A stretch of 64,000 bases of DNA. Source: Rhizorhabdus phycosphaerae. GTDB lineage: Bacteria; Pseudomonadota; Alphaproteobacteria; Sphingomonadales; Sphingomonadaceae. The notes beneath the pieces were generated by a model. It had not been told where the DNA came from and searched no databases. It worked only from the letters and a program-made list of their open reading frames with translations. Location of the stretch: the NCBI RefSeq assembly GCF_011044255.1, contig NZ_CP049107.1, forward strand, positions 248,001 to 312,000, read 5' to 3'. Within the stretch, counting starts at the first letter, position 1, and each line of letters opens with the position of its first letter. The translations under genes and the position numbers were made by a program. This document shows positions 1-64,000 of the stretch, in pieces.

Positions 1-3000
1 TTCGGCAGCGACGTTGGCGGCGGCGAGGCGCTCGGCCTCCAGCTGCTGCAACGCCCGTCGATAGTCGCGCGGCATCACCTTGACGAAGCGCGACAGCGTA
101 TTCTCCCAATCCTCCAGCAGGGCAGCCGCCTGGGCGCTGCCCGTGTGGAGGTGATGGCGTTCGAGCAGGATGCGGAGCCGCGCGGCGTCATGGCGGAGCA
201 TGTCGCCCATGCCATAATCATGGACGCTGACCGCACGCTGCTGCGGCCGGCCTTCCTCCACGTCGGCGTCCGCCGCCGGATCGATCGGCTCGACATCGAC
301 CATCGCCAGGTTGCAACGCTGACGGAACAGCCCATCGGCGTCATAGACATAGGCGATACCGCCCGACATGCCGGCCGCGAAGTTGCGCCCGGTCTGGCCG
401 AGCACGACGACCACGCCGCCGGTCATATATTCGCAGCCATGGTCGCCGGTGCCTTCGACGACTGCGATCGCGCCCGAGTTGCGCACCGCGAAACGCTCGC
501 CGGCGACACCCTGGAAATAGGCCTCGCCCGCGATCGCGCCGTAAAGCACGGTGTTGCCGACGATGATGTTCTCCAGCGGGTTGCGGTTCACATGGCCGGG
601 CTGGCGGACGATCACGCGGCCGCCCGACAGGCCCTTGCCGACATAGTCGTTGCCGTCACCCGTCAGCTCGAGGGTCACGCCATGGGCGAGGAAGGCGCCA
701 AAGCTCTGCCCGGCGACGCCCGACAGGCGGATCGTGATGGTGTTCTCGAGCAGACCCTCATGGCCATAACGTCGTGCAACTTCGCCCGAGAGCATCGCGC
801 CAACGGTCCGGTTCACGTTGAAGACGGGCCGTTCGATGACGACCGGCTCACCGCTTTCCAGCGCCGGCGCCGCGGCCGCGATCAGGTCGTTGTCTAGGGC
901 TCCGTCGAGCCCATGGTCCTGATACTGCGAATGGTGAAGCGTGTTGCCCATCGCCGGCTCGGCGCGGTGCAGCAGGCGACCCAGTTCGACGCCGTGCGCC
1001 TTCCAATGGTTGAGCGCCTTGCGCATGTCGATCCGGTCGACCCGACCGACCATCTCCTTGAGCGTGCGGAAGCCCATCTCCGCCATGATCTGGCGAAGCT
1101 CTTCCGCGACGAAGAAGAAATAGTTGATCACATGCTCGGGCTGGCCGCTGAAGCGCGCGCGAAGGACGGGATCCTGCGTCGCGACGCCGACCGGGCAGGT
1201 GTTCAGATGGCATTTGCGCATCATGATGCAGCCGGCAGCGATCAGCGGCGCGGTGGCGAAGCCGAACTCGTCGGCACCGAGCAGCGCGCCGATCGCGACG
1301 TCGCGGCCCGTCCGCAGGCCGCCATCGACCTGCACGACGATCCGACTGCGCAGACCGTTGAGGAGCAGCGTCTGCTGGGTCTCGGCGAGGCCGATCTCCC
1401 AAGGGCTGCCGGCATGGGTCAGCGAGGTGAGGGGGGACGCTCCGGTGCCGCCCTCATAGCCGGAGATGGTCACATGGTCGGCGCGCGCCTTGGAGACGCC
1501 TGCGGCAACCGTGCCGACGCCGACTTCGGACACCAGCTTGACCGAGACTCGCGCACCCGGATTGACGTTCTTCAGGTCGTGGATCAGCTGCGCCAGATCC
1601 TCGATCGAATAGATGTCATGATGCGGCGGCGGGGAGATGAGGCCGACGCCCGGCGTGGAGTGGCGCACGCGGGCGATGTTCTTGTCGACCTTGTCGCCAG
1701 GCAACTGGCCGCCTTCGCCGGGCTTCGCGCCCTGCGCCATCTTGATCTGGATGTCGTCGGCATTGACCAGATATTCGGTCGTCACGCCGAAGCGGCCCGA
1801 GGCGACCTGCTTGATCGCAGAACGCATCGAATCGCCGTTGGGCAGCGGCTTGAAGCGGTCGGCTTCCTCGCCGCCTTCGCCGGTGTTCGAACGTCCGCCG
1901 ATGCGGTTCATCGCCAGGGCGAGCGTCGTATGCGCTTCGCGCGAGATCGAACCGAAGCTCATCGCGCCGGTGGCGAAGCGCTTGACGATTTCGGACGCCG
2001 GCTCGACCTCGTCGATGCTGATCGGCCTGTCGGCCTTCTTGAGCTCCATCAGCCCACGGATCGTGAGGACGCGTTCGTTCTGCTCGTTGATCGAGCGGGC
2101 AAACTCGGCGTAGCGGTCCTGGCTGTTGCCGCGCACCGCATGCTGGAGCGACGCGACGCTCTCGGGGGTCCAGGCATGTTCCTCGCCACGGATACGATAG
2201 CCATAGACGCCCCCGACATCGAGCATGTTGCGATAGATCGGGTTGTCGCCATAGGCAGCCGCGTGGCGGCGAACCGTCTCCTCGGCGACTTCCTTGAGGC
2301 CAATGCCTTCGATCGTGGTCGCGGTACCGGTAAAGTACTTCTCGATGAACGCCGATGACAGCCCGACAGCATCGAAGATCTGGGCGCCGCAATAGCTCTG
2401 ATAGGTCGAGATGCCCATCTTGGACATGACCTTCAATATGCCCTTGCCGACCGCCTTGATGTAGTTCTTCTGGACCTCGTAGCTGCTCAGCTCGAGCCCC
2501 TGGCGGACGCGGATTTCCTCCAGCGTGTCGAAGGCGAGATAGGGGTTGACCGCTTCGGCGCCATAGCCCGCGAGCACGCAGAAATGATGAACCTCGCGCG
2601 CTTCGCCGCTTTCGACGACGAGGCCGGTCTGCATCCGCAGGCCCTGCTTCACCAGATGATGGTGCACTGCTGCGGTGGCGAGCAACGACGGCATTGCTAT
2701 GCGATCGGAGCCCTGCGCGCGGTCGGACAGGATCAGGATGTTCTTGTCGGCCAGCACCGCTTCGGTCGCGGCCCAGCACATCTCCTTGAGCGCGGACGCC
2801 AGCCCTTCGGCGCCGGCCGACGCGTCCCAGGTCATGTCGATCGTCTCGGTACGGAAGGCACCGTCGAGCTGCGCCTCGGCCGAGCGGATCCGCGCGACAT
2901 CCTCATTGGTCAGGATCGGCTGGTCGACCTCGAGGCGGAGATGGGTTCCCGCCTGGCGGCCGAGGAGGTTCGGGCGCGGGCCGATCATCGATACCAGCGA

Positions 3001-4650
3001 CATGACCAGTTCCTCGCGGATCGGGTCGATCGGCGGATTGGTGACCTGCGCGAAATTCTGCTTGAAATAGTCGTAGAGTAGCCGCGAGCGGTTCGACAGA
3101 ACGGCGATCGGCGTGTCGGTGCCCATCGAGCCGATCGGATCCTCGCCGTTGCGCGCCATCGGCTCGAGGAATTTGGAGATGTCCTCCTGGGTGTAGCCGA
3201 AGGCCTGCTGGCTATCGAGCAGCGACCGGGGATCGTTGCGCAGGGCGGGCGTCTCGCCGATCTCGTCGGCGTCGAGGACGTGAAGGTCCTTCAGCTTATA
3301 CTGCGTCTCCTCGAGCCACTGGGCATAGGGCGCGGCCTTGGCGAGACTCGCCTTTATCTCTTCGTCCTCGATGATCCGGCCCTGCTCCATGTCGATCAGG
3401 AGCATCTTGCCGGGCTGGAGGCGCCATTTGCGGACGATCTTCTCCTCGGGGATCGGAAGCACGCCCGATTCCGAAGCCATGATCACATGATCGTCGTCGG
3501 TGACGAGGAAGCGCGCCGGACGCAGGCCATTGCGGTCGAGAGTCGCACCGATCTGGCGGCCGTCGGTGAAGGCGACGGCGGCGGGGCCGTCCCACGGCTC
3601 CATCAGCGCCGCATGATATTCGTAGAAAGCCTTCCGATCGGGGTCCATCAGCGGATTGCCGGCCCACGCTTCCGGGATGAGCATCATCACCGCATGAGCG
3701 AGCGAATAGCCGCCGGCCACGAGCAGTTCGAGTGCATTGTCGAGGCATGCCGTGTCGGACTGGCCATGCGGGATTATCGGCCAGATCTTGTCGAGGTCGG
3801 CGCCGATCAGTTCGGATTCCATCGTGCGACGGCGCGCGTTCATCCAGTTCACATTGCCGCGCACCGTGTTGATCTCACCATTGTGCGCGATGAAGCGATA
3901 GGGGTGCGCCAGCTTCCAGCTCGGGAAGGTGTTGGTCGAGAAGCGCTGGTGGACGAGGGCGATCGCCGAGGTCGTCAGCGGATCGGACAGATCCTTGTAG
4001 AAGCTGCCGACCTGGCCGGCGAGCAGCAGACCCTTGTAAACCACGGTCCGGCTCGAGAAGGACGGCATGTAGAGGTCGGTGAGCTCGGGAAGTCCATGCT
4101 TCTCGGCGAGCTTCTCCAGCGGGTTCTGCGTCTGCTTGCGGATCACGAGCAGCTTGCGTTCGAACGCGTCCTGATCGGCACAGTTCGCGCCGCGGCCGAC
4201 GATGGCCTGGCGGATGACCGGCATCTCGTCGAGCACAGCTTGGCCGAGGCCGGCGGTGTCGACCGGGACATCGCGCCATCCGACGAGGGTCTGGCCTTCC
4301 TTGGCGATGAACGTCTCGAACTTCGACACTGCGAAGTCGCGCGCGGCTTCGTCGCGGGGCAGGAAGCACATTGCAACGGCATAGTCGCCGGGCTGCGGCA
4401 GGGTAACCCCCGCACCATGTGCCCAGTTGCGAAAGAGCGCATCGGGGATCTGGATAAGGATGCCGGCGCCATCGCCCAGCAGCGGGTCCGCGCCAACGGC
4501 GCCGCGATGATCGATCTTGAGCAGAATCTCCAGGCCGCGCTGCACGACTTCGTTGGATTTAATGCCACGAATATTCGCGATGAAGCCGACGCCGCACGCG
4601 TCGTGCTCGTTGCGGGAATCGTACAAACCCTGGTTCTGCGGATAGCTCAT
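1..4650 (-). CDS. gltB: Glutamate synthase (NADPH) large subunit, 3' end cut by window
   Basis: Transfers the glutamine amide nitrogen to 2-oxoglutarate in ammonium assimilation, working with a small subunit (GltD) that is not in the window. The start at 4650 encodes MSYPQNQG and is followed by Cys19-Gly-Val-Gly-Phe, the class II amidotransferase nucleophile after a short propeptide. Around residue 1137 (near 1190-1245) lies [15 protein letters not shown], the 3Fe-4S cysteine motif of the family. The frame stays open for 1550 codons to base 1 and ends in [13 protein letters not shown], typical of the extreme C-terminus, so only a few residues and the stop should be missing. The central FMN domain and the C-terminal GXGXG beta-helix are expected from the family and the length. 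Confidence 0.96.
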
Positions 4651-4838
4651 CCGGCGATCTAGCTCCCCCAATGCGGCCCGGTACCGACCGGCCCTTCGGA
4701 GCGGTGCCTATACAGCGATGCGCGAGCGAAGGAACCCTTCAAAAAGACGGGGGGATGCAACCTGATCTATCAAGGCCGCGCGCCTGTACGCATTTTAGTT
4801 GCAGAGCCTGTCGTTGGTGCCGGTGAGTCAGCCAAGCG

Positions 4839-4854
4839 TCCGTATTAAAACGGA
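4839..4854. promoter_or_regulatory. 16-bp inverted repeat upstream of usp gene
   Basis: TCCGT and ACGGA form perfect arms around ATTAAA. The site ends 56 bp before the stress protein start at 4911. A closely similar 16-mer, TCCGTATTTCTACATA read on the minus strand, lies at 8702-8717 between the DUF4010 and kinase genes. Both share TCCGTATT and a following AC. This is a candidate operator, possibly for the FixJ-like regulator encoded at 10710-11324; that link is inference. Confidence 0.4.
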
Positions 4855-4910
4855 TGTCGCCCGATACGGGCATCGGTCAGCTTCCCTAACGTCCGATGAC
4901 GGAGGCTCCG

Positions 4911-5717
4911 ATGAAGAATTTCTTGCTGCTGGTGCATGACGATGAAGGACAGGAGGCGCGGCTGCAGGTTGCGCTGGATCTTGCGCGTGCGTTCGACGGC
5001 CATCTCAATTGCGTCGATGTCGCGATATTGCCCGTCATCGAAGCCGACGCGTGGTCGGGCGGGGCAGGGACCGCGATGCTGCTGACCGAGGAAAAGACGC
5101 GCGAGGCCGCCAATCGCGAAGATCTCGAACAGCGCCTGGCGCAAGAAGGCGTCTCCTGGACCTGGTTCGATGCCACGGGCGAGATCGCGCCCTGTCTGGC
5201 AAAGGCATCGAGCCTGAACGACCTCATCATCCTCAATCGCCGACTCGACGGCCTGCCTATCCCGGACATGCGCGCGGCAGCGGCCGAGCTTGTCCTCAAG
5301 AGCGGTAAGCCGGTGCTGGCCGTGCCCGCCACGGCGCGAAGCCTGAATATTGCGGGACGGGCTTTGGTCGCCTGGGACGGCTCGAACGAGGCGGAGCGTG
5401 CCTTGCGTGCCGCTGTCCCCCTGTTGGCCAAGGCGGAACAGGTCGTCCTCCTCCAGATCGAGGATGGCTCGACCGCTGGATCGGTGGCCGATGCCGCATC
5501 CTATCTGTCCCGCCATGGCGTTCATCCGAACGTGCTTTCCGAGAAGGCGGGGGACAAGAGTATCGCCGAGACTTTGCTGGGGGCGATCGGTCATCAACGC
5601 AGCGACTATGTCGTCATGGGTGCCTATGGGCATTCCCGCCTCGCCGAGGCGATTTTCGGCGGGGTTACCAAACGACTTCTCGACGATAGTCCCGTGCCGC
5701 TTTTCCTGGCGCATTGA
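4911..5717 (+). CDS. Universal stress protein, tandem UspA domains
   Basis: This 268-residue cytoplasmic protein consists of two UspA folds. The second half ends in GAYGHSRLAEAIFGGVTKRLL, which matches the ATP-binding G-2x-G-9x-G(S/T) signature, while the first half lacks a clear nucleotide motif. Family members bind ATP/AMP and support survival of stress such as low oxygen or starvation; their clients are unknown here. An ATG also exists at 4896, but GGAGG at 4901-4905 sits five bases before ATG 4911, so I chose 4911. It is followed in the same direction by the beta-CASP gene about 57 bp later, probably as one transcript. A conserved inverted repeat upstream suggests specific control. Confidence 0.9.
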   Translation: MKNFLLLVHDDEGQEARLQVALDLARAFDGHLNCVDVAILPVIEADAWSGGAGTAMLLTEEKTREAANREDLEQRLAQEGVSWTWFDATGEIAPCLAKASSLNDLIILNRRLDGLPIPDMRAAAAELVLKSGKPVLAVPATARSLNIAGRALVAWDGSNEAERALRAAVPLLAKAEQVVLLQIEDGSTAGSVADAASYLSRHGVHPNVLSEKAGDKSIAETLLGAIGHQRSDYVVMGAYGHSRLAEAIFGGVTKRLLDDSPVPLFLAH

Positions 5718-5774
5718 TCGCATGGACGCGGAGCCCTGTTGCGGACCGCAAGGACGCGAGGGGATGCGTGTGCC

Positions 5775-7409
5775 ATGACCGGCGGGGTCGAAATCGTCTT
5801 TCACGGCGCCGCCGGCACGGTTACGGGATCCTGTGCCGAACTCCGTTGGAACGGGCGCCGGTTCCTGGTGGATTGCGGCCTGTTCCAGGGGTCGCGAAGC
5901 CTGGAGCAACTGAACGAAGGGCCGTTCGCCTTTGCCCCGTCCGCCATCGACGCGGTCCTGCTGACTCATGCGCATATCGACCACAGCGGATTGCTGCCGC
6001 GCCTTGTCCGACAGGGCTATGCCGGCGCGATCTGCTGCACGCCTGCGACGGCAGAACTGCTGGGCTTCATGCTGGCCGATTCCGCGCGGTTGCAGGAGGG
6101 GGAGGCGCTTCGCCGCAACCGGCGACGCGATCGCGCCGATGAGGAAGCGGTCGAGCCTCTCTATACGAGCCGGGATGCCGAGCGGGCGGCTGCGGCCGCC
6201 CAGCCCCACGAATTTGGCGCGTGGTTCGAGCCGGTCGAGGGCGTTCGCGCGCGCTTCTGGAATGCGGGCCATATCCTGGGCTCGGCCTCGATCGAGGTCG
6301 AAGTCGGCGGACTCAGGCTCCTGTTCTCGGGCGATATCGGTTCCGCCACGAAAAGCCTTGAGCCGCCCGCCGCCGCCCCGGCCGGAATCGACTTCCTGTT
6401 CTGTGAATCCACTTATGGCGACCGCGAGAAGGAGGATGTCGATGCGGAAGCGCGCCGGGCGCTGCTGGCGGCGGAGGTCGCCGAAGCGGGCAGGCGCGGC
6501 GGAAATCTCGTCATCCCGGTTTTCGCGATCGAGCGGGCGCAGGAGATTCTCGCCGACCTCGCGCTGTTATACGAATCGGGCGCGCTGCCATTTCGTCCGA
6601 CCTTTCTCGACTCGCCTCTGGCGATCCGCGCGACCGCCTTGTTCGAACGGCAGCATCTGCCGGGGACGCGCGACGGGGCCCTGTTCCGGCACCCGGCCTT
6701 CCATTTCGTCGAGGACACGGCCGAATCGATGCGGCTCAACCATGTGAGCGGTGCCGTCATCATGGCGGGCTCGGGCATGTGCGAGGGCGGCCGCATCCGC
6801 CACCATCTGCTGCACAATCTCGGAAGACCCGAGTCCAGCGTGCTGTTCGTGGGCTATCAGGCGCGGGGAACGCTCGGCCGGACGATCGTCGACGGTGCCT
6901 CCCGCGTGCGGATCTCGGGCCATGACGTTGCCGTACGGGCCCGTGTCGCGCGGATCGACGCCTATTCGGCGCATGCCGACCGGAGCGATCTGCTGCGATG
7001 GATCGCGCAGCGCGACCCGGTTCGCGGCGCTCTCTTCCTCTGGCATGGCGAGGGTGAAGCGCTGGAGGCTTTGCGTCGTGCGACCGAGGCCAGGCACGAC
7101 GTGGTGGTACCGGCGATCGGAGAGCAGTATCTGCTCGATGCCGAGACCGGTGCCCACCGCATGAAGACCGGCTATCCCCGCGTGGCTGCGATATTGGGCG
7201 GTGACTGGCAGAACGCCTATGCCGATCTTGCGGTCAACCTGAAGCGCGACCTTCAGCGTATCGAGGGCGAAGCAGCTCGGCGCGAGGCGTTGCGCCAGAT
7301 GCGCGCAATACTCGATCGCTTCGCGCAGCGACGGGCCGGGTCACAAGCTCCGCAGACCATAGACAAGGAGCAGCGCGCTGGCGCCGGCGAAGAGCCCGCT
7401 GCCGGCTAG
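5775..7409 (+). CDS. Metallo-beta-lactamase/beta-CASP RNase-like protein
   Basis: A 544-residue protein of the MBL-beta-CASP family, related to RNA exonucleases and CPSF-like hydrolases. THAHIDHSG gives the zinc motif HxHxDH (H65, H67, D69, H70). AGHILGSASI and FSGDIG are further MBL motifs, CESTYGDR opens the beta-CASP region, and AYSAHADRSDLL is the C-terminal RNA-specificity block. It probably cuts RNA in the cytoplasm; the substrate is unknown. ATG 5775 was preferred to the longer frame from 5739 because the protein then starts right before the MBL fold and a GAGGGG sequence lies upstream. Homologues often sit beside usp genes in low-oxygen loci. Its last 69 bases overlap the oppositely oriented DUF4010 gene. 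Confidence 0.88.
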   Translation: MTGGVEIVFHGAAGTVTGSCAELRWNGRRFLVDCGLFQGSRSLEQLNEGPFAFAPSAIDAVLLTHAHIDHSGLLPRLVRQGYAGAICCTPATAELLGFMLADSARLQEGEALRRNRRRDRADEEAVEPLYTSRDAERAAAAAQPHEFGAWFEPVEGVRARFWNAGHILGSASIEVEVGGLRLLFSGDIGSATKSLEPPAAAPAGIDFLFCESTYGDREKEDVDAEARRALLAAEVAEAGRRGGNLVIPVFAIERAQEILADLALLYESGALPFRPTFLDSPLAIRATALFERQHLPGTRDGALFRHPAFHFVEDTAESMRLNHVSGAVIMAGSGMCEGGRIRHHLLHNLGRPESSVLFVGYQARGTLGRTIVDGASRVRISGHDVAVRARVARIDAYSAHADRSDLLRWIAQRDPVRGALFLWHGEGEALEALRRATEARHDVVVPAIGEQYLLDAETGAHRMKTGYPRVAAILGGDWQNAYADLAVNLKRDLQRIEGEAARREALRQMRAILDRFAQRRAGSQAPQTIDKEQRAGAGEEPAAG

Positions 7410-8606
7410 CCATGCGGCGGTCGAACGACCTTGGCGGCCTGCGAGAGCGAGCGTTATGCCGGCCTTGAGCAGCGTATTGGCGATGACCGGGCCCGACAAT
7501 ATGGCTGCCGCAAGAGGCGGAGCTATGGTCGCGGCAGGGACGCCGGACAGCGTCATGATCGCGGCATCGACATCGGCGAGGCCCGTCAGCAGCAGGACGG
7601 TCGAAAAACCGAGATTGCCGAACTCGATCAGGGCCCATTTGCTGGCGAGCATCATGATCGCGACAAGCGCCGCGAGGCCCAGGGCCACGTGCAGGTCCAG
7701 CGGGTTGCCCGCCCTGGACTCGACGGGTGGGCTGCCGGCCGCACCGAGGCGCGCCGTGCCGAGGATTGGCACGAGCAGCAGGGTGAGCGCGGACGCGAGA
7801 ATGGCGGCGATCCAGGGGGCGACCGGCGTGACCAGAAGGGCCGTCAGCGCGATGACCCTGGCATACATGACTGCTCCGGCCAGCAGTATCGCCGAAGACA
7901 GGGCGTCTCGCGCGTCGGGTTCCGTCGCGATGCGCCTGGCGCAGGCGGTGGTCACTGCCGTCGAGGACACCAGCGAGCCGAGCAGCGCTGTCAGCAAGGT
8001 GCCCTGATGCAGCTTGCTGCGCCGGCTGGCGACATAGCCTGCGAAGCAGAGACCGGAGACGAGCACCACCACGAGCCAGAGCTTGTGCGGGTTCCAGGCA
8101 TCGAGCGGCCCCATGGCCCGGTCCGGCAGCAGCGGCAGGACGACGAGCGCGATAATCGCGAAACGGGCCGCCGCGCGCATCTCTGCACCGGTCATGCCCG
8201 AGAGGATCCCATGCAGGGGCTCGCGGGCGGAGAGGAGGGCGGTGACCACCGCAGCGGCGGCGACCGCTTCGGTCGCATATCCGGTCGTTGCGAGGAAGCC
8301 GAGGCCGAAGGTCAGTTGCGCGACGATCGCTCCGGTTGCGCTAAGCCCCTGTCGTTCCGCACTTCGCCGCCAATATCCGATCGCCAATATGGCGCCGGTC
8401 GCAAGCGCCATGGCGATCGCCAGCGCCACCGGGGCCAGGCCCGCAACGCCGCCGGCCAGGCCGAGTACGCCATGGGTGCGTAGTCCGGCGATACGGGTCC
8501 CGGTCATGGCGTCGCGGTTCGTCCAGCCGCGCTGAAGCCCTATCAGCAGGCCTGCCGCCAATGCCTGGCCGAGCCCGGACAGGGTCGAAAGGGATATCTG
8601 CTCCAT
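7341..8606 (-). CDS. MgtC/SapB-DUF4010 family membrane protein
   Basis: A 421-residue, very hydrophobic protein with roughly a dozen membrane segments. The N-terminus (LGQALAAGLLIGLQRGW, then GTRIAGLRTHGVLGLAGG) matches the MgtC/SapB-like start of DUF4010 proteins, and the DUF4010 part follows. No transport activity is established for this family; a role in ion homeostasis or stress is only a guess. The frame is open upstream to 8822, but the family N-terminus begins at ATG 8606. The gene converges on the beta-CASP gene with a 69-bp tail overlap and diverges from the sensor kinase gene. Two candidate operators lie in the divergent region. Confidence 0.82.
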   Translation of the reverse strand: MEQISLSTLSGLGQALAAGLLIGLQRGWTNRDAMTGTRIAGLRTHGVLGLAGGVAGLAPVALAIAMALATGAILAIGYWRRSAERQGLSATGAIVAQLTFGLGFLATTGYATEAVAAAAVVTALLSAREPLHGILSGMTGAEMRAAARFAIIALVVLPLLPDRAMGPLDAWNPHKLWLVVVLVSGLCFAGYVASRRSKLHQGTLLTALLGSLVSSTAVTTACARRIATEPDARDALSSAILLAGAVMYARVIALTALLVTPVAPWIAAILASALTLLLVPILGTARLGAAGSPPVESRAGNPLDLHVALGLAALVAIMMLASKWALIEFGNLGFSTVLLLTGLADVDAAIMTLSGVPAATIAPPLAAAILSGPVIANTLLKAGITLALAGRQGRSTAAWLAGSGLFAGASALLLVYGLRSL

Positions 8607-8701
8607 GATGCTCCGCAGCGGCAAGGGGCGAAATGTGGGCCTGCCCTGTCCGCAAGGGCAAGCCGCAGGTTCAGCTTCGGCGCGGTGGGTCCGAGAGGCG
8701 A

Positions 8702-8717
8702 TATGTAGAAATACGGA
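8702..8717. promoter_or_regulatory. Second copy of the usp-type 16-bp motif
   Basis: Read on the minus strand this is TCCGTATTTCTACATA, which matches the 4839-4854 site at TCCGTATT and the following AC. It is about 96 bp upstream of the DUF4010 start and 150 bp upstream of the preferred kinase start. Its placement in a divergent intergenic region fits an operator or activator site. Confidence 0.35.
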
Positions 8718-8757
8718 TGAGCCCATGATTATCATGGCGCGCAAGCCCGCCATGCTG

Positions 8758-8769
8758 TTGTACATACAA
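8758..8769. promoter_or_regulatory. Short perfect palindrome in divergent promoter region
   Basis: TTGTA and TACAA flank CA, making a perfect 12-bp inverted repeat about 100 bp before the kinase start. No regulator is assigned. It does not have the four-base spacing of an FNR/FixK box. Confidence 0.25.
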
Positions 8770-8866
8770 TCAAAGCTTGGGGACGTGGTCGCATGGCGGT
8801 GCGACGGTATATCGGTCGGCATCGATCATCCGGGGGGGATGTGGGCCGGGCAGGGGGCTTGCGCGT

Positions 8867-10717
8867 TTGACAGGGCCAAAGCGAAGATTGGGACAGGGAG
8901 TCGTTGCCGGACTCGGCGGTACGGCGATTCTGGCACTGGCGATCGCTGCAGGGCGGCTGCCCGCGCTCGGCGATGGCGGCAACCTGCTGCTGCTGTTGCC
9001 GGTCCTGGGTGCGGCGATGCTGGGTGGCTTCATTCCTGCGCTCGTCACCGCAGTCTTCGCGTTTATGCTCGCCGAATGGGCGGGAGCCTTCTTCGCGGCC
9101 TTCGCAAGCGGTACTCCGGCCATGCTCAGCATGGCGGCCGGGGCCGCAATCCTTGTTCTGCTCGGCTATCTGACGGACCGCAACGCCGGCCGTTCGCGGC
9201 GTGCTGCAGGCCAGGCCAGCGACGAACTCAACCTGCTGATCGACGGCGCGTCCGAATATGCAATCTATATGCTCGATCCCGAAGGCCGGGTGACGATCTG
9301 GAACAAGGGTGCCGAGCGGCTCAAGGGCTGGCTGGAATCCGAAGCTGTCGGGCGATATCTCGCGGACTTCTACGCGCCCGACGCGGTCGCAGCGGGAAAA
9401 CCCGAGGCCGATCTCGAGCGCGCCCGTCGCGAGGGCCGCTTCCAGGAGGAGGAGATGGCGACCCGCAAGGACGGCACCCAGTTTCTTGCCAATATTTCGC
9501 TGACCGCCCTCTATGACGACAAGGGCAAGCTGCGCGGCTTCGGCAAGGTGATCCGCGACGTTACCGAACAGCGCGCTGCCGAACGGCAGCTTCGATCGAG
9601 CGCGGCACAGATGCGTTCTATCCTTTCAACCGTGCCCGACGCGATGATCGTCATCGATTCGCGCGGGAGGATCATCTCGTTCAGCGCTGCGGCGGAGCGT
9701 CTGTTCGGCTTTTCGGAACGGGAGGTGTTCGGGGCGAACATCAGCCGGCTCATGCCGTCCCCCGACCGCGAACGGCACGACGCCTATATCCAGCGCTACC
9801 TGGCCACCGGCGAGCGCCGGATCATCGGCATCGGGCGCACGGTGACGGGGCTCAAGCGCGACGGGTCGACTTTCCCCATGCAATTGGCGGTCGGCGAGGC
9901 CGCCGTCGAGGGCGAGCCGGTGTTCACCGGCTTCATCAGCGATCTCAGCGAGCAGATGCTTGCCGAACAGCGCATCGAGGATCTTCGCTCCAACCTGATC
10001 CACGTCGCGCGGGTCAGCGCCATGGGAACCATGGCATCCACCCTGGCGCATGAATTGAACCAGCCGATCACAGCCGTGATGAACTATGTCGAGACTATCC
10101 GGGACATGCTGGAAAGCCCGGATCCGGGCGATTTCCCGATCATTCGCGATGCGCTGTCCGAGACGGCGAGTGAGGCGATGCGCGCCGGCCAGATCGTCCG
10201 GAGGCTGCGCGAGTTCGTCGCCAAGGGCGAAGTCGAGAAGACCGTCGAAGACCTGCCGGCGCTGATCGACGAGGCGGCGAAGCTGGCACTCATCGGCGCG
10301 CGCGAAAAGGGCGTCCATGTCGAGTTCGCCGTCGATCCCGAGGCGACACCGGTCCTAGTTGACCGCGTGCAGATCCAGCAGGTGCTGATCAACCTGATGC
10401 GCAACGCGGTCGAGGCAATGTCGGCCCTTCCCGCAGGGGTGCCCCGCGAACTCCGCCTGTCCACTCATGTCGAGGAAGCAGGGCTGGTCCGGATCGCGGT
10501 GCGCGACACCGGCCCCGGCGTCGCGGCCGAGATCGTCTCCGACCTGTTCCGGGCGTTCAACAGCACCAAGACCGACGGCATGGGGCTGGGCCTGTCGATC
10601 TGCCGGACCATCGTCGAGGCCAATGGTGGGCGGATCTGGTACGAACCCGGCGCGTCCGGCGGATCCATTTTTCAATTCACCATCGTCAGAATAGAAACGG
10701 AGGACCAAGATGGCTGA
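8867..10717 (+). CDS. FixL-like PAS-PAS sensor histidine kinase, membrane anchored
   Basis: About 616 residues. The N-terminal ~105 residues hold four hydrophobic stretches resembling the KdpD/DUF4118 membrane module. PAS domains start near residues 122 and 248, followed by HisKA with HELNQPITAVMNYV (phospho-acceptor His395) and an HATPase with NLMRNAVEA, DTGPGV and GMGLGLSICRTIVEANGG. The HELNQP box and architecture are FixL/DctB-like. PAS2 resembles FixL, but I cannot confirm a haem ligand, so oxygen sensing is inference. Start choice is weak: the open frame begins at TTG 8777, but TTG 8867, with CAGGGGG upstream, places the membrane domain at the N-terminus. It overlaps the response regulator by eight bases, so the two are surely a pair. 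Confidence 0.87.
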   Translation: MTGPKRRLGQGVVAGLGGTAILALAIAAGRLPALGDGGNLLLLLPVLGAAMLGGFIPALVTAVFAFMLAEWAGAFFAAFASGTPAMLSMAAGAAILVLLGYLTDRNAGRSRRAAGQASDELNLLIDGASEYAIYMLDPEGRVTIWNKGAERLKGWLESEAVGRYLADFYAPDAVAAGKPEADLERARREGRFQEEEMATRKDGTQFLANISLTALYDDKGKLRGFGKVIRDVTEQRAAERQLRSSAAQMRSILSTVPDAMIVIDSRGRIISFSAAAERLFGFSEREVFGANISRLMPSPDRERHDAYIQRYLATGERRIIGIGRTVTGLKRDGSTFPMQLAVGEAAVEGEPVFTGFISDLSEQMLAEQRIEDLRSNLIHVARVSAMGTMASTLAHELNQPITAVMNYVETIRDMLESPDPGDFPIIRDALSETASEAMRAGQIVRRLREFVAKGEVEKTVEDLPALIDEAAKLALIGAREKGVHVEFAVDPEATPVLVDRVQIQQVLINLMRNAVEAMSALPAGVPRELRLSTHVEEAGLVRIAVRDTGPGVAAEIVSDLFRAFNSTKTDGMGLGLSICRTIVEANGGRIWYEPGASGGSIFQFTIVRIETEDQDG

Positions 10718-11324
10718 CAAGCGGCTGGTGCATGTCGTCGACGACGAGGATTCGATCCGGCGATCGGCAAAGTTCATGCTCTCCACTTCGGGCTATGCGG
10801 TGGAAACCTGGGAAACGGGGGTCGCCTTCCTCAAGGAAGCGAAGACGGCGCAGCCCGGCTGCATATTGCTCGACGTCCGCATGCCCGAAATGGACGGGCT
10901 GGAGGTGCAGCAGGCGCTCAACGAGCGCGGCATCACCATGCCGGTGATCATCCTGACCGGTCATGGCGACATCGGCATCGCGGTCCGCGCGATGAAGGCC
11001 GGCGCGGTCGATTTCATCGAGAAGCCCTTCGAGAAGGCGGTGCTCATGTCCGCGATCGAGGCGGCGCATGCCCGGCTGGAAAAGAACGCCGCCGACCTGG
11101 ACCGGAACGAGGAAGCCCATGTGATGCTGGGCAAGCTAACCGGCCGCGAGCGAGAGGTCTTGGAAGGCTTGGCCAAGGGGCTGCCTAACAAGACGATCGC
11201 CTATGACCTCGATATCTCGCCCCGCACCGTCGAGGTTCACCGCGCCAATCTGATGACGAAGCTTGGCGTGCGCAGCCTGTCCGAGGCGCTGCGCATTGCC
11301 TTTGCGGCGGGGATGGGGGCGTAG
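10710..11324 (+). CDS. FixJ-family two-component response regulator
   Basis: A 204-residue regulator with an N-terminal receiver (acidic DDED near residues 11-14, phospho-acceptor Asp55, Thr83, Lys105) and a C-terminal LuxR-type helix-turn-helix from about residue 140 (LTGREREVLEGLAKGLPNKT, then SPRTVEVHRANLMTKLG). It is the cognate regulator of the kinase that overlaps it (GGAGGA ribosome site inside the kinase gene). Likely targets are local: similar 16-bp motifs lie upstream of the usp gene and between the DUF4010 and kinase genes. Target assignment is inference. Confidence 0.92.
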   Translation: MADKRLVHVVDDEDSIRRSAKFMLSTSGYAVETWETGVAFLKEAKTAQPGCILLDVRMPEMDGLEVQQALNERGITMPVIILTGHGDIGIAVRAMKAGAVDFIEKPFEKAVLMSAIEAAHARLEKNAADLDRNEEAHVMLGKLTGREREVLEGLAKGLPNKTIAYDLDISPRTVEVHRANLMTKLGVRSLSEALRIAFAAGMGA

Positions 11325-11356
11325 GGGGGACGCGACTGGAGCGGATGAGGACGGAA

Positions 11357-11377
11357 GGGGAGCGAGGTGCGCTCCCC
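11357..11377. terminator. Hairpin between convergent regulator and RTX genes
   Basis: GGGGAGCG and CGCTCCCC pair perfectly around the 5-base loop AGGTG. It lies between two genes ending at 11324 (+) and 11388 (-). There is no T-run on either side, so it is a probable but not classical bidirectional terminator. Confidence 0.5.
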
Positions 11378-11387
11378 CTGCCGCCGA

Positions 11388-14300
11388 TCAGCCGACCGCT
11401 ACGACGAAGTCGGTCGTTTCGAACGCCGTCGCCGTTGCCGACCGCATCTCGATGATGGCGGTGATGTCCCCGGCATTTCCGGCGGCGTTGTAGAAGAGGT
11501 AGGTCGTGGCACCCACTTGCGTGGCCACGATGTCCTGCGTTCCGGCGTGATTGTCGAGAAGCTGCTGCGCTGCCGTCCGCGCCGCCGTGACCGACGCCTG
11601 CGTGCCACCCTGCAGCACATCGCCTGCGCTGACCGCGAAGTTGAGCATGATGCTGTCGATGCCCTGCTCGAAGTCGGTGATGGCGGTGTAGAAGGCCGGC
11701 GTGACGAAATTTCCGGCCGAGGCCTCGGTGAACTGGAAGATGTCGCTACCGGTGCCGCCCGTCATCACGTCGACCCCGGCACCCGCGACCAGCCTGTCGT
11801 TGCCGAGCTCTCCCCGCAAGATATCGTTGCCGCTGTCGCCGAACAGGACGTCGTCGCCCTTTCCGCCGCGCACGATGTCGTTGCCGTCACCGCCGTGGAT
11901 CAGGTCGTTGCCCTGATTGCCGTTGATGCTGTCCGTTCCATTCCCGCCGTCGATGGTATCGGCGTCGTCACCGCCCTGAATGCGGTCGCGGCCGACGCCA
12001 CCGGTGATGCTGTCGTTTCCGGCGTGTCCGAAGGCGACATTCACACCGTCACCCGTTTCGATCAGATCGTCTCCGTCCGCATCGTTGCCGGCACCGGCAA
12101 AGCTATTGCCATAGATATGGTCGGCGCCGTCGCCGCCCAGCAGCGTATCGTTGCCGCCTTCCGATGTGCTGTTGCCGACCGCGCCGCCATAGAGATAGTC
12201 ATCGCCTGCTCCGCCCACGAGGCTGTCGTCGCCTGCGCCACCGGCGAGCGTGTCGGCTCCCGATCCCGCCTGGAGGACGTCTGCGCCCGCCAGGCCGAGC
12301 ACCATGCTATCGCCCGTTCCGGTCGTGACGAGCTCGTCGGCATCGCTACCCTCATAGCTGAGCTGCGTGGGCGGCAGGCTTACAGCGACGCTGTCGTTGA
12401 TCGCCGTCACCGTGATCGACAGGCTTGCCGTGGTGCTGGCGCCCGCGCTGTCCTGGACGATGTAGTCGAAACGCTCCGTACGCTGCTCGCCATTCGGGAG
12501 GGCGTCGGTGGCGTCGCCGTCGGCCGCATAGCTATAGCTGCCGTCGCGTGAGATCGTCAGCGTGCCCCACTGCCCCTCCACGACTGTCGCCTGCGCACCG
12601 ACCGTGACCCCGCCGACCGAGAGCAGGGTAAGGCGGTCATATGCCTGGGCATCCTGATCGTTCGACAGGATGTTTCCGGTGATCGACGCATCCTCGTCGA
12701 CGAGGTCCGAATCCGCGGTCGCGACCGGTGCGTCGTTACTCGTGACATAGCCCGGCGATCCGATCTGATTGGTGTCGGTCGCAGCGGTGATCGCCTCATT
12801 CAACCCGGAGGCGCTGAGCGTGGAGATGGTGCCGCCGTTGAGCGCCGCGCCATTGTCCAGCGACGCAAGGGTCGATGTCGCGCCGAAGCTGACGCTCGCC
12901 TGGAGCGTGCCATTTGCGTCGTAGAGGTTGACCGCGTCTCCGTTGCTGCTCAGCCCGATGCCGCTTCCGGTGTAGGTTCCGAACCGCAGGCCTTCGGGCG
13001 CCTCACCCCCGAACCAGGTCTGGACGAAGGCCGCGATGGCGGTCTCGGGTTGGGAGGTTTCGAGGAAGATCACCGACTCGCCTGCCGCGATGCTGGTGAT
13101 GCCGCTCAGCGCGACGGCATTGCCGAAGGAGGCCGAACTGTCGTCCACCTTCCAGCCGGTGAGGTCGATCGCTGCCGCAGTGCTGTTCGTTACCTCGAAC
13201 CAGTCCGCGCCGATCGCCGTACCGCTCGACCAGGGGGCGACCTCCGACACGAAGATGCGTCCCACCGATCCCGGCGAACCGATCTCATCGCTGTCACCGG
13301 GGGCGTGGAAGGCGCCGTTCACGTCGACCGCGCTCAGCGTCGAGACCGCGCTTCCATTGGCGAAGGCCGCGTTGTTGAACGTCTGGAAGGTTGGCCCGGA
13401 CGGCGATGCGCCGAAGGAGATGTTGGCCTGCAGCGTTCCGCCGGCATCGTAGATGTTCACCGCGTCGCCGCCGGTCCCGAGGCCGATGCCGCTGCCGGTA
13501 TAGGTGCCGATCTGGAGATTGGTGGGCGCCGTGCCGCCGAACCAGTTGGCCACGAAGGCCGAGGTTGCGGTGGTGGGATTGCTGCCTTCCACGAAGATGA
13601 CCGACTCGCCGGGGGCGATGCTGGTGATTCCCGCCAGCGCGACCGCATTGGCGAACAATCCGCTATTGTCGTCGACCTTCCAGCCGGTCAGGTCGATCGC
13701 GGTGGTGCCGCGATTGGTCAGCTCGAACCAGTCGGCACCGACCGGGCTGTCGCCGCTCGACCAGGGCGCGACCTCGGTTACATAGATTTCCTGGCGTTCG
13801 GCGACGTCCGTCACCGTGACCGTGATGGCTTGGGTTGCGCCGTTCGTGCCGTCGGATGCGCGCACATCGACCAGATAGGCATTGTTGCGATCGGTATCCC
13901 CCGGTGCTTCGAAGTCCGGCGCCGCGAGGAAACTCAGCGCTCCCGTCGACGCGTCGATGCCGAACAGCGCCTGATCTGCGCCTCCGACGATGGAGTAGGA
14001 GACCGTATCGCTCTGCGGGTCTGTCGCGGCGACGGTGCCGACGGTGGTCTGGTTCTCGGCCGGGGTGAAGGATGCGGGCGAAGTGAACCCCGGTGCGACC
14101 GAATTGGCGGTGACGATGAACGATACGGAGCCGACGTCGCTCTTGAAATCGTCCAGTCCGAAGCTCGTGCCATTGTCGCGAACGCTGTAATCGAAGCTCG
14201 CCTGTCCGGAGAAATTGGCGGTAGGCGTGAAGACGATGGTGGAGCCGACGATCGACGCACTGCCCCCGACGGCGTTGCTGACATTGGTAATGGTCAACGT

Positions 14301-16676
14301 CTGACCATCGTCGTTGAGCGGACCGGCGCTGTCATTGGCGAGGAGCGTTGAGACGTCGATCACATAGCTGCCGCCTTCGGCGACCGGCTGCGGCGTGTCG
14401 TCTGTCGCGACCGGCGCTTCGTTGACCGCAACGAATTCCCCGGGCGAACCGAGCTGGTTTGTGTCCCCAGGTGCCGCATAAGCCGGGCTCGCCAGGGCTA
14501 CCGAACTGCGGACGGCCAGCGCGGTGTCGTTGAGCGCGGTGGCATTTTCGAAGGTGGCGAGAGTTGCACCCGACGCCCCGAAGCTCACCGTTGCCTGCAG
14601 CGTGCCGCCGCCGTCGTAGAGATTGACGGCATCGCCGCTCCCACCGAGGCCCACGCCGCTTCCCGAATAGGTGCCAATCTGGAGCCCTGCGGGCGCCGTG
14701 CCGCCGAACCAGGTGTCGATGAATGCCTGCACCGTCGTCGTCGGCGTCGACGTTTCGAGGAAGATCACCGATTCACCCGGCGCGATCGTCGTGATCCCGC
14801 TCAGCGCTACCGCAGCATTGGGCGACTGCGAATTGTCGTCCATCTTCCAGCCGGTGATGTCGAGCGCGAAAGCGGTGCCGTTGGTGACCTCGAACCAGTC
14901 GGCGCCGATGCTCGTGCCGCTCGACCAGGGGGCGACCTCGGAGATGAAAATCCGTCCGACGGTGCCGGGCGAGCCGATCTCCGCAAAGTCGGTCGCTGCG
15001 ACGAAACCGCCATTCGGACCGACGAGGCTGAGCGTCGTTACGGCCGAGCCATTCAGCCCTGCGGCATTGTCGAACGTCTGATAGACCGGGCCTGCGTCGG
15101 CAGCGCCGAAGCTGATGCTGGTCTGCAGTTCGCCTGTACCATCATAGAGGTTGAGTGCGTCCCCCCCGGTGCTCAGACCGATGCCGCTGCCCGAATAGGT
15201 ACCGATCTGGAGCCCGGCGGGGGCGGTGCCGTCGAACCAGGTCTCGATGAACGCCGTCACGACGTCCTGGCTCGACCCTTCGATGAAGATGACCGATTCC
15301 CCGGCGGCGATGCTGGTGACGCCGCTGAGCGCGACCGCGCTGGCAAAGAGGCCGCTGCTGTCGTCGACCTTCCAACCGCTGATGTCGATCGCGCTGCCGG
15401 TGGGGTTGGTGATCTCGAACCAGTCGGCGCCGACCGGGCTGTTGCCGCTCGACCAGGGGGCGACTTCGGAGATGTAGAGGGAGGAGACGCCACCGCCCTC
15501 GTTCACCACATTGGTTACGCCGAGCGTGTACGAGATGCTGGCATCGGGCGAGGACCCCAGATTGGGGTCGTCGACATTGACCGTGAAGCTGTAGCTCGAC
15601 TGGGTTTCGAAATCGACGGTGGTTCCGGCGCGCAGGTAGACGCCGGTATTGTCGACCTCGAACAGCGCGGCGTCGGCACCGCTAAGGGTGAAATTGTTCA
15701 CGCCCTGGCCATCGTCGGCGATCGCGATACCGGCGACCTTGATCCGGCTGGTCGTGGAGACATTCTCCTCGACCGCATCGAGCGCGGCGAGGAGGCTGAT
15801 CGCGGTCGGAGCCTCGTTCGCCGTGTTCGCGGGCGCATAGACCCATAATTGCGGATGATCCGCATCGCCGCCGCCATTCTCGCTGACGACATAGATGAAG
15901 CCATCGGCATCCATGGTGATGCCTTCATGCTGCTGGTTTTCGACCGGCAGCGGATTGCCGCTGTCCGAATAGAGGTTCATTACGCTGAGGACATTGCCGT
16001 CGCGGTCCACCTCGAGGATGCGCGCCGATTCCTGGCTCAGGATCAACATGGTTTCGTCCAGGGGATCGATGTTCGACAGCGCGAAAACGTCGGCGATGTC
16101 GGCGATGCCCAGATTGTCGGGGGCAAAAAGGTCCACGGCATTTTCGGTCGAGGACGAGCCGTTGGTGGCGGTTCCGGCGTCGAAATCGACGTCCGACTGG
16201 AACACCGAAATTGGCTCCTTTTCCTTGACGATGATATAGCCATCGGTGAGCGGATCGTAGCTGATCCCTTCGAAGCCGAGATTGGGGGAGAAGGTGCCCA
16301 TGTCGACCGTTTTCGCGGTTTCGCGGGTCAGGGTCGTTCCGGCCTGGTAGGTGAACAGCACGACATTGCGGTCGCGCTCCTCGGTCATGACGAACTGGCC
16401 GTTGCCGATATAGGTAAGCCCTTCGGGATCGTAGAACTCGGTCCCCTGCGGGCTGCTGCCCGTCGCCAGGGTCATCGAGTCGATCAGCTCGCCCGTCTTG
16501 CTGATCTGGACGATCGACGTGCCCGCGTCGCCGACGACGAACAGCGTATCGGTGTCCTTGTTATAGGTGACCGCCGACACTTCCTGCGCGAGCACGCTGC
16601 CGGTCGGCGCCTGCGTCCGCGTCGGCTCGGGAAGATCGTAGCGACCAACCCGCACATATGTCGAAAGATCAACCAT
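11388..16676 (-). CDS. Giant RTX protein: beta-propeller, cadherin-like, four lamin-tail modules
   Basis: 1762 residues without an N-terminal signal peptide. Residues ~25-290 resemble SdiA-regulated/phytase-like beta-propellers (VSAVTYNKDTDTLFVVGD, YDPEGLTYIGNGQFVMTEE). A cadherin-like segment (~295-395) follows. Lamin-tail-like modules begin near residues 400, 574, 962 and 1139, each with (S/T)EVAPWSSG...GADWFE(I/V/L)TN and SIAAGESVIF. Modules 2 and 3 are separated by Ig/cadherin-like domains with NEAPVATDD. A VCBS-like domain (~1312-1430), RTX repeats of GGxGxDxL type (~1440-1650) and a serralysin-like C-terminus follow. RTX repeats bind calcium and mark type I secretion, so the protein is probably surface-bound or secreted. 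No type I exporter is nearby. The substrate is unknown. AGGGGGG precedes the ATG. Confidence 0.85.
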   Translation of the reverse strand: MVDLSTYVRVGRYDLPEPTRTQAPTGSVLAQEVSAVTYNKDTDTLFVVGDAGTSIVQISKTGELIDSMTLATGSSPQGTEFYDPEGLTYIGNGQFVMTEERDRNVVLFTYQAGTTLTRETAKTVDMGTFSPNLGFEGISYDPLTDGYIIVKEKEPISVFQSDVDFDAGTATNGSSSTENAVDLFAPDNLGIADIADVFALSNIDPLDETMLILSQESARILEVDRDGNVLSVMNLYSDSGNPLPVENQQHEGITMDADGFIYVVSENGGGDADHPQLWVYAPANTANEAPTAISLLAALDAVEENVSTTSRIKVAGIAIADDGQGVNNFTLSGADAALFEVDNTGVYLRAGTTVDFETQSSYSFTVNVDDPNLGSSPDASISYTLGVTNVVNEGGGVSSLYISEVAPWSSGNSPVGADWFEITNPTGSAIDISGWKVDDSSGLFASAVALSGVTSIAAGESVIFIEGSSQDVVTAFIETWFDGTAPAGLQIGTYSGSGIGLSTGGDALNLYDGTGELQTSISFGAADAGPVYQTFDNAAGLNGSAVTTLSLVGPNGGFVAATDFAEIGSPGTVGRIFISEVAPWSSGTSIGADWFEVTNGTAFALDITGWKMDDNSQSPNAAVALSGITTIAPGESVIFLETSTPTTTVQAFIDTWFGGTAPAGLQIGTYSGSGVGLGGSGDAVNLYDGGGTLQATVSFGASGATLATFENATALNDTALAVRSSVALASPAYAAPGDTNQLGSPGEFVAVNEAPVATDDTPQPVAEGGSYVIDVSTLLANDSAGPLNDDGQTLTITNVSNAVGGSASIVGSTIVFTPTANFSGQASFDYSVRDNGTSFGLDDFKSDVGSVSFIVTANSVAPGFTSPASFTPAENQTTVGTVAATDPQSDTVSYSIVGGADQALFGIDASTGALSFLAAPDFEAPGDTDRNNAYLVDVRASDGTNGATQAITVTVTDVAERQEIYVTEVAPWSSGDSPVGADWFELTNRGTTAIDLTGWKVDDNSGLFANAVALAGITSIAPGESVIFVEGSNPTTATSAFVANWFGGTAPTNLQIGTYTGSGIGLGTGGDAVNIYDAGGTLQANISFGASPSGPTFQTFNNAAFANGSAVSTLSAVDVNGAFHAPGDSDEIGSPGSVGRIFVSEVAPWSSGTAIGADWFEVTNSTAAAIDLTGWKVDDSSASFGNAVALSGITSIAAGESVIFLETSQPETAIAAFVQTWFGGEAPEGLRFGTYTGSGIGLSSNGDAVNLYDANGTLQASVSFGATSTLASLDNGAALNGGTISTLSASGLNEAITAATDTNQIGSPGYVTSNDAPVATADSDLVDEDASITGNILSNDQDAQAYDRLTLLSVGGVTVGAQATVVEGQWGTLTISRDGSYSYAADGDATDALPNGEQRTERFDYIVQDSAGASTTASLSITVTAINDSVAVSLPPTQLSYEGSDADELVTTGTGDSMVLGLAGADVLQAGSGADTLAGGAGDDSLVGGAGDDYLYGGAVGNSTSEGGNDTLLGGDGADHIYGNSFAGAGNDADGDDLIETGDGVNVAFGHAGNDSITGGVGRDRIQGGDDADTIDGGNGTDSINGNQGNDLIHGGDGNDIVRGGKGDDVLFGDSGNDILRGELGNDRLVAGAGVDVMTGGTGSDIFQFTEASAGNFVTPAFYTAITDFEQGIDSIMLNFAVSAGDVLQGGTQASVTAARTAAQQLLDNHAGTQDIVATQVGATTYLFYNAAGNAGDITAIIEMRSATATAFETTDFVVAVG
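11730..12360 (-). repeat. RTX calcium-binding nonapeptide repeats
   Basis: Many tandem copies of GGxGxDxhx-type nonapeptides are encoded (for example GGAGDDSLV, GGAGDDYLY, GGDGNDIVR, GGKGDDVLF). They lie just before the C-terminal export region of the giant protein. In this family they fold as calcium-loaded parallel beta-rolls outside the cell. Confidence 0.9.
12745..15480 (-). repeat. Four intragenic lamin-tail-domain repeats in two pairs
   Basis: The coding segment SEVAPWSSG recurs near 15455, 14930, 13765 and 13235. Within each pair the spacing is about 530 bp. Units 1 and 3 carry SPVGADWFE, while units 2 and 4 carry the one-residue-shorter SIGADWFE or AIGADWFE. The alternation suggests that an ancestral two-unit block was duplicated together, with a different linker domain between the blocks. 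Confidence 0.8.
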
Positions 16677-16950
16677 ATACCCCCCTGGGAAAGACCGGTG
16701 GCGGACGACGGGCGGGGGAGGGCGGGTGCCGGCCTATGCGAGACCTGCGACCATCGCGCTCGGCGCCGTCGCGGCGCTTTTCGGGGGCCTATTGAGCCGA
16801 TGTGAAGCAGAGGTGACGGTCAGATTGCAATTCGGCTACGGCTTAAATTATGTCCGAATGCATATGATTTGCGAGCTTATCCCACAGGCACGCCTAAAGA
16901 CGACGCCAAGGAGAGTGTGTTTATATGGAGTATCCGCAAACTTCTTGAAG

Positions 16951-17026
16951 TGGTGACCCCTACGGGACTCGAACCCGTGTTTTCGCCGTGAGAGGGCGAC
17001 GTCCTAGACCGCTAGACGAAGGGGCC
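16951..17026 (-). tRNA. tRNA-Glu (CTC)
   Basis: The reverse complement starts GGCCCCTTCGTCTAGCGG and ends with an encoded CCA. The acceptor stem GGCCCCT/AGGGGTC has one G-U pair. The anticodon stem TCGCC/GGCGA encloses the loop CTCTCAC, giving anticodon CTC. The T arm contains GGGTTCGAGTCCC. Length is 76 with CCA. Confidence 0.96.
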
Positions 17027-17163
17027 GTGCTGCGGAGCGGCGTCATTATGAAGGGGGCGGGGGGGAGTCAAGCGAAAGCTTGCGCGCTGGCGAAGCTCTG
17101 CGGTTCTTCGCAGGGGAAATTACGAAATGGCCTTGTACGGGCCGATGCTGCTAGCCTTCAGGC

Positions 17164-17349
17164 ATGCGATCAGAGGCTGATGTTACCGAAGAGGCGAATG
17201 GGCTGATTGCCCTGCATGGCGCGGGCGCGGTGCAGACTCTGCTCGACCGCATCGCACAGGCGGTCCGGCGTTCGGACGACGAACTTGTGACGCTGCTGGA
17301 CAAGATTCTCCAGTGCGTCGAGCGGACGCTGGAGCAACCCAGACACTGA
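17164..17349 (+). CDS. Small hypothetical protein
   Basis: A 61-residue reading frame: MRSEADVTEEANGLIALHGA at the start, then a predicted amphipathic helix with LLDRIAQAVRRSDDELVTLLD and CVERTLEQ. The protein is charged, soluble and mostly helical, with no membrane segment. It stands alone between tRNA-Glu and the DAHP synthase gene. The ribosome site is weak (CTTCAGG). The balanced, non-arginine-rich composition is better than in the usual shadow frames of this GC-rich DNA, so I think it is real, but I do not recognise the family and assign no function. Confidence 0.45.
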   Translation: MRSEADVTEEANGLIALHGAGAVQTLLDRIAQAVRRSDDELVTLLDKILQCVERTLEQPRH

Positions 17350-17424
17350 CCGTCAGGACTGCCCGGGCATGTCTGCCCGGCAGCCGTCGTGCCATAGTCC
17401 TTGTTTGCCTGTCTCGCCTGAGGT

Positions 17425-17455
17425 GGAGCCGGCGCCCTGAGGCTGCCCCGGCTCC
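17425..17455. terminator. Hairpin downstream of DAHP synthase gene
   Basis: GGAGCCGG and CCGGCTCC form a perfect 8-bp stem 13 bp beyond the synthase stop (minus strand), also downstream of the small plus-strand frame ending at 17349. No clear T-run follows, so termination is a moderate guess. Confidence 0.4.
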
Positions 17456-17467
17456 GTGACTTTCGCG

Positions 17468-18844
17468 TCAGGCCGCAGCCCGCTCGCGTTCCTTCATTTC
17501 CTGATTGAGCATCTCGGCGAGCAGGAAGGCCAGCTCGATACTCTGGCCCGCGTTGAGGCGCGGGTCGCAATGGGTGTGGTAGCGGTCGGCGAGATTCTCG
17601 TCGGTGAGCGCCATTGCGCCGCCGGTGCACTCGGTGACGTTCTGCCCCGTCATCTCGGCATGGATGCCGCCGCCATGGGTGCCCTCCGCGCGGTGAACGG
17701 CGAAGAAGCCGCGCACCTCGTCGAGGATGCGGTCAAACGGACGGGTCTTGTAGCCGTTCGGCGCCTTGACGACATTGCCGTGCATCGGGTCGCACGACCA
17801 GACGACCTGGCGTCCCTCGCGCTTCACCGCGCGCACGAGCGCGGGCAGGTGCTTCTCGATCTTGTCGTGCCCGTAACGCGTGATCAGCGTGATGCGGCCG
17901 GGCTGACGATTGGGATCGAGCGTGTCGAGCATCCGCAGGAGAGCGTCGGGCTCAAGGCTCGGGCCGCATTTCAGGCCGATCGGATTGTGGATGCCGCGCA
18001 GGAACTCGACATGGGCCGATCCCTCGAAACGCGTGCGGTCGCCGATCCACAGGAAGTGGGCCGAGGTATCGTAATATTCGCCGACGTTGAGGCTGTCCTC
18101 GCGGGTCATCGCCTGCTCATAGGGCAGCAGCAGCGCCTCATGGCTGGTGTAGAAGGCGGTGCCCTTCAGCTGCGGCACCGTCTCGGGGTTGATGCCGCAC
18201 GCCGCCATGAAGTCGAGCGCGTCGCCGATCCGCGTCGCCACCTCGCCATATTGTGCGGCCCACGGGCTGCGGCCCATGAAGTCGAGCGTCCAGGCATGGA
18301 CCTGGTGCAGATTGGCATAGCCGCCCTGGGCGAAGGCGCGCAGCAGGTTGAGCGTCGCGGCCGCCTGGCTGTAGGCGCGGATCATCCGCTGCGGGTCGGG
18401 CCGGCGCGCGGCTTCCTCGAAGCCGATGTCGTTGACGATGTCGCCACGATAGCTGGGCAGCGAAACGCCGCCGATTTCCTCGGTCGCGGCCGAACGCGGC
18501 TTGGCGAACTGTCCCGCCATGCGGCCGACCTTCACGATCGGCAGCTTCGACGCATAGGTCAGGACGACCGCCATCTGCAGCAGCACGCGGAACGTGTCGC
18601 GGATGTTGTTCGGATGAAACTCGGCAAAGCTCTCGGCGCAATCGCCGCCCTGCAGCAGGAAGGCCTTGCCCGCGGCGACCTGCGCCAGCGTGCCGCGAAG
18701 CTCGCGGGCCTCGCCGGCAAACACCAGCGGCGGATAGCTGGAAAGCTCCTTCTCGGTCGCTGCCAGAAGCTGCTGATCCGGATAATCCGGCATCTGCACC
18801 GCTTTATGTTCACGCCAGCTCGCGGGCGTCCAATTCTTAGCCAT
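17468..18844 (-). CDS. 3-deoxy-7-phosphoheptulonate synthase, class II
   Basis: Condenses phosphoenolpyruvate with erythrose 4-phosphate, the first step of the shikimate pathway to aromatic amino acids. The 458 residues are full length for the plant-like class II (AroAII) family. Characteristic blocks are [44 protein letters not shown] and [15 protein letters not shown]. The cysteine in QGGDCAE and the His/Glu/Asp in the later blocks are the metal ligands known for the family. The frame can begin at GTG 18856, but ATG 18844 ([21 protein letters not shown]) matches the usual N-terminus. The gene stands alone, with a hairpin after its end. Confidence 0.95.
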
Positions 18845-18924
18845 ATCCCGTTCCACTCGTTAATCGGCGGCTCCCCATGCGCGTCGGGACCGGGAAAGGC
18901 AAGCGCAGGCCGGCTATCCGAAGC

Positions 18925-20073
18925 TCAACCTGCCCTTTGCTCGAGCGGGCGTACCGCCCCCCGAGCCTTGTGCAGCGCATAGGCGTTGGCGAAGACGGCG
19001 AGGAGCGCGGCGCTGCTCAGGCACAGGGCGATATAGGCGTCGTGGCGGGGCGCGAACTCGATCCAGATATAGCCCGCCGCATAGCTTAGCGCGACGCTGA
19101 CCACGAAGGTCTGCAGCGAATTGGAGCCGATCACCGCGCATTGCCGCATCAGCCAGGTCCGTTGCAGGCGCGGCCATACCCACAGGATGCTCATGATCAG
19201 CCAGCAGACCGACATCGCATGGGCGACCCGCACCGGACCGATGCGGATCTTGCTCTGGTAGAGCACCTCGAACGAGAACCAGTGCTGGGAGAGGAACAGC
19301 AGGGTCAGCCCGGCAAACAGCAGGAACGGGAGGATCAGCCAGCGCCAGTTGCCGGCGGCACGCCGCTCGATCCGGCGCAGCAGCTGGAAGCGGCCTGCCG
19401 CCAGCGCGCCAAAGAAAAGCAGTTGCCAGGAGGCCGGGTTGAAGTTCCACAACCAGTCCCCGACTGGCGTGCCGCCCCGGATATTGAACCAGGGATTCTG
19501 GTGCGCGAACCAGTAGAGCCCCAGCGAGGCCGCGACCGCGACGAGAGGCTGCCATCGGAGCAGGGCCGCGAACAGCGGCGCGGCGGCCAGCAGCGCCATG
19601 TAGGTGACCAGGATTTCCAAGCAATAGGGCTGAACGTAGAGCAGCAGGAAGTCGATGATCGACGCGGGACCGCGCTGGATGAAATAGTCGAAGAAGCTGA
19701 GCCGGGCCAGATCGTGCGATCCCAGGCACAAGGGCAGCAGAATCAGGAACAGGCCGAGATTATACACATAGAGCTTGCCGCTTCTCTGCCAGACCCGGCG
19801 GGCGAACGTGGCGACGCTCGGGTCGCGTTCCGCGCTGAAATAGACCGCGCCGACCAGATAGCCCGACAGCAGGAAGAAGGTCTCGGCGGCACTCGAGAAG
19901 CCCCACAGGGTGAGCGTCGGAAACTGCATCCCGACCATGTGCATCCGGTCGGTGAAGCCGGTGATGTGATTGATCGTGATGGTCAGCAGGGCCAGTCCCC
20001 GCACGATGTCGATGCTGGCGTCCCGCGTCCGGGTGGGAGGCGAGGGGGCGGGGCGGGGTTCCGTGGCAGTCAC
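18925..20073 (-). CDS. OpgC-like membrane acyltransferase
   Basis: A 382-residue integral membrane protein with about ten hydrophobic helices. The N-terminal block DASIDIVRGLALLTITINHI, followed by FSSAAETFFLLSGYLVG, is typical of OpgC proteins, which decorate osmoregulated periplasmic glucans with succinyl groups, and of the related acyltransferase 3 fold. The actual substrate here is unknown. It starts at GTG 20073 with AAGG upstream. The gene diverges from lon, with about 130 bp between the starts. No glucan synthase gene is nearby, so the specific OpgC reaction is inference. Confidence 0.82.
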   Translation of the reverse strand: MTATEPRPAPSPPTRTRDASIDIVRGLALLTITINHITGFTDRMHMVGMQFPTLTLWGFSSAAETFFLLSGYLVGAVYFSAERDPSVATFARRVWQRSGKLYVYNLGLFLILLPLCLGSHDLARLSFFDYFIQRGPASIIDFLLLYVQPYCLEILVTYMALLAAAPLFAALLRWQPLVAVAASLGLYWFAHQNPWFNIRGGTPVGDWLWNFNPASWQLLFFGALAAGRFQLLRRIERRAAGNWRWLILPFLLFAGLTLLFLSQHWFSFEVLYQSKIRIGPVRVAHAMSVCWLIMSILWVWPRLQRTWLMRQCAVIGSNSLQTFVVSVALSYAAGYIWIEFAPRHDAYIALCLSSAALLAVFANAYALHKARGAVRPLEQRAG

Positions 20074-20135
20074 GGCCGCGCCTTACAGCAGGGGCAGTGA
20101 AAATTACAACTTCGCGCCCGTAAAGCGCTCCGTTC

Positions 20136-20166
20136 ATTGATCCTGAACAGGTGGCGGCCCATATAG
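20136..20166 (+). promoter_or_regulatory. Candidate sigma-32 heat-shock promoter for lon
   Basis: ATTG at 20136-20139 and CCCATATAG at 20158-20166 are separated by 18 bases. This resembles the alphaproteobacterial RpoH pattern CTTG-N17/18-CYTATNT. The -10 element is about 40 bp before the lon start, a plausible transcription start distance. lon is a classic heat-shock gene. Confidence 0.4.
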
Positions 20167-20207
20167 CCTCCATGGCGCGCTCCCGCAGCGCGCCGATCGG
20201 AGAATAG

Positions 20208-22610
<2,403 letters not shown>

Positions 22611-22621
22611 TGAGATTGGGC

Positions 22622-22649
22622 GGGGCGGGGCGAAGTCCTCCCCCGCCCC
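22622..22649. terminator. GC-rich hairpin after lon
   Basis: GGGGCGGGG and CCCCGCCCC pair perfectly over 9 bp with a 10-base loop, 12 bp after the lon stop. There is no T-run, but the position between convergent lon and greB suits termination. Confidence 0.5.
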
Positions 22650-22748
22650 AGTCTGCCGGTGGCCCCGGGCTTTCTTGCAGCGCCGGGGTTCGAGCTCTTT
22701 TCACTTTCGGTGAACGCACTCTAGTTTTCGGCATCGCATTTTCGGGCC

Positions 22749-22768
22749 GTCGACCGTCTATGGTCGAC
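22749..22768. terminator. Small hairpin downstream of greB
   Basis: GTCGACC and GGTCGAC pair around GTCTAT, 11 bp beyond the greB stop on the minus strand. No T-run follows. It may be a weak terminator or a stabilising 3' stem. Confidence 0.35.
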
Positions 22769-22779
22769 TTGAGCATGTC

Positions 22780-23268
22780 CTAGGCGGCCGGATAGTCGAT
22801 AGAGACTATCTCATAATCCTTCGTCCCGCCGGGCAGGCTGACGCGCCGTACATCGCCTATGGCGGCGCCCTTCAGCGCCAGGGCCAGCGGCGAGTACCAG
22901 TTGATGCGACCTGCCGAGGCATCGGCCTCATCGGTGCCGACCAGCGTCAGCGTCCTCTCTTCGTCATCCTCGTCGACGATGGTGACCGTGGCCCCGAAGA
23001 AGACGCGACTGCGATCTTCCTGACGGGCGGGGTCGACGACCTTCGCCGATTTCATGCGGCGCGAGAGGTGCGCCAGCTCGCGGTCGATCTCGCGCAGTTT
23101 CTTGCGCCCGTAGATATAGTCGCCATTTTCAGACCGATCGCCATTGCCCGCCGCCCAGCTGATCACTTCGACAAGAGCGGGCCGCTCGGTACCGAAAAGC
23201 TGCTCATAGCGCGCGCGCATCGCGGAGAATCCGGCGGGCGTGATGTAGTTGGGACGATCCTGACCCAT
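22780..23268 (-). CDS. greB: Transcription elongation factor GreB
   Basis: A 162-residue GreA/GreB family protein that stimulates transcript cleavage by backtracked RNA polymerase. The N-terminal coiled coil includes NYITPAGFSAMRARYEQLF and GNGDRSENGDYIYGRKKLREIDREL, with the acidic tip residues expected in the SENGDY region. The C-terminal FKBP-like domain has ISWAAGNGD upstream and INWYSPLALALKGAAIGD. GreB rather than GreA is suggested by RPNYITPAG and YGRKKLREIDREL. ATG 23268 lies just after the methyltransferase stop (23274), so the two are cotranscribed; TTG 23277 is a less likely start. Confidence 0.93.
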   Translation of the reverse strand: MGQDRPNYITPAGFSAMRARYEQLFGTERPALVEVISWAAGNGDRSENGDYIYGRKKLREIDRELAHLSRRMKSAKVVDPARQEDRSRVFFGATVTIVDEDDEERTLTLVGTDEADASAGRINWYSPLALALKGAAIGDVRRVSLPGGTKDYEIVSIDYPAA

Positions 23269-23273
23269 CGCGG

Positions 23274-24077
23274 TCAACGCGTCCGGCGCTGGTTCAGCAC
23301 CTCATAGGCCATCACAGCCGTTGCCACGGCAGCGTTCAGGCTGTCCGCCTTTCCCAGCATCGGGATCTTCACCAGCCGGTCGCAGGCGTCCTCATAGTCT
23401 GCGGGAAGCCCCTGCGCCTCGTTGCCGACGAGGATGAAGGTCGGTGCTTCGTAACGCGGCTCCTGATAATCGTGGACGGCGCGCAGGCTCGTGCCGATCA
23501 GCTCGCCAGGGCCGCTGCGCAGCCATGAGAGGAATTCGGGCCAGCGCGCGGTCGCGATCTTCTGCGTGAACAGCGCACCCATCGTCGCGCGTACGGCCTC
23601 TACCGAGAAGGGGTCGACGCAGTCGTCGACGAGGATCAGGCCGCCGGCCCCGACGGCGTCGCCCGTCCGTAATATGGTTCCGAGATTGCCGGGATCGCGC
23701 AGCGACTGGGCGACGATCCAGATATTCGATGCCGACCGGTCGACCGCCGAGAGGCTCGTGTCCCACTCCCGATAAACGCCGAGCACGGTCTGCGGATTGT
23801 CCTTGCCGGACAATTTGGACAGGATGTCGCGCTCGGTCTCGATCGCCTCGCCGCCAGCGCCTTCGACCGCGAACACCAGCTTCTTCGTCAGAGGATGATC
23901 GGCACCGTCCCGGGTGAAGAAGACATATTCCGGCAGGAAGCCGGCATCGGCAGCTTCGGTGAGGATGCGCAAACCCTCGGCGAGGAACAGCCCTTCCTCG
24001 CGGCGGTGACGCTTCTCGCGAAGCGACCGGACCCGCTTCACCAGCGTGTTGGAATAGGCGGTTATCTGGCGGGGCAG
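23274..24077 (-). CDS. TrmH/SpoU family rRNA 2'-O-methyltransferase
   Basis: A SPOUT-fold S-adenosylmethionine methyltransferase, probably acting on rRNA ribose. It has an N-terminal substrate-binding domain (ITAYSNTLVKRVRSLREKRH, then GLFLAEGLRIL) and a C-terminal domain with the knot motifs DPGNLGTILRTGDAVG, FILVGNEAQGL and IPMLGKADSLNAAVA. The start is uncertain. No ATG, GTG or TTG lies in frame between the ptsH stop (24169) and this domain. CTG 24077 (LPRQITAYSN, with GGAG upstream) reproduces the family N-terminus. Alternatives are ATG 24233 inside ptsH, or GTG 24041, which would remove the first strand. It is followed directly by greB. Confidence 0.85.
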   Translation of the reverse strand: MPRQITAYSNTLVKRVRSLREKRHRREEGLFLAEGLRILTEAADAGFLPEYVFFTRDGADHPLTKKLVFAVEGAGGEAIETERDILSKLSGKDNPQTVLGVYREWDTSLSAVDRSASNIWIVAQSLRDPGNLGTILRTGDAVGAGGLILVDDCVDPFSVEAVRATMGALFTQKIATARWPEFLSWLRSGPGELIGTSLRAVHDYQEPRYEAPTFILVGNEAQGLPADYEDACDRLVKIPMLGKADSLNAAVATAVMAYEVLNQRRTR

Positions 24078-24168
24078 GGGACCATGCTCCGATAGGGCCC
24101 GGGCAGGTGGCGCGGGCAGGCGATTGACGATGGCATCGGGGTAACCGACGGGGCGACAGGAGCCCGGG

Positions 24169-24441
24169 TCATTCCTCGCCGAATTTGTTTTCGACCAGCT
24201 CGGTAAGGGCAGCCAGTGCCTTTTCGGCGCCATCGCCCCGGGCTGAGATGATGATGCTATCGCCCTTGGCCGCACCGAGCATCATCAGCCCCATGATCGA
24301 CGTTCCGGCGACCTTGGACCCGTCCTTCTCGACCTCGACCTCGGCGCTGTGCGAACTCGCGAGGGTCACGAACTTCGCGCTGGCACGGGCGTGGAGGCCC
24401 CTGATATTCGTGATCCGGACTTCGCGGCTGACGGTCGTCAT
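24169..24441 (-). CDS. ptsH: Phosphocarrier protein HPr
   Basis: A 90-residue phosphocarrier of the phosphotransferase system. GLHARASAKFV gives the phospho-acceptor His17, and TSIMGLMML carries the regulatory serine (Ser48), the HprK target. It overlaps the EIIA gene by four bases (ATGA). In alphaproteobacteria this cluster has no sugar permease and acts as a regulatory relay linked to ChvI/ChvG and HprK. EI is not in the window. Confidence 0.97.
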   Translation of the reverse strand: MTTVSREVRITNIRGLHARASAKFVTLASSHSAEVEVEKDGSKVAGTSIMGLMMLGAAKGDSIIISARGDGAEKALAALTELVENKFGEE

Positions 24442-24845
24442 GCGGCGGCCTCTCCCAGCACTTCGGACGCGACGGAAATATATTTTCGCCCAGCGTCGCG
24501 CGCTGCGCCCACGGCGGCCTTGATCTTCATCATCTTGCGCGCGCCTTCGAGGCGGATCAGCATGGGCAGGTTGATGCCGGCGATGACTTCCACCTTGCCC
24601 GGCTCCATCAGCGAAATGGCCAGGTTCGACGGCGTTCCGCCGAACAGGTCGGTCAACAGGATCACCCCCGAGCCGTCATCGACAGCAGCGACCGCCCGCG
24701 CAATGTCGGCGCGGCGTCCCTCCATATCGTCATCGGGGCCGATACAGATCGCCTCGATGGCGGTCTGCGGCCCCACGACATGTTCCATTGCCGTAACAAA
24801 CTCTGCCGCCAGGCGGCCATGAGTAACGAGCACCAATCCGATCAT
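24438..24845 (-). CDS. PTS mannose-family EIIA domain protein
   Basis: 135 residues. The start MIGLVLVTHGRLAAEF places the phospho-acceptor His9, followed by VILLTDLFGGTPSNLA, the hallmark of EIIA-Man. It receives phosphate from HPr. No EIIB/C/D permease is adjacent, so a signalling rather than transport role is inferred, as in other alphaproteobacterial regulatory PTS clusters. It overlaps ptsH by four bases, and about 19 bases separate it from rapZ upstream. Confidence 0.94.
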   Translation of the reverse strand: MIGLVLVTHGRLAAEFVTAMEHVVGPQTAIEAICIGPDDDMEGRRADIARAVAAVDDGSGVILLTDLFGGTPSNLAISLMEPGKVEVIAGINLPMLIRLEGARKMMKIKAAVGAARDAGRKYISVASEVLGEAAA

Positions 24846-24864
24846 CTGACATTAAACCCGCTGG

Positions 24865-25791
24865 TCATGACCCAAAGCCTGGCACCGTGCTCTCCTGAAC
24901 GTCCGACTTCTGTTGAGTCAGATCGCGATGGCGGACCGTGGGCGAAAATCCCGCAGCGCGCAACCGGCTTGCGAGTGTTTCCGCAAAATGCACCGATCTA
25001 TGTTTCCCGCCGGTACACCCGATCGCGATCGTCACATAGCTTTTGCCCTCGGCTTCGTAGCGCGGAAGCAGCAGTAGCAGCAGCTCCTCGATTCGCTGTT
25101 TGGCCTCGGCATAGGTCGGATCTTCAACGATATAGGCGCCGACATCGGGATCCAGGCCGGTCTTGGGCCGCAATTGCGGATCCCAATGCGGATTGCGCAG
25201 GAACCGCATGTCGAAAACGAGATCGGCATCGCGGGGGACGCCGCGCGAGAAACCGAACGACATGACGGTCAGCGTGGTGCCGGTTCCCGTCGCGTCGCCG
25301 AAGCTGCGCCGCAGCGACGCCTGCAGGTCATTGGTCGAGATCTCCGACGTGTCCACCAGCTCGTCGGCGGCCGCGCGGAGCGGCGCCAGCAATTCGCGCT
25401 CGTGCACGATGCCATCCTCGATCGGACGGTCCTGCGCCAGCGGGTGGCGGCTGCGGGTCGCCGAATAGCGCCGCGCGATCTCGGCGCCCGAGCAGTCGAG
25501 GAACAGAATGCCGGCGTCGCGGCCCTCGGCCTTGAGCGCGGCGGCGCGTCGCACCAGCCGTCTGCTGTCGAAATCCCGGGTCCGACTGTCGATGCCGATC
25601 GCCAGCGGTCGCCGTTCGTCCAGGCTGCCCTCGGCCGGCGCTGCGGCGATGAGGCGATCGAGCAGCGACAGCGGGAGATTGTCGACCGTCTCCCACCCCA
25701 TGTCCTCCAGCGCCTTGAGCGCAGTCTTCTTTCCCGCGCCGGACATGCCCGTGACGAAAAGAATTCTGCGCGGTAGCGACGACCTGCTCAT
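24865..25791 (-). CDS. rapZ: RapZ/YvcJ nucleotide-binding RNase adapter
   Basis: A 308-residue RapZ family protein. In enteric bacteria RapZ guides RNase E to glmZ RNA and senses glucosamine 6-phosphate; the alphaproteobacterial role is not settled. Family blocks are ETVDNLPLSLLDRLI, DCSGAEIARRYSATRSRHPLA, ELVDTSEIS, MSFGFSRGVPRDADLVFDMRFLRNPHW and IAIGCTGGKHRSVHFAE. The Walker A loop reads GMSGAGKKT, with Lys22 where Ser or Thr normally follows the P-loop lysine, which may weaken Mg-ATP binding. It overlaps hprK by four bases within the PTS/ChvIG cluster. Confidence 0.94.
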   Translation of the reverse strand: MSRSSLPRRILFVTGMSGAGKKTALKALEDMGWETVDNLPLSLLDRLIAAAPAEGSLDERRPLAIGIDSRTRDFDSRRLVRRAAALKAEGRDAGILFLDCSGAEIARRYSATRSRHPLAQDRPIEDGIVHERELLAPLRAAADELVDTSEISTNDLQASLRRSFGDATGTGTTLTVMSFGFSRGVPRDADLVFDMRFLRNPHWDPQLRPKTGLDPDVGAYIVEDPTYAEAKQRIEELLLLLLPRYEAEGKSYVTIAIGCTGGKHRSVHFAETLASRLRAAGFSPTVRHRDLTQQKSDVQESTVPGFGS

Positions 25792-26228
25792 TGCGATTCT
25801 CCCAGCCCATGACGCTTCAACGCCAGTTCGGCCTTGATCGGCGCGGACGCCTCGAAAGGAGCAAAGCCGAGGGTGGGAATCGATATGCCTTCGAGGGAGG
25901 TGACGTCGAGCACGTCCTCCGGAAGCCTCTCGGGCGCCCGGTCGAGGTCGAGCATCAGGGCGACGGGCGCGCGTGCGACATGCGGGAGCTCGAGGATGCC
26001 CAGGCCCCGCACCTCGATCTTGCCGGCGATCGCCGGGGGAGGGCTGGCGAACAGCCGTCCGCCTTCGGCATCGAGCCGGGTATAGTCATCGGACAGCAGG
26101 GTCGCTCCGCGATCGATGAGGCGTAGCGCCAGGTCGGACTTGCCGATGCCCGAGCGGCCGGCGATGAGCAGCGCGCGGCCGCCGATCACTATACTGGACG
26201 CATGGAGCGGGTTCGCGGCTGCCACCAT
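25788..26228 (-). CDS. hprK: Short HPr kinase/phosphorylase
   Basis: 146 residues, matching only the C-terminal catalytic domain of Firmicute HprK, as is usual for alphaproteobacteria. Walker A is GRSGIGKSD (residues ~24-32). EVRGLGILELPHV is the HprK signature region. It phosphorylates or dephosphorylates the regulatory serine of HPr, encoded three genes downstream. Its ATG directly abuts the chvG stop (TGA then ATG), and its end overlaps rapZ, so translation is probably coupled. Confidence 0.93.
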   Translation of the reverse strand: MVAAANPLHASSIVIGGRALLIAGRSGIGKSDLALRLIDRGATLLSDDYTRLDAEGGRLFASPPPAIAGKIEVRGLGILELPHVARAPVALMLDLDRAPERLPEDVLDVTSLEGISIPTLGFAPFEASAPIKAELALKRHGLGESQ

Positions 26229-27818
26229 TCAAAGGCTCCGCGCCGGCAGCCGGATGACGAATTTGGCGCCGCGGGGGGCGTTGTCGCGGTCCATGGCGAC
26301 GATCGTGCCGTTATGACCCTCGACGATCGCCTTGGCGATGGCCAGGCCCAGGCCGCTGTGACGCCCGAACGCTTCCTTGTCTGGCCGCTCACTATGGAAC
26401 CGGTTGAAAATCGCTTCGCGCGCATCGGCCGGGACGCCGGGCCCCTCGTCTTCGACCTTGATCACAACGTCGTCGCCATCACGGGTCGCTGACACCTGCA
26501 CCAGTCCGCCGTCGGGAGAGAAGGATACGGCGTTCTCGACCAGATTCTCCACCACGCGCGTCAGGCGCGAGCCGTCGCCGAAGACGACGGCCGTGCCGCG
26601 ATGCGGGCGCGCGAAGGCGACTCTCACGCTGCCATTGCGTCCACGGGCCTCGCGCGTCGCCAGGAGGCCTTCGATCATGACGCCGAGATCGATCGATTCG
26701 AACCGCGCGCGCGCCAGTTCGGCATCTACGCGCGACGCTTCGGAAATGTCGGTGATCAGCCGGTCGAGCCTTGCCACGTCGTCACGAATGACGGTGATAA
26801 GCTGTTGTTTAAGATCGGGATCTTTAACAAGATCGAGGCTGTCGACGGCTGACCGGAGCGATGCGAGCGGGTTCTTTAGCTCATGCGCGACATCGGCGGC
26901 GAAGGCTTCGGTTGCGTCGATCCGCTGGCGGATTGCCAGACTCATGTCGGACAGCGCGCGGGCGAGCGTGCCGATCTCGTCGCGACGCTCGGGCAGCCGG
27001 GGAACCTGAACTTCGCGAGCGCGTCCCAGCCGCACCCGATGGGCAGCCAGAGCGAGGCGCCGCAAGGGCCTGACGATCGTTCGTGCGAGAAACAGAGACA
27101 GGCTGACCGAGACGAGCACCACGATCAGCAGCACGACGCCGAGCCGCAACCGTTCCGCGCGGACGATCCGCGTTATGTCGCGCTGGTTTTCGGTCGAGAG
27201 CAGAACATTGCCGCCGCCACGGCCGTCACGGATGTCGATAGCCGCGAGGATCATCGGTGTCCGATCGGGCGCTCGCTGCACGTCGGTTGCAAGCCCATGG
27301 ACCTGAGCGGCCTGCCAGGCGAGCGGCCAGGCGTCGAGCACGTCCACGGCAGGTTCGCTGAACCTTTTTGGATGATCCGCGCCAACGATGACGTCGATCG
27401 TGCGATCGAGAAAACGTGCCGCGCGCTTCTGCCAGTCTTCCTGGGTGGGATCGCGCAGTTCATAGGTCGGGCTCGAATAGGACCAGCTGTCGAGCGACGG
27501 CGGGGATTTCGGGGGAGTGCTATCCCCGGATGCATAGGGATAGACCCTGAGGCGTGTCTCGGTGACATGTCCGAATTTCGCCAGCAGCCGTCCGCGATCG
27601 TCGGGCGGGGTCACGACATAGGCTTCGGCGATAAGGCGGACCTGGGTCTCCGTTTCCTCCAGCCGCGCGTCGATCAGCTGTGACCGGTAGCTGTCCAGAT
27701 AGAAGAACCCACCCGCGAGCATCGCGAGGGCGAAGATGTTGACGGCGAGGATTCGCGAGGTGAGGGAAGTGCGTGCCGCAGCTTCGGGCGTTCCCAGCGC
27801 CAGACTATTCCTCGGCAA
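26229..27818 (-). CDS. chvG: ChvG-type sensor histidine kinase
   Basis: A 529-residue inner-membrane kinase. A first membrane segment (~23-45) and a second (~235-260) enclose a periplasmic sensor of about 190 residues. HAMP follows, then HisKA with [20 protein letters not shown] (phospho-acceptor His312) and an HATPase with [19 protein letters not shown] and [18 protein letters not shown]. ChvG/ExoS kinases sense acid and envelope conditions and control envelope and metabolic genes in rhizobia. It overlaps chvI by 14 bases. The sensing signal in sphingomonads is unknown. Confidence 0.94.
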
Positions 27819-28512
27819 AGCGATAGCCTACGCCATAGAGGGTCTCGATCGCCTTGAACTCGGAATCGACCTGCCGGAACTTTCGGCGCAAGCGCTTGAT
27901 GTGGCTGTCGATCGTACGGTCGTCGACATAGACATCGTCCTGATAGGCGGTGTCCATCAGCTGGTCGCGCGACTTGACGAAGCCGGGCCGCTGGGCAAGC
28001 GCCTCCAGGATCAGGAATTCCGTTACCGTCAGGGTTACGTCCTTGCCCTCCCAGGTCACGCGGTGGCGCGCAGGATCCATTTCGAGGCGGCCGCGCAGGA
28101 TCTTCTCGGCCGCAGGCGTCTCGGCCTGACCATCCTGTTCGCTGCGCGCTTCGGTCCGGCGCAATATGGCGCGGATGCGGGCGATCAGGAGACGCTGCGA
28201 GAAGGGCTTGGTGATATAGTCGTCGGCGCCCATGGCGAGGCCCAGGGCTTCGTCCAGCTCGTCATCCTTCGAGGTCAGGAAGATCGTCGGGATGCTGCTC
28301 TTCTCGCGCAGCCGGCGGAGCAGCTCCATGCCGTCCATGCGCGGCATCTTGATGTCGAGCACGGCAAGATCGGGTGGGTTATCCAGCAGCGACCGCAGCG
28401 CCGTTTCCCCGTCCGAATAGACCCGGACGGTGAAGCCTTCCGATTGCAGCGCGATCGAAACGGAAGTGAGGATGTTGCGATCGTCATCGACTAACGCGAT
28501 CGTGGCCGACAT
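27805..28512 (-). CDS. chvI: ChvI-type response regulator (OmpR family)
   Basis: 235 residues. The receiver has VDDDRN, phospho-acceptor Asp53 in [21 protein letters not shown] and ITKPFS. The C-terminal winged helix has [20 protein letters not shown] and [17 protein letters not shown]. It forms the first gene of the chvI-chvG-hprK-rapZ-EIIA-ptsH run and diverges from pckA over about 250 bp, an arrangement also found in Agrobacterium and other alphaproteobacteria. Confidence 0.96.
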
Positions 28513-28766
28513 GGGACCGTTGGGCCTCCCGAGAGATGATGACGGCCAGCGCGGACGGCCTGAATGATGCCGTCTGCGTAGCCCAGCGCCGGGGCAGGTT
28601 CAACCGTGCAGCGCACCCTTTACGATCCCCGGCTTTGAAACTATGCGCGAAAAGAAAGACACAAAGGTACGGAGGATGCCCGGCTGGATTCGGCGCAGTC
28701 TTCACGTACCTACACGTTAGGAGCGGCACCCGGAAAACGGTGGCCACACCCGTATAGGAGATAAAT

Positions 28767-30365
28767 GTGCCTCAGCTCACGCCCGCCTTCGGGCTCGACA
28801 AACAGGGTATCGACGTCGACGCCCAGCTCCACTGGAACCTCGGAACCGCTCCGCTCGTCGAGCTCGCCGTACAGCGTGGCGAAGGCCTGCTGTCGAAGGA
28901 CGGCCCGCTGGTCGTAAAGACCGGCGCGCACACCGGCCGCTCGGCCAACGATAAATTCATCGTGCGCGACGCCGAAACCGAAGAGACGGTCTGGTGGGGC
29001 AAGACCAATAAGGGAATGACTCCCGAGCAGTTCGCGGCGCTGAAGGCCGATTTCCTGTCTCATCTGAAGACAAAGGACACGCTGTTCGTCCAGGATCTCT
29101 TCGGCGGTTCGCAGCCGGCGCACCGCGTCAACGTGCGCGTCATCACCGAATTCGCCTGGCACAGCCTTTTCATCCGTACGCTGCTTGTGCGCCCCGAAGC
29201 CGCCGAACTCGCCGCCTTCGCGCCCGAGTTCACCATCATCGATCTGCCCAGCTTCGTTGCCGATCCGGCACGCCATGGCTGCCGCAGCGAGACGGTGATC
29301 GCGGTCAACCTCAGCGAGAAGCTGATCCTGATAGGCGGCACGCGTTATGCCGGCGAGATGAAGAAGTCGGTGTTCGGCATCCTCAACTACAAGCTGCCGG
29401 CGGCCGGCGTGATGCCGATGCACTGTTCCGCGAACATCGGCCCGAATGGCGACACCGCCATCTTCTTCGGCCTGTCGGGCACCGGCAAGACGACCCTCTC
29501 GGCCGATGCGAGCCGGACGCTGATCGGGGATGACGAGCATGGCTGGTCGGACGAGGCTGTCTTCAATTTCGAGGGCGGTTGCTACGCGAAGATGATCCGC
29601 CTGTCGGCCGAGGCCGAGCCGGAAATCTACGCGACGACGAAGCGCTTCGGCACGGTGCTCGAGAATGTCGTGATCGATCCTGATACCCGCGTGATCGATC
29701 TCGACGACGATAGCCTCGCCGAGAACAGCCGCGGATCCTACCCGATCGACTTCATCCCGAACGCATCGAAGGAAAATCTCGGCCCGGTTCCAAAGAACAT
29801 CATCTTCCTCACCGCCGATGCCTATGGCGTCCTGCCGCCGATCGCCAAGCTGACCCCCGACCAGGCAATGTACCATTTCCTGTCGGGCTACACCGCGCGT
29901 GTCGCCGGCACGGAGATCGGCGTGACCGAGCCGTCGGCGACCTTCTCGACCTGCTTCGGTGCGCCCTTCATGCCGCGTCATCCGTCGGTCTATGGCAATC
30001 TGCTCAAGGAGCGGATCGCCAAGGGCGGAGTCGACTGCTGGCTGGTGAATACGGGCTGGACTGGCGGCCAATATGGCGTCGGCCACCGCATGCCGATCAA
30101 GGTGACCCGCGCGCTGCTCAATGCTGCGCTCGATGGCAGCCTGAACTCGGCCGAGTTCCGCATCGATCCCAATTTCGGCTTCAAGGTTCCGGTCGCGGTC
30201 CCCGGCGTCGAAAGCAAGATCCTCAATCCGCGCGAAACCTGGCCCGATGCCGACGCTTATGATGCGACGGCGAAGAAGCTGGTCGGCCAGTTCATCGACA
30301 ATTTCGCGCAATTCGCGGATCATGTCGACGAGGGCGTCCGCCAGGCTGCGCCAAAAGCAGCCTGA
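28767..30365 (+). CDS. pckA: Phosphoenolpyruvate carboxykinase (ATP)
   Basis: Converts oxaloacetate and ATP to phosphoenolpyruvate, the entry to gluconeogenesis. 532 residues, full length. Blocks are [17 protein letters not shown], the ATP-loop [13 protein letters not shown] near residue 235, and the metal and substrate regions DDEHGWSD and [10 protein letters not shown]. The start is GTG 28767 with AGGAG six bases upstream; an ATG two bases earlier is out of frame. It diverges from chvI, which suggests control by that regulator. A strong terminator follows. Confidence 0.97.
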
Positions 30366-30383
30366 TCGGCTCGATCCGATCGA

Positions 30384-30418
30384 GGGCGTCCCGGCCATGT
30401 CGGGGCGCCCTTTTTCTT
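30384..30418 (+). terminator. Intrinsic terminator of pckA
   Basis: GGGCGTCCCG and CGGGGCGCCC pair over ten positions (one G-T) around a 7-base loop, followed by TTTTTCTT. It starts about 18 bp after the pckA stop. Confidence 0.88.
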
Positions 30419-30425
30419 TGGAGCT

Positions 30426-30878
30426 ATGATGGATCAGCCGCGATTGTTCGACGATGAGTCGGAGATACGAGCGATCGGAAGGGGCTTGCTGGACCGGTCG
30501 CTTCCCCTGCAGGCCTGGACGCACGAGGCGCATCTTGCCGCCTGCCTCTGGCTGCTCGTGGAATGCCCCGAGGTAAACGTCGACCGCGACCTGCCAGGGA
30601 TCATTCGCGCCTATAACGAAGCAAGCGGCGGGACGAACTCCGACACCAGCGGATATCATCACACGATCACGCGATGCTTCGTGGCTGGGGTCCGCCAGTG
30701 GTTGAGGCGTTGCGACGATTCGGGCCTCCTCGATCGCGTCAACGGACTGCTGCAGGTGGAGGAGGGGCAGCGCGACTGGCCGCTCCGCTTTTTCAGCCGC
30801 GAAAGGCTCTTCTCTGTGGAAGCGCGGCGGGGCTGGGTCGAACCCGACAGGGAATATTTACCATCTTCAGAGCACTGA
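30426..30878 (+). CDS. Uncharacterised 150-residue conserved-looking protein
   Basis: I do not recognise a named family. The sequence looks like a genuine soluble protein: WTHEAHLAACLWLLVECPE, then RAYNEASGGTNSDTSGYHHT, a pattern I have seen in uncharacterised bacterial proteins. The conserved-looking His, Asn, Thr and Tyr residues could form a metal or ligand site. C-terminal blocks are WPLRFFSRERLFSVEARRGW. No signal peptide or membrane helix. It sits alone between the pckA terminator and the diguanylate cyclase. Two adjacent ATGs (30426, 30429) are possible starts. Confidence 0.75.
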   Translation: MMDQPRLFDDESEIRAIGRGLLDRSLPLQAWTHEAHLAACLWLLVECPEVNVDRDLPGIIRAYNEASGGTNSDTSGYHHTITRCFVAGVRQWLRRCDDSGLLDRVNGLLQVEEGQRDWPLRFFSRERLFSVEARRGWVEPDREYLPSSEH

Positions 30879-30929
30879 AAATTAAGCGGCCGGGAATATC
30901 CCTAACGCGTCATTTTCCGAGCAGGTGCC

Positions 30930-32069
30930 ATGTACGAAGGAAAGCCCCCGTCATCGCCAGCCCGCAAGGGTTGGAGTCTGGATTCGATCTTCGGGCGTTC
31001 GGCGGACGCCGACGTTTCGGAGCGGCAGGTTGCGCCGTCGGTGTCGTCGACACCCGCATCGACCGACGTGGCGGCAAACGACCTCTTCTCTCGCGTCGGC
31101 GCTTTCCTGAAGACGCATCGGCTCGATCCGACGCCGACCAACTATGATCTGGGGTACCAATATCTAGGCGGTCACGATCCCGCCGTCGTGGCGGCCGTCG
31201 ATGCGGCGATCGCACAGGATGGCTTCCTGCGGCACGACGTCGCGCAGCAGATCGTCGAGAGCACGGCCAACACCGTGTCGTCCGAGTTGCTCGAGAAGCT
31301 GATCGATCAGGCGCATCAGAGCATGTTGCTGGCAGCGAGCCTTGTCGGTCAGTCGAGAAGCGATGCTAGCGCCTACGGCAACGCACTCGACCGCGGCGCT
31401 GCTGCTCTCGACGCCGGTGGCGAACCCGCCACTCGGGCGCTCGAACTGATGCTCGACCTGACCCGGACGATGATCGGCAAGACCCAGGATGCCGAGCGCC
31501 GGCTTGCCGAAATGGGCTCGCAGATGGCGTCGCTGCAGGACGATCTGGCCGAGGCGCAGGCGGTGGCCGAAAGCGACCCGCTAACCGGCCTCGCCAACCG
31601 CCGGGCCTTCCAGTCGCGTCTCGCCCGCGCCATGGCTCAGGCGACGCAGGAGGGCACGCCCTTGTCCGTGGCCTTCTGCGACATCGACCATTTCAAGAAG
31701 ATCAATGACAATTTCGGTCATGATACGGGTGACCGAATCCTCAAGATGGTGGCCGACGCACTCGTCGATGGGGCCGGCGAGGATGCCTTTGTCGGCCGGT
31801 TCGGCGGGGAGGAATTCCTGGTGCTGTTCGACGGCATCATGGGGCGTCGGGCGGCGATGCGGATCGACGAGATCCGCGACGAACTGTCCGGACGCCATCT
31901 TGTCTCCAAGACCACTGGCGAGCCCCTCGGCACGGTTACTTTCTCGGCAGGGATCGCCCAGCTTCAGACCGGGGAAGACGAGGGTGACATGCTCCGGCGC
32001 GCCGACGAGGCGCTCTATGCGGCCAAGAATGCCGGCCGCAACCGCGTATTGATCGCAGGCGAGGATTGA
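30930..32069 (+). CDS. Diguanylate cyclase, GGDEF domain
   Basis: 379 residues. The first ~210 form a helical, probably coiled-coil regulatory region with no recognised sensor fold or membrane segment. The GGDEF domain starts at AESDPLTGLANRRAF and contains FCDIDHFKKINDNFGHDTGD and the active-site RFGGEEF (residues 290-296), so it should make cyclic di-GMP from GTP. The residues before GGEEF lack the RxxD product-inhibition site. Its output could be degraded by the EAL protein at 47.6 kb. A perfect hairpin follows the stop. Confidence 0.92.
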   Translation: MYEGKPPSSPARKGWSLDSIFGRSADADVSERQVAPSVSSTPASTDVAANDLFSRVGAFLKTHRLDPTPTNYDLGYQYLGGHDPAVVAAVDAAIAQDGFLRHDVAQQIVESTANTVSSELLEKLIDQAHQSMLLAASLVGQSRSDASAYGNALDRGAAALDAGGEPATRALELMLDLTRTMIGKTQDAERRLAEMGSQMASLQDDLAEAQAVAESDPLTGLANRRAFQSRLARAMAQATQEGTPLSVAFCDIDHFKKINDNFGHDTGDRILKMVADALVDGAGEDAFVGRFGGEEFLVLFDGIMGRRAAMRIDEIRDELSGRHLVSKTTGEPLGTVTFSAGIAQLQTGEDEGDMLRRADEALYAAKNAGRNRVLIAGED

Positions 32070-33656
<1,587 letters not shown>

Positions 33657-33662
33657 GGCAGG

Positions 33663-34829
33663 ATGACGCCCGGCGCGCGCGCGCAGGCGGCGATCGACCT
33701 GCTGGACGAGATCATCGCCAGCGCCCGGGGTGGGGGTGCCGCGGCCGATACGCTGATCGCGCGCTATTTCAAGACGCGGCGCTATGCCGGGTCGAAAGAC
33801 CGGCGCGCGATCCGCGAGCTCGTCTACCGGGCCATCCGCCGGTCGGGCAACATCCCTGACCATGGTCGCGCCGCGCTTGTCGGTCTGGCAAGGGAAGATG
33901 ATGCCGTTGCCGCCCTGTTCGATGGCGGGGCGCACGCGCCGTCGCCGATCGAACCGGTCGAGGCGGGGAGTGATGGCCTGGTCCTGCCCGACTGGCTGTC
34001 CACGCGCATTGCCCCGGAAGAGCATGCCGCGCTTCTGGAGCGGGCCCCACTCGATGTGCGGGTCAATCTTGCCCGGACCGATCGCGCGAGCATGGCGTCC
34101 GCCCTCGCAGCCGAGCTTACGCCTTTCTCTCCGGCCGGGCTGCGCCTGCCGGAAGGAAGCCCGGTCGAAGCCAGCGAGCCATGGGCCCAGGGGCTCGTCG
34201 AAATCCAGGACGAGGGCAGCCAGCTGATCGCGCTTGCCGCGCGAGCCGCGCCGGGAATGACGGTGTTGGACCTGTGCGCAGGTGCGGGCGGGAAGACACT
34301 CGCGATGGCGGACTCGATGGGTGGGCAAGGTCGCCTGATCGCCAGCGACAGCAATCGGGCCCGCCTCTCCAGGCTTGCGCCGCGCGCGGGCCGCACGGGC
34401 GGCATCGCCATCGAGACGCGGCTGCTCGATCCGGGCCGCGAAAGCGCTGCGCTGGCCGATCTGGCCGATCGCTGCGACGTGGTCCTCGTCGATGCTCCCT
34501 GCTCGGGCACGGGGACCTGGCGGCGCAATCCCGAGGCACGCTGGCGGCTGACTCCGGCCCGTCTCGCACAGCTCGTCGAACTGCAGGCGCGCCTTCTGGA
34601 CATTTCTGCTCCACTCGTGAAGCCGGGCGGGGCGCTGGTCTACGCGGTCTGTTCGGTGTTGCCGGAGGAAGGCCGCCTTCAGGCCGACGCCTTTCTCGAG
34701 CGGTATCGCGATTATCGCTTCGATCAGCCTGGGTTCATCGCCGGACGTCAGGATGGTGCAGGTCGTCTGCTCACCCCGGCGCACGACCGGACCGACGGCT
34801 TTTTCGTCGCAAGGCTGGTGCGTGCATGA
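33663..34829 (+). CDS. RsmB-type RNA cytosine-C5 methyltransferase
   Basis: 388 residues with an N-terminal NusB-like helical region and a C-terminal Rossmann methyltransferase. [15 protein letters not shown] binds S-adenosylmethionine. [15 protein letters not shown] carries Cys280 and [11 protein letters not shown] carries Cys330; these are the two cysteines of m5C RNA methyltransferases, the second being the usual nucleophile. The likely target is 16S rRNA, as for RsmB, but other m5C substrates are possible. The stop overlaps the next ATG by four bases. Confidence 0.88.
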
Positions 34830-35395
34830 TAGAACGCCGGAAAAGCGCGCTGTTGGAGATGTTGATGCGAGTTTCGCCCGTTGCTCTGGTTCTGTCGCTG
34901 ACCCTTCTCGCGGTGTCCAGCGGGGTCAGCGGGCAAAAGGCCGACGACCAGATCAATCCACGGTCGCTCGCCCTGCTTGCCGAGGGCCAGTCGGCGCTGG
35001 CCGCCGGCAAATATGAGGCCGCCAATGATGCGCTGGAAAGCGCTCTCGCGGTCGACCCACGCAACCGCAACGCCTTCATCGTGCTCGGCAAGGTCGCTCA
35101 GGCGCAGCAGCTGCCCGGCAAGGCCATCCGCATGTATTTCGAGGCGCTTGCGCTCGAGCCCAATGACGTCAACGCACTCTCTGCCCAGGGCGAGGCCATG
35201 GTCCAGAAGGGGGCGGTCGAAAGAGCCCGCGCCAATCTCGCCCGGGTACGCGCGCTGTGCAAGGTCGAGTGTCCGCCCGCCGCGCAGCTCGCCGCCGCGA
35301 TCGCCAAGGGGCCGCCCCCCGTCGTCGCCACCGCGCCGGCCAGCGACAAGGTTCCGCCCAAGGGCGCCGAAACCAGCGCCGTCGCCGACAAATAG
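34826..35395 (+). CDS. TPR-repeat protein, probably exported
   Basis: 189 residues. The N-terminus [20 protein letters not shown] continues into a hydrophobic stretch and VSSGVSGQ, resembling a signal peptide or anchor. About three tetratricopeptide repeats follow ([60 protein letters not shown]), then a Pro/Ala-rich tail. TPRs mediate protein contacts; no partner is evident. It overlaps the methyltransferase gene by four bases. In-frame ATGs at 34859 and 34865 are alternative starts. It converges on rsmA. Confidence 0.82.
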
Positions 35396-35418
35396 GTCGT
35401 CTCTCCGGTAGGGAGAAG

Positions 35419-36258
35419 CTAGCGGTTCGAGTCCAGCGCTCGGGCCAATGCGACGAACTCTTCGACGCTGAGCGTTTCCGCGCGCCGCTCCGGGTCGATG
35501 CCGACCGTTGGCAGCAGATCGACCGCGCCTTTCACCGATTTCAGGCTCTGGCGCAGCATCTTGCGCCTCTGTCCGAAGGCGGCGGCAGTGAGCGTTTCGA
35601 CCGTGACCATGCTCGCACCCTCGGGCTGATCGCCCGGAATCACGTGCACGACGGCCGACATCACCTTGGGCGGGGGGACGAAAGCGGACCGATGCACGTT
35701 GAGCGCGATCGTCGGTGTCGATCGCCACTGGGCGAGCACGGCCAGTCGCCCATAAGCGGGCGTGCCGGGCTTGGCGACGATCCGCTCCGCGACCTCCTTC
35801 TGGAACATCAGCGTGAGCGAGCGCCACCAGGGCGGCCATTTGTCGAGCGAAAGCCAGCGGACGAAGAGCGCGGTTCCGACATTATAGGGCAGGTTCGATG
35901 CGATATGGGCGCCTTCACCGGCCTCTGTGCGTTCGTCGATCTTCATCGCGTCGGCCGAAATTACCCGCAGCCGACCGCCCGATGCTATGTCGAGTTCGGC
36001 GAGCGCCGGCAGGCAGCGATCGTCCCTCTCCACCGCCACGACGGACGCCCCCGCGCCGAGCAGGGCCCGCGTCAGCCCGCCCGGGCCGGGGCCGACCTCA
36101 TAGACGGTCTGCCCGTCGAGGTCGCCGGGAATGCGCGCAATCCTGTCGAGGAGCTGGCCGTCGAGGAGGAAATTCTGGCCAAGGGCCTTGTTGGCGCTGA
36201 GGCCATGCCGCGCGATCACGTCGCGCAGCGGCGGCAGCCCCTGCATTTTTCCGGTCAT
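35419..36258 (-). CDS. rsmA: 16S rRNA dimethyladenosine transferase (KsgA)
   Basis: Dimethylates two adjacent adenosines in helix 45 of 16S rRNA during small-subunit maturation. 279 residues. Motifs are [25 protein letters not shown] for S-adenosylmethionine and [16 protein letters not shown] (the NLPY catalytic motif). ATG 36258 overlaps the pdxA stop by four bases, so the longer open frame to 36477 is rejected. Last gene of lptD-surA-pdxA-rsmA, the classical order. Confidence 0.97.
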
Positions 36259-37250
36259 GCGTGGAGCAGGCGGTTCCGGGCCGCTTCCGCCGCCAGCGAA
36301 ATGGCGGCGATCATCGCTCCGGGATGCGCGACATTCTTCCCCGCGATGCCGAAGGCGGTGCCGTGGTCGGGGGCTGTGCGGACGATCGGCAGACCCAGCG
36401 TCATGTTCACGCCTTCGTCGAAATGGAGCGTCTTGAGCGGGATGAGCGCTTGGTCGTGATAGAGGCACAAGGCGCAATCATATTGTGCGCGGGCGCGCGC
36501 ATGGAACATGGTGTCGGCGGCCAGAGGGCCCGTCACGTCGATCCCTTCGGCGCGCAATATCTCGATGGCGGGAATGATCAGTTCGATCTCTTCGCGGCCA
36601 ATGGCGCCGCCTTCGCCGGCATGGGGATTGAAGCCGGCAATCGCCAGGCGCGGCCGTTCTATACCGAAATTCTTGATCAGGCCGCGCTCGGTCGCTCGTG
36701 CCTTGGCGACGATGAGATCGATGCTCACCATGTTCACCACCTCGCGCAGCGGTACGTGCGTGGTGATCGGGACCGCGCGGAGCGTGGGCCCTGCCAGCAG
36801 CATCACGGTATTCGCGGCGGAGACGCCACAGCGCTCGGCGACGAATTCGGTCTGCCCGGGATGCGTGAAGCCGATCGCATAGAGTTGCGACTTGGCGACG
36901 GGGGCCGTGACGAGACCGCCGACAATGGGCGACCGCGCGAGGCCGGCTGCCAGTTCGAGCGAGTCGAGCGCGCACCGTGCCCCCGCCAGGTCGGGTTGCC
37001 CGGGAACAATGTCAGCCGTGTCGTGAATCTGGATCAGCGGCAAAGCCGAGGAGAAACAGCCCATCGCCTCGTCGGGGCTGGAGATCAGGCATATGGGCCC
37101 GGACCACACCGCCTCGATCGAACGCTGGTCGCCGACCGCGAAGAAGGGCGCCAGATCATGGTCGTCCCGCGCGTCCCAGGCCTTGGCCACGATTTCGGGA
37201 CCAATGCCTGCGGGGTCACCGAGGGCGACGGCGAGCGGGGCTATGTCCAT
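36255..37250 (-). CDS. pdxA: 4-hydroxythreonine-4-phosphate dehydrogenase
   Basis: An NAD-dependent dehydrogenase in pyridoxal 5'-phosphate biosynthesis. 331 residues. [15 protein letters not shown] at the N-terminus, [24 protein letters not shown] with a metal histidine, [14 protein letters not shown] with another, and [22 protein letters not shown] are diagnostic. It is separated by only four bases from surA upstream and overlaps rsmA by four bases. Confidence 0.97.
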
Positions 37251-37254
37251 CGCG

Positions 37255-38613
37255 TCAGCGATACTCGATCACCGCGTCGCGCCGGAGATCGCGCAGATAG
37301 CGCTGGGCGCGGCGATTGACGCGCTCCTGCTCGATCTGGGACTGGATCTGCTCGAAGGAGGGACCCGATGTGGGCGCGGGATCGTCGCGGCCGCACAGGA
37401 TCAGCGCACGTACGCCATCCTTGAGCGAACCGAAGGGCGGCGTCGCCTGTCCGACCTGCAGGTTGAGCATCAGATCCTGGAGCTGGGGCGGCAGGTCGCG
37501 GATCGTCATCTGGTCGTTGTTGACCACGTCCGCGCCGACCGACTGCGCCACTTCATTGGCCTTGCCGCAGCCCTGAATGTCCTTGACCGCCTTGGCGAAG
37601 GCCTCGAGCTTCGGGGTCGCCTGGGCCTGGGTGATGTTGGGCGGGAAGGTGACGGTCAACTGCTTCAGCAGCAGTTGCGCGTCGCGCGGATCGACGCCCA
37701 GCACCTGCCGCTTGTCGATCAGGAGCAGGATCGAATATCCGCCGGGGACGGCGATCGGCTGACTAATCTGTCCGTTCTGCAACTGCGTGACGACGCCGGA
37801 AAGCTGTTCCGGCAACTGCTCGGCCCGAACCCAGCCCAGATCGCCGCCGACCGCGGCGGTGGAGGCTTCGGAGAACTGGCGCGCATAAGCCGCAAAGGAG
37901 GCGCCCCGCTGAATCTGTTCGATGATGCGCTGGGCGTTGGCGCCGGCCTCGCCCATGGTTTCGGGCGTGGCGGACAGGAAGATCTCGCCGACATGATATT
38001 CGTTGGCGCCCTTCGACGCCTTCAGGCGCGAGATGATCGCGTTGACCTCCTCCTCGCTGACCGCGACGAAGGGTTCGACGCGACGGCTGAGTACGCGCCG
38101 CCATGCGGCCTCGCCCTCGATCTGCCGCTTGATCGAGACCTCCGAAGAGCCCTTCTCGTGCAGGAAGGCCGCGAAGTCCTTGGGTGTCTTGCGGAAATTC
38201 GATGCCACGCGATCATAGGTCTGCTGCACCTCTTCGGGAGCGACCTCGATCTTCTGGGCCTTGGCTTCCTGGATCTGCAGCGTCTCGTCGATCAGGTTGC
38301 GCAAGACCTGAAGCCGCAGCCGCTCGAGTTCTTCCTGCGGGATGCGGCCGCCATTGGCAGCGACCACGAGGGCCAGCCTCTGCTCGACGTCGGTCTGGGT
38401 GATGATGGTACCGTTGACGATCGCGGTCGCCGTGCGGACATTGGGGTCGCGATTGCCGAAGACGGTGATGTCTTTCGGAATGTTGAGCGCCCCCGACATT
38501 TCCTCATTGGGATCGCCGGCCATCTGGCTGGTCGCGGGCGGAGCCAACAGCGCAAGGGCCGTCACCGCACATAGTAGCTTTCCACCCCGACCCAGCTTCG
38601 TTCCGCGTACCAA
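37255..38613 (-). CDS. surA: Periplasmic chaperone and peptidyl-prolyl isomerase SurA
   Basis: Escorts outer-membrane proteins, including LptD, across the periplasm. 452 residues. The signal peptide has a basic start and the hydrophobic core CAVTALALLAPP, ending near ATS-Q. A SurA N-terminal domain (IVNGTIITQTDVEQRL, then LRNLIDETLQIQEAK) and a parvulin domain (YHVGEIFLSATPE to GGDLGWVRAEQLPEQLSGVV) follow, with a C-terminal helix. Directly downstream of lptD, its major client. Confidence 0.94.
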   Translation of the reverse strand: MVRGTKLGRGGKLLCAVTALALLAPPATSQMAGDPNEEMSGALNIPKDITVFGNRDPNVRTATAIVNGTIITQTDVEQRLALVVAANGGRIPQEELERLRLQVLRNLIDETLQIQEAKAQKIEVAPEEVQQTYDRVASNFRKTPKDFAAFLHEKGSSEVSIKRQIEGEAAWRRVLSRRVEPFVAVSEEEVNAIISRLKASKGANEYHVGEIFLSATPETMGEAGANAQRIIEQIQRGASFAAYARQFSEASTAAVGGDLGWVRAEQLPEQLSGVVTQLQNGQISQPIAVPGGYSILLLIDKRQVLGVDPRDAQLLLKQLTVTFPPNITQAQATPKLEAFAKAVKDIQGCGKANEVAQSVGADVVNNDQMTIRDLPPQLQDLMLNLQVGQATPPFGSLKDGVRALILCGRDDPAPTSGPSFEQIQSQIEQERVNRRAQRYLRDLRRDAVIEYR

Positions 38614-38674
38614 GAGCTAATCCTCGATCAATGTCATATACGGTGGCTATTTCACCCCGCCGCTGAATGCACGC

Positions 38675-40915
38675 TTAGCGGCCCAAATTCTTCAGCGCCA
38701 GTCGCAACAGATAAGTGTTGCCCCGGCGGGCGTCGCCGATCGCGGCATATTCGCGCCGCCAGGTCACGCCGACCTCGATGCAGTCGTCGTCGTAAAGAAT
38801 GCCGAGGCGATGCCGGATCGGCTGATATCCGTCGGACAGCGTCGCCGGATCTTCCTTCGGACCGGTCAGATCGATGACGGTCGAACCGAACACCGACCAG
38901 TAGCGTGCTATCTGCACACGTCCGCCGAGCCGGACCTCTTCGCGGTCGCGCAGGTCCTCGATGGTTGACGCGATGTCCCGGTTGAGCTTGAGATAGCCGA
39001 TGAGCGCATAGGTCTTGCGCGTACCGATCGTGGCATCGATCTCGTTGCGGCGAACCGCAAAATTGTCCTTGTCCAGCCGGAATCGGTGGGTGAGTTCCAG
39101 GAATCGACCATATTTCAGCGTCGTGCGCCCGACGATGTCGGACAGCCTATCGGATAGGCCGGTGCCCACCGGCAGCAGGCTGGGCTTGTTCGTCAGCCTG
39201 TAGCTCTGTCCGACCACGCTGTTGAACGAGATGCCGGGAAGATCGACCGACCACTCGGCGCCGTAAGTCACGCGGCTGCCATCTTCCCAGCGATCATAGC
39301 CGGAGAAGCGATTGAGCGCGAAGAGGTTCGAATCTTCCAGGTCGATCGCGCGCGCATCCTCATTCGGGATGCTCATATTCTTGGTCTTGGGGCTGCCGAC
39401 GATCTGGATACGCGGAGTGATCCGCTGGGTACCGGCGAAGAAGTCGCCGATCAGGGGCCATTTTACGTCGATGGCGAGCGCGCCAATGCCGCGCGGCGTC
39501 CAGCCGGGATCGCCACGGTAGCTGATCGTCGCGGTCTGCCCGACCTGATCAGTATGATAGATGTCGCCGCGGAGGTAGCCGGTCAGCGTCACCTCCTGCC
39601 CGAGCGGCGTATAGCGCCGCAGATTCCATTCGGCTGCAGCGAAGGCACGTTGCGTGTCCTGTCCGCTGGTGCGAACGAGGGCGAGGCTGTTCAACTGCAG
39701 CTGGAGAATGCCGCCCACCAGCGGGTCGGTCACCCTGAGGCGGTAGTCGATGGCGGGCAGGGCGATCGGCTGCTGCCCCTGCGGATCGCCGATCCTCAGT
39801 GTCTGGACCGCCCAGCCCTTGATCGACAAATAGCTCGACGAGTCGATCCGTTCCGCCTGGATCTGGCTGCGCAGCCGGTCGTCGCGCGAAATGTCGTAGC
39901 GCCGCATGAAGGTGCGATCGGTCGTACCCCGGATCGAGGCAGAAACCGTCCAATAGTCGCCGAACTGGAAGCGGCCATTGGCATCGACATAGCCACGAAC
40001 CTCGCGGTTGCTGCTCAGCGGGGCTCCGGTGGTCGCCGACGACCGGGGGCTGTAGGTCAGCATGCCCGCAGCCTGCCAGGCGCCATTGGCAGTCAGTGCG
40101 CGATATTGGCCTTCTATCGCCGGCAAAACCTTCGAATAGACGTGCGGCGTGATCGTCAGGTCGCGATTGGGCGCGAGCTGGAAATAATAGGGGACGGCGA
40201 ATTCGAAGCCGTTGACCCGGCCATATTGGATATCGGGGAGCAACAGGCCGGACCCGCCGCCACCGCTGCCGTCGGGATGCGAAAGGCCGGGCAGCCACAC
40301 GATCGGTGCGCCCAGGAAGCTGATCCTCGCGCCATCATAGCTGATCCGGTGCTTGTTCGGATCGTGCACCACGCGCACCGCACTGATCTTCCAGATCGGT
40401 TCCTTGGGGCAGCCTTTGCTGTCCACGACCGCGCAGGGCGTATAGACGGCCTTGTCGAGCGTGCTGACCTCATTGCGACGGACGCCGTGGACAGCAGCCA
40501 GCCGTCCGCCGTCGTTGAGGACCAGCAACAGATTTTCGACGACGCCGTCCTTCAGTGTGTCGGTGAGCTCGACCGAGTCTCCGTAGACGGTGTCGTTCGA
40601 CGCGTTCACGATCGCAACATTGCCCTCGGCGCGAACCACCCCCGTTTTCTGGTTCCACCGGACGCTGTCTGCGCGCAGCCTGGCACCCTGGCGCATCATG
40701 CGGACATTGCCGGATGCCGTGACGACCTCGCCGTCGCTGTCATAGGCCAGCGTATCGGCGGCGAAGGTCACCTCCTCCTCGTTGGCGGGCGTGGGCGCAT
40801 CGCCCTGGACCGGCGCCGGCGCCGGTTCCACCAGATTTGGCTGGGCAGCATAAGCGGCGCTGCTGGCAAGCGCAGGCAGGGTGGTTGCCAGGAGGAACAG
40901 ATATGGCTTTTTCAC
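38675..40915 (-). CDS. lptD: LPS-assembly protein LptD
   Basis: The outer-membrane beta-barrel that inserts lipopolysaccharide into the outer leaflet. About 746 residues from GTG 40915 (MKKPYLFLLATTLPALASSA when read as a start), which gives a clean signal peptide ending AYA. The N-terminal OstA/LptA-like jellyroll contains TLAYDSDGEVVTASGNVRMM and LRADSVRWNQKTGVVRAEGN. The long C-terminal barrel contains LPGLSHPDGSGGGGSGLLLP and strand-like alternation to the end (NTYLLRLALKNLGR). The open frame extends to 41143, but that part is not protein-like and would overlap pepA. Confidence 0.94.
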   Translation of the reverse strand: MKKPYLFLLATTLPALASSAAYAAQPNLVEPAPAPVQGDAPTPANEEEVTFAADTLAYDSDGEVVTASGNVRMMRQGARLRADSVRWNQKTGVVRAEGNVAIVNASNDTVYGDSVELTDTLKDGVVENLLLVLNDGGRLAAVHGVRRNEVSTLDKAVYTPCAVVDSKGCPKEPIWKISAVRVVHDPNKHRISYDGARISFLGAPIVWLPGLSHPDGSGGGGSGLLLPDIQYGRVNGFEFAVPYYFQLAPNRDLTITPHVYSKVLPAIEGQYRALTANGAWQAAGMLTYSPRSSATTGAPLSSNREVRGYVDANGRFQFGDYWTVSASIRGTTDRTFMRRYDISRDDRLRSQIQAERIDSSSYLSIKGWAVQTLRIGDPQGQQPIALPAIDYRLRVTDPLVGGILQLQLNSLALVRTSGQDTQRAFAAAEWNLRRYTPLGQEVTLTGYLRGDIYHTDQVGQTATISYRGDPGWTPRGIGALAIDVKWPLIGDFFAGTQRITPRIQIVGSPKTKNMSIPNEDARAIDLEDSNLFALNRFSGYDRWEDGSRVTYGAEWSVDLPGISFNSVVGQSYRLTNKPSLLPVGTGLSDRLSDIVGRTTLKYGRFLELTHRFRLDKDNFAVRRNEIDATIGTRKTYALIGYLKLNRDIASTIEDLRDREEVRLGGRVQIARYWSVFGSTVIDLTGPKEDPATLSDGYQPIRHRLGILYDDDCIEVGVTWRREYAAIGDARRGNTYLLRLALKNLGR

Positions 40916-41101
40916 GAAACCCCACAGGACAGGCCGGATGCCGTCATCGGCCGGCGGTCTGCACAACGCACTCGCGCCGACTATCGCACCAACGCCGCCG
41001 CTGCAATGCCTTGGGCGGCAGACCGGTTCGTCTGCACCGTTGCGACCGGCGTGCCGGCTCCCTAGATGGATGGCAAAGCAGATTGTAAGGACACCGCCTA
41101 G

Positions 41102-42571
41102 ATGCGCATCAGTTTCGCCGACGCCCGGCCTTCCGCCGCCCATGCCCTTGCCCTGGTCGTCGCACCGGGAACTCTCGACGGTACGGCGCTCGGCAGCTTG
41201 CCGGATGCTGCGCAGGCGCTGGCGCGGACGGCGGCCAAGGCGCTGCGTTTCGACGGCGAGGCTGGTGCCGTGGTCGAATATTTTGCGGAGGCCGATGGCG
41301 CCAACCGTCGCCTCCTTCTGGTCGGCCTCGGTTCGAAGACCGATTTCGAAAAGGCCGGCGCGGCGCTGGTCGCGAAGCTGCTCACCTCGGGCGAGACGAC
41401 TCTGGTGGTGGACATCTCAGGCGTCGCCGGTTCCAAGGCCGCCGAGGCCGCTGCGGCAGTAGCATCCGGCGCGATGCTTCGCAGCTGGCGTTACGACACC
41501 TATCGGACGAAGCTCGACGCCAAGCAGCGTCCGTCGCTGGAGGAGGTCGTGATCGTGGGCGGCGGAGCCGAGGCCGAGGCCCGCTGGGCGGCTGCCTCGG
41601 CGGTCGTCGAGGGTGTCGCCTTCACCCGCGAACTGGTGACCGAACCGGGAAACATCATCTATCCGGAGAGCTTCGTGGAGCGCTGCCGGCCGCTCGAGGC
41701 GCTCGGTGTCAAGATCGAGGTTCTCGGTCGTGATGCGATGGCAGCTCTCGGCATGGGGGCGCTGCTCGGCGTTGCACAGGGTTCGGCGAGACCGCCGCAG
41801 ATGCTGGTGATGCGGTGGGAAGGCGCCGAATCTTCAAAGGCCCCCGTCGCTTTCGTCGGCAAGGGCGTGACCTTCGACAGCGGCGGCATCTCGCTGAAGC
41901 CGGGCGGCGGCATGGAAGACATGAAGTGGGACATGGGTGGCGCGGGCGCGGTTGCCGGCGCCATGAAGGCGCTCGCGCTCCGCAAGGCGAATGCGAACGT
42001 GATCGGCGTCTGCGGTCTCGTCGAGAACATGCCCGATGGCCTGGCCCAGCGGCCGGGTGACGTCGTGACCTCGATGTCGGGTCAGACGGTGGAGGTCATC
42101 AACACCGATGCCGAGGGGCGGCTCGTCCTGTGCGACGCGCTCACCTGGGTCCAGAAGAATTACGCGCCCAAGACGATCGTCGATCTTGCCACGCTGACCG
42201 GCGCCATGATCGTCGCGCTCGGCCATGAATATGGCGGGCTATTCGCGAATGACGATCTGCTGGCCGACCAGTTGCTGGCCGCAGCGACGGCATCGGGCGA
42301 TCGCCTGTGGCGGATGCCGCTGGGCGACGCCTATGACAAGCTGATCGACTCCCCGATCGCCGACATGAAAAATGTCGGTCCGCGCGAGGCGGGATCGATC
42401 ACCGCCGCTCAGTTTCTCAAGCGTTTCATCGACGAGGGCGTGCGCTGGGCCCATCTGGACATCGCCGGCATGGTCTGGGCGTCGAAGCCCGGCACGACCT
42501 GGGACAAGGGGGCGACCGGCTATGGCGTTCGCCTGCTCGATCGCTTCGTCGCGGACAATTTCGAGAACTGA
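41102..42571 (+). CDS. pepA: Leucyl aminopeptidase (M17)
   Basis: A two-metal cytoplasmic exopeptidase that removes N-terminal residues from peptides. 489 residues. VAFVGKGVTFDSGGISLKPG contains metal-binding Lys and Asp, and NTDAEGRLVL (from residue 334) is the M17 signature with Asp336 and Glu338. DMGGAGAVAGAMKA lies between. It diverges from lptD. Its stop (TGA) directly abuts the cofC stop on the other strand, giving TGATCA with no spacer. Confidence 0.97.
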   Translation: MRISFADARPSAAHALALVVAPGTLDGTALGSLPDAAQALARTAAKALRFDGEAGAVVEYFAEADGANRRLLLVGLGSKTDFEKAGAALVAKLLTSGETTLVVDISGVAGSKAAEAAAAVASGAMLRSWRYDTYRTKLDAKQRPSLEEVVIVGGGAEAEARWAAASAVVEGVAFTRELVTEPGNIIYPESFVERCRPLEALGVKIEVLGRDAMAALGMGALLGVAQGSARPPQMLVMRWEGAESSKAPVAFVGKGVTFDSGGISLKPGGGMEDMKWDMGGAGAVAGAMKALALRKANANVIGVCGLVENMPDGLAQRPGDVVTSMSGQTVEVINTDAEGRLVLCDALTWVQKNYAPKTIVDLATLTGAMIVALGHEYGGLFANDDLLADQLLAAATASGDRLWRMPLGDAYDKLIDSPIADMKNVGPREAGSITAAQFLKRFIDEGVRWAHLDIAGMVWASKPGTTWDKGATGYGVRLLDRFVADNFEN

Positions 42572-43174
42572 TCAGGCGAGATTTGCTCGGGCGGGCCTGG
42601 CAAGAAGCTCGGCCAGTTCGACAGGCAGGTCGACATCGCTGGCGAGGCCCGGGCGCTTGAGCAGATTGAGCGTCCGGCCTCGTGATATAGCGGCATCTAT
42701 ATGCCGCTGGCAGCTATCGGGCCCGTAGAAGAAATCGATCGCGTCGGGCGGGCTGAGCATCAGGGCGTTGGTACCCGTGCCATGCCTGTCCGGAGCGATC
42801 ACGACATCGCCCGGCGTCGCGAGCAGGGCTTCGATGTCCCCGATCTCGAGATAGGGGAGATCGCTGCTGAGCGTGACGAGACGGTCTGCGCCCAATTCGA
42901 CAGCAACAGAGCGCGCCTGGGCGAAAGCCGCATTGAGTTCCGCACCGCTTTCCACGACGCTCTCGACGCCATGCTCGGCGGCGATGGATCGCAGATCGGC
43001 CGACCGCGTGACCACGAGCATGTCCGTTGCTGCGAACATCTCGGACGAAATGTTCAGGACATGCCGAAACATATTGATATTCAATCGATATCGGTCGCCT
43101 TCGGGAAGGGCTGAGGCAAGCCGTGTCTTGCCTTCCTCAGGCGGGCGCGCCGCGAGGATAGCGATCGTCCTCAA
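42572..43174 (-). CDS. cofC: 2-phospholactate/PEP guanylyltransferase (CofC/FbiD)
   Basis: A 200-residue nucleotidyltransferase that activates a three-carbon phospho-acid with GTP for coenzyme F420 synthesis. RPPEEGKTRLASALPE matches the nucleotide loop, followed by VVTRSADL, LVTLSSDLPYLEIGDIEALL with the metal aspartate, and DRHGTGTNALML. Depending on the organism the substrate is 2-phospholactate, phosphoenolpyruvate or 3-phosphoglycerate; the sequence alone does not let me decide. Third gene of cofE-cofD-cofC, overlapping cofD by four bases. Confidence 0.9.
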   Translation of the reverse strand: MRTIAILAARPPEEGKTRLASALPEGDRYRLNINMFRHVLNISSEMFAATDMLVVTRSADLRSIAAEHGVESVVESGAELNAAFAQARSVAVELGADRLVTLSSDLPYLEIGDIEALLATPGDVVIAPDRHGTGTNALMLSPPDAIDFFYGPDSCQRHIDAAISRGRTLNLLKRPGLASDVDLPVELAELLARPARANLA

Positions 43175-44100
43175 CGGTCGCGTAGCTGTCGTGTGAAATC
43201 GAGAACGTCCGCCGCGAGACGTTTCTGCCCGGCATCGTCCCGCATCAGCGTCTCGGTCAAAAGAACTGGGATATCCGGTCGGGGAGAGTCGGCGTCTGCC
43301 TGATCAATCACCAGCCCGTCGAGGACATCGCCGAAATAGCTGGCCAGCCCTAGCGGGTCTCGCGATATACCAAGTTCTTCCAATATCTTGGCAGCGGGTC
43401 CTTTGACGGCTGATCCGCCGATGAAAGGCGACACGGCCACGACCGGTGCCGGGCTTTGGCACAGCCGCTCGCGGACCCCCTGGATCGCCAGGATCGGGGC
43501 AAGGCTCAGGACCGGGTTGGACGGGCAGAGGATGATCGCGTCGAGAGCGGGGTCGTCGAGCGCCGCATCGAATGCAGCCGATGGCCGCGCCTCGTCGACC
43601 CCGTCGAAGGATATCGCGCGAAAGACGGGAGCCGCGCGTCGCCGGACGAAATAGTCCTGAAAGGCCAATCGGCCTTCGTCGCTGTCGATGATGGACCGCA
43701 GCCGATCATCGGTGGCAGGTGCAACTCTGTGTCTCACGCCGAGCTTGTCCGCGATCTGTCGCGTCGCTTCGGACAGGCTGTGCTGCTCGAGCAGCAGCCG
43801 GCGCATGACATGGGTTGCAAGGTCGCGATCGCCGAGATTGAACCAGTCCTCCCCACCGAGGCGACCGATGGCGGCCATGAAATTCCAGCTTTCGCCGGCA
43901 AGGCCCCAGCCTTGTTGCGGGTCGTTCAGCCCGGCCAGTGTATAGCAGACGGTGTCTAGATCGGGGCAGATGGGCAGGCCGAAATGATCGAAATCGTCCC
44001 CGACGTTCACAACGACGAGCAATTCATCTGGCGGCAGGCAGGCGGCAAGGCCATTGGCGAGGCGAGCCCCTCCCACGCCTCCGGCGAGCGCCACGATCAT
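43171..44100 (-). CDS. cofD: 2-phospho-L-lactate transferase (CofD/FbiA)
   Basis: Transfers the activated phospho-acid moiety to FO (deazaflavin) to make F420-0 or its dehydro form. 309 residues. ALAGGVGGARLANGLA at the N-terminus, VNVGDDFDHFGLPICPDLDTVCYTL, GWGLAGESW, NLGDRDLATHV, ILCPSNPVLSLAPIL and VSPFIGGSAVKGPAAK are diagnostic for CofD. ATG 44100 overlaps the cofE stop by four bases; the longer open frame to 44364 runs inside cofE and is rejected. The FO synthase genes (fbiC or cofG/cofH) are not in the window. Confidence 0.96.
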   Translation of the reverse strand: MIVALAGGVGGARLANGLAACLPPDELLVVVNVGDDFDHFGLPICPDLDTVCYTLAGLNDPQQGWGLAGESWNFMAAIGRLGGEDWFNLGDRDLATHVMRRLLLEQHSLSEATRQIADKLGVRHRVAPATDDRLRSIIDSDEGRLAFQDYFVRRRAAPVFRAISFDGVDEARPSAAFDAALDDPALDAIILCPSNPVLSLAPILAIQGVRERLCQSPAPVVAVSPFIGGSAVKGPAAKILEELGISRDPLGLASYFGDVLDGLVIDQADADSPRPDIPVLLTETLMRDDAGQKRLAADVLDFTRQLRDR

Positions 44101-44867
44101 GCGAACAGGTCCATGTGGCGCGGACGGATAAGCTCGGCGGCGCTGCCTTCGCGCCGGGCATAGCCGACGCCGCGCACCAGCACGACGGGACGGCCTTCGT
44201 CTGCCTGGCCCATGACGAGCGAAGCGGCGGCCGCCACCTCGTCCGCCAGTCCCAATTCGCTGGTCGCCAGGGGGCGGCCATGGAGATCGGTACGACCGCG
44301 CAGGTCGAGCAGAGCAGGCATCCCCGCCACGCCGATCGCTGTCCCCGTCGTTCCGTTGCGCCACGCGCGCCCGAGGCTGTCGATGATCAGCACGGCGACG
44401 TCGACGCCGGTGCGTTCCCGCAAGCCGGCCCGGATCCGCTCGGCGCTGGCGTCCGGGTCGATCGGCAACAGCAGTGCGACAGCATCCTGCGCCTGGTCGA
44501 CATTGGACTGGTCGATGCCTGCATTGGCCAACACGATCCCCAGCCGGTGGCGCACGATCAGTGCGCCCTTCCGGACCCGCATCACCTCTTGGGATTCGGA
44601 CAGCACGAGTTCGACAAGGCGTGGGTCCTTGTCGGATCGGAGAGCGAGGTCAGAGGCTTGAGGCGACGGCTCGACGGTGGAGAGCGACACCAGTCGTCCC
44701 TCCGCCTTGGAGACGATCTTCTGCGCAACGACGATGATATCGCCGTGACGGAGTGTCTCGGCCGAGCCGTTTAGTGCGTCGGCAATGACGGCAACAAGGT
44801 CGCAGCCGGGGACGATAATCTCGACGCCCTCGATCGCGCGGAGGGTGACTGTGGTCGATGCTGTCAT
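44097..44867 (-). CDS. cofE: Coenzyme F420-0:L-glutamate ligase (CofE)
   Basis: Adds L-glutamate residues to F420-0 using GTP. 256 residues, the archaeal-type single-domain form without the nitroreductase-like domain seen in actinobacterial FbiB. Motifs are LRHGDIIVVAQKIVSKAEGR, RLVELVLSESQEVMRVRKG, VLANAGIDQSNVD, DSLGRAWRNGTTGTAIGVAG and DLHGRPLATSELGLADEVAAAA. ATG 44867 follows CTAAGGCTG; an upstream in-frame start at 44903 is less likely. First gene of the cofEDC operon, 66 bp beyond the LOV-HTH gene on the same strand but after that gene's end. Confidence 0.95.
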   Translation of the reverse strand: MTASTTVTLRAIEGVEIIVPGCDLVAVIADALNGSAETLRHGDIIVVAQKIVSKAEGRLVSLSTVEPSPQASDLALRSDKDPRLVELVLSESQEVMRVRKGALIVRHRLGIVLANAGIDQSNVDQAQDAVALLLPIDPDASAERIRAGLRERTGVDVAVLIIDSLGRAWRNGTTGTAIGVAGMPALLDLRGRTDLHGRPLATSELGLADEVAAAASLVMGQADEGRPVVLVRGVGYARREGSAAELIRPRHMDLFA

Positions 44868-44930
44868 CGTTTCAGCCTTAGGGAGCCATCCGGCGCGTGC
44901 CAATGCGGATGGAAAAGGCCCGTCCGAACG

Positions 44931-45518
44931 TCAGTAGCCGGCCTCGATCGCGATGCGGATCGCCTCCGCGCCCGTCCTGACGCCCAGTGCGCGTAGCATG
45001 GCGGCGCGGTGCATCTTGATGGTGCGCTCGGTCAGCCCGAGATCATAGGCAATCTGCTTGTTGAGCTTGCCTGCCGCCATGGCGATCAACACTTCGCGCT
45101 GCCGGTCGGAAAGCCCGGCGATCTTGTCATGGGCATTCTCCCGCCGGGGCGAACTGCCCAGCGCCGGATCCTCGATCTCCACCTGCGAGCCTAGGAAATA
45201 TTCGATCTCCCCATCCGCTCCGAAGATCGGCGCGACGAGGACGGCGTTGCGGAACGGCGTGCCGTCCTTTTTGTAATTCAGGATCTCGACCATGACCGGG
45301 CGCTGATTGTGCACGCCGCTGCGCAGCGCCTGCGTCAGCCACGGCTCCGTATCGGCGCCGCGCAGGAAGCGGCAGTTGCGACCGATGATCTCCTCACGCG
45401 AATAGCCAGTGAGAGCCACGAAGGCCTCGTTGCATTCGACAATCGGATTGTCGGGCAGGCGGGGGTTGCTAATGACCGCGGCGACCGCGCTCCCAGCTAT
45501 CATATCAGAAACAGACAT
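44931..45518 (-). CDS. EL222-like LOV-HTH blue-light transcription factor
   Basis: 195 residues. The LOV domain has IGRNCRFLRGADTEPWLTQA, with photo-reactive Cys49, then VEILNYKKDGTPFRNAVLVA and YFLGSQVEIED, including the signalling Gln. These blocks are nearly the same as in EL222 of Erythrobacter. The C-terminal LuxR-type HTH is LSDRQREVLIAMAAGKLNKQ, then ERTIKMHRAAMLRALG. In EL222 blue light makes a flavin-Cys adduct, frees the HTH and allows DNA binding. ATG 45518 has GGAAGG five bases upstream; the open frame to 45644 is rejected. It diverges from folE. Confidence 0.93.
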   Translation of the reverse strand: MSVSDMIAGSAVAAVISNPRLPDNPIVECNEAFVALTGYSREEIIGRNCRFLRGADTEPWLTQALRSGVHNQRPVMVEILNYKKDGTPFRNAVLVAPIFGADGEIEYFLGSQVEIEDPALGSSPRRENAHDKIAGLSDRQREVLIAMAAGKLNKQIAYDLGLTERTIKMHRAAMLRALGVRTGAEAIRIAIEAGY

Positions 45519-45658
45519 CGCGCCTTCCGTAGCAGTGATTTCGCCGCCGGATAATCCCCATGGCCCTTTGGACATGTTGCTGCATCGGCCCCCCAGTCGG
45601 CAAGACAAAGCTACAGCGACATCGCCATTTTTCCCGATGCTCACGAAAGGGCAAGCCT

Positions 45659-46270
45659 ATGAACTATTTTTCGCCCGGGCTTGGGGAGCGTGGCGAGGAC
45701 GGCAAGCTGCTCGTTCCCTTGCAAGTTCAGGATGCGATCCGGACACTGATCCAGTGGGCGGGCGACGATCCCGAGCGCGAAGGTCTGCGCGATACGCCGG
45801 CGCGGGTCGGGCGGGCGTGGCGCGAATATTGCGAGGGTTATCGCGAGGACCCGGCGCTCCACCTCAGCCGGACGTTCGAGGAAGTGGCCGGCTATGACGA
45901 GATCGTCCTGCTGAAGGACATACCGTTTCAGTCGCATTGCGAACATCATATGGCGCCGATCATCGGCAAGGCCTCGATCGCCTATCTCCCGCGCAACCGG
46001 GTGGTCGGGATTTCCAAACTGGCGCGCGTGCTGCACGGTTTTGCGCGGCGACTGCAGATCCAGGAGAGGCTGACCGCCGAGGTCGCCCAGTGTATCTGGG
46101 ACCATCTGCAGCCCCACGGCGTCGCGGTGGTGATCGAGGCGCAGCATGGTTGCATGACCGGGCGCGGTGTCAGAACGCCCGGCGTGGGCATGGTCACGAG
46201 CCGCCTTCTCGGCTGCTTTCTGGAGGACAAGAGCAGCCGCAAGGAACTGCGGTCTCTCATGGGATATTGA
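45659..46270 (+). CDS. folE: GTP cyclohydrolase I
   Basis: Converts GTP to dihydroneopterin triphosphate, the first step of tetrahydrofolate and other pterins. 203 residues. IPFQSHCEHHMAPIIGKA and EAQHGCMTGRGVRTPG carry the zinc-binding Cys/His residues, and YLPRNRVVGISKLARVLHGF is the family signature. ATG 45659 is preceded by GAAAGGG at good spacing; the longer frame from 45560 is less likely. It diverges from the LOV-HTH gene over 140 bp, and its stop overlaps the next ATG by one base, so the two downstream genes form an operon that may be light-controlled. Confidence 0.96.
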   Translation: MNYFSPGLGERGEDGKLLVPLQVQDAIRTLIQWAGDDPEREGLRDTPARVGRAWREYCEGYREDPALHLSRTFEEVAGYDEIVLLKDIPFQSHCEHHMAPIIGKASIAYLPRNRVVGISKLARVLHGFARRLQIQERLTAEVAQCIWDHLQPHGVAVVIEAQHGCMTGRGVRTPGVGMVTSRLLGCFLEDKSSRKELRSLMGY

Positions 46271-47247
46271 TGAAACGGGTTGCTATCGTCGGCGCGGGTA
46301 TCGCCGGACTCGCCTGTGCCGCGCGGTTGCAGGAAGGCGGCAGCGAGGTCGTCTTGTTCGACAAGGGCCGGGGGACCGGGGGACGGATGTCGAGCCGGAG
46401 GGTCGACACGTCGCAGGGCGCCGCTACCTTCGACCATGGCGCGCAATATTTTACCGTTCGTGAGGCGCTTTTCCTCGACCAGGTGCGCATTTGGCAAGAT
46501 GCCGGTCTGGCCGAACCCTGGACTGAGGCGGGCAGCGATGCCTGGGTCGGGGTTCCCACGATGAACGCTCCGCTCAAGCACATGGCGCGCGACCTGGATG
46601 TTCGGCACACCCATCATGTCGACGGGCTCATGCACAGCCGCGACGGATGGTGGGTCAAGGTCGGCCCGGAAAAGCACGGCCCCTTCGATGCAGCGATCAT
46701 CGCCGTTCCAGCCGAACAGGCGGCGGCGTTGCTGGGGCTTCACGACCTCGCCATGGCGACCCATGCGATGATGTCGCGCTCACAGCCCTGTTGGACCGCG
46801 ATGATCGCCTTCGCCGACCGGCTGTCGATCGAGGAAGACCATATCCGCAACAGGGGCCTTATCTCCTGGGCGGCCCGCAACAGCGCCAAGCCCGGGCGCG
46901 AAGGGCCGGAGAGTTGGGTCGTTCAGGCGGGAGGCAACTGGTCTGCGCGCAACGTCGAACTCGAGGCGCCGGTTGTAGCCGGCGTCCTGCTCGATGCTCT
47001 GTTGGCCGAGGCGCGGTCGGCCGGGCCCGAAATATTGAGTATCGCCGCACATCGCTGGCGCTTTGCCATGACCCGGGGGGCCGACCAAGGCTCGCTCTGG
47101 AATGCCGGGCTGAAGCTCGGCGCCTGCGGGGACTGGTTGCTGGGCCCACGCGTCGAATTTGCCTGGCTGTCGGGCCGCTCATTGGCCGATATGATGACGC
47201 AAGGGGCCGTTTCCGGACCAGTTTTCGCGGCCCGTCCCCACGCTTGA
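46270..47247 (+). CDS. Renalase-like FAD/NAD(P)-dependent oxidoreductase
   Basis: 325 residues. MKRVAIVGAGIAGLACAARL is a dinucleotide-binding GxGxxG fold, followed by DKGRGTGGRMSSRR and FDHGAQYFTVR, typical of renalase-like flavoproteins. The C-terminal block GLKLGACGDWLLGPRVEFAWLSGRSLAD closes the FAD domain. The substrate is unknown; bacterial renalases oxidise aberrant dihydronicotinamide isomers, so a repair role is possible. It is translationally coupled to folE (TGATG). Similar flavoprotein genes accompany light-induced photolyase/folE loci, but no photolyase gene lies in the window. Confidence 0.88.
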   Translation: MKRVAIVGAGIAGLACAARLQEGGSEVVLFDKGRGTGGRMSSRRVDTSQGAATFDHGAQYFTVREALFLDQVRIWQDAGLAEPWTEAGSDAWVGVPTMNAPLKHMARDLDVRHTHHVDGLMHSRDGWWVKVGPEKHGPFDAAIIAVPAEQAAALLGLHDLAMATHAMMSRSQPCWTAMIAFADRLSIEEDHIRNRGLISWAARNSAKPGREGPESWVVQAGGNWSARNVELEAPVVAGVLLDALLAEARSAGPEILSIAAHRWRFAMTRGADQGSLWNAGLKLGACGDWLLGPRVEFAWLSGRSLADMMTQGAVSGPVFAARPHA

Positions 47248-47623
47248 AGACAGCCCCGGCACAGCGCGCCGGCTGAGCCGGTTTCTTGCTATCGTCGTCT
47301 CAAGCGCCCTGGTTTTCCGCGCGGACGAGGCTGAGAGATTCGACGCTTGTTGGCCCGCCGGCAGGCGGGCGCCCGATAGCCCGATAGGATGGCCGTTGCC
47401 GGCACTATGCGACGGGCAGGCTACCATAATGACCGCTTGTGATCCGGAATGCCCGATCAGACCAGGCCAGGGTATGACGGAAGCCTGACCTTCTGACGGG
47501 GACACCGGGCTGACAGATTTTGCAGCACGAGAGAAAAATCCACGTCTTTTCCTGTTAGTTTTGTATCTCGAGGTTCACCATGGTCTTCGGGCGACCTTTT
47601 TGAGATCGAGCAAATCGTTTTTC
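47248..47623. other. 376-bp region without a recognised gene
   Basis: It contains the short CCGGC/GCCGG hairpin at 47269-47287 and a perfect GCCCGCC/GGCGGGC stem with GGCA loop at 47353-47370, followed by the direct repeat CCCGATAGCCCGATA. I see no riboswitch, tRNA or convincing reading frame. The EAL gene may begin at TTG 47561, which would shorten the gap. Confidence 0.6.
47269..47287 (+). terminator. Weak hairpin-T terminator after the flavoprotein gene
   Basis: CCGGC, loop TGA, GCCGG, then TTTCTT, about 20 bp after the stop at 47247. The stem is only five base pairs. Confidence 0.4.
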
Positions 47624-48985
47624 ATGCAGGATAACGGTCACAGGCGTCGGGTGAGGGCCAGTTTATTGGGCTCTGGCATAATCGCCATCCTGGTCGGCGC
47701 CGGCTGGGGCATGGCTTTCACGCAGTTCGACAGACCGATCCTGGCGACCATGCATGGCGCTCTGATCGCCTTCGGCATGATGATGGTCTGGCTGGCCTAT
47801 CGGGGGCGGTTGACGGTGGCGGCCGTGCTCGCCGCGCATATCCTGCCCTTGTTCGTCGCCTTTGCCTGCCTCTTCGACAACGTGCCCGATGGCATGCACC
47901 GGGCGACTCATCTCCATTTCCTTGCGGTGGCGCTCGGCAGCTATTTCATTTTTCGCCGAGACGGCATCTACCTGAAATATGGCGTCTCGTCCCTGTGCCT
48001 GGTCGCCTTCGTCGTCTTCTCCAATGTATCGGTCGCTTTTCACGACCCGGCGCTGGTCATTCCTGCCTGGGCCGCAGAGGTCGGAATCTGGACCAATACG
48101 CTGACTGCGTTGGCCGGATTGGTCTTCATCGCGCTCATCATGAACGCGGACCTGTCTGCGCGGCGCATGATGGATATCGAGATGCGCAAAGCGATCGCCA
48201 AGGCCGATTTCCAGCTTCATTACCAGCCACAGATCAACGAAGCCGGAGAGGTGGTCGGCGCCGAGGCTCTGATCCGCTGGCAGCATGCCAGAATGGGCAT
48301 CATTCCACCCGATAAATTCATACCCTTTGCAGAGGAAACCGGCCTTATCGTCCCGATCGGCAACTGGGTGCTCCGCGCCGCCTGCGCCCAGCTTGCACAA
48401 TGGGAAGCCCGGCCGGAAACGCGCCATCTCACCATGGCGGTCAATGTCAGCGCCTCGCAATTCCGCCAGCCCGATTTCGTCCAGACGGTCTCGGAGATCG
48501 TTCGAATCAGCGGTGTCACGCCGTCGAAGCTGAAGATGGAACTGACCGAGAGCATGTTCGTCGAGAATGTCGGCACGACAGTTGCTAAGATGGACGCGTT
48601 GAAGGAGATCGGCATCATCTGGTCTCTCGACGATTTCGGGACCGGCTATTCGTCGCTAAGCGTTCTGAACAGTTTTCCGCTCGGCCAGATCAAGATCGAC
48701 AAGTCTTTCGTCTGCGGCATGCTGAGCGACGCGTCGAACATGGTCGTTACCGAAGCTATCATCGACCTTGCGAGCAAGCTGAACCTGCAGGTGGTCGCCG
48801 AAGGCGTCGAAACGGACGAGCAGTTCCATCGCCTGCGCGAGACCGGCTGTCGAATCTATCAGGGCTATCTCTTCAGTCCGCCGCTCGATGTCGATGCATT
48901 CGGCGAGCTTCTGGCGCTGAAACGAACCGGCAGCGAGCCGCTGTCTCGCCACCTGTCGAAGCTGCCGACCCCCGACTTTGTTTGA
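47624..48985 (+). CDS. Membrane EAL-domain cyclic di-GMP phosphodiesterase
   Basis: About 453 residues. The N-terminal half has five or six membrane helices (SLLGSGIIAILVGAGWGMAF, ALIAFGMMMVWLAY and others) resembling MASE-type sensors. The EAL domain has EALIRW from about residue 214, NVSASQF, KMELTESMF, DDFGTGYSSL, KIDKSFV and EGVET, so all catalytic and metal residues appear present. It should hydrolyse cyclic di-GMP at the inner membrane, opposing the GGDEF enzyme at 31 kb. The start is uncertain: the open frame begins at TTG 47561, and the first in-frame ATG is 47624; neither has a strong ribosome site. Confidence 0.88.
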   Translation: MQDNGHRRRVRASLLGSGIIAILVGAGWGMAFTQFDRPILATMHGALIAFGMMMVWLAYRGRLTVAAVLAAHILPLFVAFACLFDNVPDGMHRATHLHFLAVALGSYFIFRRDGIYLKYGVSSLCLVAFVVFSNVSVAFHDPALVIPAWAAEVGIWTNTLTALAGLVFIALIMNADLSARRMMDIEMRKAIAKADFQLHYQPQINEAGEVVGAEALIRWQHARMGIIPPDKFIPFAEETGLIVPIGNWVLRAACAQLAQWEARPETRHLTMAVNVSASQFRQPDFVQTVSEIVRISGVTPSKLKMELTESMFVENVGTTVAKMDALKEIGIIWSLDDFGTGYSSLSVLNSFPLGQIKIDKSFVCGMLSDASNMVVTEAIIDLASKLNLQVVAEGVETDEQFHRLRETGCRIYQGYLFSPPLDVDAFGELLALKRTGSEPLSRHLSKLPTPDFV

Positions 48986-48992
48986 ACCGAAA

Positions 48993-49069
48993 TGGCGCGC
49001 CCGACAGGATTCGAACCTGTGACCCCAAGCTTAGAAGGCTCGTGCTCTATCCAACTGAGCTACGGGCGC
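48993..49069 (-). tRNA. tRNA-Arg (TCT)
   Basis: The reverse complement starts GCGCCCGTAGCTCAGTTGGA and ends with an encoded CCA. The acceptor stem is GCGCCCG/CGGGCGC, and the anticodon stem CGAGC/GCTTG encloses CTTCTAA, giving TCT. The T arm contains AGGTTCGAATCCT. Length is 77 with CCA. It lies eight bases after the convergent EAL gene. Confidence 0.96.
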
Positions 49070-49127
49070 GCGCAGCGATGCCGATAGCGTGGATTGCGCG
49101 CGGATGGAACGTGGTTAGTGTGGGCCC

Positions 49128-49877
49128 ATGAACGAAAGCCATGCTGCCGCGCCAGCCGTCCAGGATGCCGAAGCCTATAGGGGGCGGCATTTCCGCTATT
49201 TCGATTTCGTGATGGCGGCGTTCGTCACCATCCTGCTGCTGTCGAATGTGCTGGGCGCGGGTAAGGTGGCGACGGTCGATCTGCCCGGGATAGGCGACTG
49301 GCCGTTCGGTGCGGGCATTCTCTTCTTTCCGATCGGCTATGTCCTGGGGGACGTTCTGACCGAGGTCTATGGCTATGCCCGCGCACGGCGCTGCATCTGG
49401 GCGGGCACGGTGGCACTTCTGTTCATGGCGTTCATGAGCTGGGTCGTGGTCGCGCTTCCGCCGGCCGCCGACTGGACTGGCCAGGCAGCCTATGAACAGG
49501 TCTTCGGCCAGGTGCCCCGTATCGTCTTCGCGTCGATCACCGCCTTCTGGGCGGGGGAGTTCGTCAACAGCTATGTTCTTGCCAAGATGAAGCTGATGAC
49601 CGGCGGCAGGCATCTCTGGATGCGCACGATCGGCTCGACCATCGCGGGCCAGGGCGTCGACAGCCTGATCTTTTACCCACTCGCCTTTTGGGGGGCTGTG
49701 GGCTGGAGCCCGTCGCTGGTCATCAAGGTGCTGGCGACCCAGTTGGTTCTGAAGGTCAGCTGGGAGGTTCTTCTGACGCCGCTGACCTATGTCGTGGTCA
49801 ACTTCCTCAAGACCCGCGAGGGCGTCGATCTGTTCGACACCCATACCGATTTCACGCCGTTTCGTACGCGCGTGTGA
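49128..49877 (+). CDS. yhhQ: Queuosine precursor transporter, YhhQ/VUT family
   Basis: A 249-residue inner-membrane protein with about six helices that imports queuosine precursors (preQ0/preQ1) in characterised homologues. YFDFVMAAFVTILLLSNVLG, then FFPIGYVLGDVLTEVYGYARARRCIW, FWAGEFVNSYVLAKMKL and GSTIAGQGVDSLIFYPLAF are the family blocks. It starts at ATG 49128, divergent from tRNA-Arg. The two converge functionally on tRNA, although queuosine modifies GUN anticodons, not this tRNA-Arg. Confidence 0.93.
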   Translation: MNESHAAAPAVQDAEAYRGRHFRYFDFVMAAFVTILLLSNVLGAGKVATVDLPGIGDWPFGAGILFFPIGYVLGDVLTEVYGYARARRCIWAGTVALLFMAFMSWVVVALPPAADWTGQAAYEQVFGQVPRIVFASITAFWAGEFVNSYVLAKMKLMTGGRHLWMRTIGSTIAGQGVDSLIFYPLAFWGAVGWSPSLVIKVLATQLVLKVSWEVLLTPLTYVVVNFLKTREGVDLFDTHTDFTPFRTRV

Positions 49878-49885
49878 TCAGGTGA

Positions 49886-50218
49886 TTAGGCGCTTCTTGG
49901 GCTCAGCAGGATGATGGCGGCGCCCGCGATGCAGAGGAGTGCCCCGAGCAGATCCCAGCGATCCGGCCGGGCGCGCTCGATCGCCCACATCCAGCCGAGC
50001 GAGGCGCAGATATAGATTCCGCCATAGGCGGCGAAGGCGCGCCCTGCGGTTTCGCTCTCGATACGCGTCAGGAACAGCGCGAAGCACAAGAGCAGGGCGG
50101 TGCCGCCGATGGCCCAGATGACAGGCTTGCCCATCCGCAGCCAGGCCCAGAAGCCGAAGCAGCCCGCAATCTCGCACAGCGCAGCCGCCAGATAGGCCGG
50201 CAGCGTCATGGCGGTCAT
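49886..50218 (-). CDS. YnfA family small membrane protein (UPF0060)
   Basis: 110 residues with four membrane helices. Blocks are [37 protein letters not shown] and [20 protein letters not shown], typical of YnfA. The family is distantly related to small multidrug resistance transporters, and some members have been implicated in drug efflux. ATG 50218 overlaps the stop of the GFA gene by four bases; ATG 50209 is an alternative. Last gene of purS-purQ-GFA-ynfA. Confidence 0.92.
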
Positions 50219-50628
50219 GCGACGGGTGGCGCCTGTTCTTCGAAGCGGGGCAGGCTGTCCGAGATGCAGGCCCAGTCGGGCGCCTGCGATGTCCACAGGG
50301 TCATCTCGGGGCCGAGCAGATCGGGATCGTCGAGCGTGCCGATTCGCAGGAAGATCAGATGCGGGCGTTCCAGCGCCTCGCTGGTCAGCGGCGTGCCGCA
50401 TTGCGGGCAGAAGCCGCGGCGCATGTGATTGCCGCTGTCGGCGACATTCTCAAAATAGCGGATTTCGCCGGTCCAGCTGACCTTGTCCTTGGGAAAGACG
50501 ATATTGGCTGTTGCGGTGCCGGCGCCGATATACTGACACAGGCGACACCAGCAGGTGCGCGCGCCGAGCGGGTCGGCGTCGATGGTGAAACGGACCGCTC
50601 CACAGAGGCAGCCCGCTCCCGATGTCAC
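50215..50628 (-). CDS. GFA/CENP-V family zinc protein
   Basis: 137 residues. [12 protein letters not shown] at the start, [20 protein letters not shown], and [16 protein letters not shown] give the cysteine pairs that bind zinc in glutathione-dependent formaldehyde-activating (GFA) and related proteins. The actual activity is unknown; most GFA-like proteins have no proven formaldehyde reaction. It starts at GTG 50628, overlapping the purQ stop by four bases, so it is translated from the purine operon message. Confidence 0.9.
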
Positions 50629-51290
50629 GCAACCGTCTCCAGCAGCCCCTCGAACAGGCGCCTGCCATCGGCATTGCCGTGGGCGGCTTCGATCACGCGT
50701 TCGGGGTGCGGCATCATGCCCAGAACATTGCCGCCATCGTTGAGGATGCCAGCGATGTTACGCGCCGAGCCGTTGACCGGTTCGGCGTAGCGGAAGGCAA
50801 CACGGCCTTCGCCCTCGAGACGGTCGAGCGTCTCGGCGTCGGCGTTGAAATTGCCATCGTGATGCGCCACCGGGAAGCGTACCGTCTCGCCCTGCGCATA
50901 GCGCGCGGTGAAAGCCGACTGGCTGTTCTCGACGGTTAGGGCAACGTCGCGGCAAACGAAGTTCAGTCCCTGGTTGCGCATCAGCGCGCCGGGAAGCAGC
51001 CCTGCCTCGGTCAGGATCTGGAACCCGTTGCAGATACCGAGCACCGGGACACCACGGCCCGCGGCCTCGACGATCGCGCGCATGATCGGCGATCGGGCTG
51101 CCATCGCGCCCGAGCGCAGATAATCGCCATAGGAGAAGCCGCCCGGTACCGCGATCAGACCGATGCCGTCGGGCAGTTCGGTTTCGCGGTGCCAGAGCAT
51201 ATCCGGCGCGCGGCCGGTCACGTCGCGAATGGCAACGGCCAGATCACGATCGCAATTCGAACCGGGAAAGACGATGACCGCGCTCTTCAT
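50625..51290 (-). CDS. purQ: Phosphoribosylformylglycinamidine synthase, glutaminase subunit
   Basis: Supplies ammonia from glutamine to PurL in the fourth step of purine synthesis. 221 residues. [10 protein letters not shown] at the start, [10 protein letters not shown] with nucleophile Cys87, and [11 protein letters not shown] with the catalytic His near residue 200. ATG 51290 is 17 bases beyond the purS stop; the longer frame to 51365 would overlap purS and is rejected. purL is not in the window. Confidence 0.97.
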
Positions 51291-51307
51291 GGTGTCGGCT
51301 CCCGCGC

Positions 51308-51538
51308 TCAGGCCCGCTCGATGCGGAAATTCTCGATCACCGTATTGGCGAGCAGCTTGCGGCACATCGCCTCGAGATCGGCGTCGCTGACATTCTCGTC
51401 ATGGTCGAGTTCGATCAGCTTGCCGGCGCGCACGTCGTTGACGCCGGAAAAGCCGAGCGAGCCGAGGGCGTTGTGGATCGCCTTGCCCTGGGGATCGAGA
51501 ACGCCGCCCTTAAGGGTGACATAGACGCGGGTCTTCAT
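51308..51538 (-). CDS. purS: Phosphoribosylformylglycinamidine synthase subunit PurS
   Basis: 76 residues. [20 protein letters not shown] and [20 protein letters not shown] are diagnostic, ending [16 protein letters not shown]. PurS bridges PurQ and PurL in the multi-subunit enzyme. First gene of the purS-purQ-GFA-ynfA run within the window. Confidence 0.97.
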
Positions 51539-51609
51539 CGCGGCCTCTTGGTTGTAGATTTTCCGGCCCTATGGCCCCGATGGCGGCGGGGGGCAAGGGG
51601 GGCCGGACG

Positions 51610-52518
51610 TTATTCGAGCATTTCGCAAAGAGCGGGGCTCAGCGCTTCGTCATCGGCGACGATTCGTACCGCCAGGCCTTCGCGCTCGGCGAGCCGCATT
51701 CCGGCATCGGCGCCGAGCACCATCAGCGCGGTGGCCCAGGCGTCGGCATAGGCAGCCTTGTCGTGAATGACCGATACCGAGCGCAGGCCGTTGGCAACCG
51801 ACGCGCCGGTGCGGGGATCGAGCGTGTGCAAACCCCGGCGATAATGTCCGGAGGTCGCGACGGCGATCCCGTGAAGAGCGATGCGGACCGGCGCAATGGG
51901 CTTTCCGGGGGGCGCTTCAAGATCGACCCACCAGGGCTGGCCATCGGGGCGGACGCCGCGTCCGACAAGTTCGCCGCCGATTTCGACAAGCATGTGGCCT
52001 ACGCCTGCCGCTGCCAGATCATCCGCTACGGCGTCGACCGCATGGCCTTTGGCAACGCCCGAAAAGTCCAGTGCAAGACCGCCGGGCTGAACGATTCGCC
52101 CGCCCGCATAGGGGAGGCGCCGCCAGCCCGCCGTGCGAAGGGCATCACTTGGATCGGTCGTGGCGTTCGTTGCGGCAGAGGCGGGGCCGAATCCGGCCAG
52201 GTCGACGAGCCGGCCCAGCGTCGGATCGAAGGCACCGTCGCTTCGCTGCGCGACGTCCAATGCGGTTTCGAGGACCGTGCGAAAATCGCTGGGCAGCCGG
52301 ACCTCGCTGCCCTGCGCTGCGCGATTGAAGCCGCTGATGACCGAGTCGGCGTGCCACTGGCTCATCTCGATGATGATCCGGTCGAGCGTCGCGTCGATGA
52401 TCGCACCGACGTCTGCTTTACTGAGCGAGGCAGGCGCGAAGTAGCGAACCGACCAGAGCGTGCCCATGGTTTCGCCGGACAGGGTTGTGACCGGACGGGT
52501 CGGGTCGACGCTTCGCAA
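51610..52518 (-). CDS. apbE: FAD:protein FMN transferase (ApbE)
   Basis: Attaches FMN covalently to a threonine or serine of target proteins. 302 residues. GETMGTLWSVRYF, ISGFNRAAQG, FDPTLGRLVDL, LDFSGVAKGHAVDAVAD, MLVEIGGELVGRG and a C-terminal AYADAWATALMVLGAD with the metal-binding Asp are family blocks. There is no signal peptide or lipobox, unlike many ApbE proteins, so the location is uncertain. The start is uncertain: TTG 52518 lies 41 bases after the preceding stop, and no ATG precedes the domain. The DUF2271 protein two genes upstream carries the matching acceptor motif. Confidence 0.92.
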   Translation of the reverse strand: MRSVDPTRPVTTLSGETMGTLWSVRYFAPASLSKADVGAIIDATLDRIIIEMSQWHADSVISGFNRAAQGSEVRLPSDFRTVLETALDVAQRSDGAFDPTLGRLVDLAGFGPASAATNATTDPSDALRTAGWRRLPYAGGRIVQPGGLALDFSGVAKGHAVDAVADDLAAAGVGHMLVEIGGELVGRGVRPDGQPWWVDLEAPPGKPIAPVRIALHGIAVATSGHYRRGLHTLDPRTGASVANGLRSVSVIHDKAAYADAWATALMVLGADAGMRLAEREGLAVRIVADDEALSPALCEMLE

Positions 52519-52559
52519 GGCCTCTGCGTCGACCCTTGGGGGCAGGGCGATCCGCAGGC

Positions 52560-53462
52560 TCAGGGGAGCAGCACCTCGACCGTGGTGGTGTAGGATAGGC
52601 GCCGGCTCGTCGCGCGGGCGACAGTCGGCTTGTCGTCGCTTGCTGAGGCGTTGATCCAGTACATGCCCGCTTCCGGCCAGTCGATCTTCGCGACACCATC
52701 CGCGCCGGTCACGATTTCACGCGCGCCGTCGTCGTTGCGATAACGCTTGCCGCCCGGCACGACGCTGAGTTTGAGCCCGGCCGCCGGCTTGCCGTCGATC
52801 AGGAAGCGGAAGCTGGCCGTCTCTCCCACGACCAGTTCATCGGGGTGCGTGATCGGCTGGAATTCGATGCCGGCACCCATTGGCTTGAAAACGGCATCGC
52901 TCGGCTGGTTTGCGGTCACGTAGATTTCGTTGCGCGCGATCATCTGCGTGAGCTTCACGTCCGTCGCGTTGGCGGGGATGTCGTCGACGGACTGTACCGA
53001 TCGCATCGGCGGTTGCGGCGGGGCACCGGGGGTGCCATTTGCGCCAGGCCCACCGGGGCCGCCGGGACCACCTGCCATGGCCGGACCCCTGGGCCGTCCG
53101 CCGACGCGGACTTCCTCGCCGTCGATCTTGAAGCTGCCAGCCACGCTGTTCGTATAGGTGCCGATCTTCCAGGTTCCCGGCTTGTCGAGCTTGACGTCGA
53201 ACACGGACCTGTAACGGCCCGTCGCGGCGTTTTCGATCTTCGCTTCGCTGCCATCAGGCGCCCACGCCTTGACCCCGTCGAGGCGCATCGGCTGATGGTC
53301 CGCGAAGAAGAGGTCGTTCGACGCGGCTGCATCGACCGTGACCCAGTTGTTCGTGCCGGAGAAGACGGTCGCATTGGGGACCATCCACTGCCGGTGCGCC
53401 GAGGCCAGTGTCGGGATGGCGATCAACAGGGTGGCGGTGATCAGGCGTGCGGACATGCGCAT
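52560..53462 (-). CDS. DUF4198 periplasmic protein
   Basis: 300 residues. The signal peptide (MRMSARLITATLLIAIPTLA) ends ASA, so the mature protein would start at His23 (HRQWMVPN). Two beta-sandwich-like halves are joined by a Gly/Pro-rich linker at about residues 121-152. The second half includes PITHPDELVVGETASFRFLIDGKP-type DUF4198 blocks and ends in YTTTVEVLLP. DUF4198 is related to metal-uptake accessory proteins such as NikM-like domains. An N-terminal histidine could bind metal; that is inference. ATG 53462 has AAAGGA upstream. It lies between the DUF2271 and ApbE genes. Confidence 0.85.
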   Translation of the reverse strand: MRMSARLITATLLIAIPTLASAHRQWMVPNATVFSGTNNWVTVDAAASNDLFFADHQPMRLDGVKAWAPDGSEAKIENAATGRYRSVFDVKLDKPGTWKIGTYTNSVAGSFKIDGEEVRVGGRPRGPAMAGGPGGPGGPGANGTPGAPPQPPMRSVQSVDDIPANATDVKLTQMIARNEIYVTANQPSDAVFKPMGAGIEFQPITHPDELVVGETASFRFLIDGKPAAGLKLSVVPGGKRYRNDDGAREIVTGADGVAKIDWPEAGMYWINASASDDKPTVARATSRRLSYTTTVEVLLP

Positions 53463-53473
53463 CGTCGGTCCTT

Positions 53474-53956
53474 TCAGCGTGCGGCGAGGGTGATGGTGCC
53501 AAGCTCGGCCTTGCCGGAGGCCTTGGCGGCCTTGGCAGGCAGGGCGATCGGCAGGGAGACAAGCTCGCGGCCCCCGGTCTCGCGAGCGGCTTCCACATTC
53601 AGCACATAGGCGCCGGGCTTGACGTCGTCGGGGATCGACAGGACATGGCTGCCGGGCGCGCGGGTCGCCCCGCTGATACCGTCGGCCGGCATCGTCATGC
53701 TCTTGCCGCCCTTGCGCCACCAGGCCCGCAGGTCCGACAGCCATTTGGTGCCGGGCTCTCCACCGTTCTTCTTGACCTGATACCAGACGGACAATGTGCG
53801 GATCGCACCGCCGCCCACGGGCTCGAGCCAGACGGCGACATAGGGGCGATGATATTCGGCCACCTTGAGCTGAGGTATCGCGATGGTGACGGTGCCACCG
53901 GCGAAAGCGGGGGAAGCGATAGACGATCCCAGAAGAATGAGGGGAGTAGCGCGCAT
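53474..53956 (-). CDS. DUF2271 protein with ApbE flavinylation motif
   Basis: 160 residues. The signal peptide (MRATPLILLGSSIASPAFAG) ends near AFA. WWRKGGKSMTMPADGISGAT contains D92-G-I-S-G-A-T98, which exactly fits the DxxSGAT pattern of ApbE acceptor proteins, so Thr98 is the predicted covalent FMN site. The gene lies nine bases after the PepSY gene, and the flavin transferase is two genes downstream. Probable role: a periplasmic, FMN-bearing electron carrier working with the PepSY membrane protein. Function is inferred from motif and context. Confidence 0.88.
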   Translation of the reverse strand: MRATPLILLGSSIASPAFAGGTVTIAIPQLKVAEYHRPYVAVWLEPVGGGAIRTLSVWYQVKKNGGEPGTKWLSDLRAWWRKGGKSMTMPADGISGATRAPGSHVLSIPDDVKPGAYVLNVEAARETGGRELVSLPIALPAKAAKASGKAELGTITLAAR

Positions 53957-53965
53957 GGCAGGACC

Positions 53966-54652
53966 TCAGTGAACGAAGAACAGGATGAGAAGGAGAGGGG
54001 CGAGCAGGCCCAGGCCGACGAGCGGCCAGGTCGACGGGCGCGGCTTTGCGTGCATGTAGAGCAGCATAAGGCCGGTGAGCGTGAAGAGGACGCAGGCTCC
54101 CGCGAAGATGTCGATGAACCAGCCCCAGGCGCTTCCCGCATTGCGGCCCTTGTGGAGATCGTTCGCCCAACTGATCCAGCCGCGGTCGGTAATTTCACCG
54201 GTAACCGCTCCGGATTGGCGGTCGATGCTGATCCACGCGTCACCGCCCGGGCGAGGGAGCGCAATATAGACTTCGTCGTCTGACCATTCGGCGGGCTTTC
54301 CGCGCGGATCGAGACCCAGTCGCGCGTCCACGAACGCCGCGACGGGGGGCGGCAGGGCAGCATCGGCGCTGGCCGGCTGCGCAAGCCGGGGAAGCAGTGG
54401 CGCGGGAAGCTGTGCAGCCAGGGCCGTCGTGACCGGCGTCGCGCCGATCGTCGCGGCGTGGTTCAGCGTGATGCCTGTCGCCGCGAACAGAAGCATCCCC
54501 ATCAGCGAGACGGCAGCGCTCATCCAGTGCCAGCTGTGGAACTGTTTCAACCACCAGCCACGCGAGCGATACCAGGGCTTGGGCACCGGACGCCGCTTCG
54601 GTGCGGGATGCGCTTGGGCTGCTGTCAGCGGAATGTCGGCGGGGCTGTTCAC
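53966..54652 (-). CDS. PepSY-associated transmembrane protein
   Basis: 228 residues. A first membrane helix follows RGWWLKQFHSWHWMSAAVSL, and two more are near the C-terminus (FIDIFAGACVLFTLTGLMLL and LVGLGLLAPLLLILFFVH). A PepSY-like periplasmic part lies between (YIALPRPGGDAWISIDRQSG, then WISWANDLHKGR). His residues near the membrane helices (HSWHW, LNHAA, LHKGR) resemble haem ligands of PepSY ferric-reductase-like proteins, but haem binding is not proven. It starts at GTG 54652, with a Fur-like inverted repeat 40 bp upstream. First gene of the PepSY-DUF2271-DUF4198-apbE operon. Confidence 0.87.
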   Translation of the reverse strand: MNSPADIPLTAAQAHPAPKRRPVPKPWYRSRGWWLKQFHSWHWMSAAVSLMGMLLFAATGITLNHAATIGATPVTTALAAQLPAPLLPRLAQPASADAALPPPVAAFVDARLGLDPRGKPAEWSDDEVYIALPRPGGDAWISIDRQSGAVTGEITDRGWISWANDLHKGRNAGSAWGWFIDIFAGACVLFTLTGLMLLYMHAKPRPSTWPLVGLGLLAPLLLILFFVH

Positions 54653-54691
54653 ATTGCCCGGCTAACCGGATCGATTCGGCAGTGCAATAGC

Positions 54692-54712
54692 TAATGCGAA
54701 CCAGTCGCATTA
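54692..54712. promoter_or_regulatory. Fur-like inverted repeat upstream of PepSY operon
   Basis: TAATGCGA and TCGCATTA form perfect 8-base arms around ACCAG. The site is 40 bp before the PepSY start and downstream of the TonB receptor gene. The AATGCGA half-sites resemble Fur-regulated sites of other proteobacteria, and the operon is of the kind associated with iron uptake. It would allow the operon to be switched separately from the receptor. Confidence 0.5.
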
Positions 54713-54765
54713 ATTTCAGTCTTGAAATATGGCGCCGCGCCTTATCGAGCGCGGCGCCACGAGGC

Positions 54766-57012
54766 TCAGAAACTCTTGCGCAGTTCGACGCCGATGATGC
54801 GCGGTTCGTTGATCATGCCGGTCAGATTGTTGAAATCGATCGCGCTGACGCTTCGGATCTGGTTGGTGATGTTCCGTGCAAACGCCGCGACTTCCCACTG
54901 CGCGTCCGCCTTGTACCCAACGCGAAGACCGCCCTCGAGCAGCGACCGCCCCCGGAATTCGAGTGCCTCGTAGAGGAAATAGTTGACCCGGCTGCGATAG
55001 GCCCAGTCGGTATAGGCATAGATCTCGCCCCCGCCGACCGGGACCGAGTATCGCGCGGTGACGTTCGCGACATAGCGCGGCGCCTGGGGCAGGTCATTGC
55101 CGTCGATGATGGCGAGGCCGGCGGCGTTGAGCGGGTCGGTGACCGTGCAGAGCGAGCCGCAGGGAGCAACCGCGATCGACTTGTCGCGGATCTCGGTAAA
55201 GTTCCAGCTCCCGCCCGCCGTCAGGAGGAACTGGCTGCTAGGCCGCAGTTCCAGTGTCGTCTCGAGACCGTAGCCGACCGCCTTGTCGGCGTTGAGCAGC
55301 CGTGCCGAATTGACCGCGCCGCCGACCGCCGTGAGCTGCAGATCCTTGGTGCGATACCAGTAGCCGTCGATGTCGAAGGTGAAGAGTCCGCCTGCCAGCG
55401 CGCCTTTGAAGCCGGCTTCACCCGAGATGGTGGTCTGCTTGCGCGCGATCGACGGCGTGCTGAAGAAAGTGACGCGGTCCTGGATCGCCGGACCGAGATA
55501 GCCGGTCGCAAAGCGTGCATAGGCGTTGATGTCGGGAGTGATCGCATAGGTTGCGCTGGCATCCCAGCTGACATTGCTCGCCTTGACGCGATTGGTCAGC
55601 GGTAGTGAAACCGCGATGAGCTGGCTCGAGATGCTCGACGCCGCTAGCGCCGGGTCGAGCGAGATCGTGTCGCGCTTCTTGTCGTGCGAGTAGCGGATAC
55701 CGGCACGCAGGGTGAGTGCGTCGCTCGCCTTATACTCGCCCGAAGCGAACAGTCCGATATTCCGGTTCTTGTTGTCGTGCAGGATGTTGCTGACGCGCGT
55801 GCCGGTGCCGTCATAGGCATATTCGCTATAGTCGAGATTCTGGTCGAAATAGTAGGCGCCGACCTGATAGCGGAATCCCCCGAGATCCTCGCTTGCGAAG
55901 CGCAGTTCCTGGCTGAACTCCTTGGGCTTGGTGCGTCCGCCGGTGTTCACCGGGAACAGCGCCACGCCAAGGCCGAGGGCCGGGAAGCCATAGGTCGCCG
56001 CACCGTCTATGTCGCCGGTGCTCTCGACATTGGCCTTCTCATAGGCAGTGGTCGAGAACAGCGTGCCCACGCCGTCGATCGCCCATTCGAGGCGGGCGTT
56101 GGCGCCGAACTGCTTGAGGTCCTGGCTGGTCAGTCCGTCCAGCGAGACGCGGTTCTTCTTGAAGCCCGCCGAGAAGCGGTTGCTGCCTTGCTGGAAGAGG
56201 CCAGCTCGGAAGACGCGCGGGGTGCCGTCGAGGTCGCGGGCATGGACGTTGAACAGCGCGCTGAACTCGCCCGACGTATATCCGAGCTGGAGGCGACCGG
56301 CGAGATCGCGATAGCCTTCGAGCTTGCGGTCGGCGAGGGTCGGGGAAGCGGTGTTGGTTACCCAATCATCGCGACGCTGCAGCAGGCCCGAAGCACGGAA
56401 GTTGAGACCTTCGCCGATCGGACCGGTGATCGCGGCCTCGGCATTGACCGTATTGTAGGTCCCCCAGCTGATGCTGCCATAGCCGCCGAAGGTGTCGCTC
56501 GGTTTGGCCGAGTTGAGCTTGACGACACCCGCCGGCGTGTTGCGGCCGAACAGCGTACCCTGAGGGCCGCGCAGCACCTCGACACTGGCAAGGTCGAACA
56601 CCGGGAAGCTTTTGAGCATCGGATTTTCGAGGGCTACGTCGTCATAGACCACCGAGACAGGCTGGGCGGCGTTGGGGTCGAAGTCGGTGTTACCGAGGCC
56701 CCGAATGTAGAAGCGCGGGAAGGTGCGGCCGAACGAACTTTCGATCTGCAGGCTCGGCGTGCGCGCCGAGAGGAAGCGGATGTCGAGACCGCTGGAGTTG
56801 ATCACCGCGAGCTTTTCGCCGCCGATCGCCGTCACCGCGACGGGTACGTCCTTGATGTTCTCGGCGCGGCGGGTGGCCGTGACCACGATCTCGGCGCCTT
56901 CGCCGCTGTCGTCTGCTGCCGCCTGCGCAAAGGCCGGCGATGCGAACGGAGGAAACAACAGGGCGCCGGCGAGCAGCGCCAGGCGAATGGACGTCGAACG
57001 ATCGGTAGACAT
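54766..57012 (-). CDS. TonB-dependent outer-membrane receptor
   Basis: 748 residues. The signal peptide ends near SPAFAQ, followed by a TonB-box-like segment EIVVTATRRAENIKDVPVAV. The plug domain contains IRGLGNTDFDPN and VEVLRGPQGTLFGRNTPAGV. The 22-strand barrel ends IGVELRKSF with the terminal aromatic signature. ATG 57012 with AAGGGG upstream is preferred over the open frame to 57099. The substrate is unknown; the downstream PepSY/ApbE operon suggests iron or an iron chelate. Confidence 0.92.
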   Translation of the reverse strand: MSTDRSTSIRLALLAGALLFPPFASPAFAQAAADDSGEGAEIVVTATRRAENIKDVPVAVTAIGGEKLAVINSSGLDIRFLSARTPSLQIESSFGRTFPRFYIRGLGNTDFDPNAAQPVSVVYDDVALENPMLKSFPVFDLASVEVLRGPQGTLFGRNTPAGVVKLNSAKPSDTFGGYGSISWGTYNTVNAEAAITGPIGEGLNFRASGLLQRRDDWVTNTASPTLADRKLEGYRDLAGRLQLGYTSGEFSALFNVHARDLDGTPRVFRAGLFQQGSNRFSAGFKKNRVSLDGLTSQDLKQFGANARLEWAIDGVGTLFSTTAYEKANVESTGDIDGAATYGFPALGLGVALFPVNTGGRTKPKEFSQELRFASEDLGGFRYQVGAYYFDQNLDYSEYAYDGTGTRVSNILHDNKNRNIGLFASGEYKASDALTLRAGIRYSHDKKRDTISLDPALAASSISSQLIAVSLPLTNRVKASNVSWDASATYAITPDINAYARFATGYLGPAIQDRVTFFSTPSIARKQTTISGEAGFKGALAGGLFTFDIDGYWYRTKDLQLTAVGGAVNSARLLNADKAVGYGLETTLELRPSSQFLLTAGGSWNFTEIRDKSIAVAPCGSLCTVTDPLNAAGLAIIDGNDLPQAPRYVANVTARYSVPVGGGEIYAYTDWAYRSRVNYFLYEALEFRGRSLLEGGLRVGYKADAQWEVAAFARNITNQIRSVSAIDFNNLTGMINEPRIIGVELRKSF

Positions 57013-57108
57013 GGTGGCAAACCCCTTTTTTGCTGGCCCACGCCCTCTCTGCGGATTTTCTGTTTGAGGCAGCGCTATCAGCCGCATGGCCACCGTCAAT
57101 GGATCACA

Positions 57109-57124
57109 CTGACATTGGCGTCAG
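57109..57124. promoter_or_regulatory. Inverted repeat upstream of TonB receptor
   Basis: CTGAC and GTCAG surround ATTGGC, about 100 bp before the receptor start at 57012. It is a possible operator; no regulator is assigned. Confidence 0.25.
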
Positions 57125-57202
57125 CAACGCGATTATTGGAAGGGGCGTTGCCGCAAAAGCACAGTAGGCTCGGCCGACCCGCTCCCCGACGCAGCCGAGT
57201 CC

Positions 57203-57237
57203 AAAGAAAAGCCCCGGCGTCCTGTCGGACCCGGGGC
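57203..57237 (-). terminator. Intrinsic terminator of rpoD
   Basis: On the minus strand GCCCCGG and CCGGGGC pair, with GTCC/GGAC extending the stem, followed by TTTTCTTT. It begins about 29 bp after the rpoD stop. Confidence 0.85.
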
Positions 57238-57265
57238 CTTCTAAGTGGTCTATTCGCCGCTTCGC

Positions 57266-59290
57266 TTACTGGTCGAGGAAGCTGCGCATCTTGCGGCTGC
57301 GGCTCGGATGCTTCAGCTTGCGCAGCGCCTTCGCCTCGATCTGCCGGATGCGCTCGCGGGTGACCGAGAATTGTTGGCCAACCTCTTCGAGCGTGTGATC
57401 GGTGTTCATGCCGATGCCGAAGCGCATGCGCAGCACGCGCTCCTCGCGGGGGGTGAGGCTCGCCAGAACGCGGGTCACCGTCTCCTTGAGATTCGCCTGG
57501 ATCGCGGCGTCGACCGGAATGATCGCGTTCTTGTCCTCGATGAAGTCGCCGAGGTGGCTGTCTTCCTCGTCGCCGATCGGCGTTTCGAGGCTGATCGGCT
57601 CCTTGGCGATCTTCATCACCTTGCGAACCTTCTCGAGCGGCATCGAAAGCCGCTCCGCCAGTTCCTCCGGGGTCGGCTCGCGTCCGATTTCGTGAAGGAT
57701 CTGACGGCTCGTGCGAACAAGCTTGTTGATCGTCTCGATCATATGGACCGGAATACGGATGGTCCGAGCCTGATCGGCGATCGAGCGCGTGATCGCCTGG
57801 CGAATCCACCAGGTCGCATAGGTCGAGAATTTGTAGCCGCGGCGATATTCGAACTTATCGACGGCCTTCATCAGGCCGATATTGCCCTCCTGGATGAGGT
57901 CCAGGAACTGCAGGCCACGGTTGGTATATTTCTTCGCGATCGAGATCACGAGGCGCAGGTTCGCTTCGACCATTTCCTTCTTGGCGATGCGCGCCTCGCG
58001 TTCACCCTTCTGCACCATGTTGACGATGCGGCGGAATTCGCTGAGCGCCATGCCGGTCGCCTGGGCGATCTCGGAGATTTCATTGCGGATACGCTCGACG
58101 GCGCCGGCTTCCTGCGCTGCGAAAGCCGCCCACTTCTTGTCGATCTTCCCCACGCGCTCGAGCCAGCCGTCCTCAAGCTCGCGGTTGATGTAGGATTCGA
58201 GGAAGTCGCGCCGCGGCACCTTGTGCCGCTCGGCCAAGCGGAGCATCTGCCCGCCCAGCGTGGTGAGGCGCCGGTTGAACGAGTAAAGCTGGTCGACCAG
58301 ATATTCGATCTTCGCGCCGTGGAACTGGACGCTCTCGACCTCGGCGGTCAGCTGCTCGCGCAGCGACTGATAGCGCTCTTCCTCGGCGGCCGGGAAATCG
58401 TCGCCGACGCTCAGCGCGGCGACGCGGGCTTCCTGCACCTGCGAGAAGGTCTTGTAGAGATCGGTGATCGCGGCGAAGCGCTCAAGTGCCAACGGCTTGA
58501 GCTGCTCCTCCATCTGCGCGAGGCTGAGGGTATTGTCCTCGTCCTCTTCCTCCGCCGGGCGGGGAGTGCGACGCTCGGTCATCGACTCCTCGTCTTCGTC
58601 GCTCGCCGGCTCTTCCTCGGGCTCGTCTTCCTCCTTGAAGGTCGGTCCCGTCGTCTCGGCGGAAATCTCGCCGTCGGCTTCCTCATTCTCGACCTGCTCT
58701 GCGGTCGGGCCCTTCGACAGCATCGCGTCGAGGTCGAGGATTTCGCGCAGCTGCATCGTGCCTTCGTTCAGCGCGTTCGACCAGTCGATGATCGCGTTGA
58801 ACGTGATCGGGCTTTCGCACAGCCCCAGGATCATGGTGTCGCGGCCGGCCTCGATGCGCTTCGCGATGGCGATTTCGCCCTCGCGGCTCAGCAGCTCGAC
58901 GGCGCCCATCTCGCGCAGATACATGCGAACGGGATCGTCGGTGCGATCGACCGTTTCCTTCTTCGCGGTCGAGGTGAGGGCAGGGCCGGTATCGCCTTCG
59001 TCCGCCGCGGCGGCCTCGTCGATATTCTCTTCTTCCGGCTGCTCGTCCTCGCCGGCATCCTCGTTCTCGACGATGTTGACGCCCATCTCGTTGAGCGCCG
59101 ACATGACGTCCTCGAGCTGGTCGGAGGTCATCTGGTCCTGCGGCAGCGCCTCGTTGAGCTGCTCATAGGTTATGTAGCCCTTGCGCTTGGCGCGTGCGAT
59201 CAGCTTCTTGATCGAACCTTCGTTGAGGTCGATGAGCGGAGCGTCGCCGTCGATCCGATCGCCACCATCGCTCCCGTTCGTCTTCGCCAT
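57266..59290 (-). CDS. rpoD: RNA polymerase primary sigma factor RpoD
   Basis: The main sigma-70, 674 residues. An N-terminal region 1.1 and a long acidic non-conserved region ([20 protein letters not shown], then [16 protein letters not shown]) precede region 2 ([58 protein letters not shown]). Region 3 follows, then region 4 ([20 protein letters not shown], then [20 protein letters not shown]). Downstream of dnaG by about 50 bp in the macromolecular-synthesis operon. Confidence 0.99.
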
Positions 59291-59340
59291 CTAGGACCAG
59301 CCCTCATTCGATACAGGCCGGAAATCCGGCCACAAATAGT

Positions 59341-61200
59341 TTAAGCGCCCTCGCCGTCCTCGCCTTGGGCGAGATCGGTTAGAGCGCGTTGGGCGTCGGC
59401 AAGCGCTTCTCGCAGCCTCTGCTGCTCCGACCACTGTGCCTCGCTCGTCTCCATGCCCAGCCTGTCGGTCGCCTCGCGCAGCGCGGCATCCAGCATCGGG
59501 ATGGCCGCGAGTGCGTCGATCGTCGCCGACAGGTCATGCACGGCACGATTATACTCGGCATTGCCGCGTAAAAACGAAAAGGCAAGAGTGTTCGTAGCCT
59601 TGAGCTCCTCGATCACCGCCCCAAGACCCGCCTCACGCAATATGGTTTCGAGAGATTCCTTTTCAAGCGGTGTCCCGGAAAAGCTGGCGTCGAAGGCCGC
59701 AGCGCGCAGTTCGTCGAGCCTCGGATCGTCCAGCGGGAGCGCTGCCACAGTCTCGATCTTGTCCGCCAACACCTCAGGATAACGCAACAGCCCATCCAGC
59801 GCAGCCCTGATCACCCCGCGATTCAGGCCAGTCCGCGCGATGGCGCGGGTCGCATCCGACGGGGGAAGGACTTCGGGCTTCCAGGGCTGTCCGGGGCGCC
59901 GCTGTTGGCGAGGTTGGAACGGTCTGTCGAACTGACGCCGGGCGGGGGCGAAGCGCTCGTCGAACCGGCGACGGAACTCCGCCTGATATTGCTCCCGGAC
60001 GTCGCGGTCCTGGATCGTCCCGGCCAGATCGCCGAGCCGTTTGCGAAGACCCGCTTTCGCCTCCGGCGTATCGAGCGGCTGGGCGTCGAGTTCGGAACGC
60101 CAGACGAGTTCGTCGAGGCTGATGGTCTCGCCCAGCAACTGCTCGACCGCGCGGGCGCCGCCAGCCTTCACCAGATCGTCCGGATCCTGCCCGCCGGGCA
60201 GCAGCGCGAAGCGGAGGGTTCGTCCGGGCACGACCATCGGCAGGGCCCGATGCGCGGCCCGGACAGCGGCCTTCTGTCCTGCCTTGTCGCCGTCGAAGCA
60301 GAGGATCGGGGTTTCGGCCATCCGCCACAGCCGTTCCAGCTGCATCTCGGTCAGCGCCGTGCCCAGCGGGGCCACCGCTTCGTCCAGGCCAGCCTTGGCC
60401 AGGGCGATGACGTCCATATAGCCCTCGACCGCGATCACCCGGCCGGCCTTCCGTGCGGCGGCACCCGCGCGATCGATGTTGAACAGGGTGCGGCCCTTGT
60501 CGAACAGGGGCGTGTCCGGGGAGTTCAGATATTTGGGCTCACCCTGGTCGAGGATGCGGCCGCCAAAGGCGATGACCCGCCCGCGCGCGTCGCGGATCGG
60601 GATCATCAGCCGCCCGCGAAAGCGGTCATAGGGTTCCTTGCCCTCGACCGAGATGAGCAGCCCGCATTCGATCAACTGGTCGTCGCCGAACGATTTCAGT
60701 GCCGTTCTCAGGCGCCCGCGACTGTCGGGCGCGAAGCCCATGCCAAATGCCTTGGCCAGCGCGGCGTTCAGGCCCCTCCGGTCGAGATAGGCCCGGGCGG
60801 CAGCGCCATCGATCCCGCCCAACTGCTCCTCGAACCAAGTCGCAGCGGCCTGCATGACATCGTGCAAGCCGGCTTGCCGCTCGTTGCGCTGGGCGGCGCG
60901 GGGGTCGGGGGCCGGAACCTCCATGCCCGCGCTCTGGGCAAGCTCCTTCACCGCGTCGATGAAGCTCAGGCCCTTGGCTTCGGTCAGGAAGCGTATCGCG
61001 TCGCCATGCGCGCCGCAGCCGAAGCAATGGTAGAAGCCCTTGTCGTCGTTGACGTAGAAGCTGGGGCTCTTTTCGTCGTGGAACGGGCAGCAGGCTTTGT
61101 ATTCGCGACCCGCCTTGATCAGCTTCACCGAGCGGCCGATCAGCGTGGACAGCGTGACCCTGCCTCGCAGTTCGTCCAGGAATTGCGGTGAAAGCGACAT
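59341..61200 (-). CDS. dnaG: DNA primase DnaG
   Basis: Makes RNA primers at the replication fork. 619 residues. The N-terminal zinc ribbon uses Cys38, His41, Cys59 and Cys62 (CCPFHDEKSPSF, YHCFGCGAHGD). The catalytic core has MIPIRDARGRVIAFGGRIL and PKYLNSPDTPLFDKG, and the TOPRIM domain contains VIAVEGYMDVIALAKAGLDE and LCFDGDKAGQKAA. The C-terminal DnaB-binding region is present. It lies between yqeY and rpoD. Confidence 0.98.
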   Translation of the reverse strand: MSLSPQFLDELRGRVTLSTLIGRSVKLIKAGREYKACCPFHDEKSPSFYVNDDKGFYHCFGCGAHGDAIRFLTEAKGLSFIDAVKELAQSAGMEVPAPDPRAAQRNERQAGLHDVMQAAATWFEEQLGGIDGAAARAYLDRRGLNAALAKAFGMGFAPDSRGRLRTALKSFGDDQLIECGLLISVEGKEPYDRFRGRLMIPIRDARGRVIAFGGRILDQGEPKYLNSPDTPLFDKGRTLFNIDRAGAAARKAGRVIAVEGYMDVIALAKAGLDEAVAPLGTALTEMQLERLWRMAETPILCFDGDKAGQKAAVRAAHRALPMVVPGRTLRFALLPGGQDPDDLVKAGGARAVEQLLGETISLDELVWRSELDAQPLDTPEAKAGLRKRLGDLAGTIQDRDVREQYQAEFRRRFDERFAPARRQFDRPFQPRQQRRPGQPWKPEVLPPSDATRAIARTGLNRGVIRAALDGLLRYPEVLADKIETVAALPLDDPRLDELRAAAFDASFSGTPLEKESLETILREAGLGAVIEELKATNTLAFSFLRGNAEYNRAVHDLSATIDALAAIPMLDAALREATDRLGMETSEAQWSEQQRLREALADAQRALTDLAQGEDGEGA

Positions 61201-61259
61201 GGCTTACCGCCCGGCCCGGACAGGCAGGGCAGGGCGGGAAGCGCCCTCTGCCGGAAGCG

Positions 61260-61715
61260 TCACCCGGCCAACCGCGCCTTCACCAGGCCGCTGGCCTTCG
61301 CCATGTCCATCTGGCCGGCGAAGCGCTCCTTGAGCGCCGCCATGACGCGGCCCATGTCCTTGACCGACGCGGCGCCGAGTTCGGTCGCCAGCGCGTCGAC
61401 GGCGGCACGCGCCTCGTCATCGCTCATCTGCCGCGGCAGGAAGCGCTCGATCACGCCGACCTCCGCCGCCTCGGCGGCCGCCAGTTCCGGGCGATTGCCC
61501 TTCTCGTACATCTCGATCGATTCGCGGCGCTGCTTGATCATTTTCTGCAGCACTTCGGTCACGAGAAGATCGTCGTCGGGCTGCGTGCTCGCCGTCCGCA
61601 ACTCGATGTCGCGGTTCTTGATGGCCGACTGAATCAGGCGGATCGCTGCCGTCGAGGTCGTGTCGCGCGCCTTCATCGCGACGACGAGGGCCGCCTTGAT
61701 ATCGTCTCGAATCAT
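61260..61715 (-). CDS. GatB/YqeY domain protein
   Basis: 151 residues. MIRDDIKAALVVAMKARDTT, then RLIQSAIKNRDIELR and IEMYEKGNRPELAAAEAAEV match YqeY. The fold resembles the C-terminal tRNA-interacting domain of GatB, but the function is unknown. ATG 61715 is chosen over an upstream GTG. It precedes dnaG and rpoD on the same strand, replacing the rpsU seen in enteric operons, and diverges from carA over about 137 bp. Confidence 0.93.
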   Translation of the reverse strand: MIRDDIKAALVVAMKARDTTSTAAIRLIQSAIKNRDIELRTASTQPDDDLLVTEVLQKMIKQRRESIEMYEKGNRPELAAAEAAEVGVIERFLPRQMSDDEARAAVDALATELGAASVKDMGRVMAALKERFAGQMDMAKASGLVKARLAG

Positions 61716-61852
61716 GGGGTGCACCAAAGCTGGTTCTGGAAAGGAGGTCGCCTAGCACAGAGAAAGATGTTTTAATAGAATTGACCCTGTGATGTGGGCC
61801 CCCTAGGTACGCCGCCGTTTGCCTGCCGACCCCAGCCCAAAGGAGAGCCCTC

Positions 61853-63030
61853 GTGGCCCAGCCCGATCACGCGCGTCCGATACCCCCCGAGGGAGCCACG
61901 GGCGTCCTAGTCCTGGGCGATGGCACCGTCATATGGGGCAGGGGCTTCGGCGCCGAAGGCGATGCCGTTGGCGAAGTGTGCTTCAACACCGCGATGACCG
62001 GCTATCAGGAAGTGATGACCGACCCCTCCTATGCGGGCCAGATCATCACCTTCACCTTCCCCCATATCGGCAATGTCGGCACCAATGCCGAAGATGTCGA
62101 GGCGACCAACCCCCATGCGCTCGGCATGATCGTCCGTGAGGACGTGACCGAGCAGGCCAATTTCCGTGCGACGCAGGATCTCGACAGCTGGCTCAAGCAA
62201 AATGGCCGCATCGGAATCTCCGGGGTCGATACGCGCGCGCTGACGCGGCTGATCCGCGTCCAGGGCGCCCCCAACGGCGTCATCGCGCATGATGCCGCCG
62301 GCCGTTTCGACATCGACGCGCTGATCGCCAAGGCGCGCGCCTGGCCGGGCCTGGAGGGGATGGATCTCGCCAAGCAGGTGGCCACCACCCAGACCTACAA
62401 GTGGAATGACGGGCTCTGGGCGATCCATGAGGGCTATGCCGTCGATGCGGCGGCAGCCGACGCGCCGCATGTGGTCGCGATCGACTATGGCCTTAAGCGC
62501 AATATCCTGCGCAATCTGGTGGCCGCTGGTGCCCGCGTGACAGTGGTGCCCGCGACCGCGAGTTTCGAAGAGGTCATGTCGCATGAGCCGGACGGGGTCT
62601 TCCTGTCGAACGGGCCGGGCGATCCGGCGGCGACGGGCGAATATGCCGTCCCCGTGATCCGCAAGCTGCTTGAAGTCGGCAAGCCGCTGTTCGGCATCTG
62701 CCTCGGTCACCAGATGCTCGGCCTCGCGGTCGGCGCGCGGACCTACAAGATGCATCAGGGGCATCGCGGTGCGAACCACCCGGTCAGGCGCAAGGACGAC
62801 GGGCGGGTCGAGATCACGTCGATGAACCACGGTTTCGCGGTGGACACGGACAGCCTTCCGGGCAATGTCGAGCCGACCCACTTTTCTCTGTTCGACGGCA
62901 GCCTCGCCGGTCTTCGCCTGACCGACAAGCCCGCCTTCAGCGTCCAATATCATCCCGAAGCAAGCCCCGGCCCGCAGGACAGCCATTATCTGTTCCAGCA
63001 GTTCGTCGGTCAGTTGAAGAAGAGCGCCTA

Positions 63031-63031
<1 letters not shown>
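61853..63031 (+). CDS. carA: Carbamoyl-phosphate synthase small subunit
   Basis: The glutaminase subunit that feeds ammonia to CarB for arginine and pyrimidine synthesis. 392 residues. The N-terminal domain has [40 protein letters not shown] and [15 protein letters not shown]. The class I amidotransferase has [11 protein letters not shown] and [13 protein letters not shown] with nucleophile Cys283, plus [12 protein letters not shown] with catalytic His and Glu. It starts at GTG 61853, with AAAGGAG upstream. Its TAA overlaps the carB ATG by one base. Confidence 0.98.

Positions 63032-64000
<969 letters not shown>

Follow-up and report, generated by a model that had tools for sequence, protein, structure and literature searches.

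Within the 64 kb stretch of DNA analysed here (the window), four minus-strand genes in a row encode a PepSY_TM_like_2 membrane protein, a DUF2271 protein, a DUF4198 protein and the FAD:protein FMN transferase ApbE, with a 21-bp palindrome in front. We consider it probable that they form a Fur-repressed periplasmic electron-transfer operon of the ferric-reductase type, belonging to the PepSY-DUF2271-DUF4198-ApbE class. The operon also displays an unexplained, family-wide feature, namely an apparently leaderless flavin-attaching enzyme paired with an apparently exported target.

Gene order and predicted products

51610..52563, minus strand: ApbE FAD:protein FMN transferase, 317 aa from CTG, putatively leaderless (PF02424, 230 bits)
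52560..52563, minus strand: CTGA overlap of the DUF4198 stop TGA (52562-52560) with the proposed apbE start CTG (52563-52561)
52560..53462, minus strand: DUF4198 protein, predicted periplasmic (PF10670, 176 bits)
53474..53956, minus strand: DUF2271 protein, 160 aa, predicted periplasmic, with Sec-type signal peptide MRATPLILLGSSIASPAFA (PF10029, 139 bits)
53663..53683, minus strand: ApbE acceptor motif D92-G-I-S-G-A-T98 (Thr98 codon 53665-53663)
53966..54652, minus strand: PepSY_TM_like_2 membrane protein, 228 aa, GTG start (PF16357, 252 bits; PF03929, 43 bits)
54692..54712, no strand assigned: Fur-like palindrome TAATGCGACTGGTTCGCATTA, predicted Fur operator of the operon, with halves TAATGCGA-CTGGT-TCGCATTA
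54766..57012, minus strand: TonB-dependent receptor, upstream, probably outside the system (PF00593/PF07715)

Profile searches placed all four products clearly above the curated Pfam cut-offs, confirming the four adjacent genes already recognised from the letters alone. The same gene order was found again in nearly all examined loci with all four genes (about 150 loci). Among 250 sampled genomes of the family, ApbE was present in each of the 74 that carry DUF2271 (Fisher p = 2e-50, phylogeny ignored), 68 of these having exactly one copy; the gene arrangement is not chance. Counts of the RIALP-type motif in alignment A2 are circular, since its rows were chosen by that motif. Because a palindrome-bearing gap of ~110 bp separates the genes for the TonB receptor and the PepSY protein, the four genes look like a transcription unit of their own. 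A promoter scan did not find a sigma-70-type site, and a phage family search with one large protein of the window gave no match.

The combination that marks a PepSY-like flavinylation cluster is present, with a PF03929/PF16357 protein next to PF10029 and PF02424 proteins and a leader on the DUF2271 product. The latter is a putative flavinylated electron carrier. It contains the exact ApbE acceptor motif (D92 to T98) claimed earlier, which fits the [S/T]GA[S/T] pattern of acceptors in PepSY-like clusters; both this motif and the flavinylation of a DUF2271 homologue are demonstrated experimentally in PMC8238504. The acceptor Thr/Ser is retained in 118 of 119 DUF2271 relatives. Loss of the motif in operons without apbE was considered and rejected, as Thr/Ser is still kept there. 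The N-terminus is leader-like in 111 of 121 relatives, and twin-arginine export was rejected, with no RR motif flagged in 79 relatives. The PepSY protein, a putative trans-membrane haem electron carrier, has histidines 39, 42, 65, 167, 201 and 228 kept in 94-100% of 78 relatives. Sequence comparison with solved structures yielded no meaningful match for DUF2271, nor did comparison with PDB sequences for the PepSY protein.

Predicted iron control and metal binding, and the neighbouring receptors

The palindrome is the sole site of the form TGCRAN5TYGCA within the window. A longer version of the pattern gave 11 hits in the whole 4.33 Mb genome, corresponding to 7 sites in 6 regions, against 0 sites for a reversed-pattern control. 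Other sites lie ahead of the genes for a Fiu-like siderophore receptor (at 2,363 kb) and a haem-type receptor, and three of the six regions have no clear iron-uptake gene next to the site. The same box type lies upstream of the PepSY gene in relatives L101-L105, L123, L124, L263, L267, L292 and others. By sequence, then, a Fur-type operator common to iron genes appears to stand before the operon, so that the Fur-like site of the earlier reading is upheld and the iron link of the operon holds as a prediction; Fur itself and FeoB are encoded in the genome.

In the same reading, the adjacent TonB receptor was to import the chelate that the operon reduces. The receptor does stand next to the operon in the window, and three close relatives (L263, L267 and L292; 78-83% identity) also have it there, with rpoD on its other side. 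However, L101, L102, L103 and L262 lack it at this locus; in the four genomes checked for a Fur-like box, none precedes the receptor while the PepSY gene keeps its own; and a related receptor occurs near the operon in just 1 of 120 sampled loci. We accordingly rejected it as a conserved partner on synteny and the missing box, and regard its role as chelate importer as very unlikely. What recurs near the operon is a Fiu/CciT-like receptor (matched in 44-47 loci) adjoining a PiuC/CciO-like dioxygenase (matched in 48 loci), and the comparative data favour this siderophore pair over the neighbouring receptor. While the receptor drops out, the rest of the earlier inference, a flavinylated periplasmic carrier fed by the PepSY protein and controlled by iron, agrees with the published reading of the class and with the palindrome.

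The DUF4198 protein is predicted to start, once mature, with a histidine (codon 53396-53394). In a 43-sequence alignment, mature H1 is nearly invariant, H34 invariant and H184 kept in at least 90%. Its AF2 model (pLDDT 91) matches the folds of metal-bound Zcp (VIA Z 19.9; PDB 9MHI-9MHO) and of nickel-bound IsDUF4198 (VIA Z 15.2; PDB 9GCB; PMC12537917); the latter likewise has an N-terminal His after signal cleavage. The modelled fold, the predicted post-cleavage His1 and the conserved second His (H34) together suggest a metal-binding DUF4198 protein. Such a protein might serve as a metal chaperone in an operon that handles, for example, nickel or copper, or the PepSY protein might be a siderophore permease, instead of the ferric reductase that we favour. 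Indeed, IsDUF4198 has a preference for nickel, which it binds with a Kd of 18 nM (PMC12537917), so DUF4198 need not handle iron; Zcp, its closest fold match, was solved with Zn, Cu and Co; and Alteromonas PepSY proteins have been proposed as siderophore permeases (PMC7190382). We nevertheless hold these functions to be improbable: IsDUF4198 uses His1 and His18 as ligands, whereas the window family keeps mature His1, His34 and His184; a permease needs no flavinylation machinery; the box is common to Fiu-like and haem-type receptors in the window genome; and the Caulobacter equivalent combines Fur control with a fitness effect in EDTA (see below).

The ApbE start codon and missing leader

The apbE gene probably starts at CTG 52563-52561, overlapping the DUF4198 stop. 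The CTGA overlap occurs in 47 loci, 24 of which have no ATG, GTG or TTG from -45 to +60, and in 28 loci of a second sample, 13 of them without an alternative start; other relatives have ATGA, GTGA or TTGA at this position. The TTG start (52518) assigned in the sequence-only reading is most likely wrong, and it would cut off an ordered N-terminus. As a CCCC run precedes the TGA in the window, a programmed frameshift giving a DUF4198-ApbE fusion was considered; we judge it unlikely, the run being absent from the few relatives' junctions that were read. The CTG start is a point that we did not find in the literature consulted. If confirmed, it means that gene callers limited to ATG, GTG and TTG truncate ApbE, losing an ordered N-terminal strand and helix.

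From this start, the ApbE domain is near full length (positions 1-264 of 266 in PF02424), the sequence matches solved ApbE structures down to 8e-47, and the AF2 model (pLDDT 94.8) has residues 1-20 ordered. ApbE is single-copy in the complete genome; a second, exported ApbE was sought there and rejected, none being found. The heuristic test on which our leader calls rest detected neither signal peptide nor lipobox at any candidate start, an absence that the sequence-only reading overlooked. By this test, a leader is present on 1 of 95 operon ApbEs, versus 23 of 30 ApbEs encoded outside such operons and all 4 ApbE-DUF2271 fusions, and on 0 of 75 operon ApbEs in a second sample that partly overlaps with the first.

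Since the only ApbE of the genome appears to have no signal peptide, our preferred reading is that flavinylation would take place in the cytoplasm, on the DUF2271 precursor before Sec export. Nothing on flavinylation in the cytosol ahead of export turned up in the papers searched, and the pairing of a leaderless operon ApbE with an exported DUF2271 is likewise a point that we did not find described. Alternatively, operon and function would be the same but ApbE would be exported by a non-classical route, for instance carried by another exported protein, and would flavinylate DUF2271 after export as in NQR/RNF systems. This would accord with the characterised ApbEs of exported targets, which act in the periplasm, and with the failure of a cytosolically expressed ApbE to replace a periplasmic one in its own system (JBC review, PMC12052999), as well as with the leaders on the fusions. 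Moreover, in some relatives apbE is absent from the operon and the sole ApbE, encoded at another site, has a lipoprotein-type leader; G590, G676 and G694 are among those that keep the DUF2271 motif, so DUF2271 can presumably also be modified in the periplasm. Weighing against it, the leader is missing from 94 of 95 operon ApbEs and from all 75 of the second sample, and the ApbE N-terminus is modelled as folded at high confidence; to our knowledge, no carrier protein for a leaderless ApbE has been described. We rate periplasmic action of this ApbE as unlikely, though not negligible.

Returning to flavinylation before export, we tentatively extend it, with slightly less than even confidence, to Pseudomonadota operons of the PepSY-DUF2271-DUF4198-ApbE kind: a Sec-exported carrier would be flavinylated in the cytoplasm by a leaderless ApbE, whose CTG start would be coupled to the preceding stop in many Sphingomonadaceae. 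If true, a covalent flavoprotein passes SecYEG already loaded with FMN, or a separate export route exists. A leaderless ApbE with an exported acceptor in a single-ApbE genome offers a clean test of the flavinylation site and of Sec passage of a flavinylated protein.

Proposed electron route and comparison with known systems

When iron is scarce, Fur would come off the palindrome and the operon would be transcribed. ApbE would transfer FMN from FAD to Thr98 of DUF2271, we infer in the cytoplasm and on the precursor, which Sec would then export. Electrons would cross the inner membrane via histidine-ligated haems of the PepSY protein, and in the periplasm the reduced FMN-DUF2271 would pass them to Fe(III) or to a ferric chelate. 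The N-terminal His of DUF4198 may serve to bind metal, and FeoB would take up the Fe(II). Many relatives encode an NAD(P)H flavoreductase as a fifth gene, and such an enzyme is the probable donor.

This fifth gene (flavodoxin/NAD-binding reductase) is absent from the window operon. The only homologue found in the genome, at 895 kb, is distant and shortened, being without the flavodoxin part (40% identity over 268 residues), and a fifth-gene reductase inside the operon was rejected. The homologue adjoins a glutamate-dehydrogenase-type gene, and in ten relatives homologues of this dehydrogenase-type gene neighbour the PepSY operon. That the electron donor is not encoded in the operon we count against the best explanation.

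The arrangement, undescribed according to the sequence-only reading, in fact belongs to a published class, of which the window operon is therefore a further member. Meheust et al. 2021 (PMC8238504) report 3,220 PepSY-like flavinylation clusters, with DUF2271 in 2,833, DUF4198 in 1,500 and a TonB receptor in 231. The published reading of the class (PMC8238504, with PMC3751524 and PMC12004947 on the Caulobacter operon) is an iron-controlled system in which a PepSY haem protein supplies electrons to a flavinylated carrier in the periplasm. The window operon has in common with it the PepSY-like protein, DUF2271 with [S/T]GA[S/T], DUF4198 and ApbE in one cluster, and the iron association. It differs in having no NAD-binding partner, and its leaderless ApbE inside the cluster and CTG start are without mention in the passages of PMC8238504 consulted. 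For ApbE, the Klebsiella enzyme for soluble fumarate reductase, which is cytosolic (cited in PMC12052999), resembles ours in having no signal peptide, but its acceptor is cytosolic too, whereas DUF2271 has a Sec-type signal.

The Caulobacter crescentus operon CC3059-3063 (CCNA_03155-03159) has the same order of membrane protein, DUF2271, DUF4198 and ApbE. It is iron-repressed and directly bound by Fur in EMSA (PMC3751524), and insertions in it reduce fitness in EDTA (PMC12004947); the box in the window is Fur-like by sequence. Caulobacter has the fifth gene, a sulfite-reductase-type flavoprotein, in place of which the window genome holds only the shortened homologue. With thousands of clusters, the class is widespread, and it is a leading candidate for periplasmic iron reduction. 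The window operon is a Sphingomonas-type copy of this already known iron-regulated operon, which would carry electrons outward for the reduction of iron.

Layout, conservation and apbE start of the operon

Pfam matching recovered the four tightly packed minus-strand genes proposed by the sequence-only reading, all far above their cut-offs, and the DUF2271 product contains the proposed FMN acceptor motif. The TonB receptor gene and rpoD lie upstream, and purS and purQ downstream on the same strand.

Features of the operon (window coordinates)
54692-54712, Fur-like palindrome TAATGCGACTGGTTCGCATTA, between TonB receptor and PepSY genes
53966-54652, minus strand, PepSY_TM_like_2
53474-53956, minus strand, DUF2271, containing DGISGAT with Thr98
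52560-53462, minus strand, DUF4198
51610-52563, minus strand, ApbE

The comparison set drew on named genomes and on whole genomes within the family (Sphingomonas-like, judged by named relatives), the class and the phylum. The four-gene arrangement is a conserved unit, its order being kept in nearly all sampled loci that have all four genes. The expected co-occurrence in related genomes was likewise borne out: among 250 family genomes, DUF2271 is present in 74 and ApbE in 87, with ApbE in all 74 DUF2271 genomes and exactly one in 68 of them (Fisher p 2e-50, a statistic that ignores shared ancestry). The complete genome containing the window encodes one of each.

The apbE start had been placed at TTG 52518. 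This is probably wrong. In 47 loci the stop codon of DUF4198 overlaps the reading frame of ApbE as CTGA (ATGA, GTGA or TTGA at this position in others), and a start at TTG 52518 would cut off most of residues 1-20, which are ordered in an AF2 model from CTG (pLDDT blocks 95 and 94; strand 4-6, helix 13-17). ATG, GTG and TTG were absent from -45 to +60 in 24 of the 47 CTGA loci, and a second, partly overlapping sample held 13 CTGA loci without an alternative start. Third codon positions are often C in such GC-rich genomes, so the preference for C is not itself evidence for CTG; what argues for initiation at CTG is that the overlap is conserved and that alternative start codons are lacking.

Elsewhere in the window, a large protein of 1762 aa (11388-16676, minus strand), probably secreted or located at the surface, combines an SdiA-regulated domain, four lamin tail domains, bacterial Ig/cadherin-like domains and seven RTX calcium-binding repeats.

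Putative iron control and the adjacent receptor

In the 4.33 Mb genome, which encodes Fur, the pattern TGCRANNNNNTYGCAWTW gave 11 matches (seven sites in six regions) and its reversed-pattern control none. Apart from the region of the operon itself, one box region (two sites) precedes a receptor whose best match is the catecholate receptor Fiu (below the Fiu model cut-off, above the TonB-siderophore cut-off), another box a receptor scoring above haem/haemoglobin receptor cut-offs, and one a DUF6628 gene and aconitase; two adjoin genes without a clear iron role. In many relatives, too, PepSY has a box of this kind upstream. The proposed iron link of the operon thus stands, with the palindrome as a putative Fur operator.

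The two tandem palindromes upstream of the Fiu-like receptor lie at G000:C1:2362969-2363011 (locus L258 of the window's own genome). A PiuC/YbiX-type dioxygenase gene is encoded apart from this receptor, at 1,564,863; the pair adjoins in many relatives.

The iron link holds, but not via the adjacent TonB receptor, which had been cast as the bringer of iron or an iron chelate. Its orthologue occupies the same place in the relatives' loci L263, L267 and L292, and in L101, L102, L103 and L262 rpoD is followed directly by the operon. A Fur-like box was absent upstream of all four receptor genes examined, whereas PepSY has one, and a relative of this receptor lies near the operon in 1 of 120 loci. 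We therefore rejected it as the operon's partner. Among the 120 loci, Fiu/CciT-like receptors lie near the operon in 44-47 and a PiuC/CciO-like dioxygenase in 48; each of these counts includes a single locus of the window's own genome that had been retrieved for another purpose.

Proposed compartment of flavinylation

Leader-like N-termini were found in 111 of 121 DUF2271 and 117 of 117 DUF4198 proteins, and a clear leader on the free-standing operon ApbE in 1 of 95 loci, with four borderline scores within its conserved N-terminal motif; a second, partly overlapping sample gave 0 of 75. The test is a simple hydrophobicity rule rather than SignalP, and the loci share ancestry; it was also positive for 23 of 30 ApbEs encoded outside such operons and for 4 of 4 ApbE-DUF2271 fusions. 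Our preferred reading is that DUF2271 would be flavinylated before export. Some genomes with an apbE-less operon keep the acceptor, and their one ApbE, encoded elsewhere, has a lipoprotein-type leader; lineages may therefore differ in the side of the membrane from which the acceptor is served. The mismatch between these N-termini raises a family-wide question, namely in which compartment a leaderless ApbE modifies an exported protein, which we did not find addressed in a literature search with thin coverage of subscription journals.

At L208-L210, ApbE and DUF2271 form a single fused protein with a signal-peptide-like N-terminus. Among 99 DUF2271 proteins whose operon encodes ApbE, about 30 have Pro instead of Ala beside the acceptor Thr (e.g. 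SGPT, TGPT; L174, L176, L177, L179, L182, L183, L205 and others), against 0 of 19 where no operon ApbE was detected, a difference that phylogeny may explain.

DUF4198, the missing reductase and the known operon class

Mature DUF4198 is predicted to begin with His, and His1, His34 and His184 are conserved. The best fold matches of its AF2 model (pLDDT 91) are to Zcp structures (Z 19.9) and to Ni-bound IsDUF4198 (Z 15.2), far ahead of the next rows (Z about 7). As the IsDUF4198 ligands are His1 and His18, the second ligand would differ here. DUF4198 with an N-terminal His has been published as a metal protein (PMC12537917).

A fifth gene, encoding a flavodoxin/NAD-binding reductase homologue in about 41 sampled loci, is absent from the window's operon. 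A single homologue was found elsewhere in the genome, a 352-aa protein that lacks the flavodoxin part and probably has a membrane segment; it adjoins an NAD-glutamate-dehydrogenase-type gene, and ten relatives carry a homologue of this gene next to their PepSY operon. We infer a rearrangement, and tentatively regard the 352-aa protein as the most likely electron donor.

The arrangement had been thought to lack a defined pathway; it belongs to an operon class already published. PepSY-like flavinylation clusters of the same content were defined by Meheust et al. 2021 (PMC8238504), where the motif Thr of a DUF2271 was shown to be flavinylated and ties to iron transport and Fur were remarked; PepSY genes neighbouring CciT/CciO have also been noted (PMC12004943). 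Caulobacter CC3059-3063 is iron-repressed and Fur-bound in vitro (PMC3751524), and insertions in it reduce fitness in EDTA (PMC12004947). It shares its gene order with the window's operon, but carries an extra flavoprotein.
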